The notes under the pieces are model-generated. The model was given only the letters and a program-made list of their open reading frames with translations, had not been told where the DNA came from and did no database searches. Source: Acidobacteriota bacterium (GTDB lineage: Bacteria; Acidobacteriota; Vicinamibacteria; Vicinamibacterales; UBA2999). From it: DNA of 48,697 bases. Location of the stretch: contig JAEUQR010000193.1 in the NCBI GenBank assembly GCA_016789705.1, positions 1 through 48,697 on the forward strand. Reading direction: 5' to 3'. Position 1 is the first letter of the stretch, and every line of letters begins with the position of its first letter. Below are positions 1 to 48,697 of this stretch, piece by piece. Both the position numbers and the translations under genes were made by a program.

Positions 1-714
1 GCGGCGCGCAACACCCGGATCAGCAAGACCAATGACTACGGGTCGGGCTGCTCGGCCGACGGCAACCTCATCGTGGATGACGGCATCTACGACCGCTTCC
101 TCGCGGCGCTGCAGGCCGAAGGCGGCTATCTCGTGGAAGGCGCCGAGAAGGCGATGCTGCAGGCCGCCTACTGGGACGCGGAGGGGCGCCGCACCGCTGA
201 CACGATCGCGCGTCCGGCGGAGGTCATCGCCGCCAAGGCCGGCATCGCGCTGCCGGCGGGCAAGACGTTCTTCATCGTGCCCGAGACCCACATCGGCCGC
301 GCGCATCCGTTTTCGACCGAGAAGCTCGGCGTCGTCCTCTCGATCTTCCGCTACCGCGGCTGGGACCATGCGCTCGACCTCGTGCGGCAGATCTTCGAGA
401 CTGGCGGCAAGGGCCACTCCTGCGGCATTTACTCGTTCAACGACGACCACATCCACCAGCTCGCGCTCGTCGCGCCGGTCAGCCGGATCATGGTGCGCCA
501 GGTGCAGTCGCGCTCGAATGCCGGCAACTTCACGAACGGCATGCCGCAGACGTCGAGCATGGGCTGCGGCATCTGGGGTGGCAACATCACGAACGAGAAC
601 GTCTCGCTCAAGCACTACATGAACGTCACGTGGGTGAGCCGGCCCATTGCCGAGGACAAGCCGTCCGAGGCGGAACTCTTCGGCGAGTTCTACAACACGC
701 CGGTTCCGGCGTAG
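1..714 (+). CDS. CoA-acylating aldehyde dehydrogenase, SauS/EutE-like (3' part)
   Basis: The gene enters from the left edge, and 237 codons of its C-terminal half are visible in frame 1. The fragment carries GSGCSADGN near its start, with a cysteine (codon 17) in the position of the catalytic thiol of aldehyde dehydrogenases, and later KGHSCGIYS and FTNGMP segments typical of the acylating branch (EutE, AdhE N-terminal, sulfoacetaldehyde dehydrogenase SauS). Such enzymes convert an aldehyde plus CoA and NAD(P)+ to an acyl-CoA in the cytoplasm. The next gene is a ThDP-dependent enzyme only 19 bases downstream, so the two probably form one operon and act on related two- or three-carbon carbonyl compounds. 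The sulfoacetaldehyde assignment is resemblance from memory only. The family call is fairly secure, the substrate is not. Confidence 0.75.
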   Translation, partial: AARNTRISKTNDYGSGCSADGNLIVDDGIYDRFLAALQAEGGYLVEGAEKAMLQAAYWDAEGRRTADTIARPAEVIAAKAGIALPAGKTFFIVPETHIGRAHPFSTEKLGVVLSIFRYRGWDHALDLVRQIFETGGKGHSCGIYSFNDDHIHQLALVAPVSRIMVRQVQSRSNAGNFTNGMPQTSSMGCGIWGGNITNENVSLKHYMNVTWVSRPIAEDKPSEAELFGEFYNTPVPA

Positions 715-733
715 TGCTGAACGGACAGCGACC

Positions 734-2503
734 ATGACTCCATCCAGTCCCGCACCCGTGTCCACGCCCGCCGCGACGTCGACGCGCATCTCGTCGTACC
801 TCCTCACCGAGTATCTCGAACGCCTCGGCGTCGAGGTGATCTTCGGATTGTGCGGGCACACGGTCATCGGCTTCCTCGACGCGCTGTCGAAGAGCAAGAT
901 CCGGTTCATCTCGACGCGGCACGAGCAGGTGGCTGCCCACGCCGCCGATGGCTACGCGCGTGCCTCGGGCAAGCCGGGCGTCGTGCTCTCACATCTCGGG
1001 CCCGGGCTCACGAACGCGGCTACCGGTGTCGCCAACGCGGCCCTCGACTCGATCCCGATGGTCGTGATTGCCGGTGACGTGCCGTCGTACTTCTACGGCC
1101 GGCATCCACACCAGGAGTTCAACCTCCATCAGGACGCCGACCAGTCACAGATCTACCGCCCATTCTGCAAGCGCGTCTACCGCGTAGACCGCGTGGAGGA
1201 TCTGCCGCGTGTCATGGAGCGCGCGTTCCACCTGTGCCAGACGGGCCGGCCCGGGCCGGTGCTGGTGGATGTGCCGATGGATCTGTTCTCGGCCGACCTC
1301 GCCGTCGACGCCTTCGCGAAGACACCGCCGCCCATCGTGAAGACGGGGCTCGACCCGGCGACGGCCGCCCGCATCGTCGACCAGCTCGCGAACGCCAGCC
1401 GCCCGGTGCTCTACGCCGGAGGCGGCGTGCTCTCGGCGCGCGCCACCAGGGAGCTCGCGGCGCTCGCCGAGGCGCTCGAGCTGCCCGTCGCCCACACGCT
1501 CATGGGCAAGGGGTGCCTGCACCACGACCATCCGCTGCTGCTCGGCCAGACCGGCTTCTGGGGCACGCCGATTTCGAACGACAAGTGCCGCACGGCCGAC
1601 GTGATTCTCGCCATCGGCACGCGTCTCGCGGAGGCGAACTCGAGCTCGTGGGACACGCGCTTCACCTTCGAGATGCCGCCGACGCGGCTCATGCACATCG
1701 ATGCCGACCCGGCGGAAATCGGCCGCAACTATCCAACGGATCTCGGCGTGGTGGCCGACGCCAAGCTGGCGCTCGAGGCCCTGGTCGAGGCGGCACGGGG
1801 CCGCGCGCACCGGCCGCGCCCGGGCCTGCGCGACGAGATTGCCCGCGGACGCGCCGAGTTCACGGCCAACTGGGCGGGTCAGTGGGCCTCGAACCAGTTC
1901 CCGCTCCGGCCCGAACGCATCCTCGCCGACCTGCGCAAGGCCGCGCCCGAAGACGCGTTCATCGTGACCGACGTCGGCTGGAACAAGAACGGCGTCGGTC
2001 AGCAGTTCCCGATCACCGTGCCGGGCACCTTCATCACCCCGAGTGGTCTGGCCACGATGGGCTTCGGCGCCGCTGCCGCCCTGGGCGTCAAGTACGCGCA
2101 GCCGCACCGGGCGTCGATCGCGCTCATCGGCGACGGCGGCTTCTGTGCCGCCAATCCCACGGTGGTCGCAACCGCCATGGAGGCTGGCCTGCCGGTGATC
2201 TGGGTGGTGATGGACAACTCGGCCTTCGGCACGATCGCCGGCCTCGAGCAGATGCACTACGGCACCGATTTCGGCTGCGTCTTCACGTGCGACGGCAAGC
2301 CGTATCACCTCGACTACGCCGCGATGGCGCGCGCGTGCGGCGCCGACGGCGTGCGCATCGAGGCGGCGAACGACTTCGAGCCGGCCCTGCGCCAGGCGCT
2401 GGCCTCGAACCGCCCCACGCTGATTCAGGTGCCGATGGAGAACGCACCTACACCGACGCCGGGGCACTGGGACATCAACGACATCTACCGCCGCGGCGAG
2501 TGA
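734..2503 (+). CDS. Thiamine-diphosphate-dependent enzyme (acetolactate synthase/decarboxylase-like)
   Basis: A 589-residue protein with the full three-domain ThDP-enzyme layout. The N-terminal pyrimidine-binding domain has RHEQVAAHAADGYAR, with the activating glutamate at about residue 64. The middle domain spans roughly 200-335. The C-terminal pyrophosphate domain has GDGGFCAANP about 30 residues before VVMDN (about 466-497), the classic metal/diphosphate motif. The family includes acetolactate synthase, sulfoacetaldehyde acetyltransferase, oxalyl-CoA decarboxylase and benzaldehyde lyase, and I cannot choose among them. No small regulatory subunit (IlvN) lies next to it, which argues against housekeeping acetolactate synthase. 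The ATG at 734 was chosen because the earlier in-frame start lies inside the preceding gene. The gene follows the acylating aldehyde dehydrogenase closely. Confidence 0.8.
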   Translation: MTPSSPAPVSTPAATSTRISSYLLTEYLERLGVEVIFGLCGHTVIGFLDALSKSKIRFISTRHEQVAAHAADGYARASGKPGVVLSHLGPGLTNAATGVANAALDSIPMVVIAGDVPSYFYGRHPHQEFNLHQDADQSQIYRPFCKRVYRVDRVEDLPRVMERAFHLCQTGRPGPVLVDVPMDLFSADLAVDAFAKTPPPIVKTGLDPATAARIVDQLANASRPVLYAGGGVLSARATRELAALAEALELPVAHTLMGKGCLHHDHPLLLGQTGFWGTPISNDKCRTADVILAIGTRLAEANSSSWDTRFTFEMPPTRLMHIDADPAEIGRNYPTDLGVVADAKLALEALVEAARGRAHRPRPGLRDEIARGRAEFTANWAGQWASNQFPLRPERILADLRKAAPEDAFIVTDVGWNKNGVGQQFPITVPGTFITPSGLATMGFGAAAALGVKYAQPHRASIALIGDGGFCAANPTVVATAMEAGLPVIWVVMDNSAFGTIAGLEQMHYGTDFGCVFTCDGKPYHLDYAAMARACGADGVRIEAANDFEPALRQALASNRPTLIQVPMENAPTPTPGHWDINDIYRRGE

Positions 2504-2550
2504 TCGGCGGCGCACGGATCCGGAACGCGTACGTGCCGGGCGCACCGGCA

Positions 2551-2560
2551 AGAGGGGGGA
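2551..2560 (+). promoter_or_regulatory. Ribosome binding site of the TonB receptor gene
   Basis: The purine run AGAGGGGGGA ends four bases before a GTG codon at 2565. It fixes this GTG as the start, giving a protein that begins directly with a signal peptide. Confidence 0.6.
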
Positions 2561-2564
2561 CGCT

Positions 2565-5500
2565 GTGAGAGTTCTGAGAGTACTCGTGATGGGCGTACTG
2601 GCGCTGGCGCTGCCGGAGCTGGCCGGCGCACAGGCCGTGGGCGGCGCGCAGATTTCAGGCTTCGTCCGCGACTCGAGCGGCGGCGCGCTGCCCGGCGTGG
2701 ACGTGACGGTCACGCAGACCGACACCGGGATCTCGCGGTCCACGGTCAGCGGCGGGGACGGCGCCTTCGCCTTCCCGAACCTCCCGGTGGGCCCGTATCA
2801 GCTGAAGGCCAACCTGCAGGGGTTCAGCACCTTCGTGCAGGACGGCATCATCCTGCAGGTCAACTCGAACCCGGTCGTGAACATCGGCCTGCAGATCGGC
2901 GCCATCAGCGAGCAGCTCACGGTGACGGCCAATGCCTCGATGGTCGAGACGCGGTCGACCGGCATCGGTCAGGTCATCGACAACCAGCGCGTCGTCGAGC
3001 TGCCGCTCAACGGCCGCCAGGCAACCGAGCTCATCTTCCTCTCGGGCCTCGCGACCTCGGCGCCGGCCGCCGACCTCAACACCAACAAGAACTTCCCGAC
3101 GGTGACGATCTCGGTGGCCGGCGGCCAGGCCAACGGCATGACCTACATCATGGACGGCGGCACCCACAACGACCCGTTCAACAACCTGAACCTGCCGACG
3201 CCGTTTCCTGACGCGCTCCAGGAGTTCAAGGTCGAGACGAGCGCGCTGCCGGCGCGCTACGGGCACCACGCCTCGTCGGCCGTGAATCTCGTGACCAAGT
3301 CGGGCACCAACACCTTCAAGGGCACGGTGTTCAACTTCCTGCGCAACTACAACTTCAACGCCCGGAACGCTCTCGCCACCACACGCGACACGCTCAAGCG
3401 CAACCAGTTCGGCGGTGCCATCGGCGGTCCCATCCTGAAGAACAAGGCGTTCTTCTTCGGGGGCTTCCAGGGACGCATCGAAAAGACCAATCCGCCCACC
3501 GTCATCCGCTGGGTGCCCACCGCGCAGATGCTCGCCGGTGACTTCACGACCTTCGCGTCGCCCGCGTGTAACGGCGGCCGCCAGATCGCCCTGCGCGCGC
3601 CTTTCGTCGACAACCGGGTGCCGGCCTCGGCGCTGAACCCGGTGGCGCTCAACTTCGCGAAGTATCTGCCGGCCACGACCGACCCCTGCGGCCGCGTGCA
3701 GTTCGGCATCCCGAACAACAGCACCGAGCAGCAGGCGCTCGGCCGCATCGACTACACGTTCAACGCTGAACACAGCGTATTCACGCGCTACATGTTCGCC
3801 CGCTACGAGAACCCGGCGACCTACGATGGCCAGAACGTGCTCACGCTGAGCCGCACCGGCCAGGAGAACATCGCCAACTCGGCGGTCGTCGGCCACAAGT
3901 GGCTGCCCACGAACACGCTCGTCAACTCGCTGACCGTCACGTTCAATCGCACGCTGAACGACCGGCCGCTGCCCGAGTTCTTCACTGCGACCGAGCTCGG
4001 CAGCCGCATCGCCAGTCCGTATCCCGGCTACGTCGGGGTCAGCGTGACCGGTAATGGCTTCACCGTGGGCGCCGGCGGCACCAACCCGGGGTACTTCAAC
4101 TCGCTGGCGTTCCAGGTGGCGGACGACCTCGACCTCGTGCGGGGCAATCACCAGATCTCTGCCGGCGTGAACTGGATTCACACCAACATCAAGACCAACA
4201 ACAACCGGCCCACGAACGGCCAGTTCACCTTCAACGGCCAGACGACGGGCCTCTCGCTCGCCGACTTCATGGTGGGCTCGGTGAGCGGCGGGTTCCTGCA
4301 GGGCAACCCGGTGTTCGACGACGATGACCACGACTACATCGGCGTCTACCTGCAGGACGACTGGCGCATCCGGCCGAATCTGAGCATGAACGTCGGCGTG
4401 CGGTGGGAGCCCTACATCCCGCTGCGCAGCAGCCGGTCGTGGATCAGCAACTTCGACAAGACCCGATTCGACCAGAACGTGCGGAGCACGGTCTATCCGC
4501 AGGCCCCGGCCGGCCTCATCTTCCCCGGTGACGCGGGGTATCCCGGTCGCGGTGCCAACCGGAAGCAGATGCTGAACTTCGCGCCGCGCGTCGGCGCCAT
4601 CTGGACGCCCGAGGGCGACAGCTCCATGAGCGTGCGTGCGTCGTGGGGCATCTTCTACGACACGCCGCACCTCTTCTTCAACACGCGCTTCTCGAACAAC
4701 CCGCCCTGGGGTGCGCAGCTGACGATTCCGAATCCCGTCGGCGGCTTCTCGGATCCGTACCTCAACTATCCCGGCGGTAACCCGTTCCCGGCGCTCAACG
4801 ACAACTGGCAGTCGTCGGCCTTCCCGTCCTTTGGCGTCTACGTGAACTCGCCGCTCGATATCGAGCCGCAGCAGCTGCAGCAGTGGAACCTGAGCGTGCA
4901 GAAGGGCCTCGGCGACTGGCTGCTCTCGGCGAGCTATCTCGGCAACCGCACGCTCAACCTGTGGCGAGCGACGGAACTCAACCCTGCGGTGCCGATTGCC
5001 GGCGCCACCGTGGCCAACACCAACCAGCGCCGTGTGCTCTACCTGCAGGACCCGGCGAAGGGACAGTTCTACGGCACGATCGGCCAGGTGGACGACACCG
5101 GCCGCGGCAACTACCACGGGCTGCTGCTCTCGGTGCAGCGCCGCCTGGCGAACAACTTCAGCATTCTCTCGAACTGGACGATCTCGAAGTGCATGTCCGA
5201 CCCGGCCACGAGCGAGATCACCGGTCCGACCATCGTCGATCCGAACAACCCGGACCTCGACTACTCGTACTGCGCGTCCGACCGCCGGCACGTCGTGAAT
5301 CTGTCGGCCGTGGTCCGGACGCCGGAGTTCGGCAACGGCTTCCTTCGGGCGGCCTTCAGCGACTGGCAGATCTCGCCCATCGTGCGGTGGCAGAGCGGCA
5401 ACCGCTCCACCGTGACGACGGGCGTGGACAACGCACTCACCGGCATGGGCGGCCAGCGCGCCGTGCAGGTGCTCGACGACCCGTACGGCGACGGCACCGC

Positions 5501-5789
5501 CGGCAACTACGTGAATCGGGCGGCATTCACCACCCCGGCCGCCGGCACATACAGCGCGCTGAAGCCGTTCACGATCCTCAACCCGTCGAATCTGCAGAAT
5601 GACATCGCGATCACCCGGTCGTTCCGCTTCGGCTCGCGGACCCTGCAGGCGCGCTGGGAGATCTTCAACGTGATCAACCACGTGAATCTCGGGGCGCCCA
5701 TCACGGCCCTCAACAACGCGGCCTTCGGTCAGATTCAGACGGCCGGTGATCCGCGCATCATGCAGTTCGCTCTCAAGTTCGACTTCTGA
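2565..5789 (+). CDS. TonB-dependent receptor, Oar-like, with carboxypeptidase-regulatory domain
   Basis: A 1074-residue outer-membrane protein. Residues 1-23 form a Sec signal peptide ending AGA|QA. Residues about 27-115 are a carboxypeptidase-regulatory-like beta-sandwich (ISGFVRDSSGGALPGVDV). This is followed by a plug domain containing VVELPLNGRQATELIFLSG, and then a long beta-barrel ending in an aromatic residue (ALKFDF), the usual signal for outer-membrane insertion. This architecture is the Oar/CarboxypepD_reg receptor type greatly expanded in Acidobacteriota, thought to import oligosaccharides, peptides or other polymer fragments with TonB energy. There is no SusD partner next to it. 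It is followed after a GC-rich hairpin by two ThuA genes and a PQQ dehydrogenase, suggesting the imported ligand is a sugar, though that is inference. Confidence 0.92.
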   Translation: MRVLRVLVMGVLALALPELAGAQAVGGAQISGFVRDSSGGALPGVDVTVTQTDTGISRSTVSGGDGAFAFPNLPVGPYQLKANLQGFSTFVQDGIILQVNSNPVVNIGLQIGAISEQLTVTANASMVETRSTGIGQVIDNQRVVELPLNGRQATELIFLSGLATSAPAADLNTNKNFPTVTISVAGGQANGMTYIMDGGTHNDPFNNLNLPTPFPDALQEFKVETSALPARYGHHASSAVNLVTKSGTNTFKGTVFNFLRNYNFNARNALATTRDTLKRNQFGGAIGGPILKNKAFFFGGFQGRIEKTNPPTVIRWVPTAQMLAGDFTTFASPACNGGRQIALRAPFVDNRVPASALNPVALNFAKYLPATTDPCGRVQFGIPNNSTEQQALGRIDYTFNAEHSVFTRYMFARYENPATYDGQNVLTLSRTGQENIANSAVVGHKWLPTNTLVNSLTVTFNRTLNDRPLPEFFTATELGSRIASPYPGYVGVSVTGNGFTVGAGGTNPGYFNSLAFQVADDLDLVRGNHQISAGVNWIHTNIKTNNNRPTNGQFTFNGQTTGLSLADFMVGSVSGGFLQGNPVFDDDDHDYIGVYLQDDWRIRPNLSMNVGVRWEPYIPLRSSRSWISNFDKTRFDQNVRSTVYPQAPAGLIFPGDAGYPGRGANRKQMLNFAPRVGAIWTPEGDSSMSVRASWGIFYDTPHLFFNTRFSNNPPWGAQLTIPNPVGGFSDPYLNYPGGNPFPALNDNWQSSAFPSFGVYVNSPLDIEPQQLQQWNLSVQKGLGDWLLSASYLGNRTLNLWRATELNPAVPIAGATVANTNQRRVLYLQDPAKGQFYGTIGQVDDTGRGNYHGLLLSVQRRLANNFSILSNWTISKCMSDPATSEITGPTIVDPNNPDLDYSYCASDRRHVVNLSAVVRTPEFGNGFLRAAFSDWQISPIVRWQSGNRSTVTTGVDNALTGMGGQRAVQVLDDPYGDGTAGNYVNRAAFTTPAAGTYSALKPFTILNPSNLQNDIAITRSFRFGSRTLQARWEIFNVINHVNLGAPITALNNAAFGQIQTAGDPRIMQFALKFDF

Positions 5790-5801
5790 GGCCCTGAAAG
5801 C

Positions 5802-5824
5802 GGCGCCGGTCACGGACCGGCGCC
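5802..5824 (+). terminator. GC-rich perfect hairpin between receptor and ThuA genes
   Basis: GGCGCCGGTC, a three-base ACG loop, then GACCGGCGCC: a perfect 10-bp stem starting 12 bases after the receptor stop codon and ending 21 bases before the ThuA start. No T run follows, so it is not a canonical intrinsic terminator. It could act as a partial terminator, an mRNA 3'-end stabiliser or a processing site that uncouples receptor and enzyme expression. Confidence 0.45.
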
Positions 5825-5845
5825 GTCCGTCTTCTGGAGATCACA

Positions 5846-6781
5846 ATGCAGACGCGACGGCCGATCCTGTGGGTGCTGGCGACGATGCTGGCCGGAATGG
5901 TGAGCGCCGCGCCGGAGGGGCCGGGTGCCACGGCGCTCGAAGCGCGACAACAGGCGCCGGCGGCGCCGCGTCAGCCGGGCGGGCCTGGCGGGCCGCGCGG
6001 GCCACAACGTCCTCGCACGCGCAAGGTCGTGCTCGCCTGGGCCGACACCCGGAACGGCATCGCGCAGCACGACTCGACGTCGCATGCGCTCGCGGTCATC
6101 GAGCGGCTCGGCTACGAGTCGGGCGCCTACGACACATTCATCCGCACGGATTCGAACATCGCGGCGATGGAGCCGAAGCGCACGACGGGGGAATCGGCCA
6201 GCGGCGGGCCCAGCCTGCGGATGGCCGACGCCATCTTCTTTCTCGGCCACCGTGACGTGCCGGTGGACGACCAGCAGAAGGCCGACATCCTCAAGTTCGT
6301 GCGTGACGACGGCAAGGGCTTCGTGGCCGCCCACACGGCGCTCACGGCCTGGGAGAACTGGCCGGAGTTCGGCGAACTGCTCGGCGGACGCTACGACGGC
6401 CACCCCTGGAACACGACGGCGGCGCCAATCGTCAACGAGGCGCCGGACTTCCCGGCGACGAAGCACTTTCCTCCGGCCTTCACCTTCACCGACGAGTTCT
6501 ATCAGGCGAAGTTCTTCTCCCGGGAGAAGGCGCGCGTGCTCCTCCGCGTCGACGCGAGCAGGCTGCCGCCGCATCCCGAATCGCACGTGAAGGACGGCGA
6601 CATGCCGATCGTCTGGGCCAAGACCTACGGGAAGGGCCGCGTCTTCTATTCGACCTTCGCGCACGACGCGAAGACCTGGGACGATCGCGACATCGGACAG
6701 ATGTACCTGGAAGCAATCAAGTGGGCACTCGGGCTGACGGACGGCGACGTGACGCCGCGGCCCCTGCCCGCGTCGAGGTGA
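5846..6781 (+). CDS. ThuA-domain protein, exported (first copy)
   Basis: A 311-residue protein with an N-terminal signal peptide, then a proline/glycine-rich linker (about 36-57) and a ThuA-like glutamine-amidotransferase-fold domain (about 58-300). Visible landmarks are VLAWADTRNG, ADAIFFLGHRD, GKGFVAAHTALTAW, and a C-terminal YGKGRVFYSTFAHD typical of the family. Characterised ThuA proteins act on 3-keto-trehalose and related oxidised disaccharides. An exported form next to a PQQ dehydrogenase suggests it processes an oxidised sugar in the periplasm. The start has a good ribosome site (GGAGAT, eight bases upstream). Its stop is two bases before the next start codon. Related to the second ThuA gene at 8643, with the same order of motifs but clear divergence. 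Confidence 0.85.
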   Translation: MQTRRPILWVLATMLAGMVSAAPEGPGATALEARQQAPAAPRQPGGPGGPRGPQRPRTRKVVLAWADTRNGIAQHDSTSHALAVIERLGYESGAYDTFIRTDSNIAAMEPKRTTGESASGGPSLRMADAIFFLGHRDVPVDDQQKADILKFVRDDGKGFVAAHTALTAWENWPEFGELLGGRYDGHPWNTTAAPIVNEAPDFPATKHFPPAFTFTDEFYQAKFFSREKARVLLRVDASRLPPHPESHVKDGDMPIVWAKTYGKGRVFYSTFAHDAKTWDDRDIGQMYLEAIKWALGLTDGDVTPRPLPASR

Positions 6782-6783
6782 CC

Positions 6784-8643
6784 ATGCGCGCGACGATGAC
6801 GGCAGCCTGGTATGGCGCGGCCACGCTCATGACGGCACTCGCCGTGAGCGCCGCGGCCCAGGAATGGACGACCCACGGCGGCGACCTCGGCGAGAGCCGC
6901 TTCTCGCCGCTCACGCAGATCACGAAAACGAACGTGGCGACGCTCGAGAAGGCGTGGGAATTCGACGCCGGCGCGGCCAATCTGCAGCTGACACCGCTCG
7001 TCGTCGGCGGGCAGATGTACATCACCGCCGGCCAGAACATCTTCGCGGTGGAACCCGAGACCGGCCGGCAGATCTGGCGCTTTGAAGCGCCGGGCGTCGT
7101 CAGCCGGCGCGGCGTGGCGTACTGGCCTGGCGACGCGAAGACCCCGGCACGGCTCTACAGCGGCGCCGGCGACCGGCTCATCGCGCTCGATGCGAAGACC
7201 GGCCGGCTCGTGCCCGAATTCGGCACGCACGGCCTGGTCGAATTGAGCCCCGGCATCAAGGGCGACGTCGACGGCCGCACGAGTCTCGTCTCGCCGCCCA
7301 TCGTCTACAAGGACCTGCTCATCACCGGCGGCAACAACGGAGAACAGGCACCGAGCCTCGGCCTCTACGGCGACATCCGCGCCTGGGACGCCCGCACGGG
7401 CGCGCTCAAGTGGACTTTCCACACCGTGCCGCGAGCGGGTGAACCCGGCATCGAGACCTGGGAGGGCGAGAGCTGGAAGAACCGCTCCGGCACGAACATG
7501 TGGGCGTTCTTCACCATCGACGCCGAACGCGGCATCATCTACGCCCCGCTCGGCTCGCCCACGGCCGACTACTACGGCGGTGACCGCAAGGGCATGAACC
7601 TCTACGGCAACTCGATCGTGGCGCTCGACGCGGCGACCGGGAAGCTCAAGTGGCACCACCAGCTCGTGCATCACGACCTGTGGGACTTCGACCTGCCGGC
7701 CGCTCCCACGCTGATCGATGTGCGCCGCGAGGGCAAGACCATCCCCGCGGTGGCGGTGATGACGAAAGTGACGCTGCTCTTCATCTTCAACCGCGTCACC
7801 GGCGAGCCGCTCTACGGCATGGAAGAGCGGAAGGTGCCGAAGAGCACGGTGCCCGGTGAGCAGTCGTGGCCGACGCAGCCGTTCCCGCTCAAGCCGCCGC
7901 CACTTGGCCGCATCGACTTCGATCCGGCGAAAGACTTCTACAGCCTCACACCGGAACACGCCGCCTACTGCAAGGACCTCTGGGACAAGAACCAGATGTA
8001 CACCGAGGGCCCATACACGCCGCCGTCGATGGAGCGGACGATGGTGACCTTCCCGAGCACGCTCGGTGGCGGCAACTGGAACGGTCTGGCCTACGACAAG
8101 GCGCGCGGCCTTGTGTTCACCAACGTGATGAACATCGGGCAGGTGGCGCGCATGCAGTTCGGGAAGGACCGGCGCAGCGGCCAGGAAGGGTATCAGCGCA
8201 CGACACCGTGGGGCGGGCCGGTGGGCCGCTTCTGGAATCCTGAGAACAAGATTCCGTGTTCGGCGCCGCCGTTCGGCGAGCTCGTGGCCGTGAACGTGAA
8301 CACCGGCGACATCGCCTGGAAGGTGCCGTTCGGCCGCGTCGACGAGCTCTACGCCAGGGGACACACGAGCACGGGCGCGCTCAACATCGGCGGCGCAATC
8401 GCCACGGCGAGCGGCCTGCTCTTCATCGGCGCCACCAACGACGCGCACTTCCGCGCCTTCGATTCGGAATCCGGCAGGCTGTTGTGGGAAACGCGCCTCG
8501 AGGCGAGCGCGCACTCGATCCCGTCCACGTACATCGGCAAGGACGGCCGCCAGTACGTGGTCGTGCCGGCCGGCGGCGGCAGCTTCCTCGGTTCCCCCGC
8601 CGGCTCGAAGGTCGTGGCCTTCGCGCTGCCCGAGGCGCACTGA
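6784..8643 (+). CDS. PQQ-dependent dehydrogenase (quinoprotein, periplasmic)
   Basis: A 619-residue protein beginning with a signal peptide (cleavage near AAA|QEW) and continuing as an eight-bladed PQQ beta-propeller. It opens with WTTHGGDLGESRFSPL, the start of mature quinoprotein glucose/alcohol dehydrogenases, and has repeated tryptophan-docking blades such as LKWTFHTVPRAGEPG and HHDLWDFDLPAAPTL. The protein ends without a cytochrome c domain (no CxxCH) and has no N-terminal membrane bundle as in Gcd, so electrons must leave through a separate acceptor. Oxidation of an aldose or alcohol in the periplasm is expected. The ATG at 6784 is preceded by GAGGTG and sits two bases after the ThuA stop. 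The gene shares base 8643 with the next start, indicating translational coupling. Confidence 0.88.
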   Translation: MRATMTAAWYGAATLMTALAVSAAAQEWTTHGGDLGESRFSPLTQITKTNVATLEKAWEFDAGAANLQLTPLVVGGQMYITAGQNIFAVEPETGRQIWRFEAPGVVSRRGVAYWPGDAKTPARLYSGAGDRLIALDAKTGRLVPEFGTHGLVELSPGIKGDVDGRTSLVSPPIVYKDLLITGGNNGEQAPSLGLYGDIRAWDARTGALKWTFHTVPRAGEPGIETWEGESWKNRSGTNMWAFFTIDAERGIIYAPLGSPTADYYGGDRKGMNLYGNSIVALDAATGKLKWHHQLVHHDLWDFDLPAAPTLIDVRREGKTIPAVAVMTKVTLLFIFNRVTGEPLYGMEERKVPKSTVPGEQSWPTQPFPLKPPPLGRIDFDPAKDFYSLTPEHAAYCKDLWDKNQMYTEGPYTPPSMERTMVTFPSTLGGGNWNGLAYDKARGLVFTNVMNIGQVARMQFGKDRRSGQEGYQRTTPWGGPVGRFWNPENKIPCSAPPFGELVAVNVNTGDIAWKVPFGRVDELYARGHTSTGALNIGGAIATASGLLFIGATNDAHFRAFDSESGRLLWETRLEASAHSIPSTYIGKDGRQYVVVPAGGGSFLGSPAGSKVVAFALPEAH

Positions 8644-9467
8644 TGCGGCGCGCGGCCGTCACGGCCGCCGTGCTCGTGGCCGCGCTCGCGGCCACGGCGC
8701 CCGTCCCCGGCGCGCAGCCGAAGGTGTTCCCGAAGCGGGTGCTGGCATGGGCCGACGTCCGCAACGGCTATCAGCACGCGTCGATCACGCACGCGCTCTC
8801 CACCATCGAGCGCCTGGGAGATCAGTCGGGACTGTGGGACACGGTCATCCGCACCGACTCGCAACCCGTCACGAAGCAGCCGCTCACGTTCAAGACCGGT
8901 ACCGGCATCGCCACCGGCGAGCAGTTCCTCGCCTACACGCTCAACGACTACGACGCGATCTTTTTCTTCGGCGTGCGCGAGGTGGACCTCGACGCGCAGC
9001 AGCGCGCCGACCTGCTGTCGTTCGTGAAGGACGACGGCAAGGGCTTCGTGGCCACGCACGCCGGCGCCACCGCGTTCTTTTCGTGGCCGGAGTTCGGCGA
9101 GATGCTCGGCGCGCGATTCGACGAACATCCGTGGGGCATCACCGACGCCACGGTGGTCGTGGAGGATGCCGCGTCGCCGATGACGAAGCACCTGCCGGCC
9201 CGGTTCGTCGTGAACGATGAGCACTACCAGCTCAAGGACTTCTCGCGTGACCGGCTGCACGTGCTGGCCCGCCTCGATGCCTCGCGCCTCGATCTCACGG
9301 CGCCGCTGGTCCACCGTCGCGACGCCGATTTCCCGGTGGCGTGGACGAAGAGCTACGGCAGGGGCCGGGTGTTCTATTCGACGCTCGGGCACCACCGCCA
9401 CCTGTGGGACGAGCCGTGGCTGCAGACGATGTACTTCGAAGCGATGAAGTGGGCGCTCAGGCTCTAG
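8643..9467 (+). CDS. ThuA-domain protein, exported (second copy)
   Basis: A 274-residue protein with a short signal peptide ending near PGAQ and a ThuA-like domain over the rest. It matches the first copy in order: VLAWADVRNG, THALSTIERLG, YDAIFFFGVREV, GKGFVATHAGATAF, YGRGRVFYSTLGHH. It lacks the proline-rich linker and has a different middle segment, so the copies are not recent duplicates. The start codon overlaps the preceding stop (TGATG), making ThuA-PQQ-ThuA one coupled unit. Its last 11 bases overlap the convergent regulator gene on the other strand. The likely role is the same class of chemistry on a different oxidised sugar or step. Confidence 0.85.
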   Translation: MRRAAVTAAVLVAALAATAPVPGAQPKVFPKRVLAWADVRNGYQHASITHALSTIERLGDQSGLWDTVIRTDSQPVTKQPLTFKTGTGIATGEQFLAYTLNDYDAIFFFGVREVDLDAQQRADLLSFVKDDGKGFVATHAGATAFFSWPEFGEMLGARFDEHPWGITDATVVVEDAASPMTKHLPARFVVNDEHYQLKDFSRDRLHVLARLDASRLDLTAPLVHRRDADFPVAWTKSYGRGRVFYSTLGHHRHLWDEPWLQTMYFEAMKWALRL

Positions 9468-11235
9468 CGCGTCCCGCCGGCGCCGTCAGGCGCAGTTTTG
9501 AGACGATCGCCGTGAGTTCCTGAGAACGGCGCACGTCGTCGAAGCGGGGGTCTACCGCCAGCGCCAGCAGCTCGAAGCACCGATCGTCGCAGGCGCGCGT
9601 CAGCCAGCGGAAGCCCTCCTCCGTCTGGCCGAGCGCCAGGTAGACGAGCCCGAACTCGAACGGCGACACGTAGCGGCTGCCGGCGAGCGCCTGCAGCGTC
9701 GCCAGGGCGTCACGCGCCTGGTCGGCGCGGCCCGACAGCGCATAGGTGCGGGCGAGCGCCGAGTGCGTGCGCGGTGAGTGCGGCGCGAGGTCGGCGGCGC
9801 GGCGGAAGGCGGCGACCGATTCGTCGAAGTCGTTGCGCTGTTCCTGCACGAGGCCGAGTGTGACGTAGGCCGGCGCGAAGTGCGGATTCAGCTCCACCGT
9901 GTGGTCGCACTGATCGAGGGCGGCGTCGAGATCGCGCCGGTAGAGGTGGATGACGGCCACGTCGCGCGAGATGATCGACGACACCGGGTCGAGCGCCTGG
10001 GCCGTCTGCATGTGTTCGAGCGCCGTGTCGAGACGGCCCATCGGCACCAGGCACGACATCGCGTACCAGTGATGGGCGGTGGAGTAGCGGGCGTTCAGGC
10101 GGATGGCGTGCAGGAACTCGCGCTCGGCGCCGGGCCAGTCCCAGTCCTGCGTCGCATGCACGTGGGCGAGTGACGTGTGCGCCTCGGCCGACAGGCCGTC
10201 GAGCATCACCGCCGACGCCGCGCTCGAGGCGGCGCGCGCCCAGACGTCCGCCGGGCCGAGCACGCCGTAGTGCGCGAGCAGTCCGTAGGCGTCGGCGAGG
10301 CCGCTGTAGGCGAGCGAGTACTGCGTGTCTTCGACGACCGCGCGCTCGAAGAACTCGACCGCCTTGAGCAGGCCGTCCTCGGTGCGCTGGTTCAGGTGAT
10401 AGCGGCCCTGCAGGCAGAGGTTCCGGGCGGCGAGGTTCTCGGTGCCGCGCGCGCTCGCGCCGCCCGCGTCGAGCAGGCCCGGCTTCAGGCGTTCGACGAG
10501 CGCCGCGGCGACACGCTCCTGACCGTCGAGCCCGTCGGCGAGGGGCATGTCGTCCGCGCTCGACCACAGCACCTGACCGCTCCAGCCGTCCGTGAGATGC
10601 GTCGTCACGTGGGCCCGGCCCTGCGCGACCCGGACGCTGCCCTCGACGATGAGGCCGCCCGCCTCGGGCGCCGGCGCGCCATGGCCCTCGTCGTGTCGCG
10701 GCGCCAGCACCCGGAGACGCGTTGCCTGCACGAGCGCATGTACCAGCGCGTCGGTGAGGCCGCGGCAGAACCCGCCGAGGCTGCCGCTGGCGCTGCAATC
10801 CACATGCGGTCGCACCGAGATGGTGTTGCGCCCCGCCATGGCCTCGCCGAGCGACGCCCGCGCCGGCGCGGCGCCCTCGCGGCGGCGGAAAGTGGGCGCG
10901 TAGCCGCCCTTCGGCAGCTCGATCACCACGCTGTCGGCGTGCCCCTCTTCGCGGTAGTAACGCTCGAGGCGCGCCCGCAGGCGGCGCGCCTGCACCCGCA
11001 CGATCGGGTCGGTGCGCGGATCGAACGAGGTGTCGCGGCCGAAGACCTGCACGCCGATGACGTATTCCTTGAGCTCCGGGCCCCGGCCGGCGAGTACCTC
11101 GCCGGTGATGAAGCGGACGAATCGCTTCAGGCGATCGACCTGCTGGAAGGTCTTGCTGGCGAGGAGCCGCGCCAGGTGGTCCTGGACCTCCTCGTCCGGG
11201 ACACGGACGTGCGCGGGAGCTCCCCGGGCCTGCAT
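9457..11235 (-). CDS. Winged-helix/TolB-like TPR transcriptional regulator
   Basis: A 592-residue cytosolic protein. Residues about 10-105 match the acidobacterial DNA-binding-like N-terminal module (RLKRFVRFITGEVLAG, LKEYVIGVQVFGRD, DPRTDPIVRVQARRLR, IELPKGGYAPTF). Residues about 125-235 resemble the TolB-type N-terminal domain (FCRGLTDALVHALVQATRLRVLAP). The C-terminal 350 residues are TPR repeats (LAYSGLADAYGLLAHYG, AYVTLGLVQEQRNDF). Proteins of this layout are usually annotated as adenylate-cyclase-like or TPR regulators, and no cyclase domain is visible here. I chose ATG 11235 because longer versions run into the divergent transporter gene. A -10-like hexamer lies eight bases upstream and no ribosome site is seen. 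It is divergent from an MFS transporter, so it may control that gene. Confidence 0.8.
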   Translation of the reverse strand: MQARGAPAHVRVPDEEVQDHLARLLASKTFQQVDRLKRFVRFITGEVLAGRGPELKEYVIGVQVFGRDTSFDPRTDPIVRVQARRLRARLERYYREEGHADSVVIELPKGGYAPTFRRREGAAPARASLGEAMAGRNTISVRPHVDCSASGSLGGFCRGLTDALVHALVQATRLRVLAPRHDEGHGAPAPEAGGLIVEGSVRVAQGRAHVTTHLTDGWSGQVLWSSADDMPLADGLDGQERVAAALVERLKPGLLDAGGASARGTENLAARNLCLQGRYHLNQRTEDGLLKAVEFFERAVVEDTQYSLAYSGLADAYGLLAHYGVLGPADVWARAASSAASAVMLDGLSAEAHTSLAHVHATQDWDWPGAEREFLHAIRLNARYSTAHHWYAMSCLVPMGRLDTALEHMQTAQALDPVSSIISRDVAVIHLYRRDLDAALDQCDHTVELNPHFAPAYVTLGLVQEQRNDFDESVAAFRRAADLAPHSPRTHSALARTYALSGRADQARDALATLQALAGSRYVSPFEFGLVYLALGQTEEGFRWLTRACDDRCFELLALAVDPRFDDVRRSQELTAIVSKLRLTAPAGRARA

Positions 11236-11243
11236 GGCTGACC

Positions 11244-11249
11244 ATCTTA
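11244..11249 (-). promoter_or_regulatory. -10-like hexamer of leaderless TPR regulator gene
   Basis: TAAGAT on the minus strand, eight bases before the ATG at 11235. No Shine-Dalgarno sequence lies between, so transcription would begin at or next to the start codon. Confidence 0.35.
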
Positions 11250-11315
11250 CTCGCGTGGCCGCCTGCGTTGCGGGCGGCGGCTTCCCGCGCGGCCGGCCGC
11301 CGCCCAAGTGTAACC

Positions 11316-11330
11316 GTACCGCTACGGTAC
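11316..11330. promoter_or_regulatory. Operator-like inverted repeat GTACCG-CTA-CGGTAC
   Basis: A perfect 6-3-6 dyad in the 142-base region between the divergent TPR regulator (start 11235) and the MFS transporter (start 11378). Its spacing and central position fit a binding site for a dimeric regulator controlling one or both genes. A -10-like TAACAT preceded by TGC is at 11359-11364 for the transporter. Confidence 0.4.
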
Positions 11331-11377
11331 CCTGGGCGGAGGCCCGCCTGCCGGGTGCTAACATCCCCGACCCACGC

Positions 11378-12667
11378 ATGTCCGACCGCCAGCGCCGCAC
11401 GCGGGAGCGATGGTTTCCCATCCTCGGTCTCGTCGCCGTCGCGACGATGATCAACTACCTCGATCGCACGGTGCTCGGCATTGCCGCGCCTTACCTCACG
11501 AAGGAACTCGGGTTGACGGCCGCCTCGCTCGGGGTCGTGTTCTCGGCCTTCTCGTGGAGCTACGCGCTGCTGCAGATCCCCGGTGGGGTGTTCCTCGATC
11601 GCTTCGGGACACGTCTCACCTACACGCTCTCGCTGACGCTGTGGTCGGTCTTCACGGGCCTCATGGGCGTCGTGCAGGGGCTGCCCGGGCTGGTGCTCAC
11701 GCGCATCGGTGTCGGCACGTTCGAGGCGCCGTGTTTCCCGGCCAACTCGCGCATCCTCGCCACGTGGTTCCCGCAGCAGGAGCGCGCCCGCGCCAACTCG
11801 ATCTACTCGGTGGGACAGTACGCCGGCATCGCCTTCCTGAGCGTGCCGCTCTTCTGGATCACGCAGCAGTTCGGCTGGCGCAGCCTGTTCTTCCTGGCCG
11901 GCGGCCTGGGCGTGGCGCTCGGCATCGTCTTCTGGCTCCGCTACCGTGAGCCCTCCGAGAGCCTGACGGTGAGCGCCGAAGAACGGGCGCACATCGAAGC
12001 CGGTGGCGGCGGCGAGTACAAGGGCGCGCGAGTCGCCTTCAGCTGGCGGCACATCGGCTGGCTGTTGAGGCACCGTCAGATCCTCGGCGCGTCGATCGGG
12101 CAGTTCGGCGGCAACTCGACGCAGGTGTTCTTCGTCACCTGGTTTCCGACCTACCTCGTGAACGTGCGCGGGATGGACTTCCTGAACGCCGGCATGATGA
12201 CGATGCTGCCCTACATCGGCGCCTCGGCCGGGGTGCTCGTCGCGGGTCAGATCTCGGACCGGCTGCTGAAGCGCACCGGGTCGGCGAATCTCGCGCGCAA
12301 ACTGCCGATCGTCGGCGGCATGCTGCTCGCCTCGACCATCATCGCCGCCAACTTCGTGCCAGACGGCTCGAACACGCTCGTCATTGCCATCATGTCGCTG
12401 GCGTTCTTCGGGCAGGGCATGACGAATCTCGGCTGGACGGTCATCTCCGACGTCGCGCCGAAGGAGCTCATCGGGCTCACGGCCGGCATCTTCAACTTCA
12501 GCGCCAACCTCGCCGGCATCGTCACGCCCCTCGTCATCGGCTACGCGTATCAGGCGACCGGCTCCTTCTTCGGACCGCTCGTCTACATCGGCATCGTCGC
12601 CCTCATCGGCGCCTTCTCCTACAGCGTCATCCTCGGCGACATCCACCGCCTCGAGATGGAGCGCTGA
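11378..12667 (+). CDS. MFS transporter, anion:cation symporter type
   Basis: A 429-residue membrane protein with about 12 hydrophobic segments and the major facilitator signature between TM2 and TM3 (GGVFLDRFGTRLTY). The N-terminus MINYLDRTVLGIAAPYL is characteristic of the ACS (hexuronate/galactonate/phthalate) family, where the conserved NYLDR motif takes part in proton-coupled uptake of organic acids. It likely imports a carboxylated sugar or organic acid across the inner membrane. The ATG at 11378 was chosen because it gives a short cytoplasmic N-terminus before TM1, and earlier in-frame starts overlap the divergent gene. A methyltransferase gene begins two bases after its stop. Confidence 0.88.
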   Translation: MSDRQRRTRERWFPILGLVAVATMINYLDRTVLGIAAPYLTKELGLTAASLGVVFSAFSWSYALLQIPGGVFLDRFGTRLTYTLSLTLWSVFTGLMGVVQGLPGLVLTRIGVGTFEAPCFPANSRILATWFPQQERARANSIYSVGQYAGIAFLSVPLFWITQQFGWRSLFFLAGGLGVALGIVFWLRYREPSESLTVSAEERAHIEAGGGGEYKGARVAFSWRHIGWLLRHRQILGASIGQFGGNSTQVFFVTWFPTYLVNVRGMDFLNAGMMTMLPYIGASAGVLVAGQISDRLLKRTGSANLARKLPIVGGMLLASTIIAANFVPDGSNTLVIAIMSLAFFGQGMTNLGWTVISDVAPKELIGLTAGIFNFSANLAGIVTPLVIGYAYQATGSFFGPLVYIGIVALIGAFSYSVILGDIHRLEMER

Positions 12668-12669
12668 GG

Positions 12670-13341
12670 ATGTCGGCGGACGGTGCCCGGCTGGCCGCGA
12701 TCGACGCCTACATCGAGCGCCTCTTCGTACCGCCGGACGCGGCGCTCTCGGCCAACCTGCGGCGGGCCGAGACGGCCGGCTTGCCGCCCATCCAGGTCTC
12801 GCCGAGTGAAGGCAAGCTGCTCTGGCTCCTGACCCGGATGTGCGGGGCGCGCCGCGCCCTCGAGATCGGCACGCTCGGCGGCTACAGCACGACGTGGCTG
12901 GCGCGGGGACTCGCGCCCGGGGGGACGGTCGTCACGCTGGAGCTCTCAGACGCGCACGCGGCCGTGGCGCGCGCGTCGCTGGCGGCCGTGGAGCTCGATG
13001 TGACCGTGGACGTGCGGGTGGGGCCGGCCGCGGCGCAACTCGCCGCGATGGCCGCTGCCGGCGAGCCGCCCTTCGACGTCGTGTTCATCGATGCCGACAA
13101 GCCGGGCTACGAAGCGTATCTCGGGCTCGTCATGCCGCTCGTGCGGGTTGGCTCGCTTATTCTCGCCGACAACGTGATCCGTGACGGCGCCGTTCTCGAC
13201 GATCTGCCGTCCGACGACAACGCCCGCGGCGCCGCGGCCTTCAACCGCGCGGTCGCGACGCATCCCCGGCTCGAGGCGATCGTCGTGCCGATCGTGCGCC
13301 AGGTCGTCGACGGTCTCGCGATCGCGCTCGTCGTGCGCTAA
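12670..13341 (+). CDS. Class I SAM-dependent O-methyltransferase (catechol OMT-like)
   Basis: A 223-residue cytosolic enzyme. SAM motif I is LEIGTLGGYSTTWLA (about 64-78). The metal/substrate segment FIDADKPGY (about 139-147) and ADN (about 166-168) are the divalent-metal ligands of the Mg-dependent caffeoyl-CoA/catechol O-methyltransferase family. It would methylate a vicinal hydroxyl on a small aromatic or similar compound. It follows the MFS gene by two bases with GAGG just upstream of its ATG, so the transporter and the methyltransferase are likely co-expressed. Its stop codon interleaves with that of the convergent DUF3037 gene (shared CTAA). Confidence 0.85.
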   Translation: MSADGARLAAIDAYIERLFVPPDAALSANLRRAETAGLPPIQVSPSEGKLLWLLTRMCGARRALEIGTLGGYSTTWLARGLAPGGTVVTLELSDAHAAVARASLAAVELDVTVDVRVGPAAAQLAAMAAAGEPPFDVVFIDADKPGYEAYLGLVMPLVRVGSLILADNVIRDGAVLDDLPSDDNARGAAAFNRAVATHPRLEAIVVPIVRQVVDGLAIALVVR

Positions 13342-13742
13342 CGGGCCGGCGGCGGGCCGGGCCGCCGCACCATCGTGTCGTACAGGCGCTCGAGCGCTGC
13401 GCGCGCGTCTCCGCGGCCCGTGTGCACGGGCGACATCTGCACGATGGTGCTGCGCGGTGACACCAGCCAGCGGAACCGTCCGCGGGCTGGCAGGTCGCCA
13501 AGCGGGCCGGCGCCCGGGCCGCCGGCGCACACGGCGGGGATCGTCGCCAGCGCCGCGCGCACGGCGTCCAGATCCATCCCCGGGTCGATCACGAGCAGGC
13601 GCGACACGTCGTCGTCGATGCGCGCCTCGAGATACTCCGCGTCCACCGCCGACACGATCACGCCGACGTTCAACTGCTCGCCGCGCTCGACGCGCGGCAC
13701 GACGCGGATGATCGCGTAGTCGTAGGTCGTCTCAGAGCGCAC
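13338..13742 (-). CDS. DUF3037 family protein
   Basis: A 134-residue soluble protein beginning RSETTYDYAIIRVVPRVERGEQLNVGVI, the DUF3037 signature (YDYAxxRVVPRVERGExxNVGV). The function is unknown. It starts at a GTG that overlaps the last 11 bases of the HipA-like kinase gene upstream, so the two are translationally coupled. Such overlaps often mark a protein pair that works together. I cannot say whether it is a kinase substrate, partner or antidote. Confidence 0.8.
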   Translation of the reverse strand: MRSETTYDYAIIRVVPRVERGEQLNVGVIVSAVDAEYLEARIDDDVSRLLVIDPGMDLDAVRAALATIPAVCAGGPGAGPLGDLPARGRFRWLVSPRSTIVQMSPVHTGRGDARAALERLYDTMVRRPGPPPAR

Positions 13743-14496
13743 GCGCCGCCTCCTCGACGAACGCCCGCGGCACGGCGAGGCGGTCGCGGAAGTAGCGGGC
13801 GTAGGCCTCGCGGGTGGTCGCCGGATCGCCGTCGAGCCACGCGTCCGGGATCCAGCCGAGTATGTCGTCGATGACCGATCCTGCCAGTGCGGCGGCGAGC
13901 GCCGCGTCTTCCGCCGGCACCTGATGCGTGCGGTGCCTGAGCACGTGCGTGGCGATGCGCGTGAACGGATCGCGGGCCCTGGCGCCTTCCTCCTGCCAGC
14001 CGGGCGCGTGGTGGAAGAAGAGCGACGCGCCGTGGTCGATGAGCCACGGGCGCCGGTGCCACATGAGCATGTTGGTGTTGCGGGCCGTGCGATCGACGTT
14101 GCTCACGAAGGCGTCGAACCAGACGATGCGCGCCATGAGCGCGGCATCGAGCGTGTGGACGAGTGGATCGAAGGCCACTGAGCCGGGCAGGTAGTCGAGG
14201 GCGAGGTTCAGGCCGGCGCTGTCGTGGATGAGCTGGTGGATCTCCGGATCGGGCTCGGTGCGCGCCAGTTCCTGCTCGAGTTCGGCAAAGACGATCTCGG
14301 GCACCGGCAGGCCGAGGGCTCGAGCGATTTCGCCCGACACCAGTTCCGCGATGAGCGCGCGCGGTCCCTGCCCGGCGCCGCGGAACTTCAGCACGTAGAG
14401 GCCATCGTCGTCGGCTTCGACGATCGCCGGCAGCGATCCGCCTTCGCGCAGCGGCGTCACGTAGCGGGTGACCCGGATGGTGCGAGGAGGCGTCAC
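13732..14496 (-). CDS. HipA-like kinase (HipA_2 type)
   Basis: A 254-residue protein with a compact HipA-like kinase core. YVLKFRG gives the ATP-anchoring lysine (about 37). WFDAFVSNVDRTARNTNML (about 127-144) holds the catalytic-loop aspartate and asparagines. LIDHGASL (about 152-159) corresponds to the metal-binding DFG-like aspartate. It is much shorter than E. coli HipA (about 440 residues), lacking its N-terminal subdomain, and no HipB-type helix-turn-helix antitoxin is adjacent. Instead it overlaps DUF3037 downstream. The start is a GTG at 14496, immediately followed by the basic IRVTRYVTPL segment. It is likely to phosphorylate a protein or small molecule, with the target unknown. Confidence 0.75.
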   Translation of the reverse strand: MTPPRTIRVTRYVTPLREGGSLPAIVEADDDGLYVLKFRGAGQGPRALIAELVSGEIARALGLPVPEIVFAELEQELARTEPDPEIHQLIHDSAGLNLALDYLPGSVAFDPLVHTLDAALMARIVWFDAFVSNVDRTARNTNMLMWHRRPWLIDHGASLFFHHAPGWQEEGARARDPFTRIATHVLRHRTHQVPAEDAALAAALAGSVIDDILGWIPDAWLDGDPATTREAYARYFRDRLAVPRAFVEEAARAL

Positions 14497-14514
14497 GGCG
14501 GGGCGAGCTCCGGC

Positions 14515-15246
14515 TCAGCGGGCGAGGTCGGCGAGGAACTCGCGGACCCGGCGCGCGTTGGTGCCGATGTCGCTCCTGCCGATGCGCGACACCGAGCGCA
14601 TGTCCACGCGGCTCGTGCCATCGGGCATCGTGCTCACGCGCAGGGCGACGTCGTCCTTGAAGCGGAACCAGAACGTCGTGTCGGTGGCTTCGATGCGGCG
14701 GCCGGCGGCATCGTCTGCCACCACGTCCCAGCCGCGCGTGCGCACGAGCGCGAGCGTCTTCTGGTAGGCCTCGGCTGGCGGGACCGGCAGGAACAGCGGC
14801 TGAATTTCCGGGTAGGCCGCGATTTGCTGGTTGATGACCTCGGGCGGCAGCTCGAGGCCGTTCGGCGCCTTGAGCTCTCGGCGCAGCGCCGCCACTTCCA
14901 TGTACTGCGGCGGCGTCACGACGTCGGTCGTGATGTCATGGATGGGCGGCACGGCACCGGCGGCCTGCTGGAAGCGCATCGGGAGATACAAGCTCACGAG
15001 ACCGAAGACGAGGGCGATCGTGGCCGTGCGGCGGGCGGTGCCGCGACCCCACGCGAGCGCGATGAGCGCGAGGATCGTGGCGGCGATGCCGCCGTAGGCG
15101 CCCCAGGCGAAGAGCTGGCGCAGCGCCGTGCCGAGCGACAGCCAGCCGGAGCGATAGCCCGGCCCGGTGATTGCGAGCAGCACGAGCGAGACGATCCCGA
15201 CGAGGAGGGCGAGCCGGGCCAGTCCCTGGCCGCGCGTCTTGGGCAT
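14515..15246 (-). CDS. DUF1499 membrane protein
   Basis: A 243-residue protein with three N-terminal hydrophobic segments (about 8-28, 44-66, 74-92) and a soluble C-terminal DUF1499 domain (about 105-243). The domain is recognised by PPIHDITTD, YPEIQPLFLPVPP, GWDVVADD and the final RVDMRSVSRIGRSDIGTNARRVREFL, all typical of the family. The function is unknown. It lies 18 bases upstream of the HipA-like kinase gene and probably shares its transcript. TATAAA lies six bases upstream of the ATG and no ribosome site is seen, suggesting a leaderless mRNA. Confidence 0.8.
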   Translation of the reverse strand: MPKTRGQGLARLALLVGIVSLVLLAITGPGYRSGWLSLGTALRQLFAWGAYGGIAATILALIALAWGRGTARRTATIALVFGLVSLYLPMRFQQAAGAVPPIHDITTDVVTPPQYMEVAALRRELKAPNGLELPPEVINQQIAAYPEIQPLFLPVPPAEAYQKTLALVRTRGWDVVADDAAGRRIEATDTTFWFRFKDDVALRVSTMPDGTSRVDMRSVSRIGRSDIGTNARRVREFLADLAR

Positions 15247-15252
15247 CGGGCG

Positions 15253-15258
15253 TTTATA
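15253..15258 (-). promoter_or_regulatory. -10 hexamer of leaderless DUF1499 gene
   Basis: TATAAA on the minus strand, six bases before the ATG at 15246. It is the best -10 match among the similarly placed hexamers in this window, and no ribosome site is present. It would drive DUF1499, the HipA-like kinase and DUF3037. Confidence 0.45.
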
Positions 15259-15750
<492 letters not shown>

Positions 15751-15756
15751 GGCTCT

Positions 15757-15762
15757 ATTGTG
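15757..15762 (-). promoter_or_regulatory. -10-like hexamer of EVE gene
   Basis: CACAAT on the minus strand (four of six matches to TATAAT), six bases before the GTG at 15750. The spacing matches the other apparent leaderless genes in this window. Confidence 0.3.
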
Positions 15763-15783
15763 CCGGAAGCGGCGCCGGTCGTG

Positions 15784-16671
15784 TCAGGCCTTGAGCGCCA
15801 TGCGACAGACCACGCCGACATCGTCGCAGTACCAGAGCGTCTCGCCCTGAATCGTGAGCCCGTGCGACAGCGGATCGCCGCCTGCGAGCTGCACCCGCTC
15901 GACGATGCGGTTGGTGTCGAGGTCGTACTTGAAGAAGGTGTGCAGGTCGCCGTCGTTGTGCCAGAGGTACCGCCCCTCGAAGGCGAGGCCGTGTGGACGC
16001 GGCCCCGGCGTCTGCAGCACGCGATGCACCGTCCACGTCGCCGGATCGATCTCGTAGATCGAGCGCGCGCACGTCGCGGTGGTCCAGAGCCGGCCGTTTC
16101 GCCACTCCTGTCCGTGCGCGCCCTGGAAGCGGATGTTCCGTCCCTGCGTGAGCCGCGCCGGCTGGGGCGGCGGAGAAGCCGGGGCGTCGGCGGCCCTGGG
16201 CGCCGGTGGCGTCACCGGTGGCGCCAGAGGACTGCGTCGCGCCGGCGGATCCCCCGCCATGGTGTAGGTGGTGCAGCCGGGTGTCGGCTTGCGGTCCAGC
16301 ACCGCGCCGGTCTTCGCGTCGACCCGCACGTTCTCGTAGCTGAACGTCGATCCGATCCACAGCGCCTCGCCGTCGAACGTGATGCCGCTCGGCAGCACGG
16401 TGTCGGTCTCGAACTGGCGGAGCACCGCGCCGTCCTCGTAACGCACCAGTGTCGCGCGGCAGCCGGGGCCCTGGTCGATGATCCACAGGCCTTCGGCCGT
16501 GGCCTGCAGGCCGTTGGGTCGCGGCGTGGGCGACTTGAAGGCGATCGCGACCTTGCCGGCCCGGCGCACCGGCACGGCGTCCGGGGTCTGCGCCTCGTTG
16601 GCCGCAGACGGCCGCTGCGAGGCAAGTGGCACGGCGGCCGCGAACCCGAGGAACGAACGGCGGCTCACCAT
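15784..16671 (-). CDS. Tat-exported beta-propeller protein (SMP-30/streptogramin-lyase-like)
   Basis: A 295-residue protein with a twin-arginine signal (SRRSFLGFAAAVPLAS) at the very N-terminus, then repeated blade-like segments: PNGLQATAEGLWIIDQG, LPSGITFDGEALWIGST, PHGLAFEGRYLWHNDGD, SHGLTIQGETLWYCDD. These GL(T/A)xxGxxLW repeats mark an NHL/SMP-30-like propeller, probably periplasmic. A low-complexity proline/alanine insert lies at about 148-172. No enzymatic residue set can be read with confidence. The ATG lies one base after the stop of the upstream cupin gene, so they are co-translated. It may bind or hydrolyse a lactone-type compound. The substrate is unknown. Confidence 0.75.
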   Translation of the reverse strand: MVSRRSFLGFAAAVPLASQRPSAANEAQTPDAVPVRRAGKVAIAFKSPTPRPNGLQATAEGLWIIDQGPGCRATLVRYEDGAVLRQFETDTVLPSGITFDGEALWIGSTFSYENVRVDAKTGAVLDRKPTPGCTTYTMAGDPPARRSPLAPPVTPPAPRAADAPASPPPQPARLTQGRNIRFQGAHGQEWRNGRLWTTATCARSIYEIDPATWTVHRVLQTPGPRPHGLAFEGRYLWHNDGDLHTFFKYDLDTNRIVERVQLAGGDPLSHGLTIQGETLWYCDDVGVVCRMALKA

Positions 16672-16672
16672 G

Positions 16673-17137
16673 TCAGGGCTCCTTCACGTCGAAGCGGACT
16701 TCCAGGTAGGTCAGGGGCTGCGCGATCGTGCTGTACCAGTGCGGCGTGCCCACGGGCACGAGCACGATGTCTCCCGGCTGCACCACGCGCGACACGCCGC
16801 CGCGGATCGTCGCGCCTGCCGCGCCGCCCGCGGCCGGGCGCACGATGGTGCCGCCGGTCACGAGCGTGGCGGCGCCCTCGATGATGTAGTGCACCTCGGT
16901 GCCGACGTCATGCGCGATGGCGCCCTGCGGCACGGTGCGCTTCACCACGTTGACGCGGTGCGACTCGGTGTTGACCATGCGCGCGACCATCATCTGCGGC
17001 GAGGTGGCGGCGGCCGCGTCGAGCTGCGCGAGCACCTCGGCGCGTGTCATCGCCCTGGCTGGGGCGGGCGCGGGTTGTGCGTCGGCCGCGGCGGCGATGA
17101 CGAGTGCCGCCAGTGTGAACCAGACCAGTCGGGACAT
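16673..17137 (-). CDS. Exported cupin-domain protein
   Basis: A 154-residue protein with a signal peptide (cleavage near ADAQ) and a single cupin-2 barrel. Cupin motif 1 is seen as the histidine/glutamate segment GTEVHYIIEGAATLVTGG. Motif 2 is PGDIVLVPVGTPHWYS. These supply the metal-binding His/Glu set. It is probably a periplasmic metal-dependent small-molecule binding protein or enzyme. The ribosome site GGAGG is five bases before the ATG, within the palindrome GGAGGCCTCC. It is coupled to the Tat-exported propeller downstream, so both exported proteins probably serve one function that cannot be named from sequence. Confidence 0.8.
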   Translation of the reverse strand: MSRLVWFTLAALVIAAAADAQPAPAPARAMTRAEVLAQLDAAAATSPQMMVARMVNTESHRVNVVKRTVPQGAIAHDVGTEVHYIIEGAATLVTGGTIVRPAAGGAAGATIRGGVSRVVQPGDIVLVPVGTPHWYSTIAQPLTYLEVRFDVKEP

Positions 17138-17154
17138 GGAGGCCTCCGGGCGGC

Positions 17155-17856
17155 CTATTCTGTCCCGGATTCCCAGGCCGGCGGCGACGAATGCACGCCC
17201 GGTTCACCGAGCAGCAGGCGATTCTTCGGTGTGATGGCGCCGGGGATGGTCTGCGTCCACACGCGGTAGCCGCGTGCCTCGAGCCGCACGGCGCGCATCG
17301 CGTCGATGGCGAGCGCCAGGTCCATCCAGCCGGTGAGCGGCCCTGCGTCACACGTGTCCGCGTCGTGGCAGCACGGCAGCACCGCAAGGCGCGCGCCCAC
17401 TCGCGCTGCTGCGTCGAGCACCTGGTCGGTGAGCGCGCCACAGGCGTGGCTCGACACGACCATGTCATCCCCCGTGAGGGCGACCTCGCCCAGCGGCCGT
17501 GTCTCGTAGCGCACACGCCCGGCCAGGCGCGGCCACGCGGCTGTGAGCGCGGTGCTGATGGCATCGGCCGAGGGCGGGCGCATGGGATCGACCACGAGCG
17601 CCTCGGGCGAGGTGTCATCGAGCAGCAGCATGACGTGCGCGAGCAGCCCATGGCCGCCCGCGACGTCCACCACGCGTCCGCCGCGGCAGCGCCGGCGCGC
17701 CCGGCGCGCCACTTCCCACGCTTCGTAGAGTTCCTTGCGCGGCAGCACCTCGACGCCGGCGAGGGCGCGGCCGAGACGGTCGAAGAGGCTGTCGCCGGGA
17801 AATCGGCCCAGGTCGTGCCGCGTGAGGCGGTCCTTCGCACCGTGGGAGAACGACAC
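17155..17856 (-). CDS. SAM-dependent methyltransferase (Methyltransf_32-like)
   Basis: A 233-residue cytosolic protein with a Rossmann methyltransferase motif VVDVAGGHGLLAHVMLLL (about 70-87), then MVVSSHACGALTDQVLDAA and VLPCCHD. The SHACG...PCCH combination is seen in the Methyltransf_32/Trm13-like group, several members of which act on RNA, but the substrate here is unknown. The start is assigned to GTG 17856 because no in-frame ATG precedes the conserved region and longer versions run over the divergent gene's promoter. It is 17 bases upstream of the cupin gene, so it may lead that operon. Confidence 0.65.
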   Translation of the reverse strand: MSFSHGAKDRLTRHDLGRFPGDSLFDRLGRALAGVEVLPRKELYEAWEVARRARRRCRGGRVVDVAGGHGLLAHVMLLLDDTSPEALVVDPMRPPSADAISTALTAAWPRLAGRVRYETRPLGEVALTGDDMVVSSHACGALTDQVLDAAARVGARLAVLPCCHDADTCDAGPLTGWMDLALAIDAMRAVRLEARGYRVWTQTIPGAITPKNRLLLGEPGVHSSPPAWESGTE

Positions 17857-17997
17857 GGCGCGTATCGTACTCGACCCGTCGTCACGCCTTCCGTCCCCAC
17901 GATCGTGCGGGGCCGGTTGCGCTTGCGCCGACCCTTGCCGCCCGATCGCCGTCCAATCCGGCACACGTTCCCTACTCGTCAGACCAAGGAGCTGCTC

Positions 17998-18414
17998 ATG
18001 CCTTGCCTGCCCGCACTCGCCGCCATCGTGGTTGCCGCCACCACGGCACTCGCCGCCGCGCAGACGCCCACGCGTCCCGCCGGATCGCTCACCGACGTGA
18101 CCGGCGTGTGGACCATGCTCGTCGAGGGCCATCAGATCGGCCTCGAACTCGAGCAGAAGGGCACGACGGTCGAAGGCGTGATGCTGGCGATGGGCCGGCG
18201 GGTGCTGCTCGTCGGCGAATACGTCGAGCGCACGCTCACACTGAGGGGCGAGCGTCCGGATGACGGCGCCGGGCTCTCGCACGGCGCCGAGCCCGGCAAA
18301 GACGCCCCCGGCCCGATCGTGGCGGCCATGAAGGACGACGGCACCCTCGAAGGGGAACTCTCGACGAGTCGCGGGCGCTCAACATGGACCGGCGAACGGT
18401 TGAAGACGCCCTGA
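17998..18414 (+). CDS. Exported hypothetical protein, small beta-rich
   Basis: A 138-residue protein with a Sec signal peptide (about 1-21, cleavage near AAAQ) and a short beta-strand-rich body (VTGVWTMLVEGHQIGLELEQKG, RTLTLRGERP, TLEGELSTSRGRSTWTGERL). The alternating pattern recalls lipocalin/avidin-like small barrels that recur in acidobacterial secreted proteins, but I do not recognise the family. AAGGAG lies seven bases before the ATG, one of the strongest ribosome sites in the window. It is divergent from the methyltransferase at 17155. No clear promoter hexamers were found in the 141-base gap. Confidence 0.7.
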   Translation: MPCLPALAAIVVAATTALAAAQTPTRPAGSLTDVTGVWTMLVEGHQIGLELEQKGTTVEGVMLAMGRRVLLVGEYVERTLTLRGERPDDGAGLSHGAEPGKDAPGPIVAAMKDDGTLEGELSTSRGRSTWTGERLKTP

Positions 18415-18435
18415 CGGCGGCGTGCCCCGCGGCCG

Positions 18436-18816
18436 TCACTTCACCGGCGCGCCAATCCACCAGGTGATGCCGCTGGCATCGACGACGCCGGCATTGCGGT
18501 GGCCGTACGGCTTGTCTTCCGGCGCGAACTGCGACGTGGCGCCGTGGGTCAGGGCGCGGGCGTAGGCGCCGTCCACGTCGGGCACCCACAAGTAGAGCGC
18601 GCTGCTCATCGCCGGCCACGTGTCGTTGCCCTGACCGATCATCAGCAGCGAGTCGCCGACCACGATCTCGGCGTGCATCACGGTGCCGTCGGGACGGCGG
18701 TCCACGGATTTCTCGGTGGCGCCGAAGGCGGCCGTGAGAAAACGAATCTCGGCGTCGGCGTCGGGAACGACGAGGTAGGGCGTCAGCGTGCGGTAGGTGT
18801 CGAGGGTGTCGGCCAT
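18436..18816 (-). CDS. VOC family protein (PhnB/glyoxalase-like)
   Basis: A 126-residue protein with the paired beta-alpha-beta-beta-beta modules of the vicinal-oxygen-chelate fold: LTPYLVVPDADAEIRFLTAAFGA at the start, HAEIVVGDSLLMIGQ in the middle and DKPYGHRNAGVVDASGITWWI near the end. This is the PhnB-like subgroup, whose members are often annotated as glyoxalase or bleomycin-resistance-like without proven activity. It is cytosolic. It lies directly downstream of the decayed AraC regulator on the same strand, which may once have controlled it. Confidence 0.82.
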   Translation of the reverse strand: MADTLDTYRTLTPYLVVPDADAEIRFLTAAFGATEKSVDRRPDGTVMHAEIVVGDSLLMIGQGNDTWPAMSSALYLWVPDVDGAYARALTHGATSQFAPEDKPYGHRNAGVVDASGITWWIGAPVK

Positions 18817-19138
18817 GTCGGTATCCTGCCGCAGGTCAGGACGCCGGCGATTGCAGAAAATGTGACGAGGTTCGGGAAGGCCGTGCGTCCGCTGCGGTGG
18901 CCGCCGGGCGTCAGCCCGGAGAACTCGCGGAAGTCGTGGACGAAGTGGGCCTGATCGAAATAACCGCAGGCGAGTGCAACCTCGCGCCAGTCGAGATCGA
19001 CGTCCGCGTAAGCGGCCGAGACGGCGCGCTGGAGCGCTTCGCGCTCATGCCGACCGCGCTCGTCACGGCGCCGACCGTGGCGACCCCTGGCCGGCGATCG
19101 AACCGTGCGAGCGCGAACGCCACCGCCGGATGGGTGTT
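18783..19138 (-). pseudogene. Decayed AraC-family regulator (internal deletion and frameshift)
   Basis: Two pieces of one AraC/XylS DNA-binding domain lie in different frames. The first, from about 19138, reads THPAVAFALARFDRRPG then VATVGAVTSAVGMSAKR. The second reads LQRAVSAAYADVDLDW then REVALACGYFDQAHFVHDFR and EFSGLTPG, the second helix-turn-helix. In intact members about 25 residues (the recognition helix of the first HTH and the linker helix) sit between SAKR and QRAV. Here they are missing and the frame changes at the junction, around 19035. Further upstream, to about 19240, another frame holds VRAVVSGLGPRFEIVDTTG, possibly part of the N-terminal domain. This remnant accounts for the 500-base stretch between the VOC and kinase genes, and I see no other gene there. 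Confidence 0.6.
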
Positions 19139-19303
19139 GCGCCCGTGGTGTCGACGATCTCGAACCGCGGCCCAAGGCCGCTCACGACGGCACGGACGGT
19201 AATATCGAGGTGGGCTGGGCTCCGGTCAAATGGCGTCGCTGTAGCGGTGGCCCCGGGACTCCGATTCGCTGGGGTATCGGCCGCCGCGCGCCACGACAGG
19301 CGA

Positions 19304-19309
19304 TAGAAT
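19304..19309 (+). promoter_or_regulatory. -10 hexamer of leaderless kinase gene
   Basis: TAGAAT within GATAGAAT, seven bases before the ATG at 19317. No ribosome site lies between. The same GATAGAAT octamer precedes the DUF2239 gene start at 33921. Confidence 0.45.
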
Positions 19310-19316
19310 CGCCCGC

Positions 19317-21914
19317 ATGTCTGGTCCGATCGACCTGACGCGTCCGCCGAGTGGCCCGTCTTCGGCGAGCGAGCCCGCCGGGGCCGCCTTCACCCCCGGG
19401 CACGTCGTGGCTGGCCGCTACCGCCTCGCCGGCCTGCTTGGGCGCGGCGGGATGGGCGATGTCTATCGCGCCGACGACCTCACGCTCGGGATGCCTGTTG
19501 CGGTGAAGTTCCTGCCGCCCGGCGTTGACCGCGACAGCGTGGCGTTTGGGCGGTTTCGCGACGAAGTGCGGCTGGCTCGCCGCGTGTCACACCCGCATGT
19601 CTGCCGGGTGTTCGACATCGGCGAGGTCGATGGCCGCCACTTCCTGACCATGGAGTTCGTCGACGGCGAGGACCTGGCGACGCTGCTGCGGCGCATCGGG
19701 CGCCTGCCGCTCATCAAGGCGCTGGAGCTCGGGCGCCAGGTCTGCCAGGGGCTCTCGGCGGCGCACCATCAAGGGGTGTTGCATCGCGATCTGAAGCCCG
19801 CCAACGTGATGGTCGACGGTCATGGGCGAGCCCGGATTGCCGACTTCGGCCTGGCCGTCTCGGCGGCCAGCACTGTCCGCGAGCTTGCCGGCACACCTGC
19901 CTACATGGCGCCAGAGCTGCTGTGTGGGGAGTTGGCGTCGGTTCATTCCGACATCTACGCGCTGGGCCTGGTGCTCTACGAGATGGTGACGGGCAGGCAG
20001 GCCTTCGACGCCAGCTCGCTCGATGAGTGGCGTCGCGTACACGCCGAGGCGGTGGCGCCGCCGCCCCGCACCTACGTCGCCGATCTCGACCCGGGCCTCG
20101 ATGCGCTCATCCTCCAGTGCCTGGCAAAAGACCCGACGCATCGGCCCTCCTCGGCTGGCGACGTGGCATTGGCCCTGAGTGGCGGCGATCCGTTCGCGCT
20201 GCTGGCTCCGGGCGAAACGCCATCGCCGGCGATGGTCGCGGCGGCCAACGGCGCCCAGACATCACGCCCCGCCGCCGCCTGGGCCCGCGCTGGCGCCGTC
20301 GTCGCGGCGGTGGTGGCACTCGTGGCAATGGCGCCCTACTCGGCGGACTTCGGCCTGGCGCCAATGACGAAGAGTCCCGACGTGCTGCGCGACCGCGCCA
20401 TCGAGATGGCGCGGCTCGCCGGCTACACCGCCGCAGCAGTGGACGACGCGTGGTGGCTCGAACGCGACTACGCGCTGCTGGCGTGGATGGCCAACACGCT
20501 GCCGTCAACCGACCGCGCGGCGCAACTGCAGGCACTGGGAGCCCCGGTGCTGCTCACCTACCGGCGGGCACACCAGACGCTGGTGCCGACCAGTGAGGGC
20601 TGGCTGCTGACGCCGGATGCCCCGCCGTTGCCGCCGGGCTCCGGCGACCTGCGTGTCGTGGTGGACGGCGCCGCTCGGCTCCGCGAGTTCTCGGCGGCCG
20701 CGGTGCCCGACCCGAGTCATGAGGCCGGTGTCGTCGACGAAGATCTCGTCTTCCGTCTGGCCGACCTCGATCGGTCGCTGTTCGTGGCCGCTGCGCCCTC
20801 CGCGCTGCCGCCCACGGCCTTCGACACGCGGCGCGCGTGGACTGGACCGAGCCGCGCCGTGCCAGCCTTGCCGCTGACCGTGCAGTCCGCGTGGCTCGAC
20901 GGCCGGCTCGTCTGGGCCGACATACGAGGGCCGTGGCAGGGGTCGGCCGCCGCGGCGGTCGCCGCCGCGTCCGGCTCGCGACTCAGCGTAATGTCTTTCA
21001 CCGCGTTCGTGGTCATCGTGCTGGCCGTGTTCGTGGAGCTCGGCCGCCGCAATCTCAGGGCCGGCCGCGGCGACCGCCGCGGTGCGTTCCGCATTGCCTG
21101 TGTGGCCGGCGTGTCGAGCGCCGTGGCTCCTTTGTTTGCCACCCACCTGGACGGTCTCGTCGTGCTGCGCCTCGTGTTCGGCACCTTTGACCGGGCGCTC
21201 GGCTCTGGCGGGGTTGCCTGGCTGGCCTACATTGCACTGGAGCCACTCGTGCGCCGCCAGGCGCCGCGTTTGCTGGTGGGCTGGGCGCGACTACTCGAGG
21301 GGCGTGTCAACGACCCCGCCGTCGCGCGCGACGTGCTGCTGGGACTTGTCACCGGCGCCTGGTGCGCGGTGCTGTTGCACCTGCTGAACATGCTGCCCAC
21401 CTTCATCCTGCTGCGCGGGCAAACGCCCGTTCCAGGCTTCTCGTATGTGTCACGCGGGTCCGAACTGCTTGTCCGGATCGAGCCGGCCGCCGCCATCGTC
21501 GGCGCCCTCGACGGCGGATTGATGCGCGCGTTGTTTCTGTTCATGGCCGTCGCTCTGTTGCGCCGGCTCCTGGGGCCGCGACTCGCGGTCGTGGCGGCCA
21601 TAGGGTTCTTGACGGTCGCCGCCGTCGGCGGCGAGAACCCGCTGCTCGACTTCCCAAGCGCCGTGGTGGTCACCGCGGCCCTCGTGTGGCTGGCATCGGC
21701 GCACGGACTGCTGGCCCTGGTCGCCGCGATGACGGTCAACGGCCTGCTCGGACAGTCCGTGACGGCCAGCATGGAGCCGGCGTGGTACTCAACCACCGCC
21801 TGGGGGGTGATCCTCGGCGTTGTCGCGCTGGCGATCTGGGCGGCGCGTCTGTCGCAGCAGCCTCAGAGCCGGCCCATCATCCCCAGCAGCCCCGTGGTCA
21901 ACCACGGCACGTAG
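19317..21914 (+). CDS. Membrane serine/threonine protein kinase with uncharacterised multi-pass C-terminus
   Basis: An 865-residue protein. The N-terminal kinase domain is complete: glycine loop GRGGMGDVY (42-50), lysine 64 in VAVKFL, HRDLKPANV (catalytic Asp 158), DFG (176-178), APE (198-200). One TM follows near 322-342. Then comes an extracytoplasmic-looking stretch (about 350-555), another TM at about 560-580, and a cluster of further hydrophobic segments to about 850. Residues about 640-680 contain YIALEPLVRRQAPRLLVGWARLL, a segment I associate with acidobacterial kinases but of unknown role. It lacks PASTA, TPR or beta-propeller sensors. The last 52 bases overlap the convergent TRAP permease gene. 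It probably senses a membrane or periplasmic signal and phosphorylates cytosolic targets. Confidence 0.88.
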   Translation: MSGPIDLTRPPSGPSSASEPAGAAFTPGHVVAGRYRLAGLLGRGGMGDVYRADDLTLGMPVAVKFLPPGVDRDSVAFGRFRDEVRLARRVSHPHVCRVFDIGEVDGRHFLTMEFVDGEDLATLLRRIGRLPLIKALELGRQVCQGLSAAHHQGVLHRDLKPANVMVDGHGRARIADFGLAVSAASTVRELAGTPAYMAPELLCGELASVHSDIYALGLVLYEMVTGRQAFDASSLDEWRRVHAEAVAPPPRTYVADLDPGLDALILQCLAKDPTHRPSSAGDVALALSGGDPFALLAPGETPSPAMVAAANGAQTSRPAAAWARAGAVVAAVVALVAMAPYSADFGLAPMTKSPDVLRDRAIEMARLAGYTAAAVDDAWWLERDYALLAWMANTLPSTDRAAQLQALGAPVLLTYRRAHQTLVPTSEGWLLTPDAPPLPPGSGDLRVVVDGAARLREFSAAAVPDPSHEAGVVDEDLVFRLADLDRSLFVAAAPSALPPTAFDTRRAWTGPSRAVPALPLTVQSAWLDGRLVWADIRGPWQGSAAAAVAAASGSRLSVMSFTAFVVIVLAVFVELGRRNLRAGRGDRRGAFRIACVAGVSSAVAPLFATHLDGLVVLRLVFGTFDRALGSGGVAWLAYIALEPLVRRQAPRLLVGWARLLEGRVNDPAVARDVLLGLVTGAWCAVLLHLLNMLPTFILLRGQTPVPGFSYVSRGSELLVRIEPAAAIVGALDGGLMRALFLFMAVALLRRLLGPRLAVVAAIGFLTVAAVGGENPLLDFPSAVVVTAALVWLASAHGLLALVAAMTVNGLLGQSVTASMEPAWYSTTAWGVILGVVALAIWAARLSQQPQSRPIIPSSPVVNHGT

Positions 21915-23773
21915 GTGATGACGAGCACGCCGAAGGCGAGCACGAAGAGCATCGGCAGCGACGCGGCAGCCACCTCCATGAGCGGCTTGCGGAAGCGGTA
22001 CGACGAGAGGAAGAGATTCAGGCCCACGGGCGGCGTGAGATAGCCGAGCTCGAGGTTGGCGATGAAGATGATGCCGAGGTGCACGGGGTGCACGTCGTAG
22101 GCGAGGCCGAGCGGCACGAGCAGCGGCGCCACGACGAACGTGGCGCTGAAGATGTCCATCAGCATGCCGACGACGAGCAGGAAGCCGTTCAGCGCCAGCA
22201 GGAACGTCCACTGGCTGTGGATGTACTGCTGCGTGAGCTCGAGCAGGCGGCCGGGGACGTCCGCGTCGATCATCCAGCTCGTGAGGCCGACGGCGACGCC
22301 GAGAATCAGCAGCACGCCGCCCACCGTGGACGCACACTCGGCGGCGACGCGGCTGATGTCCTTGCCGACGACGAGATCGCGGTGCACGAACACCTGCGTG
22401 AAGAACGCGTAGAGGGCGCCGATGGCGGCCGCTTCCACGGTGGTGGCAAAGCCGCTGAAGAGCGAGCCGACGATGACGACCGGTAGGAGCATCTCCCACT
22501 TCGCGGCCCACAGCGCGGCGCCCGCCTCGCTCATGGCGAACGGCGGCCGGTGCACGTTGTTGGTGATGGCGGCGCGGATGCCCCAGGCCGCCGTCATGCC
22601 GATGAGCAGCAGGCCCGGGACGATGCCGCCGATGAAGAGATCCTCGATGGGCGACTGCGCGACGATGCCGTAGAGAATCAGCGGCAGCGCCGGCGGCAGC
22701 AGCAGACCGAGCGAGCCGGAGGCGGTGAGCAACCCGAGCGAGAACTTCTCACCGTAGCCGTCTTTCACCAGGGCAGGGAAGAGCAGGCCGCCCAGGGCCA
22801 GGATGGTGACGCCCGATCCGCCGGTGAAGACCGTGAAGAACGCGCAGAGCATCGCGCACACGACCGCCGTGCCGCCGGGGAACCAGCCGAAGAGCGCGCG
22901 GAAGACGCGCAGCAGCCGATGCGGCGCGCCACCTTCGGCGAGCAGCACGCCGACGAGCGTGAAGAGCGGAATCGACGCCAGCGTCGGTTTGGTCGACAGC
23001 TGATACGTCTGGATGAGGATGGCCGAGCCCGGCACCCCTTCCGACAGGAACATGATGGCCGCCGCGCCGCCGAGCAGCGCGAAGATCGGCGCACCGGCCA
23101 CGGCGCCGACGAAGAGCGCCAGCAGCCACCACGTGTAGCTCTCCGGACCGCCGGGCAGCGCCACCTGCTGCGCCGCGTCGATGACCGGTGAGAACGGATC
23201 GCTCCAGTTGAAGGGCAGTCCCGCGCCCAGCCACGCGCCCAATGCGGCGCCGGCCACCGCCGCGACGCCCGCCACGGCATGCGAGCGGTACGACGTGCGC
23301 ACGATGCGCCAGGCGAGCACCGCGAAGCCCAGTGGAAGCAGCACTTCGAAGGCCCACACGGGCACACCTTCGGTGATGTTGCGGCCGGCCTCACGTTCGA
23401 GCCGCACCATGTCGATGCCGCTTCGCGCCAGCAGGCCGGCCACTGCGGCGCCCACGAAACCCGCGATCGACTTGGCGCCGATGGCGAGCGGACCAGCGGG
23501 CAGCAGCGACCCGGTGGCGAGGGCGAGCAGACGATCGTCGCGAGCGGCGAGCGCGCCGCCGAGCAGCGCCACGACGAGCGTGAGGTGCTGCACGAACGGC
23601 GTGCCGCCCGGGATGCCGGAATCGAACCGGCGGAGCACGATCTCGGCGATCGGCAGCAGCGTCAGCAGCGCGAGGGTGAGCACGGAGAGCCCGTGCTCGA
23701 CGACGCCGAGGCGTCCGCCGTCGTCGATGCCGCGGGCTTCCGCCGGCGCGCCGGGATCGTGCGTCGCGGTCAC
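21863..23773 (-). CDS. TRAP transporter fused DctQM permease
   Basis: A 636-residue membrane protein. Residues about 20-165 form a four-helix DctQ-like small permease (GGTPFVQHLTLVVALLGGALAARDDRLLAL). About 190-636 is the large DctM permease, with GGAPHRLLRVFRALFGWFPGG, FFTVFTGGSGVTILALGG, GSLGLLLPPALPLILYGI and the final LELGYLTPPVGLNLFL. In many TRAP systems these are separate genes, so this is a natural QM fusion. It uses a sodium gradient to import an organic acid or similar solute delivered by the DctP protein. It overlaps the dctP gene upstream by four bases (ATGA), and its 3' end overlaps the kinase gene by 52 bases. Confidence 0.9.
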   Translation of the reverse strand: MTATHDPGAPAEARGIDDGGRLGVVEHGLSVLTLALLTLLPIAEIVLRRFDSGIPGGTPFVQHLTLVVALLGGALAARDDRLLALATGSLLPAGPLAIGAKSIAGFVGAAVAGLLARSGIDMVRLEREAGRNITEGVPVWAFEVLLPLGFAVLAWRIVRTSYRSHAVAGVAAVAGAALGAWLGAGLPFNWSDPFSPVIDAAQQVALPGGPESYTWWLLALFVGAVAGAPIFALLGGAAAIMFLSEGVPGSAILIQTYQLSTKPTLASIPLFTLVGVLLAEGGAPHRLLRVFRALFGWFPGGTAVVCAMLCAFFTVFTGGSGVTILALGGLLFPALVKDGYGEKFSLGLLTASGSLGLLLPPALPLILYGIVAQSPIEDLFIGGIVPGLLLIGMTAAWGIRAAITNNVHRPPFAMSEAGAALWAAKWEMLLPVVIVGSLFSGFATTVEAAAIGALYAFFTQVFVHRDLVVGKDISRVAAECASTVGGVLLILGVAVGLTSWMIDADVPGRLLELTQQYIHSQWTFLLALNGFLLVVGMLMDIFSATFVVAPLLVPLGLAYDVHPVHLGIIFIANLELGYLTPPVGLNLFLSSYRFRKPLMEVAAASLPMLFVLAFGVLVITYVPWLTTGLLGMMGRL

Positions 23774-24777
23774 TTCGTGCCGCGCGTCTTGCGGAAGGCG
23801 TCGCGCTCGCGCGTCGCCTGGTCGTAGATGTCGGCCGGCACGACGCCGCCCTTCATCGAGGCCGCGAACTTGTCGGCCATCTCACGGAAGCCACGCGTGG
23901 CGGCGGCATCCGGCGCCGTGACCTTCAGGCCGCGCTTCACCATCTCGGCGCGCGCCTGCGTGTCCTGCGCCGGCACGTCCTTGTCGAGGCCGTCCTGCAT
24001 CTTCTTCGCGAGCGCCATGATCTGATCGCGATCGCTCTGCTGGATGGTGTTCCACGCCTTTGCGTCCACCACGGTGCCGCCGGCCAGCGGGCCGACGCCC
24101 AGGTCCAGCATCTCGGGCACGTTGCGGTACCACTGGAAGGCGAGCGTGGCGAGCGGGGTCGAGGGCACGGCATCGAGCAGGCCGGTCATGAGGCCGCTCT
24201 GGATCTCGGTGAAGGGCAGCGGGCGCGGGTTGAAGCCGTTCTGCTTGTAGAGCTGCACGAAGGCGTCTTCCCCGGCCGAGGTGTAGAGGCGCTGCTTCTT
24301 GAGTGCGTCGACGTTCGGCACCGGGCCCTTGCTGAAGAGATACACCCAGCCGGTGTCGCCCCAGTTCAGGAACACGAGCCCCTTGGCTTCGAGCTTCTGC
24401 TTCAGCACCGGCTCGAGCTTGGCGCGCACGGCGCGGTACTCGTCGTAGCTGCTGAAGAACATCGGGATGGCGAAGATGTTGAACGCCGGATCCACCGACG
24501 CCAAGCCGAGGGCCGTAATCGAGGCGGCGTGCTGCCGGCCGATCTTCATGTTCGAGATCATCGTGGCTTCGTCGTCCTGGGCGGCGCCGATGACGCGCAC
24601 CACGACGCGGCCGCCGGTGGCCGTGCGGACCTCGGTTTCGAACTGCTTCAGCGCCTTGTGCCACACGGACCCGAGCGGGGCTGGCGAGGCGAGACGCAGC
24701 GTCGTCTGCGCGCTGGCCACACTGGCGGCGCTCAGGAACAGGAGCGCGGCGATCCACGGGCGGAAGTTGAATGACAT
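23770..24777 (-). CDS. dctP: TRAP transporter substrate-binding protein DctP
   Basis: A 335-residue periplasmic binding protein with a signal peptide (cleavage near ASA|QT) and the DctP fold: TTLRLASPAPLGSVWHKALKQFE at the mature N-terminus, LVFLNWGDTGWVYLFSKGP and QRLYTSAGEDAFVQLYK in the hinge region, and LPFTEIQSGLMTGLLDAVPSTP for the second lobe. The residue equivalent to the carboxylate-binding arginine of sialic or C4-dicarboxylate binders is not obvious, so the ligand cannot be named. The gene sits between the TatT lipoprotein gene and the fused permease and is translationally coupled to the latter. Confidence 0.9.
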   Translation of the reverse strand: MSFNFRPWIAALLFLSAASVASAQTTLRLASPAPLGSVWHKALKQFETEVRTATGGRVVVRVIGAAQDDEATMISNMKIGRQHAASITALGLASVDPAFNIFAIPMFFSSYDEYRAVRAKLEPVLKQKLEAKGLVFLNWGDTGWVYLFSKGPVPNVDALKKQRLYTSAGEDAFVQLYKQNGFNPRPLPFTEIQSGLMTGLLDAVPSTPLATLAFQWYRNVPEMLDLGVGPLAGGTVVDAKAWNTIQQSDRDQIMALAKKMQDGLDKDVPAQDTQARAEMVKRGLKVTAPDAAATRGFREMADKFAASMKGGVVPADIYDQATRERDAFRKTRGTK

Positions 24778-24804
24778 GGCGACCTATGTCCTCGAGGAGG
24801 CGGG

Positions 24805-25785
24805 TTAGCGGAACGACAGCGGCACGGGCGTATGCGGCACGGGAGGCGCCACCGCCAGGCGGGGCGCTGTCATGGAATGCGCAGAGGCGTCGGTGAAGAG
24901 CTCATCGACGCGCGATTGGAGGATGCGGGCGCGCTTCTGGGCGATGAGCGTGGCCAGGCGATTGTTCGGCACGTCGTCGGGGTTCACCGCGAGCGCCTGT
25001 TCGAGCAGCTTCTCGAACTCTTCCTTGTTATTGGCCGGCTGGGCCACGCTCGCCGCCATCGCGACGTAGGCCGACGCCGACTTGCCCTTCGAGAGCGCGA
25101 CGGCGCGTTCGAAGTGCGTGCGGGCGCGGGCGGCATCGCCGCCCATCGAGGGCGACATGCCGTCCAGGGTGATGAACACCTCGTGGATGGCGCCGTCGGC
25201 GTAGTCTTCGTCGATCTGGAGGGCGCGTTCCATGAGCGTGCGGACGACGGGGAAGTCGGCCACCAGGTCCGGCTGGTCCACGCCCACGGCGATCGCCGAG
25301 CCCCAGGAGGCACCCAGCCAGTAGAGTTCGTCGACATCGAACTTCGTCGTGCCGAGGGCGGTGGCCGGGTCTTTCGCCAGCGCCTCGCGCAGTCCGGGCC
25401 GCCGCAGTTCCGCGCGCCGCATGCAGTAGTCGCGTCCCCGCAAGTAGAGACGACGGGCCCGCGCCTTCAGCCGTTCGCTCTCCTCGTAGTTCGTCGACTC
25501 GATGGCTTCGGCGTCGAGCTGCACGAAGGCGTTCGCGTACGACGTGAAGCCCGAGCAGGCCGTGAGCAGCATCCCCTTGTGCTTCGGGGAGGCCTGCAGC
25601 AGCGACTCGAGCGTCTTGAGTGAGAAGGGCAGCGCCGCCTTGATGAGCTCCGGGTCGTCGTCGGTGGTGTAGACGGACGGCCCAGGCGCCGACAGCGTGT
25701 CGCCTAACTTGTTGACGGCAAAGGTCTTGACCGAGCAGCCCGTGAGCGAAACCGCCGCCAGGGCCACCACGGCCGCCTGCCGCAT
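24805..25785 (-). CDS. TatT-like lipoprotein, TRAP-associated
   Basis: A 326-residue lipoprotein. The N-terminus MRQAAVVALAAVSLTGC is a lipobox signal with the acylated cysteine at position 17. The body is helical and repeat-like (KTLESLLQASPKHKGMLL, GRDYCMRRAELRRPGLREALA, LYWLGASWGSAIAVG, DGAIHEVFITLDG), matching the TRAP-associated T-component (TatT, TPR-like) known from Treponema pallidum. TatT trimers bind DctP and are thought to pass ligands. The ATG at 25785 was chosen because a -10-like TATCCT lies at 25825-25830. An in-frame GTG at 25821 is possible but would lie upstream of that start site. It is the first gene of the TRAP operon. Confidence 0.85.
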   Translation of the reverse strand: MRQAAVVALAAVSLTGCSVKTFAVNKLGDTLSAPGPSVYTTDDDPELIKAALPFSLKTLESLLQASPKHKGMLLTACSGFTSYANAFVQLDAEAIESTNYEESERLKARARRLYLRGRDYCMRRAELRRPGLREALAKDPATALGTTKFDVDELYWLGASWGSAIAVGVDQPDLVADFPVVRTLMERALQIDEDYADGAIHEVFITLDGMSPSMGGDAARARTHFERAVALSKGKSASAYVAMAASVAQPANNKEEFEKLLEQALAVNPDDVPNNRLATLIAQKRARILQSRVDELFTDASAHSMTAPRLAVAPPVPHTPVPLSFR

Positions 25786-25824
25786 GCGCAGGGAAGGAAA
25801 GGCCTGAAGTACCAACGTCACTTC

Positions 25825-25830
25825 AGGATA
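25825..25830 (-). promoter_or_regulatory. Candidate -10 element of the TRAP operon
   Basis: TATCCT on the minus strand, 39 bases upstream of the lipoprotein ATG, within a short AT-richer patch (GGTTTTTTCGTCTATCC). It supports the downstream ATG as start. No clear -35 was found. Confidence 0.35.
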
Positions 25831-25882
25831 GACGAAAAAACCGGCCGGTTGGATACCTGCCGGCCACGGCCGGGCTCGGCCC

Positions 25883-26977
25883 CTATCGCGCCGTGCCCTC
25901 CAGCTCCTCGTAGACGCGTGCCACGCCGTGCCAGAGCACGCCGGGCGTCGTGAGGGCGGGGTAATTGGTGGCATGCGCCCGCATGTCCATTTTTGCTGCG
26001 GCGGCCTCGGCCGGCACGCCCGCCGTGTGCAGGGCCTCGGCCTGCCGCCGGAAGTCGCGCAGGTAGGCGATGAAGTGGTCGATCTTGGCCTTGCCGCGGA
26101 AGACCGCGCCGTGGCCGGGCAACGTGGTGTCGAAGTCGAGCGCCCGCAGCTTCTCGAGCGTGGCCGGCCATTCGGCCGTGAAGCCGTCGCCGATATACGA
26201 CGTGCCTTCGACGAGCAGATCGCCGGTGATGACGAGCCGCTCCTTCGGCAGGAAGACCACGATGTCGCCCCCGGTGTGCGCGCGCCCCAGATACAGCAGG
26301 CGGATCTCGCGGCCGCCGCGCACGAGCGTCAGGTGGTCGGTAAAGGTGAGCGTCGGCGGCGCCGGCACGAGCACCTTCGAGCCGGCCAGCTGCGTCTCGG
26401 CGATGGCGAGCTGGGAGGCGAGCGACGCCTTGTCGGCCGCGGGTGCGGCGGCGAGCTTCGCCTTCAGGTCGGCGATGCGCGCCGGCAGGCCGGTCGTGAT
26501 GAACATCTCGTAGCTGCGGCCCTTCATCGAGTCGCCGGCGGCGAGCCTCGCGCGCGTGTACTCGTGCCCGATGACGGTGACGTCGGGCCCGTAGATCTGG
26601 TTGCCGTGCGCGTGGTCCCAGTGCCAGTGCGTGTTCACCACGTAGCGCACGGGTTTCGGCGTGAGCGATTTCAGCTCCTCACGCAGCGCCCACGCGGCGC
26701 CCGGTGACAGGTTCGTGTCGACCACGATCACGTCGTCGGCGTTCACGATGACCGAGGCATTGCAGCCCACGGCCAGCGCACCGGTGCCGACGGCGTGGTA
26801 CACGCCCGGCACCACCTCGTTGAACGTGAAGGCCTTGCCCGCGTAGGTGGCGCCGGCGGGACGCCCGGCGTCCTGCGCCGAGACGTGGTCGACGCTCGCC
26901 GTGACGAGCACGGCCAGGCCGGCGGCCGCCACGAGCGTCAGGACGATGCCGCGGTGATGATGGACGGTTCGGACCAT
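25883..26977 (-). CDS. Exported metallo-beta-lactamase-fold hydrolase
   Basis: A 364-residue protein with an N-terminal hydrophobic signal (about 10-35, VSAQD) and an MBL fold. The zinc motif NTHWHWDHAHG places His117, His119, Asp121 and His122. Downstream metal positions are GRAHTGGDIVVF, VITGDLLVEG and LPGHGAVF. A helical insert (about 150-200, rich in Ala/Lys) separates the halves. This resembles quinoprotein-relay or glyoxalase-II-like MBL proteins found beside acidobacterial secreted enzymes, not a typical B1 beta-lactamase, so antibiotic hydrolysis should not be assumed. Its ribosome site is GAGAGG ten bases before the ATG. It is 14 bases downstream of exonuclease III on the same strand. 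Confidence 0.82.
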   Translation of the reverse strand: MVRTVHHHRGIVLTLVAAAGLAVLVTASVDHVSAQDAGRPAGATYAGKAFTFNEVVPGVYHAVGTGALAVGCNASVIVNADDVIVVDTNLSPGAAWALREELKSLTPKPVRYVVNTHWHWDHAHGNQIYGPDVTVIGHEYTRARLAAGDSMKGRSYEMFITTGLPARIADLKAKLAAAPAADKASLASQLAIAETQLAGSKVLVPAPPTLTFTDHLTLVRGGREIRLLYLGRAHTGGDIVVFLPKERLVITGDLLVEGTSYIGDGFTAEWPATLEKLRALDFDTTLPGHGAVFRGKAKIDHFIAYLRDFRRQAEALHTAGVPAEAAAAKMDMRAHATNYPALTTPGVLWHGVARVYEELEGTAR

Positions 26978-26991
26978 ATGCAACGAGCCTC

Positions 26992-27750
26992 TCAAGAGAA
27001 TGTGGCGACGACGGGGCCGTGGTCGCTCGTGCCGAATTCCCGCTGCACCACGCAGGTGGACGCGCCGCCGGCGAGGGCCTGCGATGCGACGATGTAGTCG
27101 ATGCGCCAGCCGATGTTGCGCTGCTTCAGGTTGCGCCACGGCGCCCACCACGTGAAGAGGCTGTCGTCGGCCGGATGCAGCGTGCGCGCGATGTCGACGA
27201 GGCCGCGCGAGAGCAGGCGGGTGATGAGCGCGCGTTCGTCGTCGCGGGTGCCCACCTGGTTCGGTTTGCGTTCCTTCGGGTGGATGTCGAGGTCGGTGAG
27301 CGCCACGTTCAGATCGCCGGCGAAGAGCAGCGCGCGGCCGGCCGCCTGGTGTTCGGCCGCCCAGGCGTCCATGTCGGTGAGGAAACGCAGCTTCGCCCCG
27401 TAGTCCTTGCCGCCGTTCGGCACGTAGAACGACGAGGTCACGACCGGCCCGTGGCCGAAATCGATCTCGGTGGAAATGACGCGCGTCTCGAAGTCGAACG
27501 GCGGATGCGTGAAGACCGGCGGCGTCGCCACGAGGGCCTTCGAGATGAAGAGCCCCACGCCGGAGTAGCCCTTGTCGCCGTGGTAGCCGGTCCAGTAACC
27601 CTCGAGGTCGCGCAGGTCGAAGGGCAGTTGATCGGGATTGGCTTTCAGTTCCTGCAGGCAGACGATGTCGGGTTTTTCGGTCACCAGCCACTCGAGCAGT
27701 TGCCCCTGGCGGGCGCGGATGCCGTTGACGTTCCAGGTCGCGATTTTCAT
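26992..27750 (-). CDS. xthA: Exodeoxyribonuclease III
   Basis: A 252-residue endonuclease/exonuclease/phosphatase-fold protein of normal ExoIII length. Active-site motifs are all present: MKIATWNVNGIRAR (Asn), CLQELKA (metal Glu), GDLNVAL (Asp/Asn pair), WRIDYIVAS, and TSDHGPV (catalytic Asp-His). It removes 3'-blocked ends and incises abasic sites in base-excision repair. It lies 13 bases downstream of a TetR regulator gene and 14 bases upstream of the MBL hydrolase gene, so the three form a minus-strand operon although their functions are not obviously related. Confidence 0.93.
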   Translation of the reverse strand: MKIATWNVNGIRARQGQLLEWLVTEKPDIVCLQELKANPDQLPFDLRDLEGYWTGYHGDKGYSGVGLFISKALVATPPVFTHPPFDFETRVISTEIDFGHGPVVTSSFYVPNGGKDYGAKLRFLTDMDAWAAEHQAAGRALLFAGDLNVALTDLDIHPKERKPNQVGTRDDERALITRLLSRGLVDIARTLHPADDSLFTWWAPWRNLKQRNIGWRIDYIVASQALAGGASTCVVQREFGTSDHGPVVATFS

Positions 27751-27763
27751 GAACGCCCGATCA

Positions 27764-28357
27764 TCACCCGGCGGCGAGGTGTTGCAGACGGATTTCTATG
27801 GCAACCCGGGCGGCGCGTGCGGCAGCCTCGCCCTCACCCGCCGCATCTCTCGCCGCGGCGTCGAGCAGCGCCTCGACTTCGAACGCGACCTGGGCGGCGT
27901 CAGTCGCCGGCGCGAGTTCGCCGCTGCGGATGGCCGCGGCCACATCCCCGCTGAGGGTCGTGCGCCAGCCTGCCCGCCAGGCGCGCATCCGGTCGCGGGC
28001 CGGCCCGTTCACGCCGCGCGGGTCGGGCCCGAGCACGGCGAGGGCGGTGCTGCCGGCCGCCGCCGCCGCGAGCCAGCCTTCGACGCGGGCGGCCAGGCGG
28101 GCCACGCCGGGCGGCGCGGCGTCGGCCGGTGCCACGACGGCGCGGGCGAAGTGTGCCGCCGCGGCGTCCACGACGGCGGCGTCGAGCGCGTCCTTCGACC
28201 CGAAGAGCGCGAACACCCCGCTCTTGCTCATGCCGAGGGCGTCGGCCAGGGCGCCGATGCTGGCGGCCGCCGGGCCGCCGGCGGCGGCGAGGTCGAGCGC
28301 ACGGGTGAGCACGAGGCGTCGGCTGGTGGCCCCGTTCTGGCGGACGCTCCTCGGCAT
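27764..28357 (-). CDS. TetR family transcriptional regulator
   Basis: A 197-residue protein with an N-terminal TetR helix-turn-helix: LVLTRALDLAAAGGPAAASIGALADALGMSKSGVFALFGSKDALDAAVVDAA (about 15-66, two parts of the same domain). The C-terminal ligand domain is alanine-rich and unrecognised. It is led by a leaderless -10-like TACACT seven bases before the ATG. A palindromic operator ACGAACGTTCGT lies in the region where the -35 would be, strongly suggesting autorepression. The regulator likely also affects the downstream xthA and MBL genes. The inducer is unknown. Confidence 0.85.
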   Translation of the reverse strand: MPRSVRQNGATSRRLVLTRALDLAAAGGPAAASIGALADALGMSKSGVFALFGSKDALDAAVVDAAAAHFARAVVAPADAAPPGVARLAARVEGWLAAAAAGSTALAVLGPDPRGVNGPARDRMRAWRAGWRTTLSGDVAAAIRSGELAPATDAAQVAFEVEALLDAAARDAAGEGEAAARAARVAIEIRLQHLAAG

Positions 28358-28364
28358 CAACTGA

Positions 28365-28370
28365 AGTGTA
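28365..28370 (-). promoter_or_regulatory. -10-like hexamer of leaderless tetR-family gene
   Basis: TACACT on the minus strand, seven bases before the ATG at 28357, with no ribosome site between. Confidence 0.35.
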
Positions 28371-28378
28371 GAACAAAA

Positions 28379-28399
28379 TAGATCTATACGAACGTTCGT
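28379..28399. promoter_or_regulatory. TetR-type operator cluster
   Basis: Two palindromes lie side by side: TAGATCTA (28379-28386) and the 12-bp ACGAACGTTCGT (28388-28399), the latter followed by another TCGTTCG half. It covers the position expected for the -35 of the regulator's promoter, so binding would block its own transcription. The patch is AT-richer than the surrounding DNA. Confidence 0.55.
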
Positions 28400-28502
28400 T
28401 CGTTTATCAAGGCTCCTCGGTCCTGCTTGGGGCTCGCGTCGCCAAGCTGAGCGGCGAACGGCCGGTCCGTGCAGCCGTGCGTCAAAGCGGAGGGGTGGGC
28501 GG

Positions 28503-28508
28503 TATACT
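28503..28508 (+). promoter_or_regulatory. -10 element of exported methyltransferase gene
   Basis: TATACT within GGTATACT, 27 bases before the ATG at 28536. A ribosome site (AAGGAGC) starts at 28523. The same GGTATACT octamer lies upstream of the sulfite dehydrogenase gene (34608-34613). Confidence 0.5.
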
Positions 28509-28535
28509 CGCCTTCCTGCCCCGAAGGAGCCTGCG

Positions 28536-29084
28536 ATGCGCCGTCTGCTGACCGTTCTGACCCTCGCTTCCATCCTCACGGCCCTGCCGCTCGGCGTCGC
28601 CGCCCAGGAGGCCGCGCCCACCCGCCGGCCCGACGTGATCTACGTGCCCACGCCCGAGGAAGTCGTCGAGGCGATGCTCCAGGTGGCCAGGGTCACGAAA
28701 TCCGACGTGGTCTACGACCTTGGTACCGGCGATGGCCGCATCCCCGTCACCGCCGCGAAGAAGTACGGCGCCCGCGGCGTGGGCATCGACATCGACCCGC
28801 AGCGCATCAAGGACGCCAGCGAGAACGTGGCGAAGAACGGCGTGGCTGACCGGGTGCGCATCATCCAGGGCGACCTCTTCGAAACCAACATCTCCGAAGC
28901 CACGGTGGTCACGCTCTACCTGCTCCCGTCACTCAACCAGAAGCTGATGCCGAAGTTGATGAAGGAGCTCAGGCCTGGCACCCGCATCGTCTCGCACGCC
29001 TTCGACATGGGTGAGTGGAAGCCGGAACAGGAACTGGACGTCAACGGCCGGAAGGTCTACTACTGGACGATCCCGAAGCGGTAG
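28536..29084 (+). CDS. Signal-peptide-bearing SAM-dependent methyltransferase
   Basis: A 182-residue protein with a clear Sec signal peptide (about 1-23, VAAQE) followed by a Rossmann methyltransferase domain: VVYDLGTGDGRIPVTAAKKYG (motif I, within about 58-78), GIDIDPQRI (acidic end of beta 2), IIQGDLFE and ATVVTLYLLPSLNQKL (post-motif). It is shorter than most soluble methyltransferases. SAM is cytosolic, so an exported version is unexpected. Either the leader is an uncleaved anchor leaving the domain inside, or the protein binds something other than SAM. Similar leader-bearing methyltransferases are known in Planctomycetota and Acidobacteriota without a defined role. The start is supported by a strong ribosome site and a -10. 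Confidence 0.8.
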   Translation: MRRLLTVLTLASILTALPLGVAAQEAAPTRRPDVIYVPTPEEVVEAMLQVARVTKSDVVYDLGTGDGRIPVTAAKKYGARGVGIDIDPQRIKDASENVAKNGVADRVRIIQGDLFETNISEATVVTLYLLPSLNQKLMPKLMKELRPGTRIVSHAFDMGEWKPEQELDVNGRKVYYWTIPKR

Positions 29085-29097
29085 GCGCCGGGCGGCG

Positions 29098-29625
29098 TCA
29101 CGCCTGCGCGCTGCGCACGAGGGCCGCGAGCTCGCGGCCCTGGGCGAGCGTCTGCGCGACGTTCCACGGCCAGAGCAGGCCCTGACGCCGCCAGCGCACC
29201 ACCTCGCCTTCGATGTCCACGTCGCCGCCGTGCGGCCAGGCCTTCAGCACCGGCAGCGCCTCGTCGAGGGCCCGGGCCTGGGTGACGCCGCCACTCGCGC
29301 GCGGCAGCGCCGCCCCGGGCACGCGCACGACCACCAGCGTGTACCACTTCTCGGCGCGTCCGGTGGGCAGGCCGGCCCGATGTTCCGCCAGCCAGACTTC
29401 ATCGCCGGCCGTGACCTGATGGAACGTGAGGCCGAACGAGCGCAGGCGTTTCGCCAGTCGCGACGTATGCGCGAGCAGTGCGCCGCCATCGGTCTCCCGG
29501 TTCACCGGCGACCACCCGCCCGTCGCGGCCCACGCCCGCAGCCGGGCGGCGCGCCAGCCGTCCACGACGAGCGCCCCGGCGAACATGACGCCGAGCAGCA
29601 GGACGACCGCAAGTACCGATGCCAT
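29098..29625 (-). CDS. Hypothetical membrane-anchored protein
   Basis: A 175-residue protein with one N-terminal TM (about 3-22, VLAVVLLLGVMFAGALVVDGW) and an alpha/beta soluble part containing RLRSFGLTFHQVTAGDEVWLAEH and WYTLVVVRVPGAALPR. I do not recognise the family. It follows the glycosylasparaginase gene by 11 bases on the same strand, so it is probably co-expressed. GAGGCGG lies just upstream of the ATG. The 3' end is 13 bases from the convergent exported methyltransferase gene. Confidence 0.65.
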   Translation of the reverse strand: MASVLAVVLLLGVMFAGALVVDGWRAARLRAWAATGGWSPVNRETDGGALLAHTSRLAKRLRSFGLTFHQVTAGDEVWLAEHRAGLPTGRAEKWYTLVVVRVPGAALPRASGGVTQARALDEALPVLKAWPHGGDVDIEGEVVRWRRQGLLWPWNVAQTLAQGRELAALVRSAQA

Positions 29626-29636
29626 CCGCCGCCTCG

Positions 29637-30761
29637 CTACTCGCTGCCGTCGCCCGGCAGGAGCGGCTCGCAGTTGCGTGTTTCCGGACCGTTGGCCGTG
29701 CAGACGGCGAACTTCGTCGCGTACATCGACACGGCGGCGAACTCGCCCTTCTTGTTGAACATGTAGAAGCTGAGGTTGAAGAGGGGATTCCCCGACTTGT
29801 TGAGGAGCCGCTTCTCGATCGTGTTGGCGCGGATACGGCGCAGGGCCTCCATGCCGGCGTCCTTCGGCGACTTGCCGGCCCGCATCTGCTCGACGATCAG
29901 GTACGAGTTGAGCCCGTACAGATTGGCTTCGCCACGCCCGGTCGAACCGGCGGCGCCCACTTCGTTGTCCACGTAGAGCCCGGCGCCGAGAATGGGCGAG
30001 TCGCCGACGCGTCCGGGGATCTTCCAGGCCATGCCGCTCGTGGTCGTCACGCCGCAGATCTCGCCCTTGGCGTTGATGCCGTCGCAGTTGATCGTGCCCC
30101 AGAAGTGGTTGGGGTCGATGAGGCCGTCCTGCACCATGCTCAGGCCGGCCATGAGGCCGACGCGGTCGCGCTTCTTCGGGTCGAGGTAGTGCTCGGGGTC
30201 GACCCGGCGCTTCCACTCGAGCCACAGGCGGCGCGACTTCTCGGTGTTGAGGTCGTCTTCGATGCGGAAGCCCATCGTGCGCGCGAACTCCTGCGCGCCC
30301 TTGCCGACGAGCAGATGGTGGTCGGTTTCCTCGAGCACGGCTTTGGCGACGAGCGACGGTGCCCGCACGCCTTCGATGGCGGCGACGCCGCCGGCCCGCT
30401 TGAGCGGCCCGTGCATGCAGCACGAGTCGAGCTGCACGACGCCATCGGCGTTCGGCAGGCCGCCGTAGCCGACGCCCGATTCCTCGGGATCGAGCTCGCA
30501 GATGTTCACGCCGGCGACGAGCGCGTCGAGCACGTCCTTGCCGCCGCTCGTCATCATCTCGAAGGCGAGCTGCACGGTGGTCTTCGTGCCGCCGTCCTTG
30601 TACATGTTGCCGTTGTCGGAGGCGATGACCACCGGCGTGACGCCGCCCGTGCGCACGGCCGGTGCCTGGCCGAACGCCGGCGCGGCGCCGAGGGTGAGCG
30701 CGGCGGCGGCCGTGGACGTGGAGGTCTGGACGAACTCGCGGCGGGTGATGGGCGTGGACAT
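29637..30761 (-). CDS. N4-(beta-N-acetylglucosaminyl)-L-asparaginase (Ntn hydrolase), Tat-exported
   Basis: A 374-residue glycosylasparaginase-family protein with a twin-arginine leader (TRREFVQTSTS). The predicted autocleavage site is FWGT, with Thr223 as the new N-terminal nucleophile. Supporting residues are GVTTTSG and GRVGDSPILGAG (the Arg and Asp that bind the aspartyl moiety), followed by YVDNEVGAAGSTGRGE. This is the usual length of the alpha plus beta precursor. In the periplasm it would remove asparagine from glycopeptides or hydrolyse beta-aspartyl peptides. AGGAGCCCTT provides the ribosome site. It precedes a small membrane protein in the same operon. Confidence 0.88.
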   Translation of the reverse strand: MSTPITRREFVQTSTSTAAAALTLGAAPAFGQAPAVRTGGVTPVVIASDNGNMYKDGGTKTTVQLAFEMMTSGGKDVLDALVAGVNICELDPEESGVGYGGLPNADGVVQLDSCCMHGPLKRAGGVAAIEGVRAPSLVAKAVLEETDHHLLVGKGAQEFARTMGFRIEDDLNTEKSRRLWLEWKRRVDPEHYLDPKKRDRVGLMAGLSMVQDGLIDPNHFWGTINCDGINAKGEICGVTTTSGMAWKIPGRVGDSPILGAGLYVDNEVGAAGSTGRGEANLYGLNSYLIVEQMRAGKSPKDAGMEALRRIRANTIEKRLLNKSGNPLFNLSFYMFNKKGEFAAVSMYATKFAVCTANGPETRNCEPLLPGDGSE

Positions 30762-30823
30762 AAGGGCTCCTCGGAACGCGCGGGAGGATCCTACTACCGG
30801 ACGTGGCAGGACGGGCGAACCGC

Positions 30824-31531
30824 TCACGGCCGCAGCACGGCGCGTGGGCGTGGCGGCGCGGCGCGTTTCGTCCACAGCCGCAGCGGTCCGCGGAACGACA
30901 GGTCCACGCGCGTCTGCTCGAACGTGCGGGGCGGGTAGCGGCCGAAGCCGTTGTAGGTCACGACCACGGCCCCCACCGGCAGGCCGGCCAGAAACCGCGT
31001 CATCGCCTCCACGTCGCGCCGCCAGGTCTCGCGGGTGAAGGTGATGTCGTCACTCGCGGCCTCGGCGCTGTCGATCGTGTACGCGTTGAACGGATTGAAG
31101 AGGTAGTAGGCGTCGGCGGCCGGCGTGGGCACCGTGCCGAACGCCCCTTCGATGAAGGTCACCCGATCGTGCAGACCGAAGCGCGCCGTAAGGGCGCGTG
31201 CCGCGGTCACGAGCGAGGGCCGCTGCTCGAGGCCGATGACCCTGAGGCCCGAGAGGAGTGCCAGGCCCACGCAGAACTTGCCGGCGCCCGAGCCGACGTC
31301 CACGATCGTGCCGACGCCCTCCTCGCGCAGCCACGAGGCCACCTGCCGTACGACCGGCGCGGGCGTCCAGTAGTCGTCGGACACCGCGCGCAGGGCGGGC
31401 GGCAGCAGGTGATCGAAGAGGGTGTCGGCGCGGGCGTCGCCGGCCGCGAGGGCGTCGGCGGCGCGGCGAACGTCCTCGGCCGATGGTTCGGCCGGGGCGA
31501 GGGGCGACGACGGAGAAGGCGGAGCTGGCAT
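30824..31531 (-). CDS. SAM-dependent methyltransferase (class I)
   Basis: A 235-residue cytosolic protein with motif I TIVDVGSGAGKFCVGLALLSG (about 94-114) and IGLEQRPSL (acidic end of beta 2), RVTFIEGAFG, and the post-motif YLFNPFNAYT. The segment NPF(N) resembles the NPP(F/Y) catalytic motif region of N-methyltransferases but is altered, so the substrate is open. The N-terminus to about 50 is proline-rich. Start ATG 31531 was chosen for the short leader before the conserved domain, and the upstream in-frame region overlaps the DUF2330 gene. It ends 62 bases before the glycosylasparaginase start. Confidence 0.75.
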   Translation of the reverse strand: MPAPPSPSSPLAPAEPSAEDVRRAADALAAGDARADTLFDHLLPPALRAVSDDYWTPAPVVRQVASWLREEGVGTIVDVGSGAGKFCVGLALLSGLRVIGLEQRPSLVTAARALTARFGLHDRVTFIEGAFGTVPTPAADAYYLFNPFNAYTIDSAEAASDDITFTRETWRRDVEAMTRFLAGLPVGAVVVTYNGFGRYPPRTFEQTRVDLSFRGPLRLWTKRAAPPRPRAVLRP

Positions 31532-31577
31532 GCGCGCGGATTCGGCTGGCGCATTCAGCGTACGCCGTGCGCGCGCC

Positions 31578-32960
31578 TCACTTCCAGAGCTTCCGCCACC
31601 ACGGCGCGACGTCGGCTGCGGGATCGGCCGGCGGCGCCACCGGCCCGGCGCCCTGCCGGCGGCGGATGTCGGCCAGGTGCCAGCCGGTGAGTGACGCGAG
31701 TGCTTCGGCTTCGCGCACCTGGCGCGCGCGCACCTCGCGGCGGTAGGTCTCGCCCTCGGCACACGCCATCGGACCGGTCCACGCGTGTCGCAGCACGTAG
31801 CGTCCCTGGAAGTTCGTGCGGTCACCGGTTTCCTGGAACACGAGATCCTCCGGGAAGTGCGCCTGGTCGTAGCGCACGTGCAGGCGCGTCACGAAGACGT
31901 CCGCGGCGCCGCCCGGCATGCGGGCGAACGTGGGCCGGGCCCTGTCGCCGGCGCCATCGAGCCACGACACGCCGAGCTGACGGAGTTCGTCGCGCGACAG
32001 CGGATCGGCCGCGCACGGATCGCACCAGCCCATGTCCCACGCGTACTCCAGGAAGACGGCGCGCATGTCTTCACGGCGCACGTGCTGGTCGAACATCGCG
32101 CGGTACATCTTCCCGAACTCCGCCGGGTCCTTCAGGTAGGCGGGGATCTCGACATCGGTCTGGAGCTTCACGGTGCGGTAGTTCGTGCTCTCGACGCGGC
32201 CGCGGCGGGTGAGGGTGTAGACGAAGAGCTCCTGCGCGCCGTCGGCATTCACCATGCCGAGCCGGATCGGCAGCATGAACTTCGGCCACTCGTAGGCCAC
32301 CTGCAGCGGCCTCAGCGTCGAGAACCCGAGCGCCGACTGCTGCTGCAGATTCACCCTGGCGACGAAGAAGCGCATGTTCTGGCGGATGTAACTGCCGAGC
32401 ACCGCCGAGGCACCGGCGGGGATGCGGTAGCCGCTCTCGCGCAGCCACGTCTCGAGTCCGCTGCTCTGCTGCGCCGAGAGGATGAGGATGTCGTATTCGC
32501 CCACGGTGTAGCGCGCCTCGATCGTCACGCCGAGGTGCTTCGCCCGGCGTTCCGCGCGGTCAGCCGCTGGCGACGGGGCCTGCGACGCGCCGAGGCTCAT
32601 CGCCTCGCTCAGGGGGTAACGGCGCGCGCACGGGTCGGCGTCGAAGTACTCGACGAGGCGCGGTGCCGTGTAGGCATCGACGTGCGCGACGAGCGCGGCG
32701 TCGGCCACGTGGATCTGCTCGCGCGTGATGGCCGTCGGCACCGGGATCACCATGGCGAACTCGCGCGGATCGCCGCGGAAGTCGTTGGCCATCGTGAGCA
32801 CCGTGCGGTCGCCGTCGCGGGCGAGCACGACCTGCGAGGCTTTGTTGAAGATCGTGCTGCCGGCGCGTGCCACGTAGAAGCCGCAGAAGGCGGCGGCCGG
32901 CGCGGCAGTAGCGAGCGAGGCGGTGAGGGTGACGAGCAGCAGGGCGATCGGACGTGTCAT
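31578..32960 (-). CDS. DUF2330 exported protein, internal start of the continuous ORF
   Basis: A 460-residue protein if translated from ATG 32960, which has an ideal ribosome site (TGGAGG seven bases upstream) and begins TRPIALLLVTLTASLATAAPAAAFCGFYVARAG. This is a Sec signal peptide followed by the conserved FCGFYV of DUF2330. The family landmarks continue with VVLARDGDRTVLTMANDFRG, EFAMVIPVPTAITREQI, GEYDILILSAQQS and LETWLRESGYRIP. DUF2330 has no assigned function. Family members are usually exported or membrane-anchored, but no C-terminal hydrophobic helix is clear here (it ends WWRKLWK). The internal start, ribosome site and signal peptide together argue that this part is made as its own protein. 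Confidence 0.7.
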   Translation of the reverse strand: MTRPIALLLVTLTASLATAAPAAAFCGFYVARAGSTIFNKASQVVLARDGDRTVLTMANDFRGDPREFAMVIPVPTAITREQIHVADAALVAHVDAYTAPRLVEYFDADPCARRYPLSEAMSLGASQAPSPAADRAERRAKHLGVTIEARYTVGEYDILILSAQQSSGLETWLRESGYRIPAGASAVLGSYIRQNMRFFVARVNLQQQSALGFSTLRPLQVAYEWPKFMLPIRLGMVNADGAQELFVYTLTRRGRVESTNYRTVKLQTDVEIPAYLKDPAEFGKMYRAMFDQHVRREDMRAVFLEYAWDMGWCDPCAADPLSRDELRQLGVSWLDGAGDRARPTFARMPGGAADVFVTRLHVRYDQAHFPEDLVFQETGDRTNFQGRYVLRHAWTGPMACAEGETYRREVRARQVREAEALASLTGWHLADIRRRQGAGPVAPPADPAADVAPWWRKLWK

Positions 32961-33806
32961 CGGGAACCTCCAGTGAAGGCGGGGCAGGGCGAGGGTGCGC
33001 GGCCAGGCGTAGCGATGGCCGGGGAGCAGGCGGTCGATGAGCGGCACGGCGAGCGAGGCCACGGCCAGCGCCCACAGGAAGCCGTTCGGACGGAACAGAC
33101 GGAAGTGCACGTACCAGGCGCCAAAGGCGACGAGCCCCGCGAACAGGACTCGCCCGGCGCGTGAATCCGGCGTCGTCTTCGGGTCGGAGATCATGAAGAA
33201 GCTGAAGAGCAGGAACGCGCCGCTCTCGAGACGGTGCAGCGGAATCGACAGCGGCTCGCCGAGCGCGAGCGATCGGCCGGCGACGAGCGCCGCGTAGGCG
33301 GTGATGAAGGCCAGCGTCACGTCGCTTCGCGCCGAGCGGTGCACCACGGCCAGGCCCGCCGAGGCGATCGCGAACGCGAAGGTGGCGCCCGTGCCCCACT
33401 GCCCGGGCGACACCCACACGGCATCCGTCAGAAGCAGCAGCGCCACGAGGGCGCCGTTCGTCGGGTTGAAGACGTGTTTCCCGCCGACGCGCACGAGGAA
33501 CTTCGAGCCCACCGCGAGGGCCGCGCCCGCGGCCGTCCAGGCGAGGTGGTCCGTGCGCAGGAGCAGGCAGAGCGAGAGCGACGAGATGAGCGCGCTCTTC
33601 GCGCCGGACCGCCACGGCGCGCCGATGCGCCAGTCGCCGAGCCGCTGCACGGCGAGCGCCGTGCCGATGGTCACGGCCGCCTGCGCCGCCGTTACGTCGA
33701 AGGCGAGCGCCACGACCCCGTAGGTCAGCAGCGCGGCCAGCGTGGCGATCTGGCCGTGGCGCGGGTCGGCGGCGATCCAGGCGCGGATGAGGCGGGCTGC
33801 GGGCAT
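31578..33806 (-). CDS. RnfD/NqrB-like membrane protein in frame with DUF2330 (continuous ORF)
   Basis: A 742-codon uninterrupted frame. Residues about 1-282 are a multi-pass membrane domain of the RnfD/NqrB type (KFLVRVGGKHVFNPTNGALVALLLLT, a TGAT motif at about 139-142 that is the position used for covalent FMN attachment in this family, LFSFFMISDPKTTPDSRAG). From residue 283 the frame continues without a stop into a DUF2330 protein that has its own signal peptide. GGAGG precedes the outer ATG at 33806 by nine bases. A real fused protein would put a signal-like helix in the middle. More likely the stop between two genes has been lost and DUF2330 is also made from an internal start. No other Rnf or Nqr subunit is nearby. 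Confidence 0.65.
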   Translation of the reverse strand: MPAARLIRAWIAADPRHGQIATLAALLTYGVVALAFDVTAAQAAVTIGTALAVQRLGDWRIGAPWRSGAKSALISSLSLCLLLRTDHLAWTAAGAALAVGSKFLVRVGGKHVFNPTNGALVALLLLTDAVWVSPGQWGTGATFAFAIASAGLAVVHRSARSDVTLAFITAYAALVAGRSLALGEPLSIPLHRLESGAFLLFSFFMISDPKTTPDSRAGRVLFAGLVAFGAWYVHFRLFRPNGFLWALAVASLAVPLIDRLLPGHRYAWPRTLALPRLHWRFPMTRPIALLLVTLTASLATAAPAAAFCGFYVARAGSTIFNKASQVVLARDGDRTVLTMANDFRGDPREFAMVIPVPTAITREQIHVADAALVAHVDAYTAPRLVEYFDADPCARRYPLSEAMSLGASQAPSPAADRAERRAKHLGVTIEARYTVGEYDILILSAQQSSGLETWLRESGYRIPAGASAVLGSYIRQNMRFFVARVNLQQQSALGFSTLRPLQVAYEWPKFMLPIRLGMVNADGAQELFVYTLTRRGRVESTNYRTVKLQTDVEIPAYLKDPAEFGKMYRAMFDQHVRREDMRAVFLEYAWDMGWCDPCAADPLSRDELRQLGVSWLDGAGDRARPTFARMPGGAADVFVTRLHVRYDQAHFPEDLVFQETGDRTNFQGRYVLRHAWTGPMACAEGETYRREVRARQVREAEALASLTGWHLADIRRRQGAGPVAPPADPAADVAPWWRKLWK

Positions 33807-33908
33807 CGGTGTCGTCCTCCGGAGTGAGAACGGCGGCGCCCGGACTTCTTGCACGGCGGTCCTAGACCCGGGCGGGCCGCCGCCCTCGGCTGCCCAATAT
33901 CACCCGGA

Positions 33909-33914
33909 TAGAAT
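33909..33914 (+). promoter_or_regulatory. -10 hexamer of leaderless DUF2239 gene
   Basis: TAGAAT within GATAGAAT, six bases before the ATG at 33921, with no ribosome site between. Confidence 0.45.
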
Positions 33915-33920
33915 TGACGA

Positions 33921-34538
33921 ATGTCGAGCCCCGCCACCCGCCGCGCCCGCGGCCAGTGCACGGCCTTCGATGGCCCCCGCCGCCTCGCGCAGGGGCCGCT
34001 CGCCGAGGTCGTCGCGGCGGCGAAGTTCACGTTCGATCGTTCCCCGCGCGCTTCGCTCCTCATCTTCGAGGACGCCACCGGCGATCTCATCGACGTGGAC
34101 TACAGCGGCACACCCGACGAGGTGCTGGCGCTCATGACGGCGCGCGAACTGCGGCGCGCACGAATCGCCGACGACGCCGACGCGGCGCCGCGCGGGCCGG
34201 GCCGGCCGCGCCTGGGTGTCGTGGCGCGTGAGGTGACGCTGCTGCCGCGGCACTGGCAGTGGCTGAACGGGCAACCGGGCGGCGCGTCGGTGGCGCTGCG
34301 GAAGCTCGTGGACGAGGCACGGAAGCTGCACGCCGGCCGCGATCGCGTGCGCCGCGCGCAGGAGGTGTCGTACCGCTTCATGTCGGCGCTCGCCGGCGAC
34401 CTGCCAGGCTTCGAGGACGCCATCCGCGCGCTCTTCACCGGAGATCCCGCGCGGTTCGACGAACACACGCGGGCCTGGCCGCGCGATGTGCGCACCTACG
34501 CGCGCCAGCTCGCCGCGCCGGCGCTCGGCGAGCGCTAG
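33921..34538 (+). CDS. DUF2239 family protein
   Basis: A 205-residue soluble protein matching DUF2239: CTAFDGPRRLAQGPLAEVV, ASLLIFEDATGDLIDVDYSG, GRPRLGVVAREVTLLPRHWQWLNG, SVALRKLVDEARK and RAQEVSYRFMSALAGDLPGFEDA. The RPRLGV...LLPRHW core with (V/A)ALRKLVDEAR resembles a DNA-binding ribbon-helix-helix-like segment, and members have been described as putative regulators, but the function is unproven. It is transcribed alone, divergent from the RnfD-like gene, with an apparent leaderless promoter. Confidence 0.85.
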   Translation: MSSPATRRARGQCTAFDGPRRLAQGPLAEVVAAAKFTFDRSPRASLLIFEDATGDLIDVDYSGTPDEVLALMTARELRRARIADDADAAPRGPGRPRLGVVAREVTLLPRHWQWLNGQPGGASVALRKLVDEARKLHAGRDRVRRAQEVSYRFMSALAGDLPGFEDAIRALFTGDPARFDEHTRAWPRDVRTYARQLAAPALGER

Positions 34539-34607
34539 CCCGGCCGTCGAGCGCGCGAGCCCTGGGGCGGCGCGCTGACGCGCGTCCGGCCGGCCATCAA
34601 TCGCCGG

Positions 34608-34613
34608 TATACT
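34608..34613 (+). promoter_or_regulatory. -10 element upstream of the sulfite dehydrogenase operon
   Basis: TATACT within GGTATACT, 36 bases before the ATG at 34650, with GAGGGG as ribosome site in between. No good -35 was found at 16-18 bases spacing. Confidence 0.45.
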
Positions 34614-34649
34614 CCCGCCGTCGTCCATCCGGGCGCGAGGGGTTCTGCC

Positions 34650-35837
34650 ATGAAAGTGACTCGACGCGATCTCATCGCCGGCGCCGCGGGCGCCGTCGCA
34701 CTCGCCCGCACCGCGGGCGCACAGACGCCGGCCGATCCGACCAAGGTGCGCGGCACCCCCCCGCGCGCCCTCGGCGATCGCGCCTCCACGGCGCGCGTGC
34801 AGCGCATCGTGCGCGGGCAGGTGGTGTCGAGCACGCCGCTGCACGACCTCATGGGCATCATCACGCCCTCGGACCTGCACTTCGAACGGCATCACGGCGG
34901 CGTGCCGGCCATCGCGCCCGAGACCTACTCGCTGCTCATCCATGGCATGGTCGAGCGGCCGACGATCTTCACGCTGGCGGACCTGAAGCGTTTTCCGTCG
35001 CACTCGCAGATCCACTTCCTGGAATGTTCCGGCAATCTCGGCCGCACGGCCGGGCCCGAGACCACGCCGGGCATGCTGGCCGGCCTCACGAGCACGAGCG
35101 AGTGGACCGGTGTGCGGCTCTCGACGCTGCTCGGCGAGGTGGGCGTGCGGAGCGGCGCCCGCTGGCTGCTGGCGGAAGGTGCGGATGCGGCTGTCCTCAC
35201 GCGCAGCGTGCCGATCGAGAAGGCGCTCGACGACGCGCTCGTCGCCTACGGCCAGAACGGCGAGGCCCTGCGCCCTGAACAGGGCTACCCGGCGCGCCTC
35301 TTCCTGCCCGGCTGGGAAGGCAACGCCAGCGTGAAGTGGCTGCGGCGCCTCGAGGTGTCGGACCAGCCGTTCATGACGCGCGAGGAGACCTCGAAGTACA
35401 CGGAGCCCTTCGCCAACGGCACGTCGCGCCAGTTCAGCTTCCGCATGGACGCGCGCTCGCTCATCACGGCGCCGGCCTTTCCGAACCGGCTCGAACGCGG
35501 CTGGGTCGAGATCACGGGCATCGCGTGGACCGGCGCCGGACGCATCACGCGCGTGGACATCTCGACCGACGGCGGCGCCACCTGGGCGGCCGCCCGGTTG
35601 CAGGAGCCCGTATTGCCGCTCGCGCACACACGCTTCCGCCACATGTGGCAATGGAACGGCGGCGAGGCGGTGCTCATGAGCCGCGCGGTGGACGAAACCG
35701 GTTACATGCAGCCGACCAAGGCCGAACTGCTGGCGCAGCGCGGACCCGGTACGGCCACCTACCACCTCAATCCCATCACCGGCTGGGTGGTGCAGCCCGA
35801 TGGCCGCGTCGTCTACAAGGAGGAGTCGTGGGCATGA
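34650..35837 (+). CDS. soxC: Sulfite dehydrogenase, molybdenum subunit (SoxC-like)
   Basis: A 395-residue Tat-exported (TRRDLIAGAAGAVALA) protein of the sulfite-oxidase family. The molybdenum-cofactor domain has IHFLECSGN with the Mo-ligand cysteine at 126, followed by the dimerisation domain (about 275-385, GWVEITGIAWTGAGRI, RVDISTDGGATW). SoxC with SoxD forms sulfane/sulfite dehydrogenase in thiosulfate oxidation, while SorA with SorB oxidises sulfite alone, and the two are hard to tell apart by sequence. The neighbouring cytochrome c gene overlaps it by four bases. No soxXYZAB is present in the window, which favours stand-alone sulfite oxidation. Length and domain order are normal. Confidence 0.88.
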   Translation: MKVTRRDLIAGAAGAVALARTAGAQTPADPTKVRGTPPRALGDRASTARVQRIVRGQVVSSTPLHDLMGIITPSDLHFERHHGGVPAIAPETYSLLIHGMVERPTIFTLADLKRFPSHSQIHFLECSGNLGRTAGPETTPGMLAGLTSTSEWTGVRLSTLLGEVGVRSGARWLLAEGADAAVLTRSVPIEKALDDALVAYGQNGEALRPEQGYPARLFLPGWEGNASVKWLRRLEVSDQPFMTREETSKYTEPFANGTSRQFSFRMDARSLITAPAFPNRLERGWVEITGIAWTGAGRITRVDISTDGGATWAAARLQEPVLPLAHTRFRHMWQWNGGEAVLMSRAVDETGYMQPTKAELLAQRGPGTATYHLNPITGWVVQPDGRVVYKEESWA

Positions 35838-36406
35838 CGCGCGGGATTCGTCAGGGCGTCTTCGCGGCACTGCTGCTCGCCGCTGCCGGCGCGGCGTTCG
35901 CGCAATCACCAGCCCGTTACGGGCTCGGCCGCGCCGCCACGCCAGCCGAGATCTCGGCCCTCGACATCGACGTGCGCCCGGACGGCGCGGGGCTGCCCGA
36001 CGGCTCCGGTGTCTCGTCTGCCGGCGCGACCATCTACGCGTCGAAGTGTGCGCGGTGCCACGGCGCCACCGGGAAAGAAGGGCCGAACGACGTGCTCGTG
36101 GGCCGCGTGCCCGGTGACGGCTTCCCGTTCGCCGCGGATCCGAAAGTGCCGCACACGATCGGCAACTACTGGCCGTACGCGACGACGGTGTTCGACTACG
36201 TCCGTCGCGCCATGCCGACCACCGCCCCAGGGTCGCTCACGAACGACGAGGTCTATGCGCTCACGGCGTTCCTGCTGCACGCCAACGGCATCATCGAGGC
36301 CGGCGCCGTGATGGACAAGGCGTCGCTGCCGAAGGTGGCGATGCCGGCGCGGAAGTACTTCGTGCCGGACACGCGGACACAGACGGCGGCAAAGCCGAAG
36401 CCGTAA
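35834..36406 (+). CDS. Cytochrome c subunit of sulfite dehydrogenase (SoxD/SorB-like)
   Basis: A 190-residue periplasmic cytochrome with a signal peptide (about 1-23, AFAQS) and one haem-binding motif CARCH (Cys72, Cys75, His76). A distal Met is likely in RRAMPTTAPGSL. The sequence PHTIGNYWPYATTVFDYVRRAMP is characteristic of the SoxD-type c552 subunit. It takes electrons from the molybdenum subunit and passes them to the respiratory chain. It starts inside the stop codon of the upstream gene (ATGA), so the two subunits are made in balanced amounts. Confidence 0.88.
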   Translation: MTRGIRQGVFAALLLAAAGAAFAQSPARYGLGRAATPAEISALDIDVRPDGAGLPDGSGVSSAGATIYASKCARCHGATGKEGPNDVLVGRVPGDGFPFAADPKVPHTIGNYWPYATTVFDYVRRAMPTTAPGSLTNDEVYALTAFLLHANGIIEAGAVMDKASLPKVAMPARKYFVPDTRTQTAAKPKP

Positions 36407-36431
36407 CACGCCGCGCGGCGTGGACGCTCAC

Positions 36432-37025
36432 ATGCGGATCAAATCGCACACGCCGCAGATCTATCTGGGCATGACGGCGGCCGGCGTCCTCACGCTGGCC
36501 TTCATGGGGATCTACGCGCACCTGATGCGGCGGGATGGCCGCGACGCCTGGTACGTCTACGCCTTCATCTCGCCGTTCGTCCTGGTGGGGGCAGCGCTCG
36601 CGTTCTTCGGCGGGCGGTTCCTGCTCCGGTGGGCGATGCTCGGCAGCTGGCAGCTCGACGTCCCCGGACCGGGTGGTGAGTTCGGGCGCCCCTTCGCCGT
36701 GACGTTGTTTCCCAGCCGTACGCGCACGCCCTCGGGCGAGCTGACCTGCCACCTGCGGTGTATCCGGATCGTCAAGCTGGCATCGCAGGGGGCCTCGGCC
36801 GGACGTTCCAGCACCACCACCCTCTGGGAAACGACGTGGACGCTCCGCGCCGGCACCATTCACGCGAACATCGGCCTGCCGCTCAGCCTGCCGCTGCCGG
36901 CGTCGGGGGAGCCGACGAACATCAGCCCGCAGTCCGGTGCCGGCACGCAGTGGCAGTTGAACGTGGTCGTGCCGACGCGCGGCTTCAGCGACGAATCGGT
37001 GTTCGACCTGCCAGTGCGCGCCTGA
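36432..37025 (+). CDS. Membrane protein with DUF3592-like C-terminal domain
   Basis: A 197-residue protein with two hydrophobic segments (about 12-33 and 46-70) and a beta-rich soluble part (FAVTLFPSRTRTPSGEL, LRCIRIVKLA, TTTLWETTWTL, QWQLNVVVPTRGFSDESVFDLPV). The C-terminal pattern (TxxTLWE... WxL... D...F.VPV) is similar to the exterior domain of DUF3592-type membrane proteins, although this is from pattern memory. An in-frame GTG at 36420 could be the start instead, and neither has a ribosome site. It lies 25 bases downstream of the cytochrome gene, so it may be co-transcribed with the sulfite dehydrogenase. Confidence 0.6.
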   Translation: MRIKSHTPQIYLGMTAAGVLTLAFMGIYAHLMRRDGRDAWYVYAFISPFVLVGAALAFFGGRFLLRWAMLGSWQLDVPGPGGEFGRPFAVTLFPSRTRTPSGELTCHLRCIRIVKLASQGASAGRSSTTTLWETTWTLRAGTIHANIGLPLSLPLPASGEPTNISPQSGAGTQWQLNVVVPTRGFSDESVFDLPVRA

Positions 37026-37031
37026 GCGCTA

Positions 37032-38168
37032 CTAGCGCGCCTTCCACGCTGCCAGCACCGCGGCTTCACGTTCGGCGGCAAGGCCCGCGCGCAACTGCGC
37101 CTTGCGTTCCTCGGTCTGCCCGGCGTAGAAGGCCATCGTCGCCTTCACCGTGTCTTCGAACGGCCGGAAGGTGAGGCCGCGGGCGAGTGCCCTGGCGATG
37201 CTGCGCTGCGTGAAGCCGGCCACATCACCTTCGGGCGGCACCCAGACCGGCAGGTCCGTCCACGGATTCACCTTCTGCGCCTCGAGGAACGCCGTCGTCA
37301 CGTGGGTGAAAGTGGCCGACGCGCCGAGCGCCGCGCGCGTGCGTTCGAGCATCTCGCGCGCGGTGAAGCGGGTGGCCGGCCCCGTGGCGTTGAAGACGCC
37401 GTAGACCTGCTGCTCGGCGCAGCGGATGACCCACTCGCTCAGATCGCGCGCGTCGATGATCTGCACCGGGTGGTCAGCCGGCGGCGCCAGCACCTCGCCG
37501 CCGCGGGTGATCCGCACCGGCCAGTAGGTGAAGCGATCGGTGGCATCGCCGACACCCACGATGAGACCGGGCCGGATGATGGTGGCGCGGCCGCGGAAGG
37601 CCTTTTGCGCTTCCTGCTCGGCGAGCGCCTTGAGCGGCCCGTAGAGCGGGCCGAATTGCGGGCCGTCCTCGATCTCGGGTGTGGTGGTCGTGGCGAGCGC
37701 CGCCGTCTCGTCGGCGCCGGGTGTGTCGTTGGCCGCGTAAGTCGAGATCGTCGAGATGAAGATGTACTGGGCGGCGCGGCCCTTCACCGCCGCCGCGGCT
37801 TCGCGCACCCAGCGCGGACGCGTCGTGGGGTTGTCGATGACGACGTCCCATTCGCCGGTGGAGAGTGCCGCGTAGTTGCCGGGCTTCGGCGCGCGGTCGC
37901 CGATGCGCTCCTCGATGCCGCGCATGCCTGTGAAGAGGCCGGGATTGGTCCGGCCACGGTTGAAGAGGGTGACCTGATGTCCCCGCTCGACCGCGTAGCG
38001 CACCTGGTGCGGCCCGATGAAGCCGGTGCCGCCGAGGATGAGGATGCGCAGCGGCTTGCCGGTGCGTGGCTGCGCCTGGAGACGCGCGCCGAGATCGAGC
38101 GGGCCGCCGAGGCCGAACGCACCGGCTGCCATCATCGATGTGCCCAGGAACGTGCGCCGTGTCGCCAT
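37032..38168 (-). CDS. Tat-exported NAD-dependent epimerase/dehydratase family protein
   Basis: A 378-residue short-chain-dehydrogenase-like protein with a twin-arginine leader (ATRRTFLGTSMMAAGAFGLGG). The NAD-binding motif is RILILGGTGFIG (about 41-52). The active-site Tyr of the classical SDR YxxxK is not obvious in the expected place, where LYGPLKALAEQEAQ (about 185-200, Tyr and Lys four apart) is the best candidate. Tat export allows pre-folded cofactor-loaded proteins to reach the periplasm. It is likely an enzyme or regulator of nucleotide-sugar or isoprenoid chemistry whose substrate is unknown. It converges with the small membrane protein, with only six bases between stops. Confidence 0.8.
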   Translation of the reverse strand: MATRRTFLGTSMMAAGAFGLGGPLDLGARLQAQPRTGKPLRILILGGTGFIGPHQVRYAVERGHQVTLFNRGRTNPGLFTGMRGIEERIGDRAPKPGNYAALSTGEWDVVIDNPTTRPRWVREAAAAVKGRAAQYIFISTISTYAANDTPGADETAALATTTTPEIEDGPQFGPLYGPLKALAEQEAQKAFRGRATIIRPGLIVGVGDATDRFTYWPVRITRGGEVLAPPADHPVQIIDARDLSEWVIRCAEQQVYGVFNATGPATRFTAREMLERTRAALGASATFTHVTTAFLEAQKVNPWTDLPVWVPPEGDVAGFTQRSIARALARGLTFRPFEDTVKATMAFYAGQTEERKAQLRAGLAAEREAAVLAAWKAR

Positions 38169-38224
38169 GCAGGCGAGCTTAGATCAGGCGCCGGGCCGCG
38201 GGGCGCCGCCCATCACGCCGTTCG

Positions 38225-39625
38225 TCACCGCGTTCTGTCGGCTGCTGGCGGCGGCACGACCACGAGCGACACGGCCATCGCGGCCACCGCCGCGAGCAGG
38301 CCCCAGATGGCCGGCGTCATCCACGACGGGCCGGGGTGGCCGAACGTCTGCACGGCGAGCACCCCGAGCACACCGCAGAGCGTCGAGGCCACGGCGCCGG
38401 CTGAACTCGCGCGCGGGATGAAGAGTCCGGCGAGGATCGGCACGAAGAGGCCCACGCCCATCAGCGTGTAGAAGATGCTGAGCGCGGCGATGACCGATTC
38501 GGCCGTCATCGCCAGCACCACCGCGGCGGCGCCGAGGCCCACGGCGGCGATACGCGCCACGAGCAGCTGCCGGCGCTCGTCGGCCGAGGTGTCGATGAAC
38601 CGGGCGTAGAGGTCGCGCGTGACTGACGTGGTCAGCATGAAGAGCACCGCATCGGCGGCGCTGATCTCGGCCGAGAACACGGCGGCAAGACCGAGGGTGC
38701 CGATGGCCGGCGGCACACCCTGCAGCAGCAGCGTGGGCAGGGCGAGTTCCGGCGAGGCAAGTTCCGGGAAGCGCACGCGCGCGATCATCCCCATCCCCAC
38801 CGGAACGATCGCGTAGAGGAAGAGGCCGAGCGCGTTCAGGCCCACGCCCCAGCGCACCGCGGCGCCGTCACGCGCGCCGTAGACCTTCTGCAGCAGGCCG
38901 GGCGACACCACGAAGGCCGGCGCGAGCATCGCCAGATACACCCAGCCCGAGGCGCCGCCGCGCATGAAGCCCCAGTAGGTCTCGGTGGGCTGCAGCGCCT
39001 CGAACGCCGGCCAGCCGCCTGCCGCCGACCACGCGAACGGCAGCGCGATGCCGAGGCCCAGGAGCTTTACGGCGAGCTGCACCATGTTGACCCAGGCCGA
39101 GGTGAGCAGGCCGCCCGCCGCGAAGTACGTCGTCACGACCACGCCGCCGATGATGCAGCCCCAGAGCTTCGGCACACCGGCCACGACGCCGAGAATCCAC
39201 GCGAGCGCGATGAGCTGGCCGCTCAGGATGAAGAGCGCGCCCACCCACAGCAGCAGGCCGATGAGCAGGCGTTCGGTGGGACCGAAGCGGTGTTCGAGGT
39301 AGTCACCGACGGTACGCAGGTTGTGGCGCACGGTGATGCGGTGGATGGCGGGGCCGATCCAGAAGGCGAGAGCGACCGAGCCGATGGCCGCCGAGCCCAC
39401 CCACCACCACGCCGACAGGCCATCGCGGTAGCCGAGGCCCGTCGCGCCCACGGTCGATCCGGCGCCGATGTTCGCCGCGAGCATCGTCGAGAAGACGAGG
39501 CCCGGGCCGAGCGATCGCCCGGCCACGAAGAAGCCTTCTGCCGTGCGGACCTTGCGGCCGATCCAGAGACCCAGGCCGATGATGCCGGCCGAATAGGCCA
39601 GCAGCATGAAGAGCGTGCCCGTCAC
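38225..39625 (-). CDS. Sodium:solute symporter (SSS family)
   Basis: A 466-residue membrane protein with about 13 hydrophobic segments. SSS signatures are present: GRSLGPGLVFSTMLAANIGAGSTVGATGLGYRDG at the start of the transporter core, WWWVGSAAIG, and GLAAVFSAEISAADAVLFMLTTSVTRDLY (the sodium-binding segment of TM8). It imports an organic solute such as a sugar, amino acid or acetate-like acid with sodium. It starts at a GTG overlapping the stop of the CNT gene by four bases (GTGA), so the two transporters are translationally coupled. The substrate cannot be inferred from sequence alone. Confidence 0.88.
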   Translation of the reverse strand: MTGTLFMLLAYSAGIIGLGLWIGRKVRTAEGFFVAGRSLGPGLVFSTMLAANIGAGSTVGATGLGYRDGLSAWWWVGSAAIGSVALAFWIGPAIHRITVRHNLRTVGDYLEHRFGPTERLLIGLLLWVGALFILSGQLIALAWILGVVAGVPKLWGCIIGGVVVTTYFAAGGLLTSAWVNMVQLAVKLLGLGIALPFAWSAAGGWPAFEALQPTETYWGFMRGGASGWVYLAMLAPAFVVSPGLLQKVYGARDGAAVRWGVGLNALGLFLYAIVPVGMGMIARVRFPELASPELALPTLLLQGVPPAIGTLGLAAVFSAEISAADAVLFMLTTSVTRDLYARFIDTSADERRQLLVARIAAVGLGAAAVVLAMTAESVIAALSIFYTLMGVGLFVPILAGLFIPRASSAGAVASTLCGVLGVLAVQTFGHPGPSWMTPAIWGLLAAVAAMAVSLVVVPPPAADRTR

Positions 39626-40980
39626 AGCAGGAAACCCGCAATCGTCGCGGTGACGAAGTTGGCGAGCGTGCCGGCGACCATCGCGCGGATGCCGAGGCGG
39701 GCCAGGTCATGGCGGCGGTTGGGCGCGAGCGCGCCGATGCCGCCGATCTGGATGCCGATCGAGCTGAAGTTCGCAAAGCCGCAGAGTGCGAAGGTGGCAA
39801 TCGTGAACGACCGCGGATCGAGCACCTCCTTGAGCGGGCCGAGCTGCGAGTAGGCGACGAACTCGTTGAGCACCATGCGGGTGCCGAGCAGGTTGCCCAC
39901 GGTGGTGGCGTCCTGCCAGGGCACGCCCATGCTCCAGGCGAGCGGCGCGAAGCCCCAGCCGAGGATCTGCTGCATGCTCAGGCCCACGAGGCCGAGCCCG
40001 GCGTTCAGCATCGCCACGAGCGCGAGGAACGAGATGAGCATGGCGCCGACGTTGAGCGCCAGGTGCAGGCCTTCGGAGGTGCCGCGGCCGGCCGCATCGA
40101 TGATGTTCACGTCGGTCTTCTCGACCTCGAGCGTGACGGTGCCCATGGTCTTCGGCTGGCCGGTTTCCGGCACGAACATCTTGGCCATCATGAGCGTGCC
40201 AGGTGCCGTCATGATGACCGCCGTGAGCAGGTGGCGCGCCTCGATGCCGAAGAGGATGTAGGCGGCCATGATGCCGCCGGAGATGTGCGCCATGCCCGAG
40301 GTCATCACTGTCATGAGCTCGGAGCGCGTCATCTCCGGCAGGTAAGGGCGGATGGTGAGGGGGGCTTCCGTCTGCCCCATGAAGATGCTGGCCGCCACGT
40401 TCAGTGACTCGGCGCCGCTCGCCTTCATCACCCGGCGCATGCCCACGGCGAAGAGCCGCACCACGAGCTGCATCACGCCCAGGTAGTAGAGGATGGCGAA
40501 GAGGGCCGCGATGAAGATGATGGTCGGCAGCACCTGGAAGGCGAAGATCACGCCGTACTGCGCGCCTTCCGGCCCGAGCACCGTCGTCATGATCTTCGGC
40601 CACGCGTCCTTGTTGCCGAGCGGCCCGAACACGAAGCCGGCGCCCACGTTGGCGAAGTCGAGCAGGCGGTTGATGCCCTGGCCGAGGGCGATGAAGAGCT
40701 GCTGACCCGGCGTGGTCTTGAGCACGACGAGCGCGAAGAGCACCTGCAGGCCGAGGCCCCACGCCACGGTCCTCCGGTCGATGGCGCCGCGGTCGGTCGA
40801 CGCCGCGAAGGCAATCGTGAGGATGACGAGCAGGCCCACGAGGGACTGCACCTTGGGCGCGCCGGCCACGTAGGCGACGACCGCGGCCGCGGCGGCCAGG
40901 GCCAGGGCCGCGCCGGCCACGAGAAGGTGCTGACGGGTCCAGGGAGCGGTGGCCTCGGACGGCTCGGGTGCTGTGCTCAT
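39622..40980 (-). CDS. Concentrative nucleoside transporter (CNT/NupC family)
   Basis: A 452-residue membrane protein of the CNT fold: GFVFGPLGNKDAWPKIMTT, IIFIAALFAILYYLGVMQ, ESLNVAASIFMGQTEAPLTIRPYLPEMTRSELM (the conserved substrate-binding GQTEAP/RPYL motif) and LGTRMVLNEFVAYSQL (the C-terminal ENE-like segment). It is a proton- or sodium-coupled importer of nucleosides. N-terminal TMs are complete and the length is typical. It is followed by the SSS gene with a GTGA overlap. It may salvage nucleosides, which fits scavenging from decaying biomass. Confidence 0.92.
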   Translation of the reverse strand: MSTAPEPSEATAPWTRQHLLVAGAALALAAAAAVVAYVAGAPKVQSLVGLLVILTIAFAASTDRGAIDRRTVAWGLGLQVLFALVVLKTTPGQQLFIALGQGINRLLDFANVGAGFVFGPLGNKDAWPKIMTTVLGPEGAQYGVIFAFQVLPTIIFIAALFAILYYLGVMQLVVRLFAVGMRRVMKASGAESLNVAASIFMGQTEAPLTIRPYLPEMTRSELMTVMTSGMAHISGGIMAAYILFGIEARHLLTAVIMTAPGTLMMAKMFVPETGQPKTMGTVTLEVEKTDVNIIDAAGRGTSEGLHLALNVGAMLISFLALVAMLNAGLGLVGLSMQQILGWGFAPLAWSMGVPWQDATTVGNLLGTRMVLNEFVAYSQLGPLKEVLDPRSFTIATFALCGFANFSSIGIQIGGIGALAPNRRHDLARLGIRAMVAGTLANFVTATIAGFLL

Positions 40981-41014
40981 GCGACGACAGGGTATGTCGG
41001 CGCCGCCCTGCCTG

Positions 41015-42469
41015 TCACGCGGCGGGTCGGACGCCGGCGGCGGGCGCCGCCGCGGCGCCGAACCCTTCGCGCTTCATCCGGCCCCAGGAATGATCGCCCT
41101 GGAAATAGCGCACGAACGCCTTGAGGCGGAACCACACCGTGATCTGCCGGTAGCCGAAGGGCTCGATGAAGGCGAAGAAGACCAGGCGCAGCGTGTCCAG
41201 CGGGCGGCGGTAGCGGTGGAAGCTGACCTCCTCCATCAGGATGGCGGCGAGCGACAGCAGCGTGCCGAAGAGATAGGCGGCCACGAAGAAGAAGACCGCG
41301 AAGCGCAGCGACAGCACGCCGGCGAACGTGCAGAGCACGGTGATGACGAGGCCCACGGCTTCGACCACGGGTGCGAGCAGCTCGGCGAAGAGGAAGTACG
41401 GCATGGCGATGAGGCCGGTCGGGCCGTAGCGCGGATTGAAGATGAGGGCGCGGTGCGCGACCATCGTCGAGATGAGGCCGCGGTGCCAGCGTTCGCGCTG
41501 CCGGCCGAAGACGGCCACGCTCGTCGGCACTTCGGTCCACGCGACCGGATCGGGGATGAACACCACCTTCGCGGCGGCGCCCTGTTCCTTGAGATACCGC
41601 TGCAGCCGCACGATGAGCTCGAAGTCTTCCGTCACCGTGCTGGTGGCATACCCGAGGATCTCCGTGAGGTAGTCGCGGCGGAAGAGCCCGAACGCGCCCG
41701 AGATGATGAGGTTGCCGCCGAGCAGGTTCCAGCCGAGACGTCCGAAGAGGAACGCCCGCAGGTACTCGACCGTCTGGATGCCCGACAGCCAGCGGCTGTC
41801 CACCCGCGCGTCGATGATGCGGCCTTCCTCGACCGTGCAGGAGTTGACGACGCGGATCGTGCCGCCCACGGCGGCGATCTTCTGGTCGAAGAGGAACGGC
41901 CGCGCCAGCCGCAGCAGCGCATCGGGTTCGATGAGGGTGTCGGCGTCGCAGGCGAGCACGTAGGGGAAGCGCGCCGCGTCGAGGCCGACGTTGAGCGAGT
42001 CGGCCTTGCCGCCGTTCTGCTTGTCGACGACGAGCAGCTTGGTCCACGTCTTCGACCGGTAGTAGGCCTTCACCCGTTCGGTGCGCAGGCGCCGCATCAC
42101 GGCGGGCGGCACTTCGTAGAGATCGTAGGCCTCGAGCAGGCGCTGCATGGTGTCGTCGGTCGAGCCGTCGTTCACGAGCACCACTTCGAAATACGGATAC
42201 TGCAGCGTGAGCAGCGCCCGCAGGCTGTCGACGATCGTGACCGCCTCGTTGTGCGCCGGCACGAGGATGCTCACGCGCGGCACCGCCGACGAGGTCAGGC
42301 TGCGGGCCAGGACGTCTTCGCTGCCGAAGCGCCAGTGGGCGAAGAGCTGCGGCGCCGCCAGCACGAGCAGCAGCGCGAAGAACGAGTTCACGAGCAGCAT
42401 GTACCAGAGGATGGCGACGTCGGCCGTCGTCACCAGATACACGAACCACGCCGTGAGTTCGGATGACAT
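41015..42469 (-). CDS. Membrane glycosyltransferase family 2 (PgaC/HAS-like)
   Basis: A 484-residue protein with two TMs at the N-terminus (about 8-42), a cytosolic GT2 catalytic domain and about three to four TMs at the C-terminus (about 335-450). Active-site motifs: VSILVPAHNEAVTIV (nucleotide-sugar binding), ACDADTLIEPD (DxD metal motif), TSTVTEDFELIVRLQ (TED general base), and GRQRERWHRGL (QxxRW). Such processive enzymes make beta-linked polysaccharides such as poly-N-acetylglucosamine, hyaluronan or cellulose and export them through their own TM channel. No pgaAB or bcs partner is adjacent. It lies three bases downstream of the HEAT-repeat gene in an operon headed by a receiver protein. 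Confidence 0.88.
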   Translation of the reverse strand: MSSELTAWFVYLVTTADVAILWYMLLVNSFFALLLVLAAPQLFAHWRFGSEDVLARSLTSSAVPRVSILVPAHNEAVTIVDSLRALLTLQYPYFEVVLVNDGSTDDTMQRLLEAYDLYEVPPAVMRRLRTERVKAYYRSKTWTKLLVVDKQNGGKADSLNVGLDAARFPYVLACDADTLIEPDALLRLARPFLFDQKIAAVGGTIRVVNSCTVEEGRIIDARVDSRWLSGIQTVEYLRAFLFGRLGWNLLGGNLIISGAFGLFRRDYLTEILGYATSTVTEDFELIVRLQRYLKEQGAAAKVVFIPDPVAWTEVPTSVAVFGRQRERWHRGLISTMVAHRALIFNPRYGPTGLIAMPYFLFAELLAPVVEAVGLVITVLCTFAGVLSLRFAVFFFVAAYLFGTLLSLAAILMEEVSFHRYRRPLDTLRLVFFAFIEPFGYRQITVWFRLKAFVRYFQGDHSWGRMKREGFGAAAAPAAGVRPAA

Positions 42470-42472
42470 CGG

Positions 42473-43540
42473 TCAGACCTCCGACATCTCGACCACGGCG
42501 GCCGACGACAGACCGGCGACGAGCGCCGACATGTCGCGGGCGAGGGGATCGCTGCCGCGGCTGACCTCGAGCAGCAGCTCGCGCGCCTCGCCGCCGATCT
42601 GCGCGAGGGCGAGCGCGGCGCGGTAGCGCACCCACCAGGCGCGGTCGCGCACGGCCAGGGCCAGCGGCCGGGCGGCCGAGATGACGCGCAGCGCGCCGAG
42701 GGCGCGGGCGGCCTGCGCGCGCACGCGCCAGTCGTCGTCGGTGAGGAGCTTCAGCAGCACCGGCACCGTCTCCGGTTCGGCGTGACGCCGCAGCGCGCGG
42801 GCCACGTGCAGCCGCACCTCGGGCGCCTCGTGCAGCGCCAGGTCGCGCACGCGCCAGAGCGCCACCGGATTGGCCGAGGCGCCGGCGGCGTCGATCCACG
42901 CGTTCAGCATCACCGCCGGCACCTCGGGGCGCAGGCGCGGCACGAGCGCCTCGGCCACGATCGCCGGGTGGCGGTTGAGCGCGGCGAACTGATACTGCTG
43001 CACGGCGTCCTGCCGGCCGGGCAGGCTGTCGAGTTCGAGGTCCACGAGCCGGCCGCCGAGGCGCGCGGCGGCATCGATGGCCACGAGCCGCACGGCGGGG
43101 CTGCGGTCCGAGAGCAACGCCGCCACCATCGTGACGTCGTCGGGCCCGCCGACGATCGAGAGCAGGCGGGCGGCGTCGAAGCGCCGCCACCAGAACATCG
43201 ACCGGCCGTGGCGCAGGATGCGCTGCACCCACGGCTCGCCGCGCAGGAGCGGCGCCAGGATCTGCTGCCGTTCGAAGGTCACATAGGCGGTAGCGAGACG
43301 CGCCACGCTCCGGAAGGCGACATGCGGCGGCTGCGCGCGCAGGAAGGCGACGACGGCGCCGAGGTCGGCGTCCTCGACGAGCCAGGCATGCAGCAGCGGC
43401 TCGAGGCGGGCCACGCCGGCCTCCACCTGTCGGGCGCGCCACACGAGGTAGAGCCGCAGCACGACGAGCCCGCCGAGCGCGGCGGCGATGAGCGTGCCCT
43501 CCACGGTGAGTGCCACGGCGAGCACGTCGAGCGACAACAT
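42473..43540 (-). CDS. Membrane-anchored HEAT-repeat protein
   Basis: A 355-residue protein with an N-terminal TM (about 8-30, VALTVEGTLIAAALGGLVVLRL) and tandem HEAT-like repeats: SPAVRLVAIDAAARLG, APEVRLHVARALRRHA, DWRVRAQAARALGALRV, AWWVRYRAALALAQIGG. HEAT arrays act as protein-binding scaffolds. Sandwiched between a response regulator and a polysaccharide synthase, it is likely to recruit or regulate the glycosyltransferase at the membrane. Start ATG 43540 shares one base with the stop of the receiver gene (TGATG), and the stop is three bases before the GT2 start, so all three are co-translated. Confidence 0.8.
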   Translation of the reverse strand: MLSLDVLAVALTVEGTLIAAALGGLVVLRLYLVWRARQVEAGVARLEPLLHAWLVEDADLGAVVAFLRAQPPHVAFRSVARLATAYVTFERQQILAPLLRGEPWVQRILRHGRSMFWWRRFDAARLLSIVGGPDDVTMVAALLSDRSPAVRLVAIDAAARLGGRLVDLELDSLPGRQDAVQQYQFAALNRHPAIVAEALVPRLRPEVPAVMLNAWIDAAGASANPVALWRVRDLALHEAPEVRLHVARALRRHAEPETVPVLLKLLTDDDWRVRAQAARALGALRVISAARPLALAVRDRAWWVRYRAALALAQIGGEARELLLEVSRGSDPLARDMSALVAGLSSAAVVEMSEV

Positions 43541-44055
43541 CAGGCCGCCACCTCGTAGTGGCGCGCGATCGTCACCCAGCGGTGCAGCTTGGCCATGAGC
43601 ACGCGCACGTTGAAGGGCTTGGCCATGTGGTCGAGCGCGCCGGCGAGCAGCGAGCGCACCTGGACGGATTCATCGGCGTGCGACGACAGCACCACGATGA
43701 GGAATTCGTCGGGCCGTTCGCTGCCGAGCCGCTCGAGGATGGCGTGCCCGTCGACGCCCGGCAGGTCGACGTCGAGCACGACCACCGTGGGCCGGCCGCC
43801 GCGCGGCAGGTCGAGCAGCCGCTGCAGCACCACCGTGCCCGATGTGAATGACTGGTGCGGCAGCCGCATCTGGTCGAGCGCGAAGGTCAGCATCCGGAGC
43901 AGCGATGGATCGGCCGTGGCCACGACGAGGTCGGCGGGTGTGGCCGGCTCGGGTGCGGCCAGGTCGCGCGGCGCAGCCGCAGGGGCGGTCTCGACCGTGC
44001 GCGACGCCGTGGTGCGGCGCCCTCCGCGGGCCGGCCGGCGATGCGCCCGCGTCAT
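43540..44055 (-). CDS. Stand-alone response-regulator receiver protein
   Basis: A 171-residue protein. After a basic, low-complexity N-terminus (about 1-40) comes a CheY-like receiver: LVVATADPSLLRMLTFALDQM, VVVLDVDLPGVDGHAILERL (phospho-acceptor Asp95), VVLSSHADES, and MAKPFNVRVL (switch Lys146). The acidic pocket at the N-terminal end has only one acid (TAD) instead of the usual two. No output domain is present, so it acts by protein contact, probably on the HEAT protein encoded immediately downstream. No partner histidine kinase is in the window. GTG 44127 is an alternative start that adds 24 residues of low complexity. Confidence 0.75.
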   Translation of the reverse strand: MTRAHRRPARGGRRTTASRTVETAPAAAPRDLAAPEPATPADLVVATADPSLLRMLTFALDQMRLPHQSFTSGTVVLQRLLDLPRGGRPTVVVLDVDLPGVDGHAILERLGSERPDEFLIVVLSSHADESVQVRSLLAGALDHMAKPFNVRVLMAKLHRWVTIARHYEVAA

Positions 44056-44273
44056 CGCGCAGGCTGCCGCTCCGGCCCCGGGATGGGGGCCGCGCCGCCG
44101 CGGGAAGGGAAGTCGTCGTTGTCGCACGTGTGCAGGCGCCGCCCCTCGTGGGCGGGCGCGTCCACAATGGGAATCGGCGGGCTGGAGGGCCGCTTCAGTG
44201 GCTCCCCGGTCACGGTCTCACCCTGGCGTCACCACCCTTACGCATCCCGGGCGTCGAGCCGATAGGCCCATCG

Positions 44274-45923
44274 GTGCCTGAATCCGTGCCGCCACGCGTC
44301 CGCCGGTTCGGCGCCCTGCCGCGACGCCTGACCCGCCCGCTCAGCTACGTCGCCCTGGCGGCCTGGGTGGGCTGTATGGCCGTGCTGCTGCAGCGCGCCT
44401 ACCTGCAGGCCTCGCCGGCCAACCTCGCGACCGATCTTGCACGCTACGGCACAGAAGCCGAGTGGCGCGGTGTGTACTACCGCGGCGAGAAGGTCGGCTT
44501 CACGGTGGGCCAGATCGTGCCGGTGGACGGCGGCTTCGAACTGCAGGAGGACGGCCGCCTCCAGATGTCGCTCCTCGGCGCGACCACGCCGGCCGCCATC
44601 CGCACGACCGCGCGCGTGGACCAGACCTTCCAGCTCCGCTCTTTCGATTTCAGCCTCGACCCCGGCACCGGGCCGCTCGCTCTCTCGGGCACCGTGGACG
44701 GTCTCACGCTCACCGTCACCATCCGCAGCGCCGGCAGTGAACGCACCGAAACCCGCACGCTCAAGGAACCGCCCGCGCTCATGCTGAACATGGCGCGGCG
44801 CCTTGCGAGTGCCGGCCTCAAGGCCGGGGCCACGCACGAACTGATGGTGTTCGATCCGGCCACGCTCTCGAATCAGCCGGTGAAGATCCGCGTGCACGAT
44901 CGCGAAGTCGTGGCGGCCAGCGGACGTCCGCTGCCGGCCTTCAAGGTGGACCTCGCCTACTCCGGTCTCACGACCACGGCGTGGATCACGGACACGGGAG
45001 CCATCGTGCGCGAGGAGAGTCCCCTCGGCCTGATGTCGGTGCGCGAGACGCCGGAACAGGCGCAGCAGATGGCGGTCTCGGCGCGCGTGCGCTCCGACAT
45101 GCTGCAGGCGGCGGCCATCGTGCCCACGCTGCGCGTGCCCGTCACCGAACCCACCGATGTCGTGCGGCTCAAGGTCGAGTTCAGCGGCGTGGACCTTGCG
45201 GGGTTCGACTTCGCCGGGGCCACGCAGCGGATGACCGGAGCGGTGCTCGATGCGCGGGACCCGCGCACGCTCACCGCCGGCCCGGCCGACCCCGACAGGC
45301 TCCGCTACCTCGCGCCCGAGACCCTCATCGAAAGTGACGACCCCGAGATCGTCGAGCAGGCGCGGCGCATCGTAGGCACCGCGACCGACGCGCGCACCAA
45401 GGCCGAACGCCTCGTGCGCGAAGTGAACGCGATGCTCGACAAGAAGCCCACCGTGAGCCTGCCGTCGGCGAAGGAAGTGCTGCGCACGAAGGTCGGCGAC
45501 TGCAACGAACACACCGCCCTCTACGTGGCGCTGGCGCGTGCGGCCGGGCTGCCGGCGCGCATCAACGTGGGCCTGGCCATGGTGCGCGGCGCGTTCTACT
45601 ACCACGCGTGGCCCGAGGTGTGGATCGACGACGGTCCGTCGCGCGGCTACTGGCTGCCGGTCGATCCGACCTTCAACCAGTTCCCGGCCGATGCCACGCA
45701 CCTGCGCCTGTTGCAGGGCGGGCTCGACAAGCAGACGGCCATCCTGCCGCTCATCGGCCAGTTGAAGCTCACCGTGCTCGAGGCCGAGATGTTGCCCAAT
45801 ACCTCGCCGGTCGTCGTCGGCCGCGAGATTGCCGACGCCGCCGACGCGCGGCCGCTGTCGCTGGCGTTGCCCACGCGGCAGCCGTGCGGCTGCTGGGCGC
45901 TGCCATGCCGGGGGGGCTCGTGA
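44274..45923 (+). CDS. Transglutaminase-like cysteine protease-fold protein
   Basis: A 549-residue protein with one N-terminal TM (about 24-43, VALAAWVGCMAVLLQRAYL), a long beta-rich middle (about 60-330, including a DUF3857-like region by analogy) and a C-terminal transglutaminase-like domain (about 370-510). Catalytic residues are the Cys in KVGDCNEHTALYVALARAAGLPAR, the His in YYHAWPEVWI and the Asp in WLPVDPTFNQ. The domain probably cross-links, deamidates or cleaves proteins in the periplasm. The GTG at 44274 is the only in-frame start that avoids the receiver gene on the other strand. The stop overlaps the ABC ATPase start. Confidence 0.78.
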   Translation: MPESVPPRVRRFGALPRRLTRPLSYVALAAWVGCMAVLLQRAYLQASPANLATDLARYGTEAEWRGVYYRGEKVGFTVGQIVPVDGGFELQEDGRLQMSLLGATTPAAIRTTARVDQTFQLRSFDFSLDPGTGPLALSGTVDGLTLTVTIRSAGSERTETRTLKEPPALMLNMARRLASAGLKAGATHELMVFDPATLSNQPVKIRVHDREVVAASGRPLPAFKVDLAYSGLTTTAWITDTGAIVREESPLGLMSVRETPEQAQQMAVSARVRSDMLQAAAIVPTLRVPVTEPTDVVRLKVEFSGVDLAGFDFAGATQRMTGAVLDARDPRTLTAGPADPDRLRYLAPETLIESDDPEIVEQARRIVGTATDARTKAERLVREVNAMLDKKPTVSLPSAKEVLRTKVGDCNEHTALYVALARAAGLPARINVGLAMVRGAFYYHAWPEVWIDDGPSRGYWLPVDPTFNQFPADATHLRLLQGGLDKQTAILPLIGQLKLTVLEAEMLPNTSPVVVGREIADAADARPLSLALPTRQPCGCWALPCRGGS

Positions 45924-46672
45924 TCGCCGTTCACGATTTGCGCAAGGTCTACGGAGAGTTCACCGCGGTCGACGGCGTCTCGCTCGACGTGCAGCCGGGG
46001 CAGATCCACGGCTTCCTCGGGCCGAACGGCGCCGGCAAGACCACGACCATCCGCATGATCGCCGGGCTGCTCAAGCCGACGGCTGGCCGCATCCTGGTGG
46101 ATGGCCACGACACGGCGCTCGAACCGGAAGCCGCGAAGGCGGCGCTCGGCTTCATCCCCGACCGGCCGTTCATCTACGAGAAGCTCACGGCGGGGGAGTT
46201 CCTCCGTTTCCACGGCGGGCTCTACGGCATGCAGGACGACGCCATCGAGACCCGCGTCGGCGAGATGCTGGAACTCTTCGAGCTCGGCCGCTGGAAGAAC
46301 GAGCTGGTCGAGAGCTTCTCGCACGGCATGAAGCAGCGCCTGGTGATGAGCGCGGCCTTCCTGCACCGGCCCAAGGCGGTGCTCGTGGACGAGCCGATGG
46401 TGGGCCTCGACCCGCGCGGCGCCCGCCTCATCAAGGACGTGTTCCGCAAGATGGCCGAGCGCGGTGTCGCCATCCTGATGAGCACGCACACGCTCGAAGT
46501 GGCCGAGGAGATGTGCGACCGCATCAGCATCATCCTCAAGGGGAAGATCATCGCGCACGGCACGGTGGCCGAGGTGCGGGCGCTGGCTGGCGGCGGCGAC
46601 GACGAGCTCACGAGCGTGTTCCTGAAGCTCACGGGCGGCAGCGGGCTCCAGGAAATCGACGAGGTGATCTAG
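45920..46672 (+). CDS. ABC transporter ATP-binding protein (ABC-2 type exporter)
   Basis: A 250-residue ATPase: Walker A GPNGAGKTT, Q-loop region GFIPDRPFIYEKLTAGEFL, signature SFSHGMKQRLVM (a variant of LSGGQ), Walker B VLVDEPMVGLD and STHTLEVAEEMCD for the H-loop. I placed the start at GTG 45920, which has GGGGGG five bases upstream and overlaps the preceding stop as GTGA. ATG 45905 is an alternative adding five residues. The next gene encodes a multi-TM permease, so this is a two-gene exporter whose cargo is unknown, coupled to the transglutaminase-like protein. Confidence 0.9.
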   Translation: MIAVHDLRKVYGEFTAVDGVSLDVQPGQIHGFLGPNGAGKTTTIRMIAGLLKPTAGRILVDGHDTALEPEAAKAALGFIPDRPFIYEKLTAGEFLRFHGGLYGMQDDAIETRVGEMLELFELGRWKNELVESFSHGMKQRLVMSAAFLHRPKAVLVDEPMVGLDPRGARLIKDVFRKMAERGVAILMSTHTLEVAEEMCDRISIILKGKIIAHGTVAEVRALAGGGDDELTSVFLKLTGGSGLQEIDEVI

Positions 46673-48451
46673 GTGTCTGGTGACCTGACCGGGGCTCGGG
46701 GCTCGGGACTCGGGGCTGGAGGCGCCACGTGGCCCGGGCTCAGGCCGCGCGACGACATCCGTCCGTTCACGTTCCTGCTGCTGCCGGGGCTGTGGGCCTC
46801 GCGCAACCGGGCGCGAAGGCGCGAGCGCGGCGATCTGCTGCGCGGGCTCGTCTTCGGCGGTATCGGCCTGGCGGTGATGGCGGCGCTCGTCTTCGGCGCG
46901 TTCTGGGTCACCTATCAGGCGGCGCAGTATGCCGAACTCGGTGACTATCTCATCCGCATCGGCCTGTCGTGGCTGTTCCTCACGTTCCTGTCGTTCCTCG
47001 CTTTCAGCGGCGTGGTCTCGGCACTCTCGACGTTCTTCCTGTCTGACGATCTGCGCCTCGTGTTCGCCTCGCCCGTGTCGGCGCGACGCCTGTTCTTCGC
47101 GCGGTTCGCGCGCACGCTCGCGCAGGCCGGCTGGATGGTGGTGGTGTTCCTCGTGCCGGTGCTCACCGGCATCGGCATCGCGAAGTGTGCGCCGTGGTCG
47201 TTCATCGCCGTGGCCACGCTGACGGTGGCGCCCTTCGTGGTCATTCCGGTGGGCCTCGGCACGGCGGTGACGCTGCTGCTCGTGAACGTCTTCCCGGCCC
47301 GCCGCGCCCGCGACATCCTGATGCTGATGGGGCTCGTCTTCGCGACGAGCCTCGTCATCCTGCTGCGCGTCATCCAGCCCGAACGCCTGCTGCGCGTCGA
47401 GTCGATGCCGGTCGTGACCGACTTCTTCGCCACGCTGCAGTCGCCGGTCACACCGCTCCTGCCGTCGTTCTGGGCGGGCGAGGCGATCTTCGCCGGCCTG
47501 CAGGGCGGCAGCGACTGGCTGCACGTGGCGGCGCTCTGGACGACGGCCGCGGCGCTCGTCGTCGGCCTCGCCGCCGCTTTCGAGCGCTGGCACTTCGCCG
47601 GCTACAGCAAGTCACAGGAGGCGCGGAAGGCGCGCTTCGCCGAGTGGCGCATCGTGGACCGCGCCGTGGGCCTGCTGCCGCTCGCGCCGGTGCAGCGGCA
47701 ACTGCTCGTGAAGGACCTGAAGGTGTTCCTTCGTGACGTGAGCCAGTGGTCGCAGCTCCTGCTGCTCGTGGCGCTCGTGCTCGTGTACCTCTACAACTTC
47801 CGCGTACTGGACCTCGACCGCATCCCCTACATGAGCGGCGTCATCAAGAACGCCTACGCGTTCCTGAATCTGGGCATGGCGGGCTTCGTGATGGCCACGG
47901 TGACGGTGCGCTTCGTGTTCCCGGCCGTGTCGGCGGAGGGCGCGGCCTTCTGGATCATCCGCACGGCGCCGATCTCGCTGCGCGACTTCCTGTGGTCGAA
48001 GTTCTGGACCGGCCTCATCCCCGTGCTCGTGCTCACCGAAGTGCTCACGATCGTGGGCAACGAGTTCCTCGGCAGCGACCCGTTCCTGAAGCAGGTGGCC
48101 GCCGTGTCGGTGTTCTTCATGTCGTTCGCGCTCGTCGGCCTCGCCGCCGGCCTGGGCGCCCGCTATCCGCGGTTTGCCGCCGACAACCCCTCGCAGGTGG
48201 CCGGTTCGTACGGCGGTGTGGCGTTCATGGTGCTGGCCGTGCTCTACGTGCTCACGATCATCGTGCTCACCGGCTGGCCGTCGTCGGTCTATCTCTTCGC
48301 GCAGACGCGCAAGCGCCCGCTCACCGACTGGCAGCAGTGGACGATGGCGGCGTCGTTCGCTGCGGCGGCCGTGATGAGCGTGGCCATCTGGCTGCTCGGC
48401 ATGCGCAGCGGCGTCAAGGCGCTTCAGCAGATGGACCGCACGCCGAGTTAA
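46673..48451 (+). CDS. ABC-2 type exporter permease (large, multi-pass)
   Basis: A 592-residue membrane protein with about 12 or more hydrophobic segments: GGIGLAVMAALVFGAFWVTY near the N-terminus, LSWLFLTFLSFLAFSGVVSALSTFFLSDDLRLVF, RRARDILMLMGLVFATSLVILLRV, and YGGVAFMVLAVLYVLTIIVLTGW near the end. It is larger than simple ABC-2 permeases and resembles two fused half-permeases. It is the partner of the ATPase immediately upstream (stop and GTG start adjacent). The N-terminal 20 codons contain a period-7 low-complexity repeat and no other start precedes the conserved region. Cargo is unknown. It may be a bacteriocin- or lipid-type exporter. Confidence 0.82.
   Translation: MSGDLTGARGSGLGAGGATWPGLRPRDDIRPFTFLLLPGLWASRNRARRRERGDLLRGLVFGGIGLAVMAALVFGAFWVTYQAAQYAELGDYLIRIGLSWLFLTFLSFLAFSGVVSALSTFFLSDDLRLVFASPVSARRLFFARFARTLAQAGWMVVVFLVPVLTGIGIAKCAPWSFIAVATLTVAPFVVIPVGLGTAVTLLLVNVFPARRARDILMLMGLVFATSLVILLRVIQPERLLRVESMPVVTDFFATLQSPVTPLLPSFWAGEAIFAGLQGGSDWLHVAALWTTAAALVVGLAAAFERWHFAGYSKSQEARKARFAEWRIVDRAVGLLPLAPVQRQLLVKDLKVFLRDVSQWSQLLLLVALVLVYLYNFRVLDLDRIPYMSGVIKNAYAFLNLGMAGFVMATVTVRFVFPAVSAEGAAFWIIRTAPISLRDFLWSKFWTGLIPVLVLTEVLTIVGNEFLGSDPFLKQVAAVSVFFMSFALVGLAAGLGARYPRFAADNPSQVAGSYGGVAFMVLAVLYVLTIIVLTGWPSSVYLFAQTRKRPLTDWQQWTMAASFAAAAVMSVAIWLLGMRSGVKALQQMDRTPS
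46692..46719. repeat. Period-7 GC repeat in the N-terminus of the permease gene
   Basis: Four tandem 7-mers, GGGCTCG GGGCTCG GGACTCG GGGCTGG, translated as a Gly/Ser-rich linker. The 10-mer GGGGCTCGGG in this repeat recurs at 48598-48607 near the window end. It looks like a short repeat of intergenic origin that has expanded into coding sequence. Confidence 0.6.
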
Positions 48452-48586
48452 CCCCTGGTTGCGGTTGAGTCGGCGGGGATCCCTTCGCCGGCTTCGCCAC
48501 CATCCCAGGCTTCGCCACAAGTCGCTCTACAGATCATCTCCGCCGGCAGAAGGGATCCCCGCCGACTCAACCGCGGTGTGGGGTTA
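48449..48586. repeat. Long imperfect inverted-repeat element (REP/MITE-like)
   Basis: A 26-bp perfect inverted repeat has its left arm at 48461-48486 and its right arm at 48549-48574. It continues inward as GCCGGC/GCCGGC with one bulged base and outward as TAACCCC (48449-48455) / GGGGTTA (48580-48586). The loop holds a direct repeat GGCTTCGCCAC ... GGCTTCGCCAC. It fills the gap between the ABC permease stop (48451) and the CorA-like gene. It could be a bidirectional terminator or a mobile palindromic element. No T run is seen. Confidence 0.7.
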
Positions 48587-48613
48587 GAACGGGTCCCGGG
48601 GCTCGGGAAGCTC

Positions 48614-48697
48614 ATGATTCGCTATTTCGTCCATCGGGAGGGAGTCACGCGCGCCGTCGACACGATCGACCGCGCGTGGCTTCAGCCCGGCAGCGGT
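48614..48697 (+). CDS. corA: CorA-like magnesium transporter (5' part)
   Basis: Only 28 codons are present before the window ends: MIRYFVHREGVTRAVDTID and AWLQPGSG. A start of this type followed by DxIDxAWLxPxSG is typical of the N-terminal domain of CorA family magnesium/cobalt transporters. GGGAAGCTC immediately upstream of the ATG gives a ribosome site. Without the TM region and GMN motif this identity is tentative. Confidence 0.55.
   Translation, partial: MIRYFVHREGVTRAVDTIDRAWLQPGSG

Follow-up and report, generated by a model that had tools for sequence, protein, structure and literature searches.

The RnfD-like and DUF2330 genes that share one open frame in the window (by which we mean the whole 48,697-nucleotide stretch of Acidobacteriota DNA analysed here) are a conserved two-gene module and not a one-off fusion. 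The two genes were adjacent in 88 of 90 scored loci from about ten phyla, and in 87 of these 90 the RnfD-like gene lay directly upstream of the DUF2330 gene. One locus (L066:8001-10183) showed the reverse order, with DUF2330 first and the RnfD-like gene second, at about 57-60% identity, and an RnfD-like neighbour was not found in the two remaining scored DUF2330 loci. We lean towards reading the pair as a coupled module, in which a riboflavin- or quinone-linked membrane protein would work with periplasmic DUF2330 and the join in the window would be an ordinary run-on.

The relatives came from a scan limited to one genome per species, which put their number at more than 570 at the least; 80 of these were kept for analysis. 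Those kept were recorded as Acidobacteria, Nitrospira, Proteobacteria, Deltaproteobacteria/Myxococcota and Rokuibacteriota, and further to Verrucomicrobia, Krumholzibacteriota, Eisenbacteria, Dadabacteria and Hydrogenedentes. For junction scoring, 90 non-redundant loci were assembled from this species-level scan and from a phylum search. No third gene family was broadly kept around the pair, the other neighbours being clade-specific, and neither Rnf nor Nqr partner genes were kept beside it. An earlier note on this DNA had proposed that the RnfD-like protein, having no Rnf or Nqr genes next to it, might be an orphan with a new partner; this is supported, the partner being DUF2330. The search for plasmid copies gave only one DUF2330 match and one RnfD-like match, and PADLOC and PHROGs gave zero matches. 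A literature search found no open-access paper naming DUF2330.

In the window, a single stop-free frame of 742 codons runs on the minus strand from an ATG at 33806-33804 to a TGA at 31580-31578, with zero in-frame stop codons at the junction between the two parts (the DNA across the join reads TGGAGGTTCCCGATG). A GGAGG ribosome-binding site (33816-33820, minus strand) lies 9 nt before the first ATG. The RnfD-like membrane part covers residues 1-282 (32961-33806, minus strand), with a conserved core at residues 14-268, and its residues 134-261 match the Pfam family NQR2_RnfD_RnfE (PF03116; E 8e-12, 45.5 bits, cut-off 27.7). An internal ATG at 32960-32958, preceded at a spacing of 6 by a second GGAGG (32971-32967), opens the DUF2330 coding sequence, which has 460 codons plus the TGA (31578-32960, minus strand). 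It begins with a signal peptide (residues 283-306; 32889-32960, minus strand) that has small residues at -3 and -1 and is predicted to be cut after MTRPIALLLVTLTASLATAAPAAA and before FCGFYV. The DUF2330 family (PF10092) matches residues 303-657 (E 6e-82, 275 bits against a cut-off of 24.7). The continuous frame and the internal ribosome site, ATG and signal peptide described in the earlier note are thus borne out by the sequence, and its two domain assignments by Pfam. Taken alone, a stop-free frame spanning a GC-rich junction is unremarkable. A divergent DUF2239 gene (33921-34538) and the RnfD-like gene have a short upstream region in common. The span 34650-36406 holds a molybdopterin oxidoreductase gene (Oxidored_molyb, Mo-co_dimer) and, after it, a probable c-type cytochrome gene (CxxCH).

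The RnfD-like part also gave profile matches to RnfD and NqrB chains, although the RnfD models themselves scored only 35-36 bits, far under their cut-offs of 207-415. AlphaFold modelled the fused 742-residue protein with a pLDDT of 82.9 and a pTM of 0.83; confidence was low in the linker, where the signal peptide ends, in a loop near residues 398-425 and at the C-terminus. Judged from the pTM alone, a value this high for a two-domain protein suggests that the domains are fixed relative to each other. In this model, residues 1-264 matched RnfD (Z 22-23) and NqrB (Z 20-21), with a Z of 23.4 over 253 aligned residues for 8rbq_D. The family shares with RnfD and NqrB this fold, the FNP and FFM..DP motifs and residues of the riboflavin pocket. 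NqrB contacts riboflavin through T162, N200, N203, F342 and D346 (PMC10643135). An HMM alignment placed H111, N114, F204 and D208 of the window protein at N200, N203, F342 and D346, and through the alignments to NqrB and RsxD, S75 (S/T in the family) fell at T162. These equivalents (span 33183-33584, minus strand), namely S/T, H, N, F and D, were found in 50, 50, 50, 48 and 50 of 50 sequences, respectively, the position of NqrB N200 being always His in the RnfD-like family.

The family differs from RnfD and NqrB in its partner, DUF2330, and in the loss of about 75 residues that carry the flavinylated threonine. In E. coli RsxD this segment contains DGISQATPL, and it was absent from every aligned homologue. 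The earlier note had suggested that FMN is attached at a TGAT threonine. The TGAT of the window (residues 139-142; 33381-33392, minus strand) falls after the gap left by the FMN loop, outside the flavinylation loop of RnfD and NqrB, and is unconserved, one congener having TGAS; we rejected it as a flavinylation site on its position and lack of conservation. With the loop missing and TGAT unconserved, covalent FMN of the RnfD type is unlikely, and non-covalent riboflavin is possible, to judge from the pocket residues retained. The gene apbE was considered as a linked gene and rejected: ApbE was present in 16 of 17 module genomes, one genome that is 99% complete gave no match, and the gene is not on the contig of the window.

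The residues of the pocket also bear on the nature of the membrane protein. It could be a channel or transporter that carries no redox cofactor, like the urea and ammonium transporters of this fold, and DUF2330 would then be a receptor or lid on its periplasmic side; the model does match urea transporters and AmtB (Z about 11-12), and the covalent FMN loop has been lost. However, RnfD and NqrB match far better, and conservation persists at the positions with which NqrB holds riboflavin, so that we consider a transporter fairly unlikely. The redox role of the module would itself rest on these conserved residues.

We compared the internal start across the fused loci. At the internal start, 17 of the 18 fused loci had a ribosome-site match of five or more bases, which is far from chance, the figure for matched controls within genes being 8%; starts in loci other than the window were picked by best ribosome-site score, and the controls by the same rule inside DUF2330 genes. 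Depending on the lineage, the site is translated as WR, KG, KE, EE, ER or GG, a variety which argues that its bases are conserved and not the amino acids that they encode. In all four species of the genus the TGGAGG at this site is invariant, AGG being a rare arginine codon in these genes. The signal-peptidase site is conserved as well (columns 304 and 306 are nearly always A/S/V/T), and positive charge is highest just ahead of the signal peptide, as in a cytoplasmic tail. The lack of a stop codon would give a long product and the kept internal site a short DUF2330 product too, so that one mRNA probably yields both. The earlier note had offered fusion or dual product as a choice; the long and short products from one mRNA are the part that stands, and the either/or is unsupported, as both products are expected. 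With signal-peptidase cleavage, the two translation routes should yield equivalent end products.

The junction itself drifts between loci. In the 87 loci with the RnfD-like gene upstream, mostly MAGs in which frameshifts may imitate joins, the genes overlapped by 1 or 4 bases in 29, the RnfD-like stop lay deeper inside DUF2330 in another frame in 23, it preceded the DUF2330 start and left a gap in 17, and it was absent, the frames coinciding, in 18. Run-ons in frame (18) and out of frame (23) were about equally common, so that in-frame joins are roughly as frequent as a chance choice of frame would make them. On the DUF2330 tree, loci switched between joined and separate at least 13 times; in Nitrospira, close relatives differ in this respect. 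Unrelated lineages have in-frame joins as well, one of them in the isolate Nitrospira moscoviensis, whose genome is complete. Whether the homologues are separate or fused, a point raised in the earlier note, thus has a double answer: joins recur, and fusion is not specific. Overlaps of 1 and 4 bases are also a main class among overlapping, translationally coupled pairs (PMC6728339, PMC10666635), which often encode the subunits of a complex (PMC10666635); in contrast with such pairs, many lineages have here lost the upstream stop in frame and retained the ribosome site of the downstream gene. Drift of this kind is what an unconstrained tail of the first gene gives, and selection for fusion is not needed to account for it.

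Closer to the window, the same open frame was present in three other species of the genus, at 89, 79 and 74% identity. We counted changes by codon position in the unconserved linker (32973-33002, minus strand), which begins where conservation of the RnfD-like part ends and leads up to the internal ribosome site. The ratio of changes at positions 1 and 2 to those at position 3 was 0.75-1.1 in the linker, a value that rests on only 16 codons in four congeneric species, against 0.22-0.35 in the RnfD-like core. Changes in the linker are thus about equal between these positions and give no sign of protein-level selection. The linker also carries one codon indel among the congeners, across which the frame remains open.

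The join may still have been selected in this genus, the tether being what matters, with the 742-residue protein working uncut and DUF2330 anchored to the membrane. The frame is kept in the four congeners despite the indel, the fused model is confident overall, and another, related RnfD-like protein has an in-frame join too, with an FG-GAP protein. However, the linker lacks protein-level constraint, the ribosome site and the cleavage site are both kept, and joins appear and vanish about as frame chance predicts. A selected fusion seems to us quite unlikely.

The mature DUF2330 chain (31581-32888, minus strand) has invariant cysteines at residues 308, 393, 595, 598 and 682, the first of them being the second residue of the predicted mature chain. 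The third and fourth belong to a WCDPC at 594-598, for which we considered and rejected a thioredoxin motif, since in the model it is not directly followed by a helix and the matches listed include no thioredoxin fold. The best fold match of DUF2330 was baculovirus P35 in two models (m95a34b3918a1 and m4c86cfccc6f1), with Z of 10.3 and 11.5 over about 220 residues, an rmsd of 4.5-5 and low TM-scores (about 0.16-0.4); the P35-like fold is predicted over residues 309-662. P35 and P49 proteins, along with a giant-virus protein, also led the matches in a viral library. M1 aminopeptidase, ribophorin and inter-alpha-inhibitor matches ranked below P35 and may reflect a shared sheet arrangement. By sequence, no genome scored above the cut-off of the P35 profile (PF02331), the best matches being short (10-14 bits) and none lying in the genome of the window, and profile searches connected DUF2330 neither with P35 nor with a solved structure. 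While the two models give it an overall beta fold resembling that of P35, DUF2330 differs from P35 in being bacterial, exported and equipped with five invariant cysteines, with no detected sequence relation. On these models, the resemblance is a lead and not membership of the P35 family.

This resemblance would allow DUF2330 to act on cysteine proteases of the periplasm in the manner of P35, as their suicide inhibitor or as a sensor of them, with the membrane protein serving only to anchor or recharge it. The amino terminus of P35 enters the caspase site (PMC3375223), which gives interest to the invariant cysteine near the start of the mature chain, and P35 and its family head the fold matches in both models and in the viral library. 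Against such an inhibitor stand the missing sequence-profile link, the low TM-scores, a poorly modelled N-terminus and a reactive loop that was not identified; moreover, a common fold does not show function. We regard it as very unlikely. Finally, loss of a real stop codon through sequencing or assembly error is hardly credible: although the relatives are mostly metagenome assemblies, and one RnfD-like gene (locus L005, genome G042) is split across two frames by assembly error or decay, the frame is open in all four species of the genus, so that the join is not a sequencing slip, and a separate in-frame join is present in the genome of an isolate.

The coupled module that we favour would work as follows. 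The first gene would encode a compact membrane protein of the NqrB/RnfD fold, without the covalent-FMN loop and with residues of the riboflavin pocket kept, and the second an exported DUF2330 protein, the two genes being presumably coupled in translation. In the genus of the window, a frame or stop change in the unconstrained tail of the first gene would have removed its stop codon. Some ribosomes would then make a long precursor, and others would initiate at the internal site that has been retained, with DUF2330 as their only product. In the precursor, the DUF2330 signal peptide would be the last membrane segment, where signal peptidase should cut, so that both routes would lead to the same two proteins. 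The two proteins are predicted to form a complex, which may carry electrons between quinone pool, membrane riboflavin and periplasmic DUF2330. A stronger version, in which a widespread membrane redox module has a minimal NqrB/RnfD-fold protein that uses non-covalent riboflavin alone and sends electrons through the membrane to an exported partner of P35 fold, DUF2330 being a bacterial relative of P35, is improbable as a whole.

Other compact RnfD-like proteins are paired in a comparable manner. In two-subunit Nqr/Rnf-like systems, a membrane protein like NqrB or RnfD works with a partner outside the cytosol (PMC8238504, PMC10979944). The RnfD-like/DUF2330 pair resembles them in having such a partner, and their flavinylation site is also unconserved, but their NAD-binding C-terminal domain, flavinylated NqrC/RnfG partner and apbE link have no counterpart in it. 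Within the same taxonomic order, RnfD-like proteins of about 30% identity were found encoded beside FG-GAP/UnbV_ASPIC genes, and in L007:1408-3651 one frame runs through an RnfD-like domain and an FG-GAP protein, a join like that of the window with another partner. Orphan RnfD-like genes without DUF2330 were observed directly after FG-GAP-type genes in L008, L009, L010, L013, L017 and L021, and Pfam confirmed FG-GAP and UnbV_ASPIC domains in L009, L017 and L021. On the Metabacillus plasmid pB218 (L141:4396-5783), a redoxin gene overlaps by 4 bases an RnfD-like gene annotated as RnfABCDGE subunit D. These orphan proteins, at about 30% identity and paired with partners other than DUF2330, have the same FMN-loop deletion, the same His/Asn/Asp motifs and an adjacent secreted partner. 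A similar pair, named UnbU/UnbV, is known from enediyne gene clusters; a literature search on UnbU/UnbV found nothing. From the FG-GAP and redoxin pairings, it seems to be a general pattern that a compact RnfD-like protein is matched with an exported one, DUF2330 being one such partner.

The pair, and not the fusion, is thus the part worth following, as a module that spans about ten phyla and is undescribed. Its junctions provide a clean natural case in which the position of a stop codon drifts while the downstream start is kept. If confirmed by structure, the resemblance to P35 would provide a bacterial relative for a viral family of caspase inhibitors. If the riboflavin reading is true, the module would show what the NqrB/RnfD core is capable of without covalent FMN or the rest of a complex, which would bear on the evolution of Rnf and Nqr.
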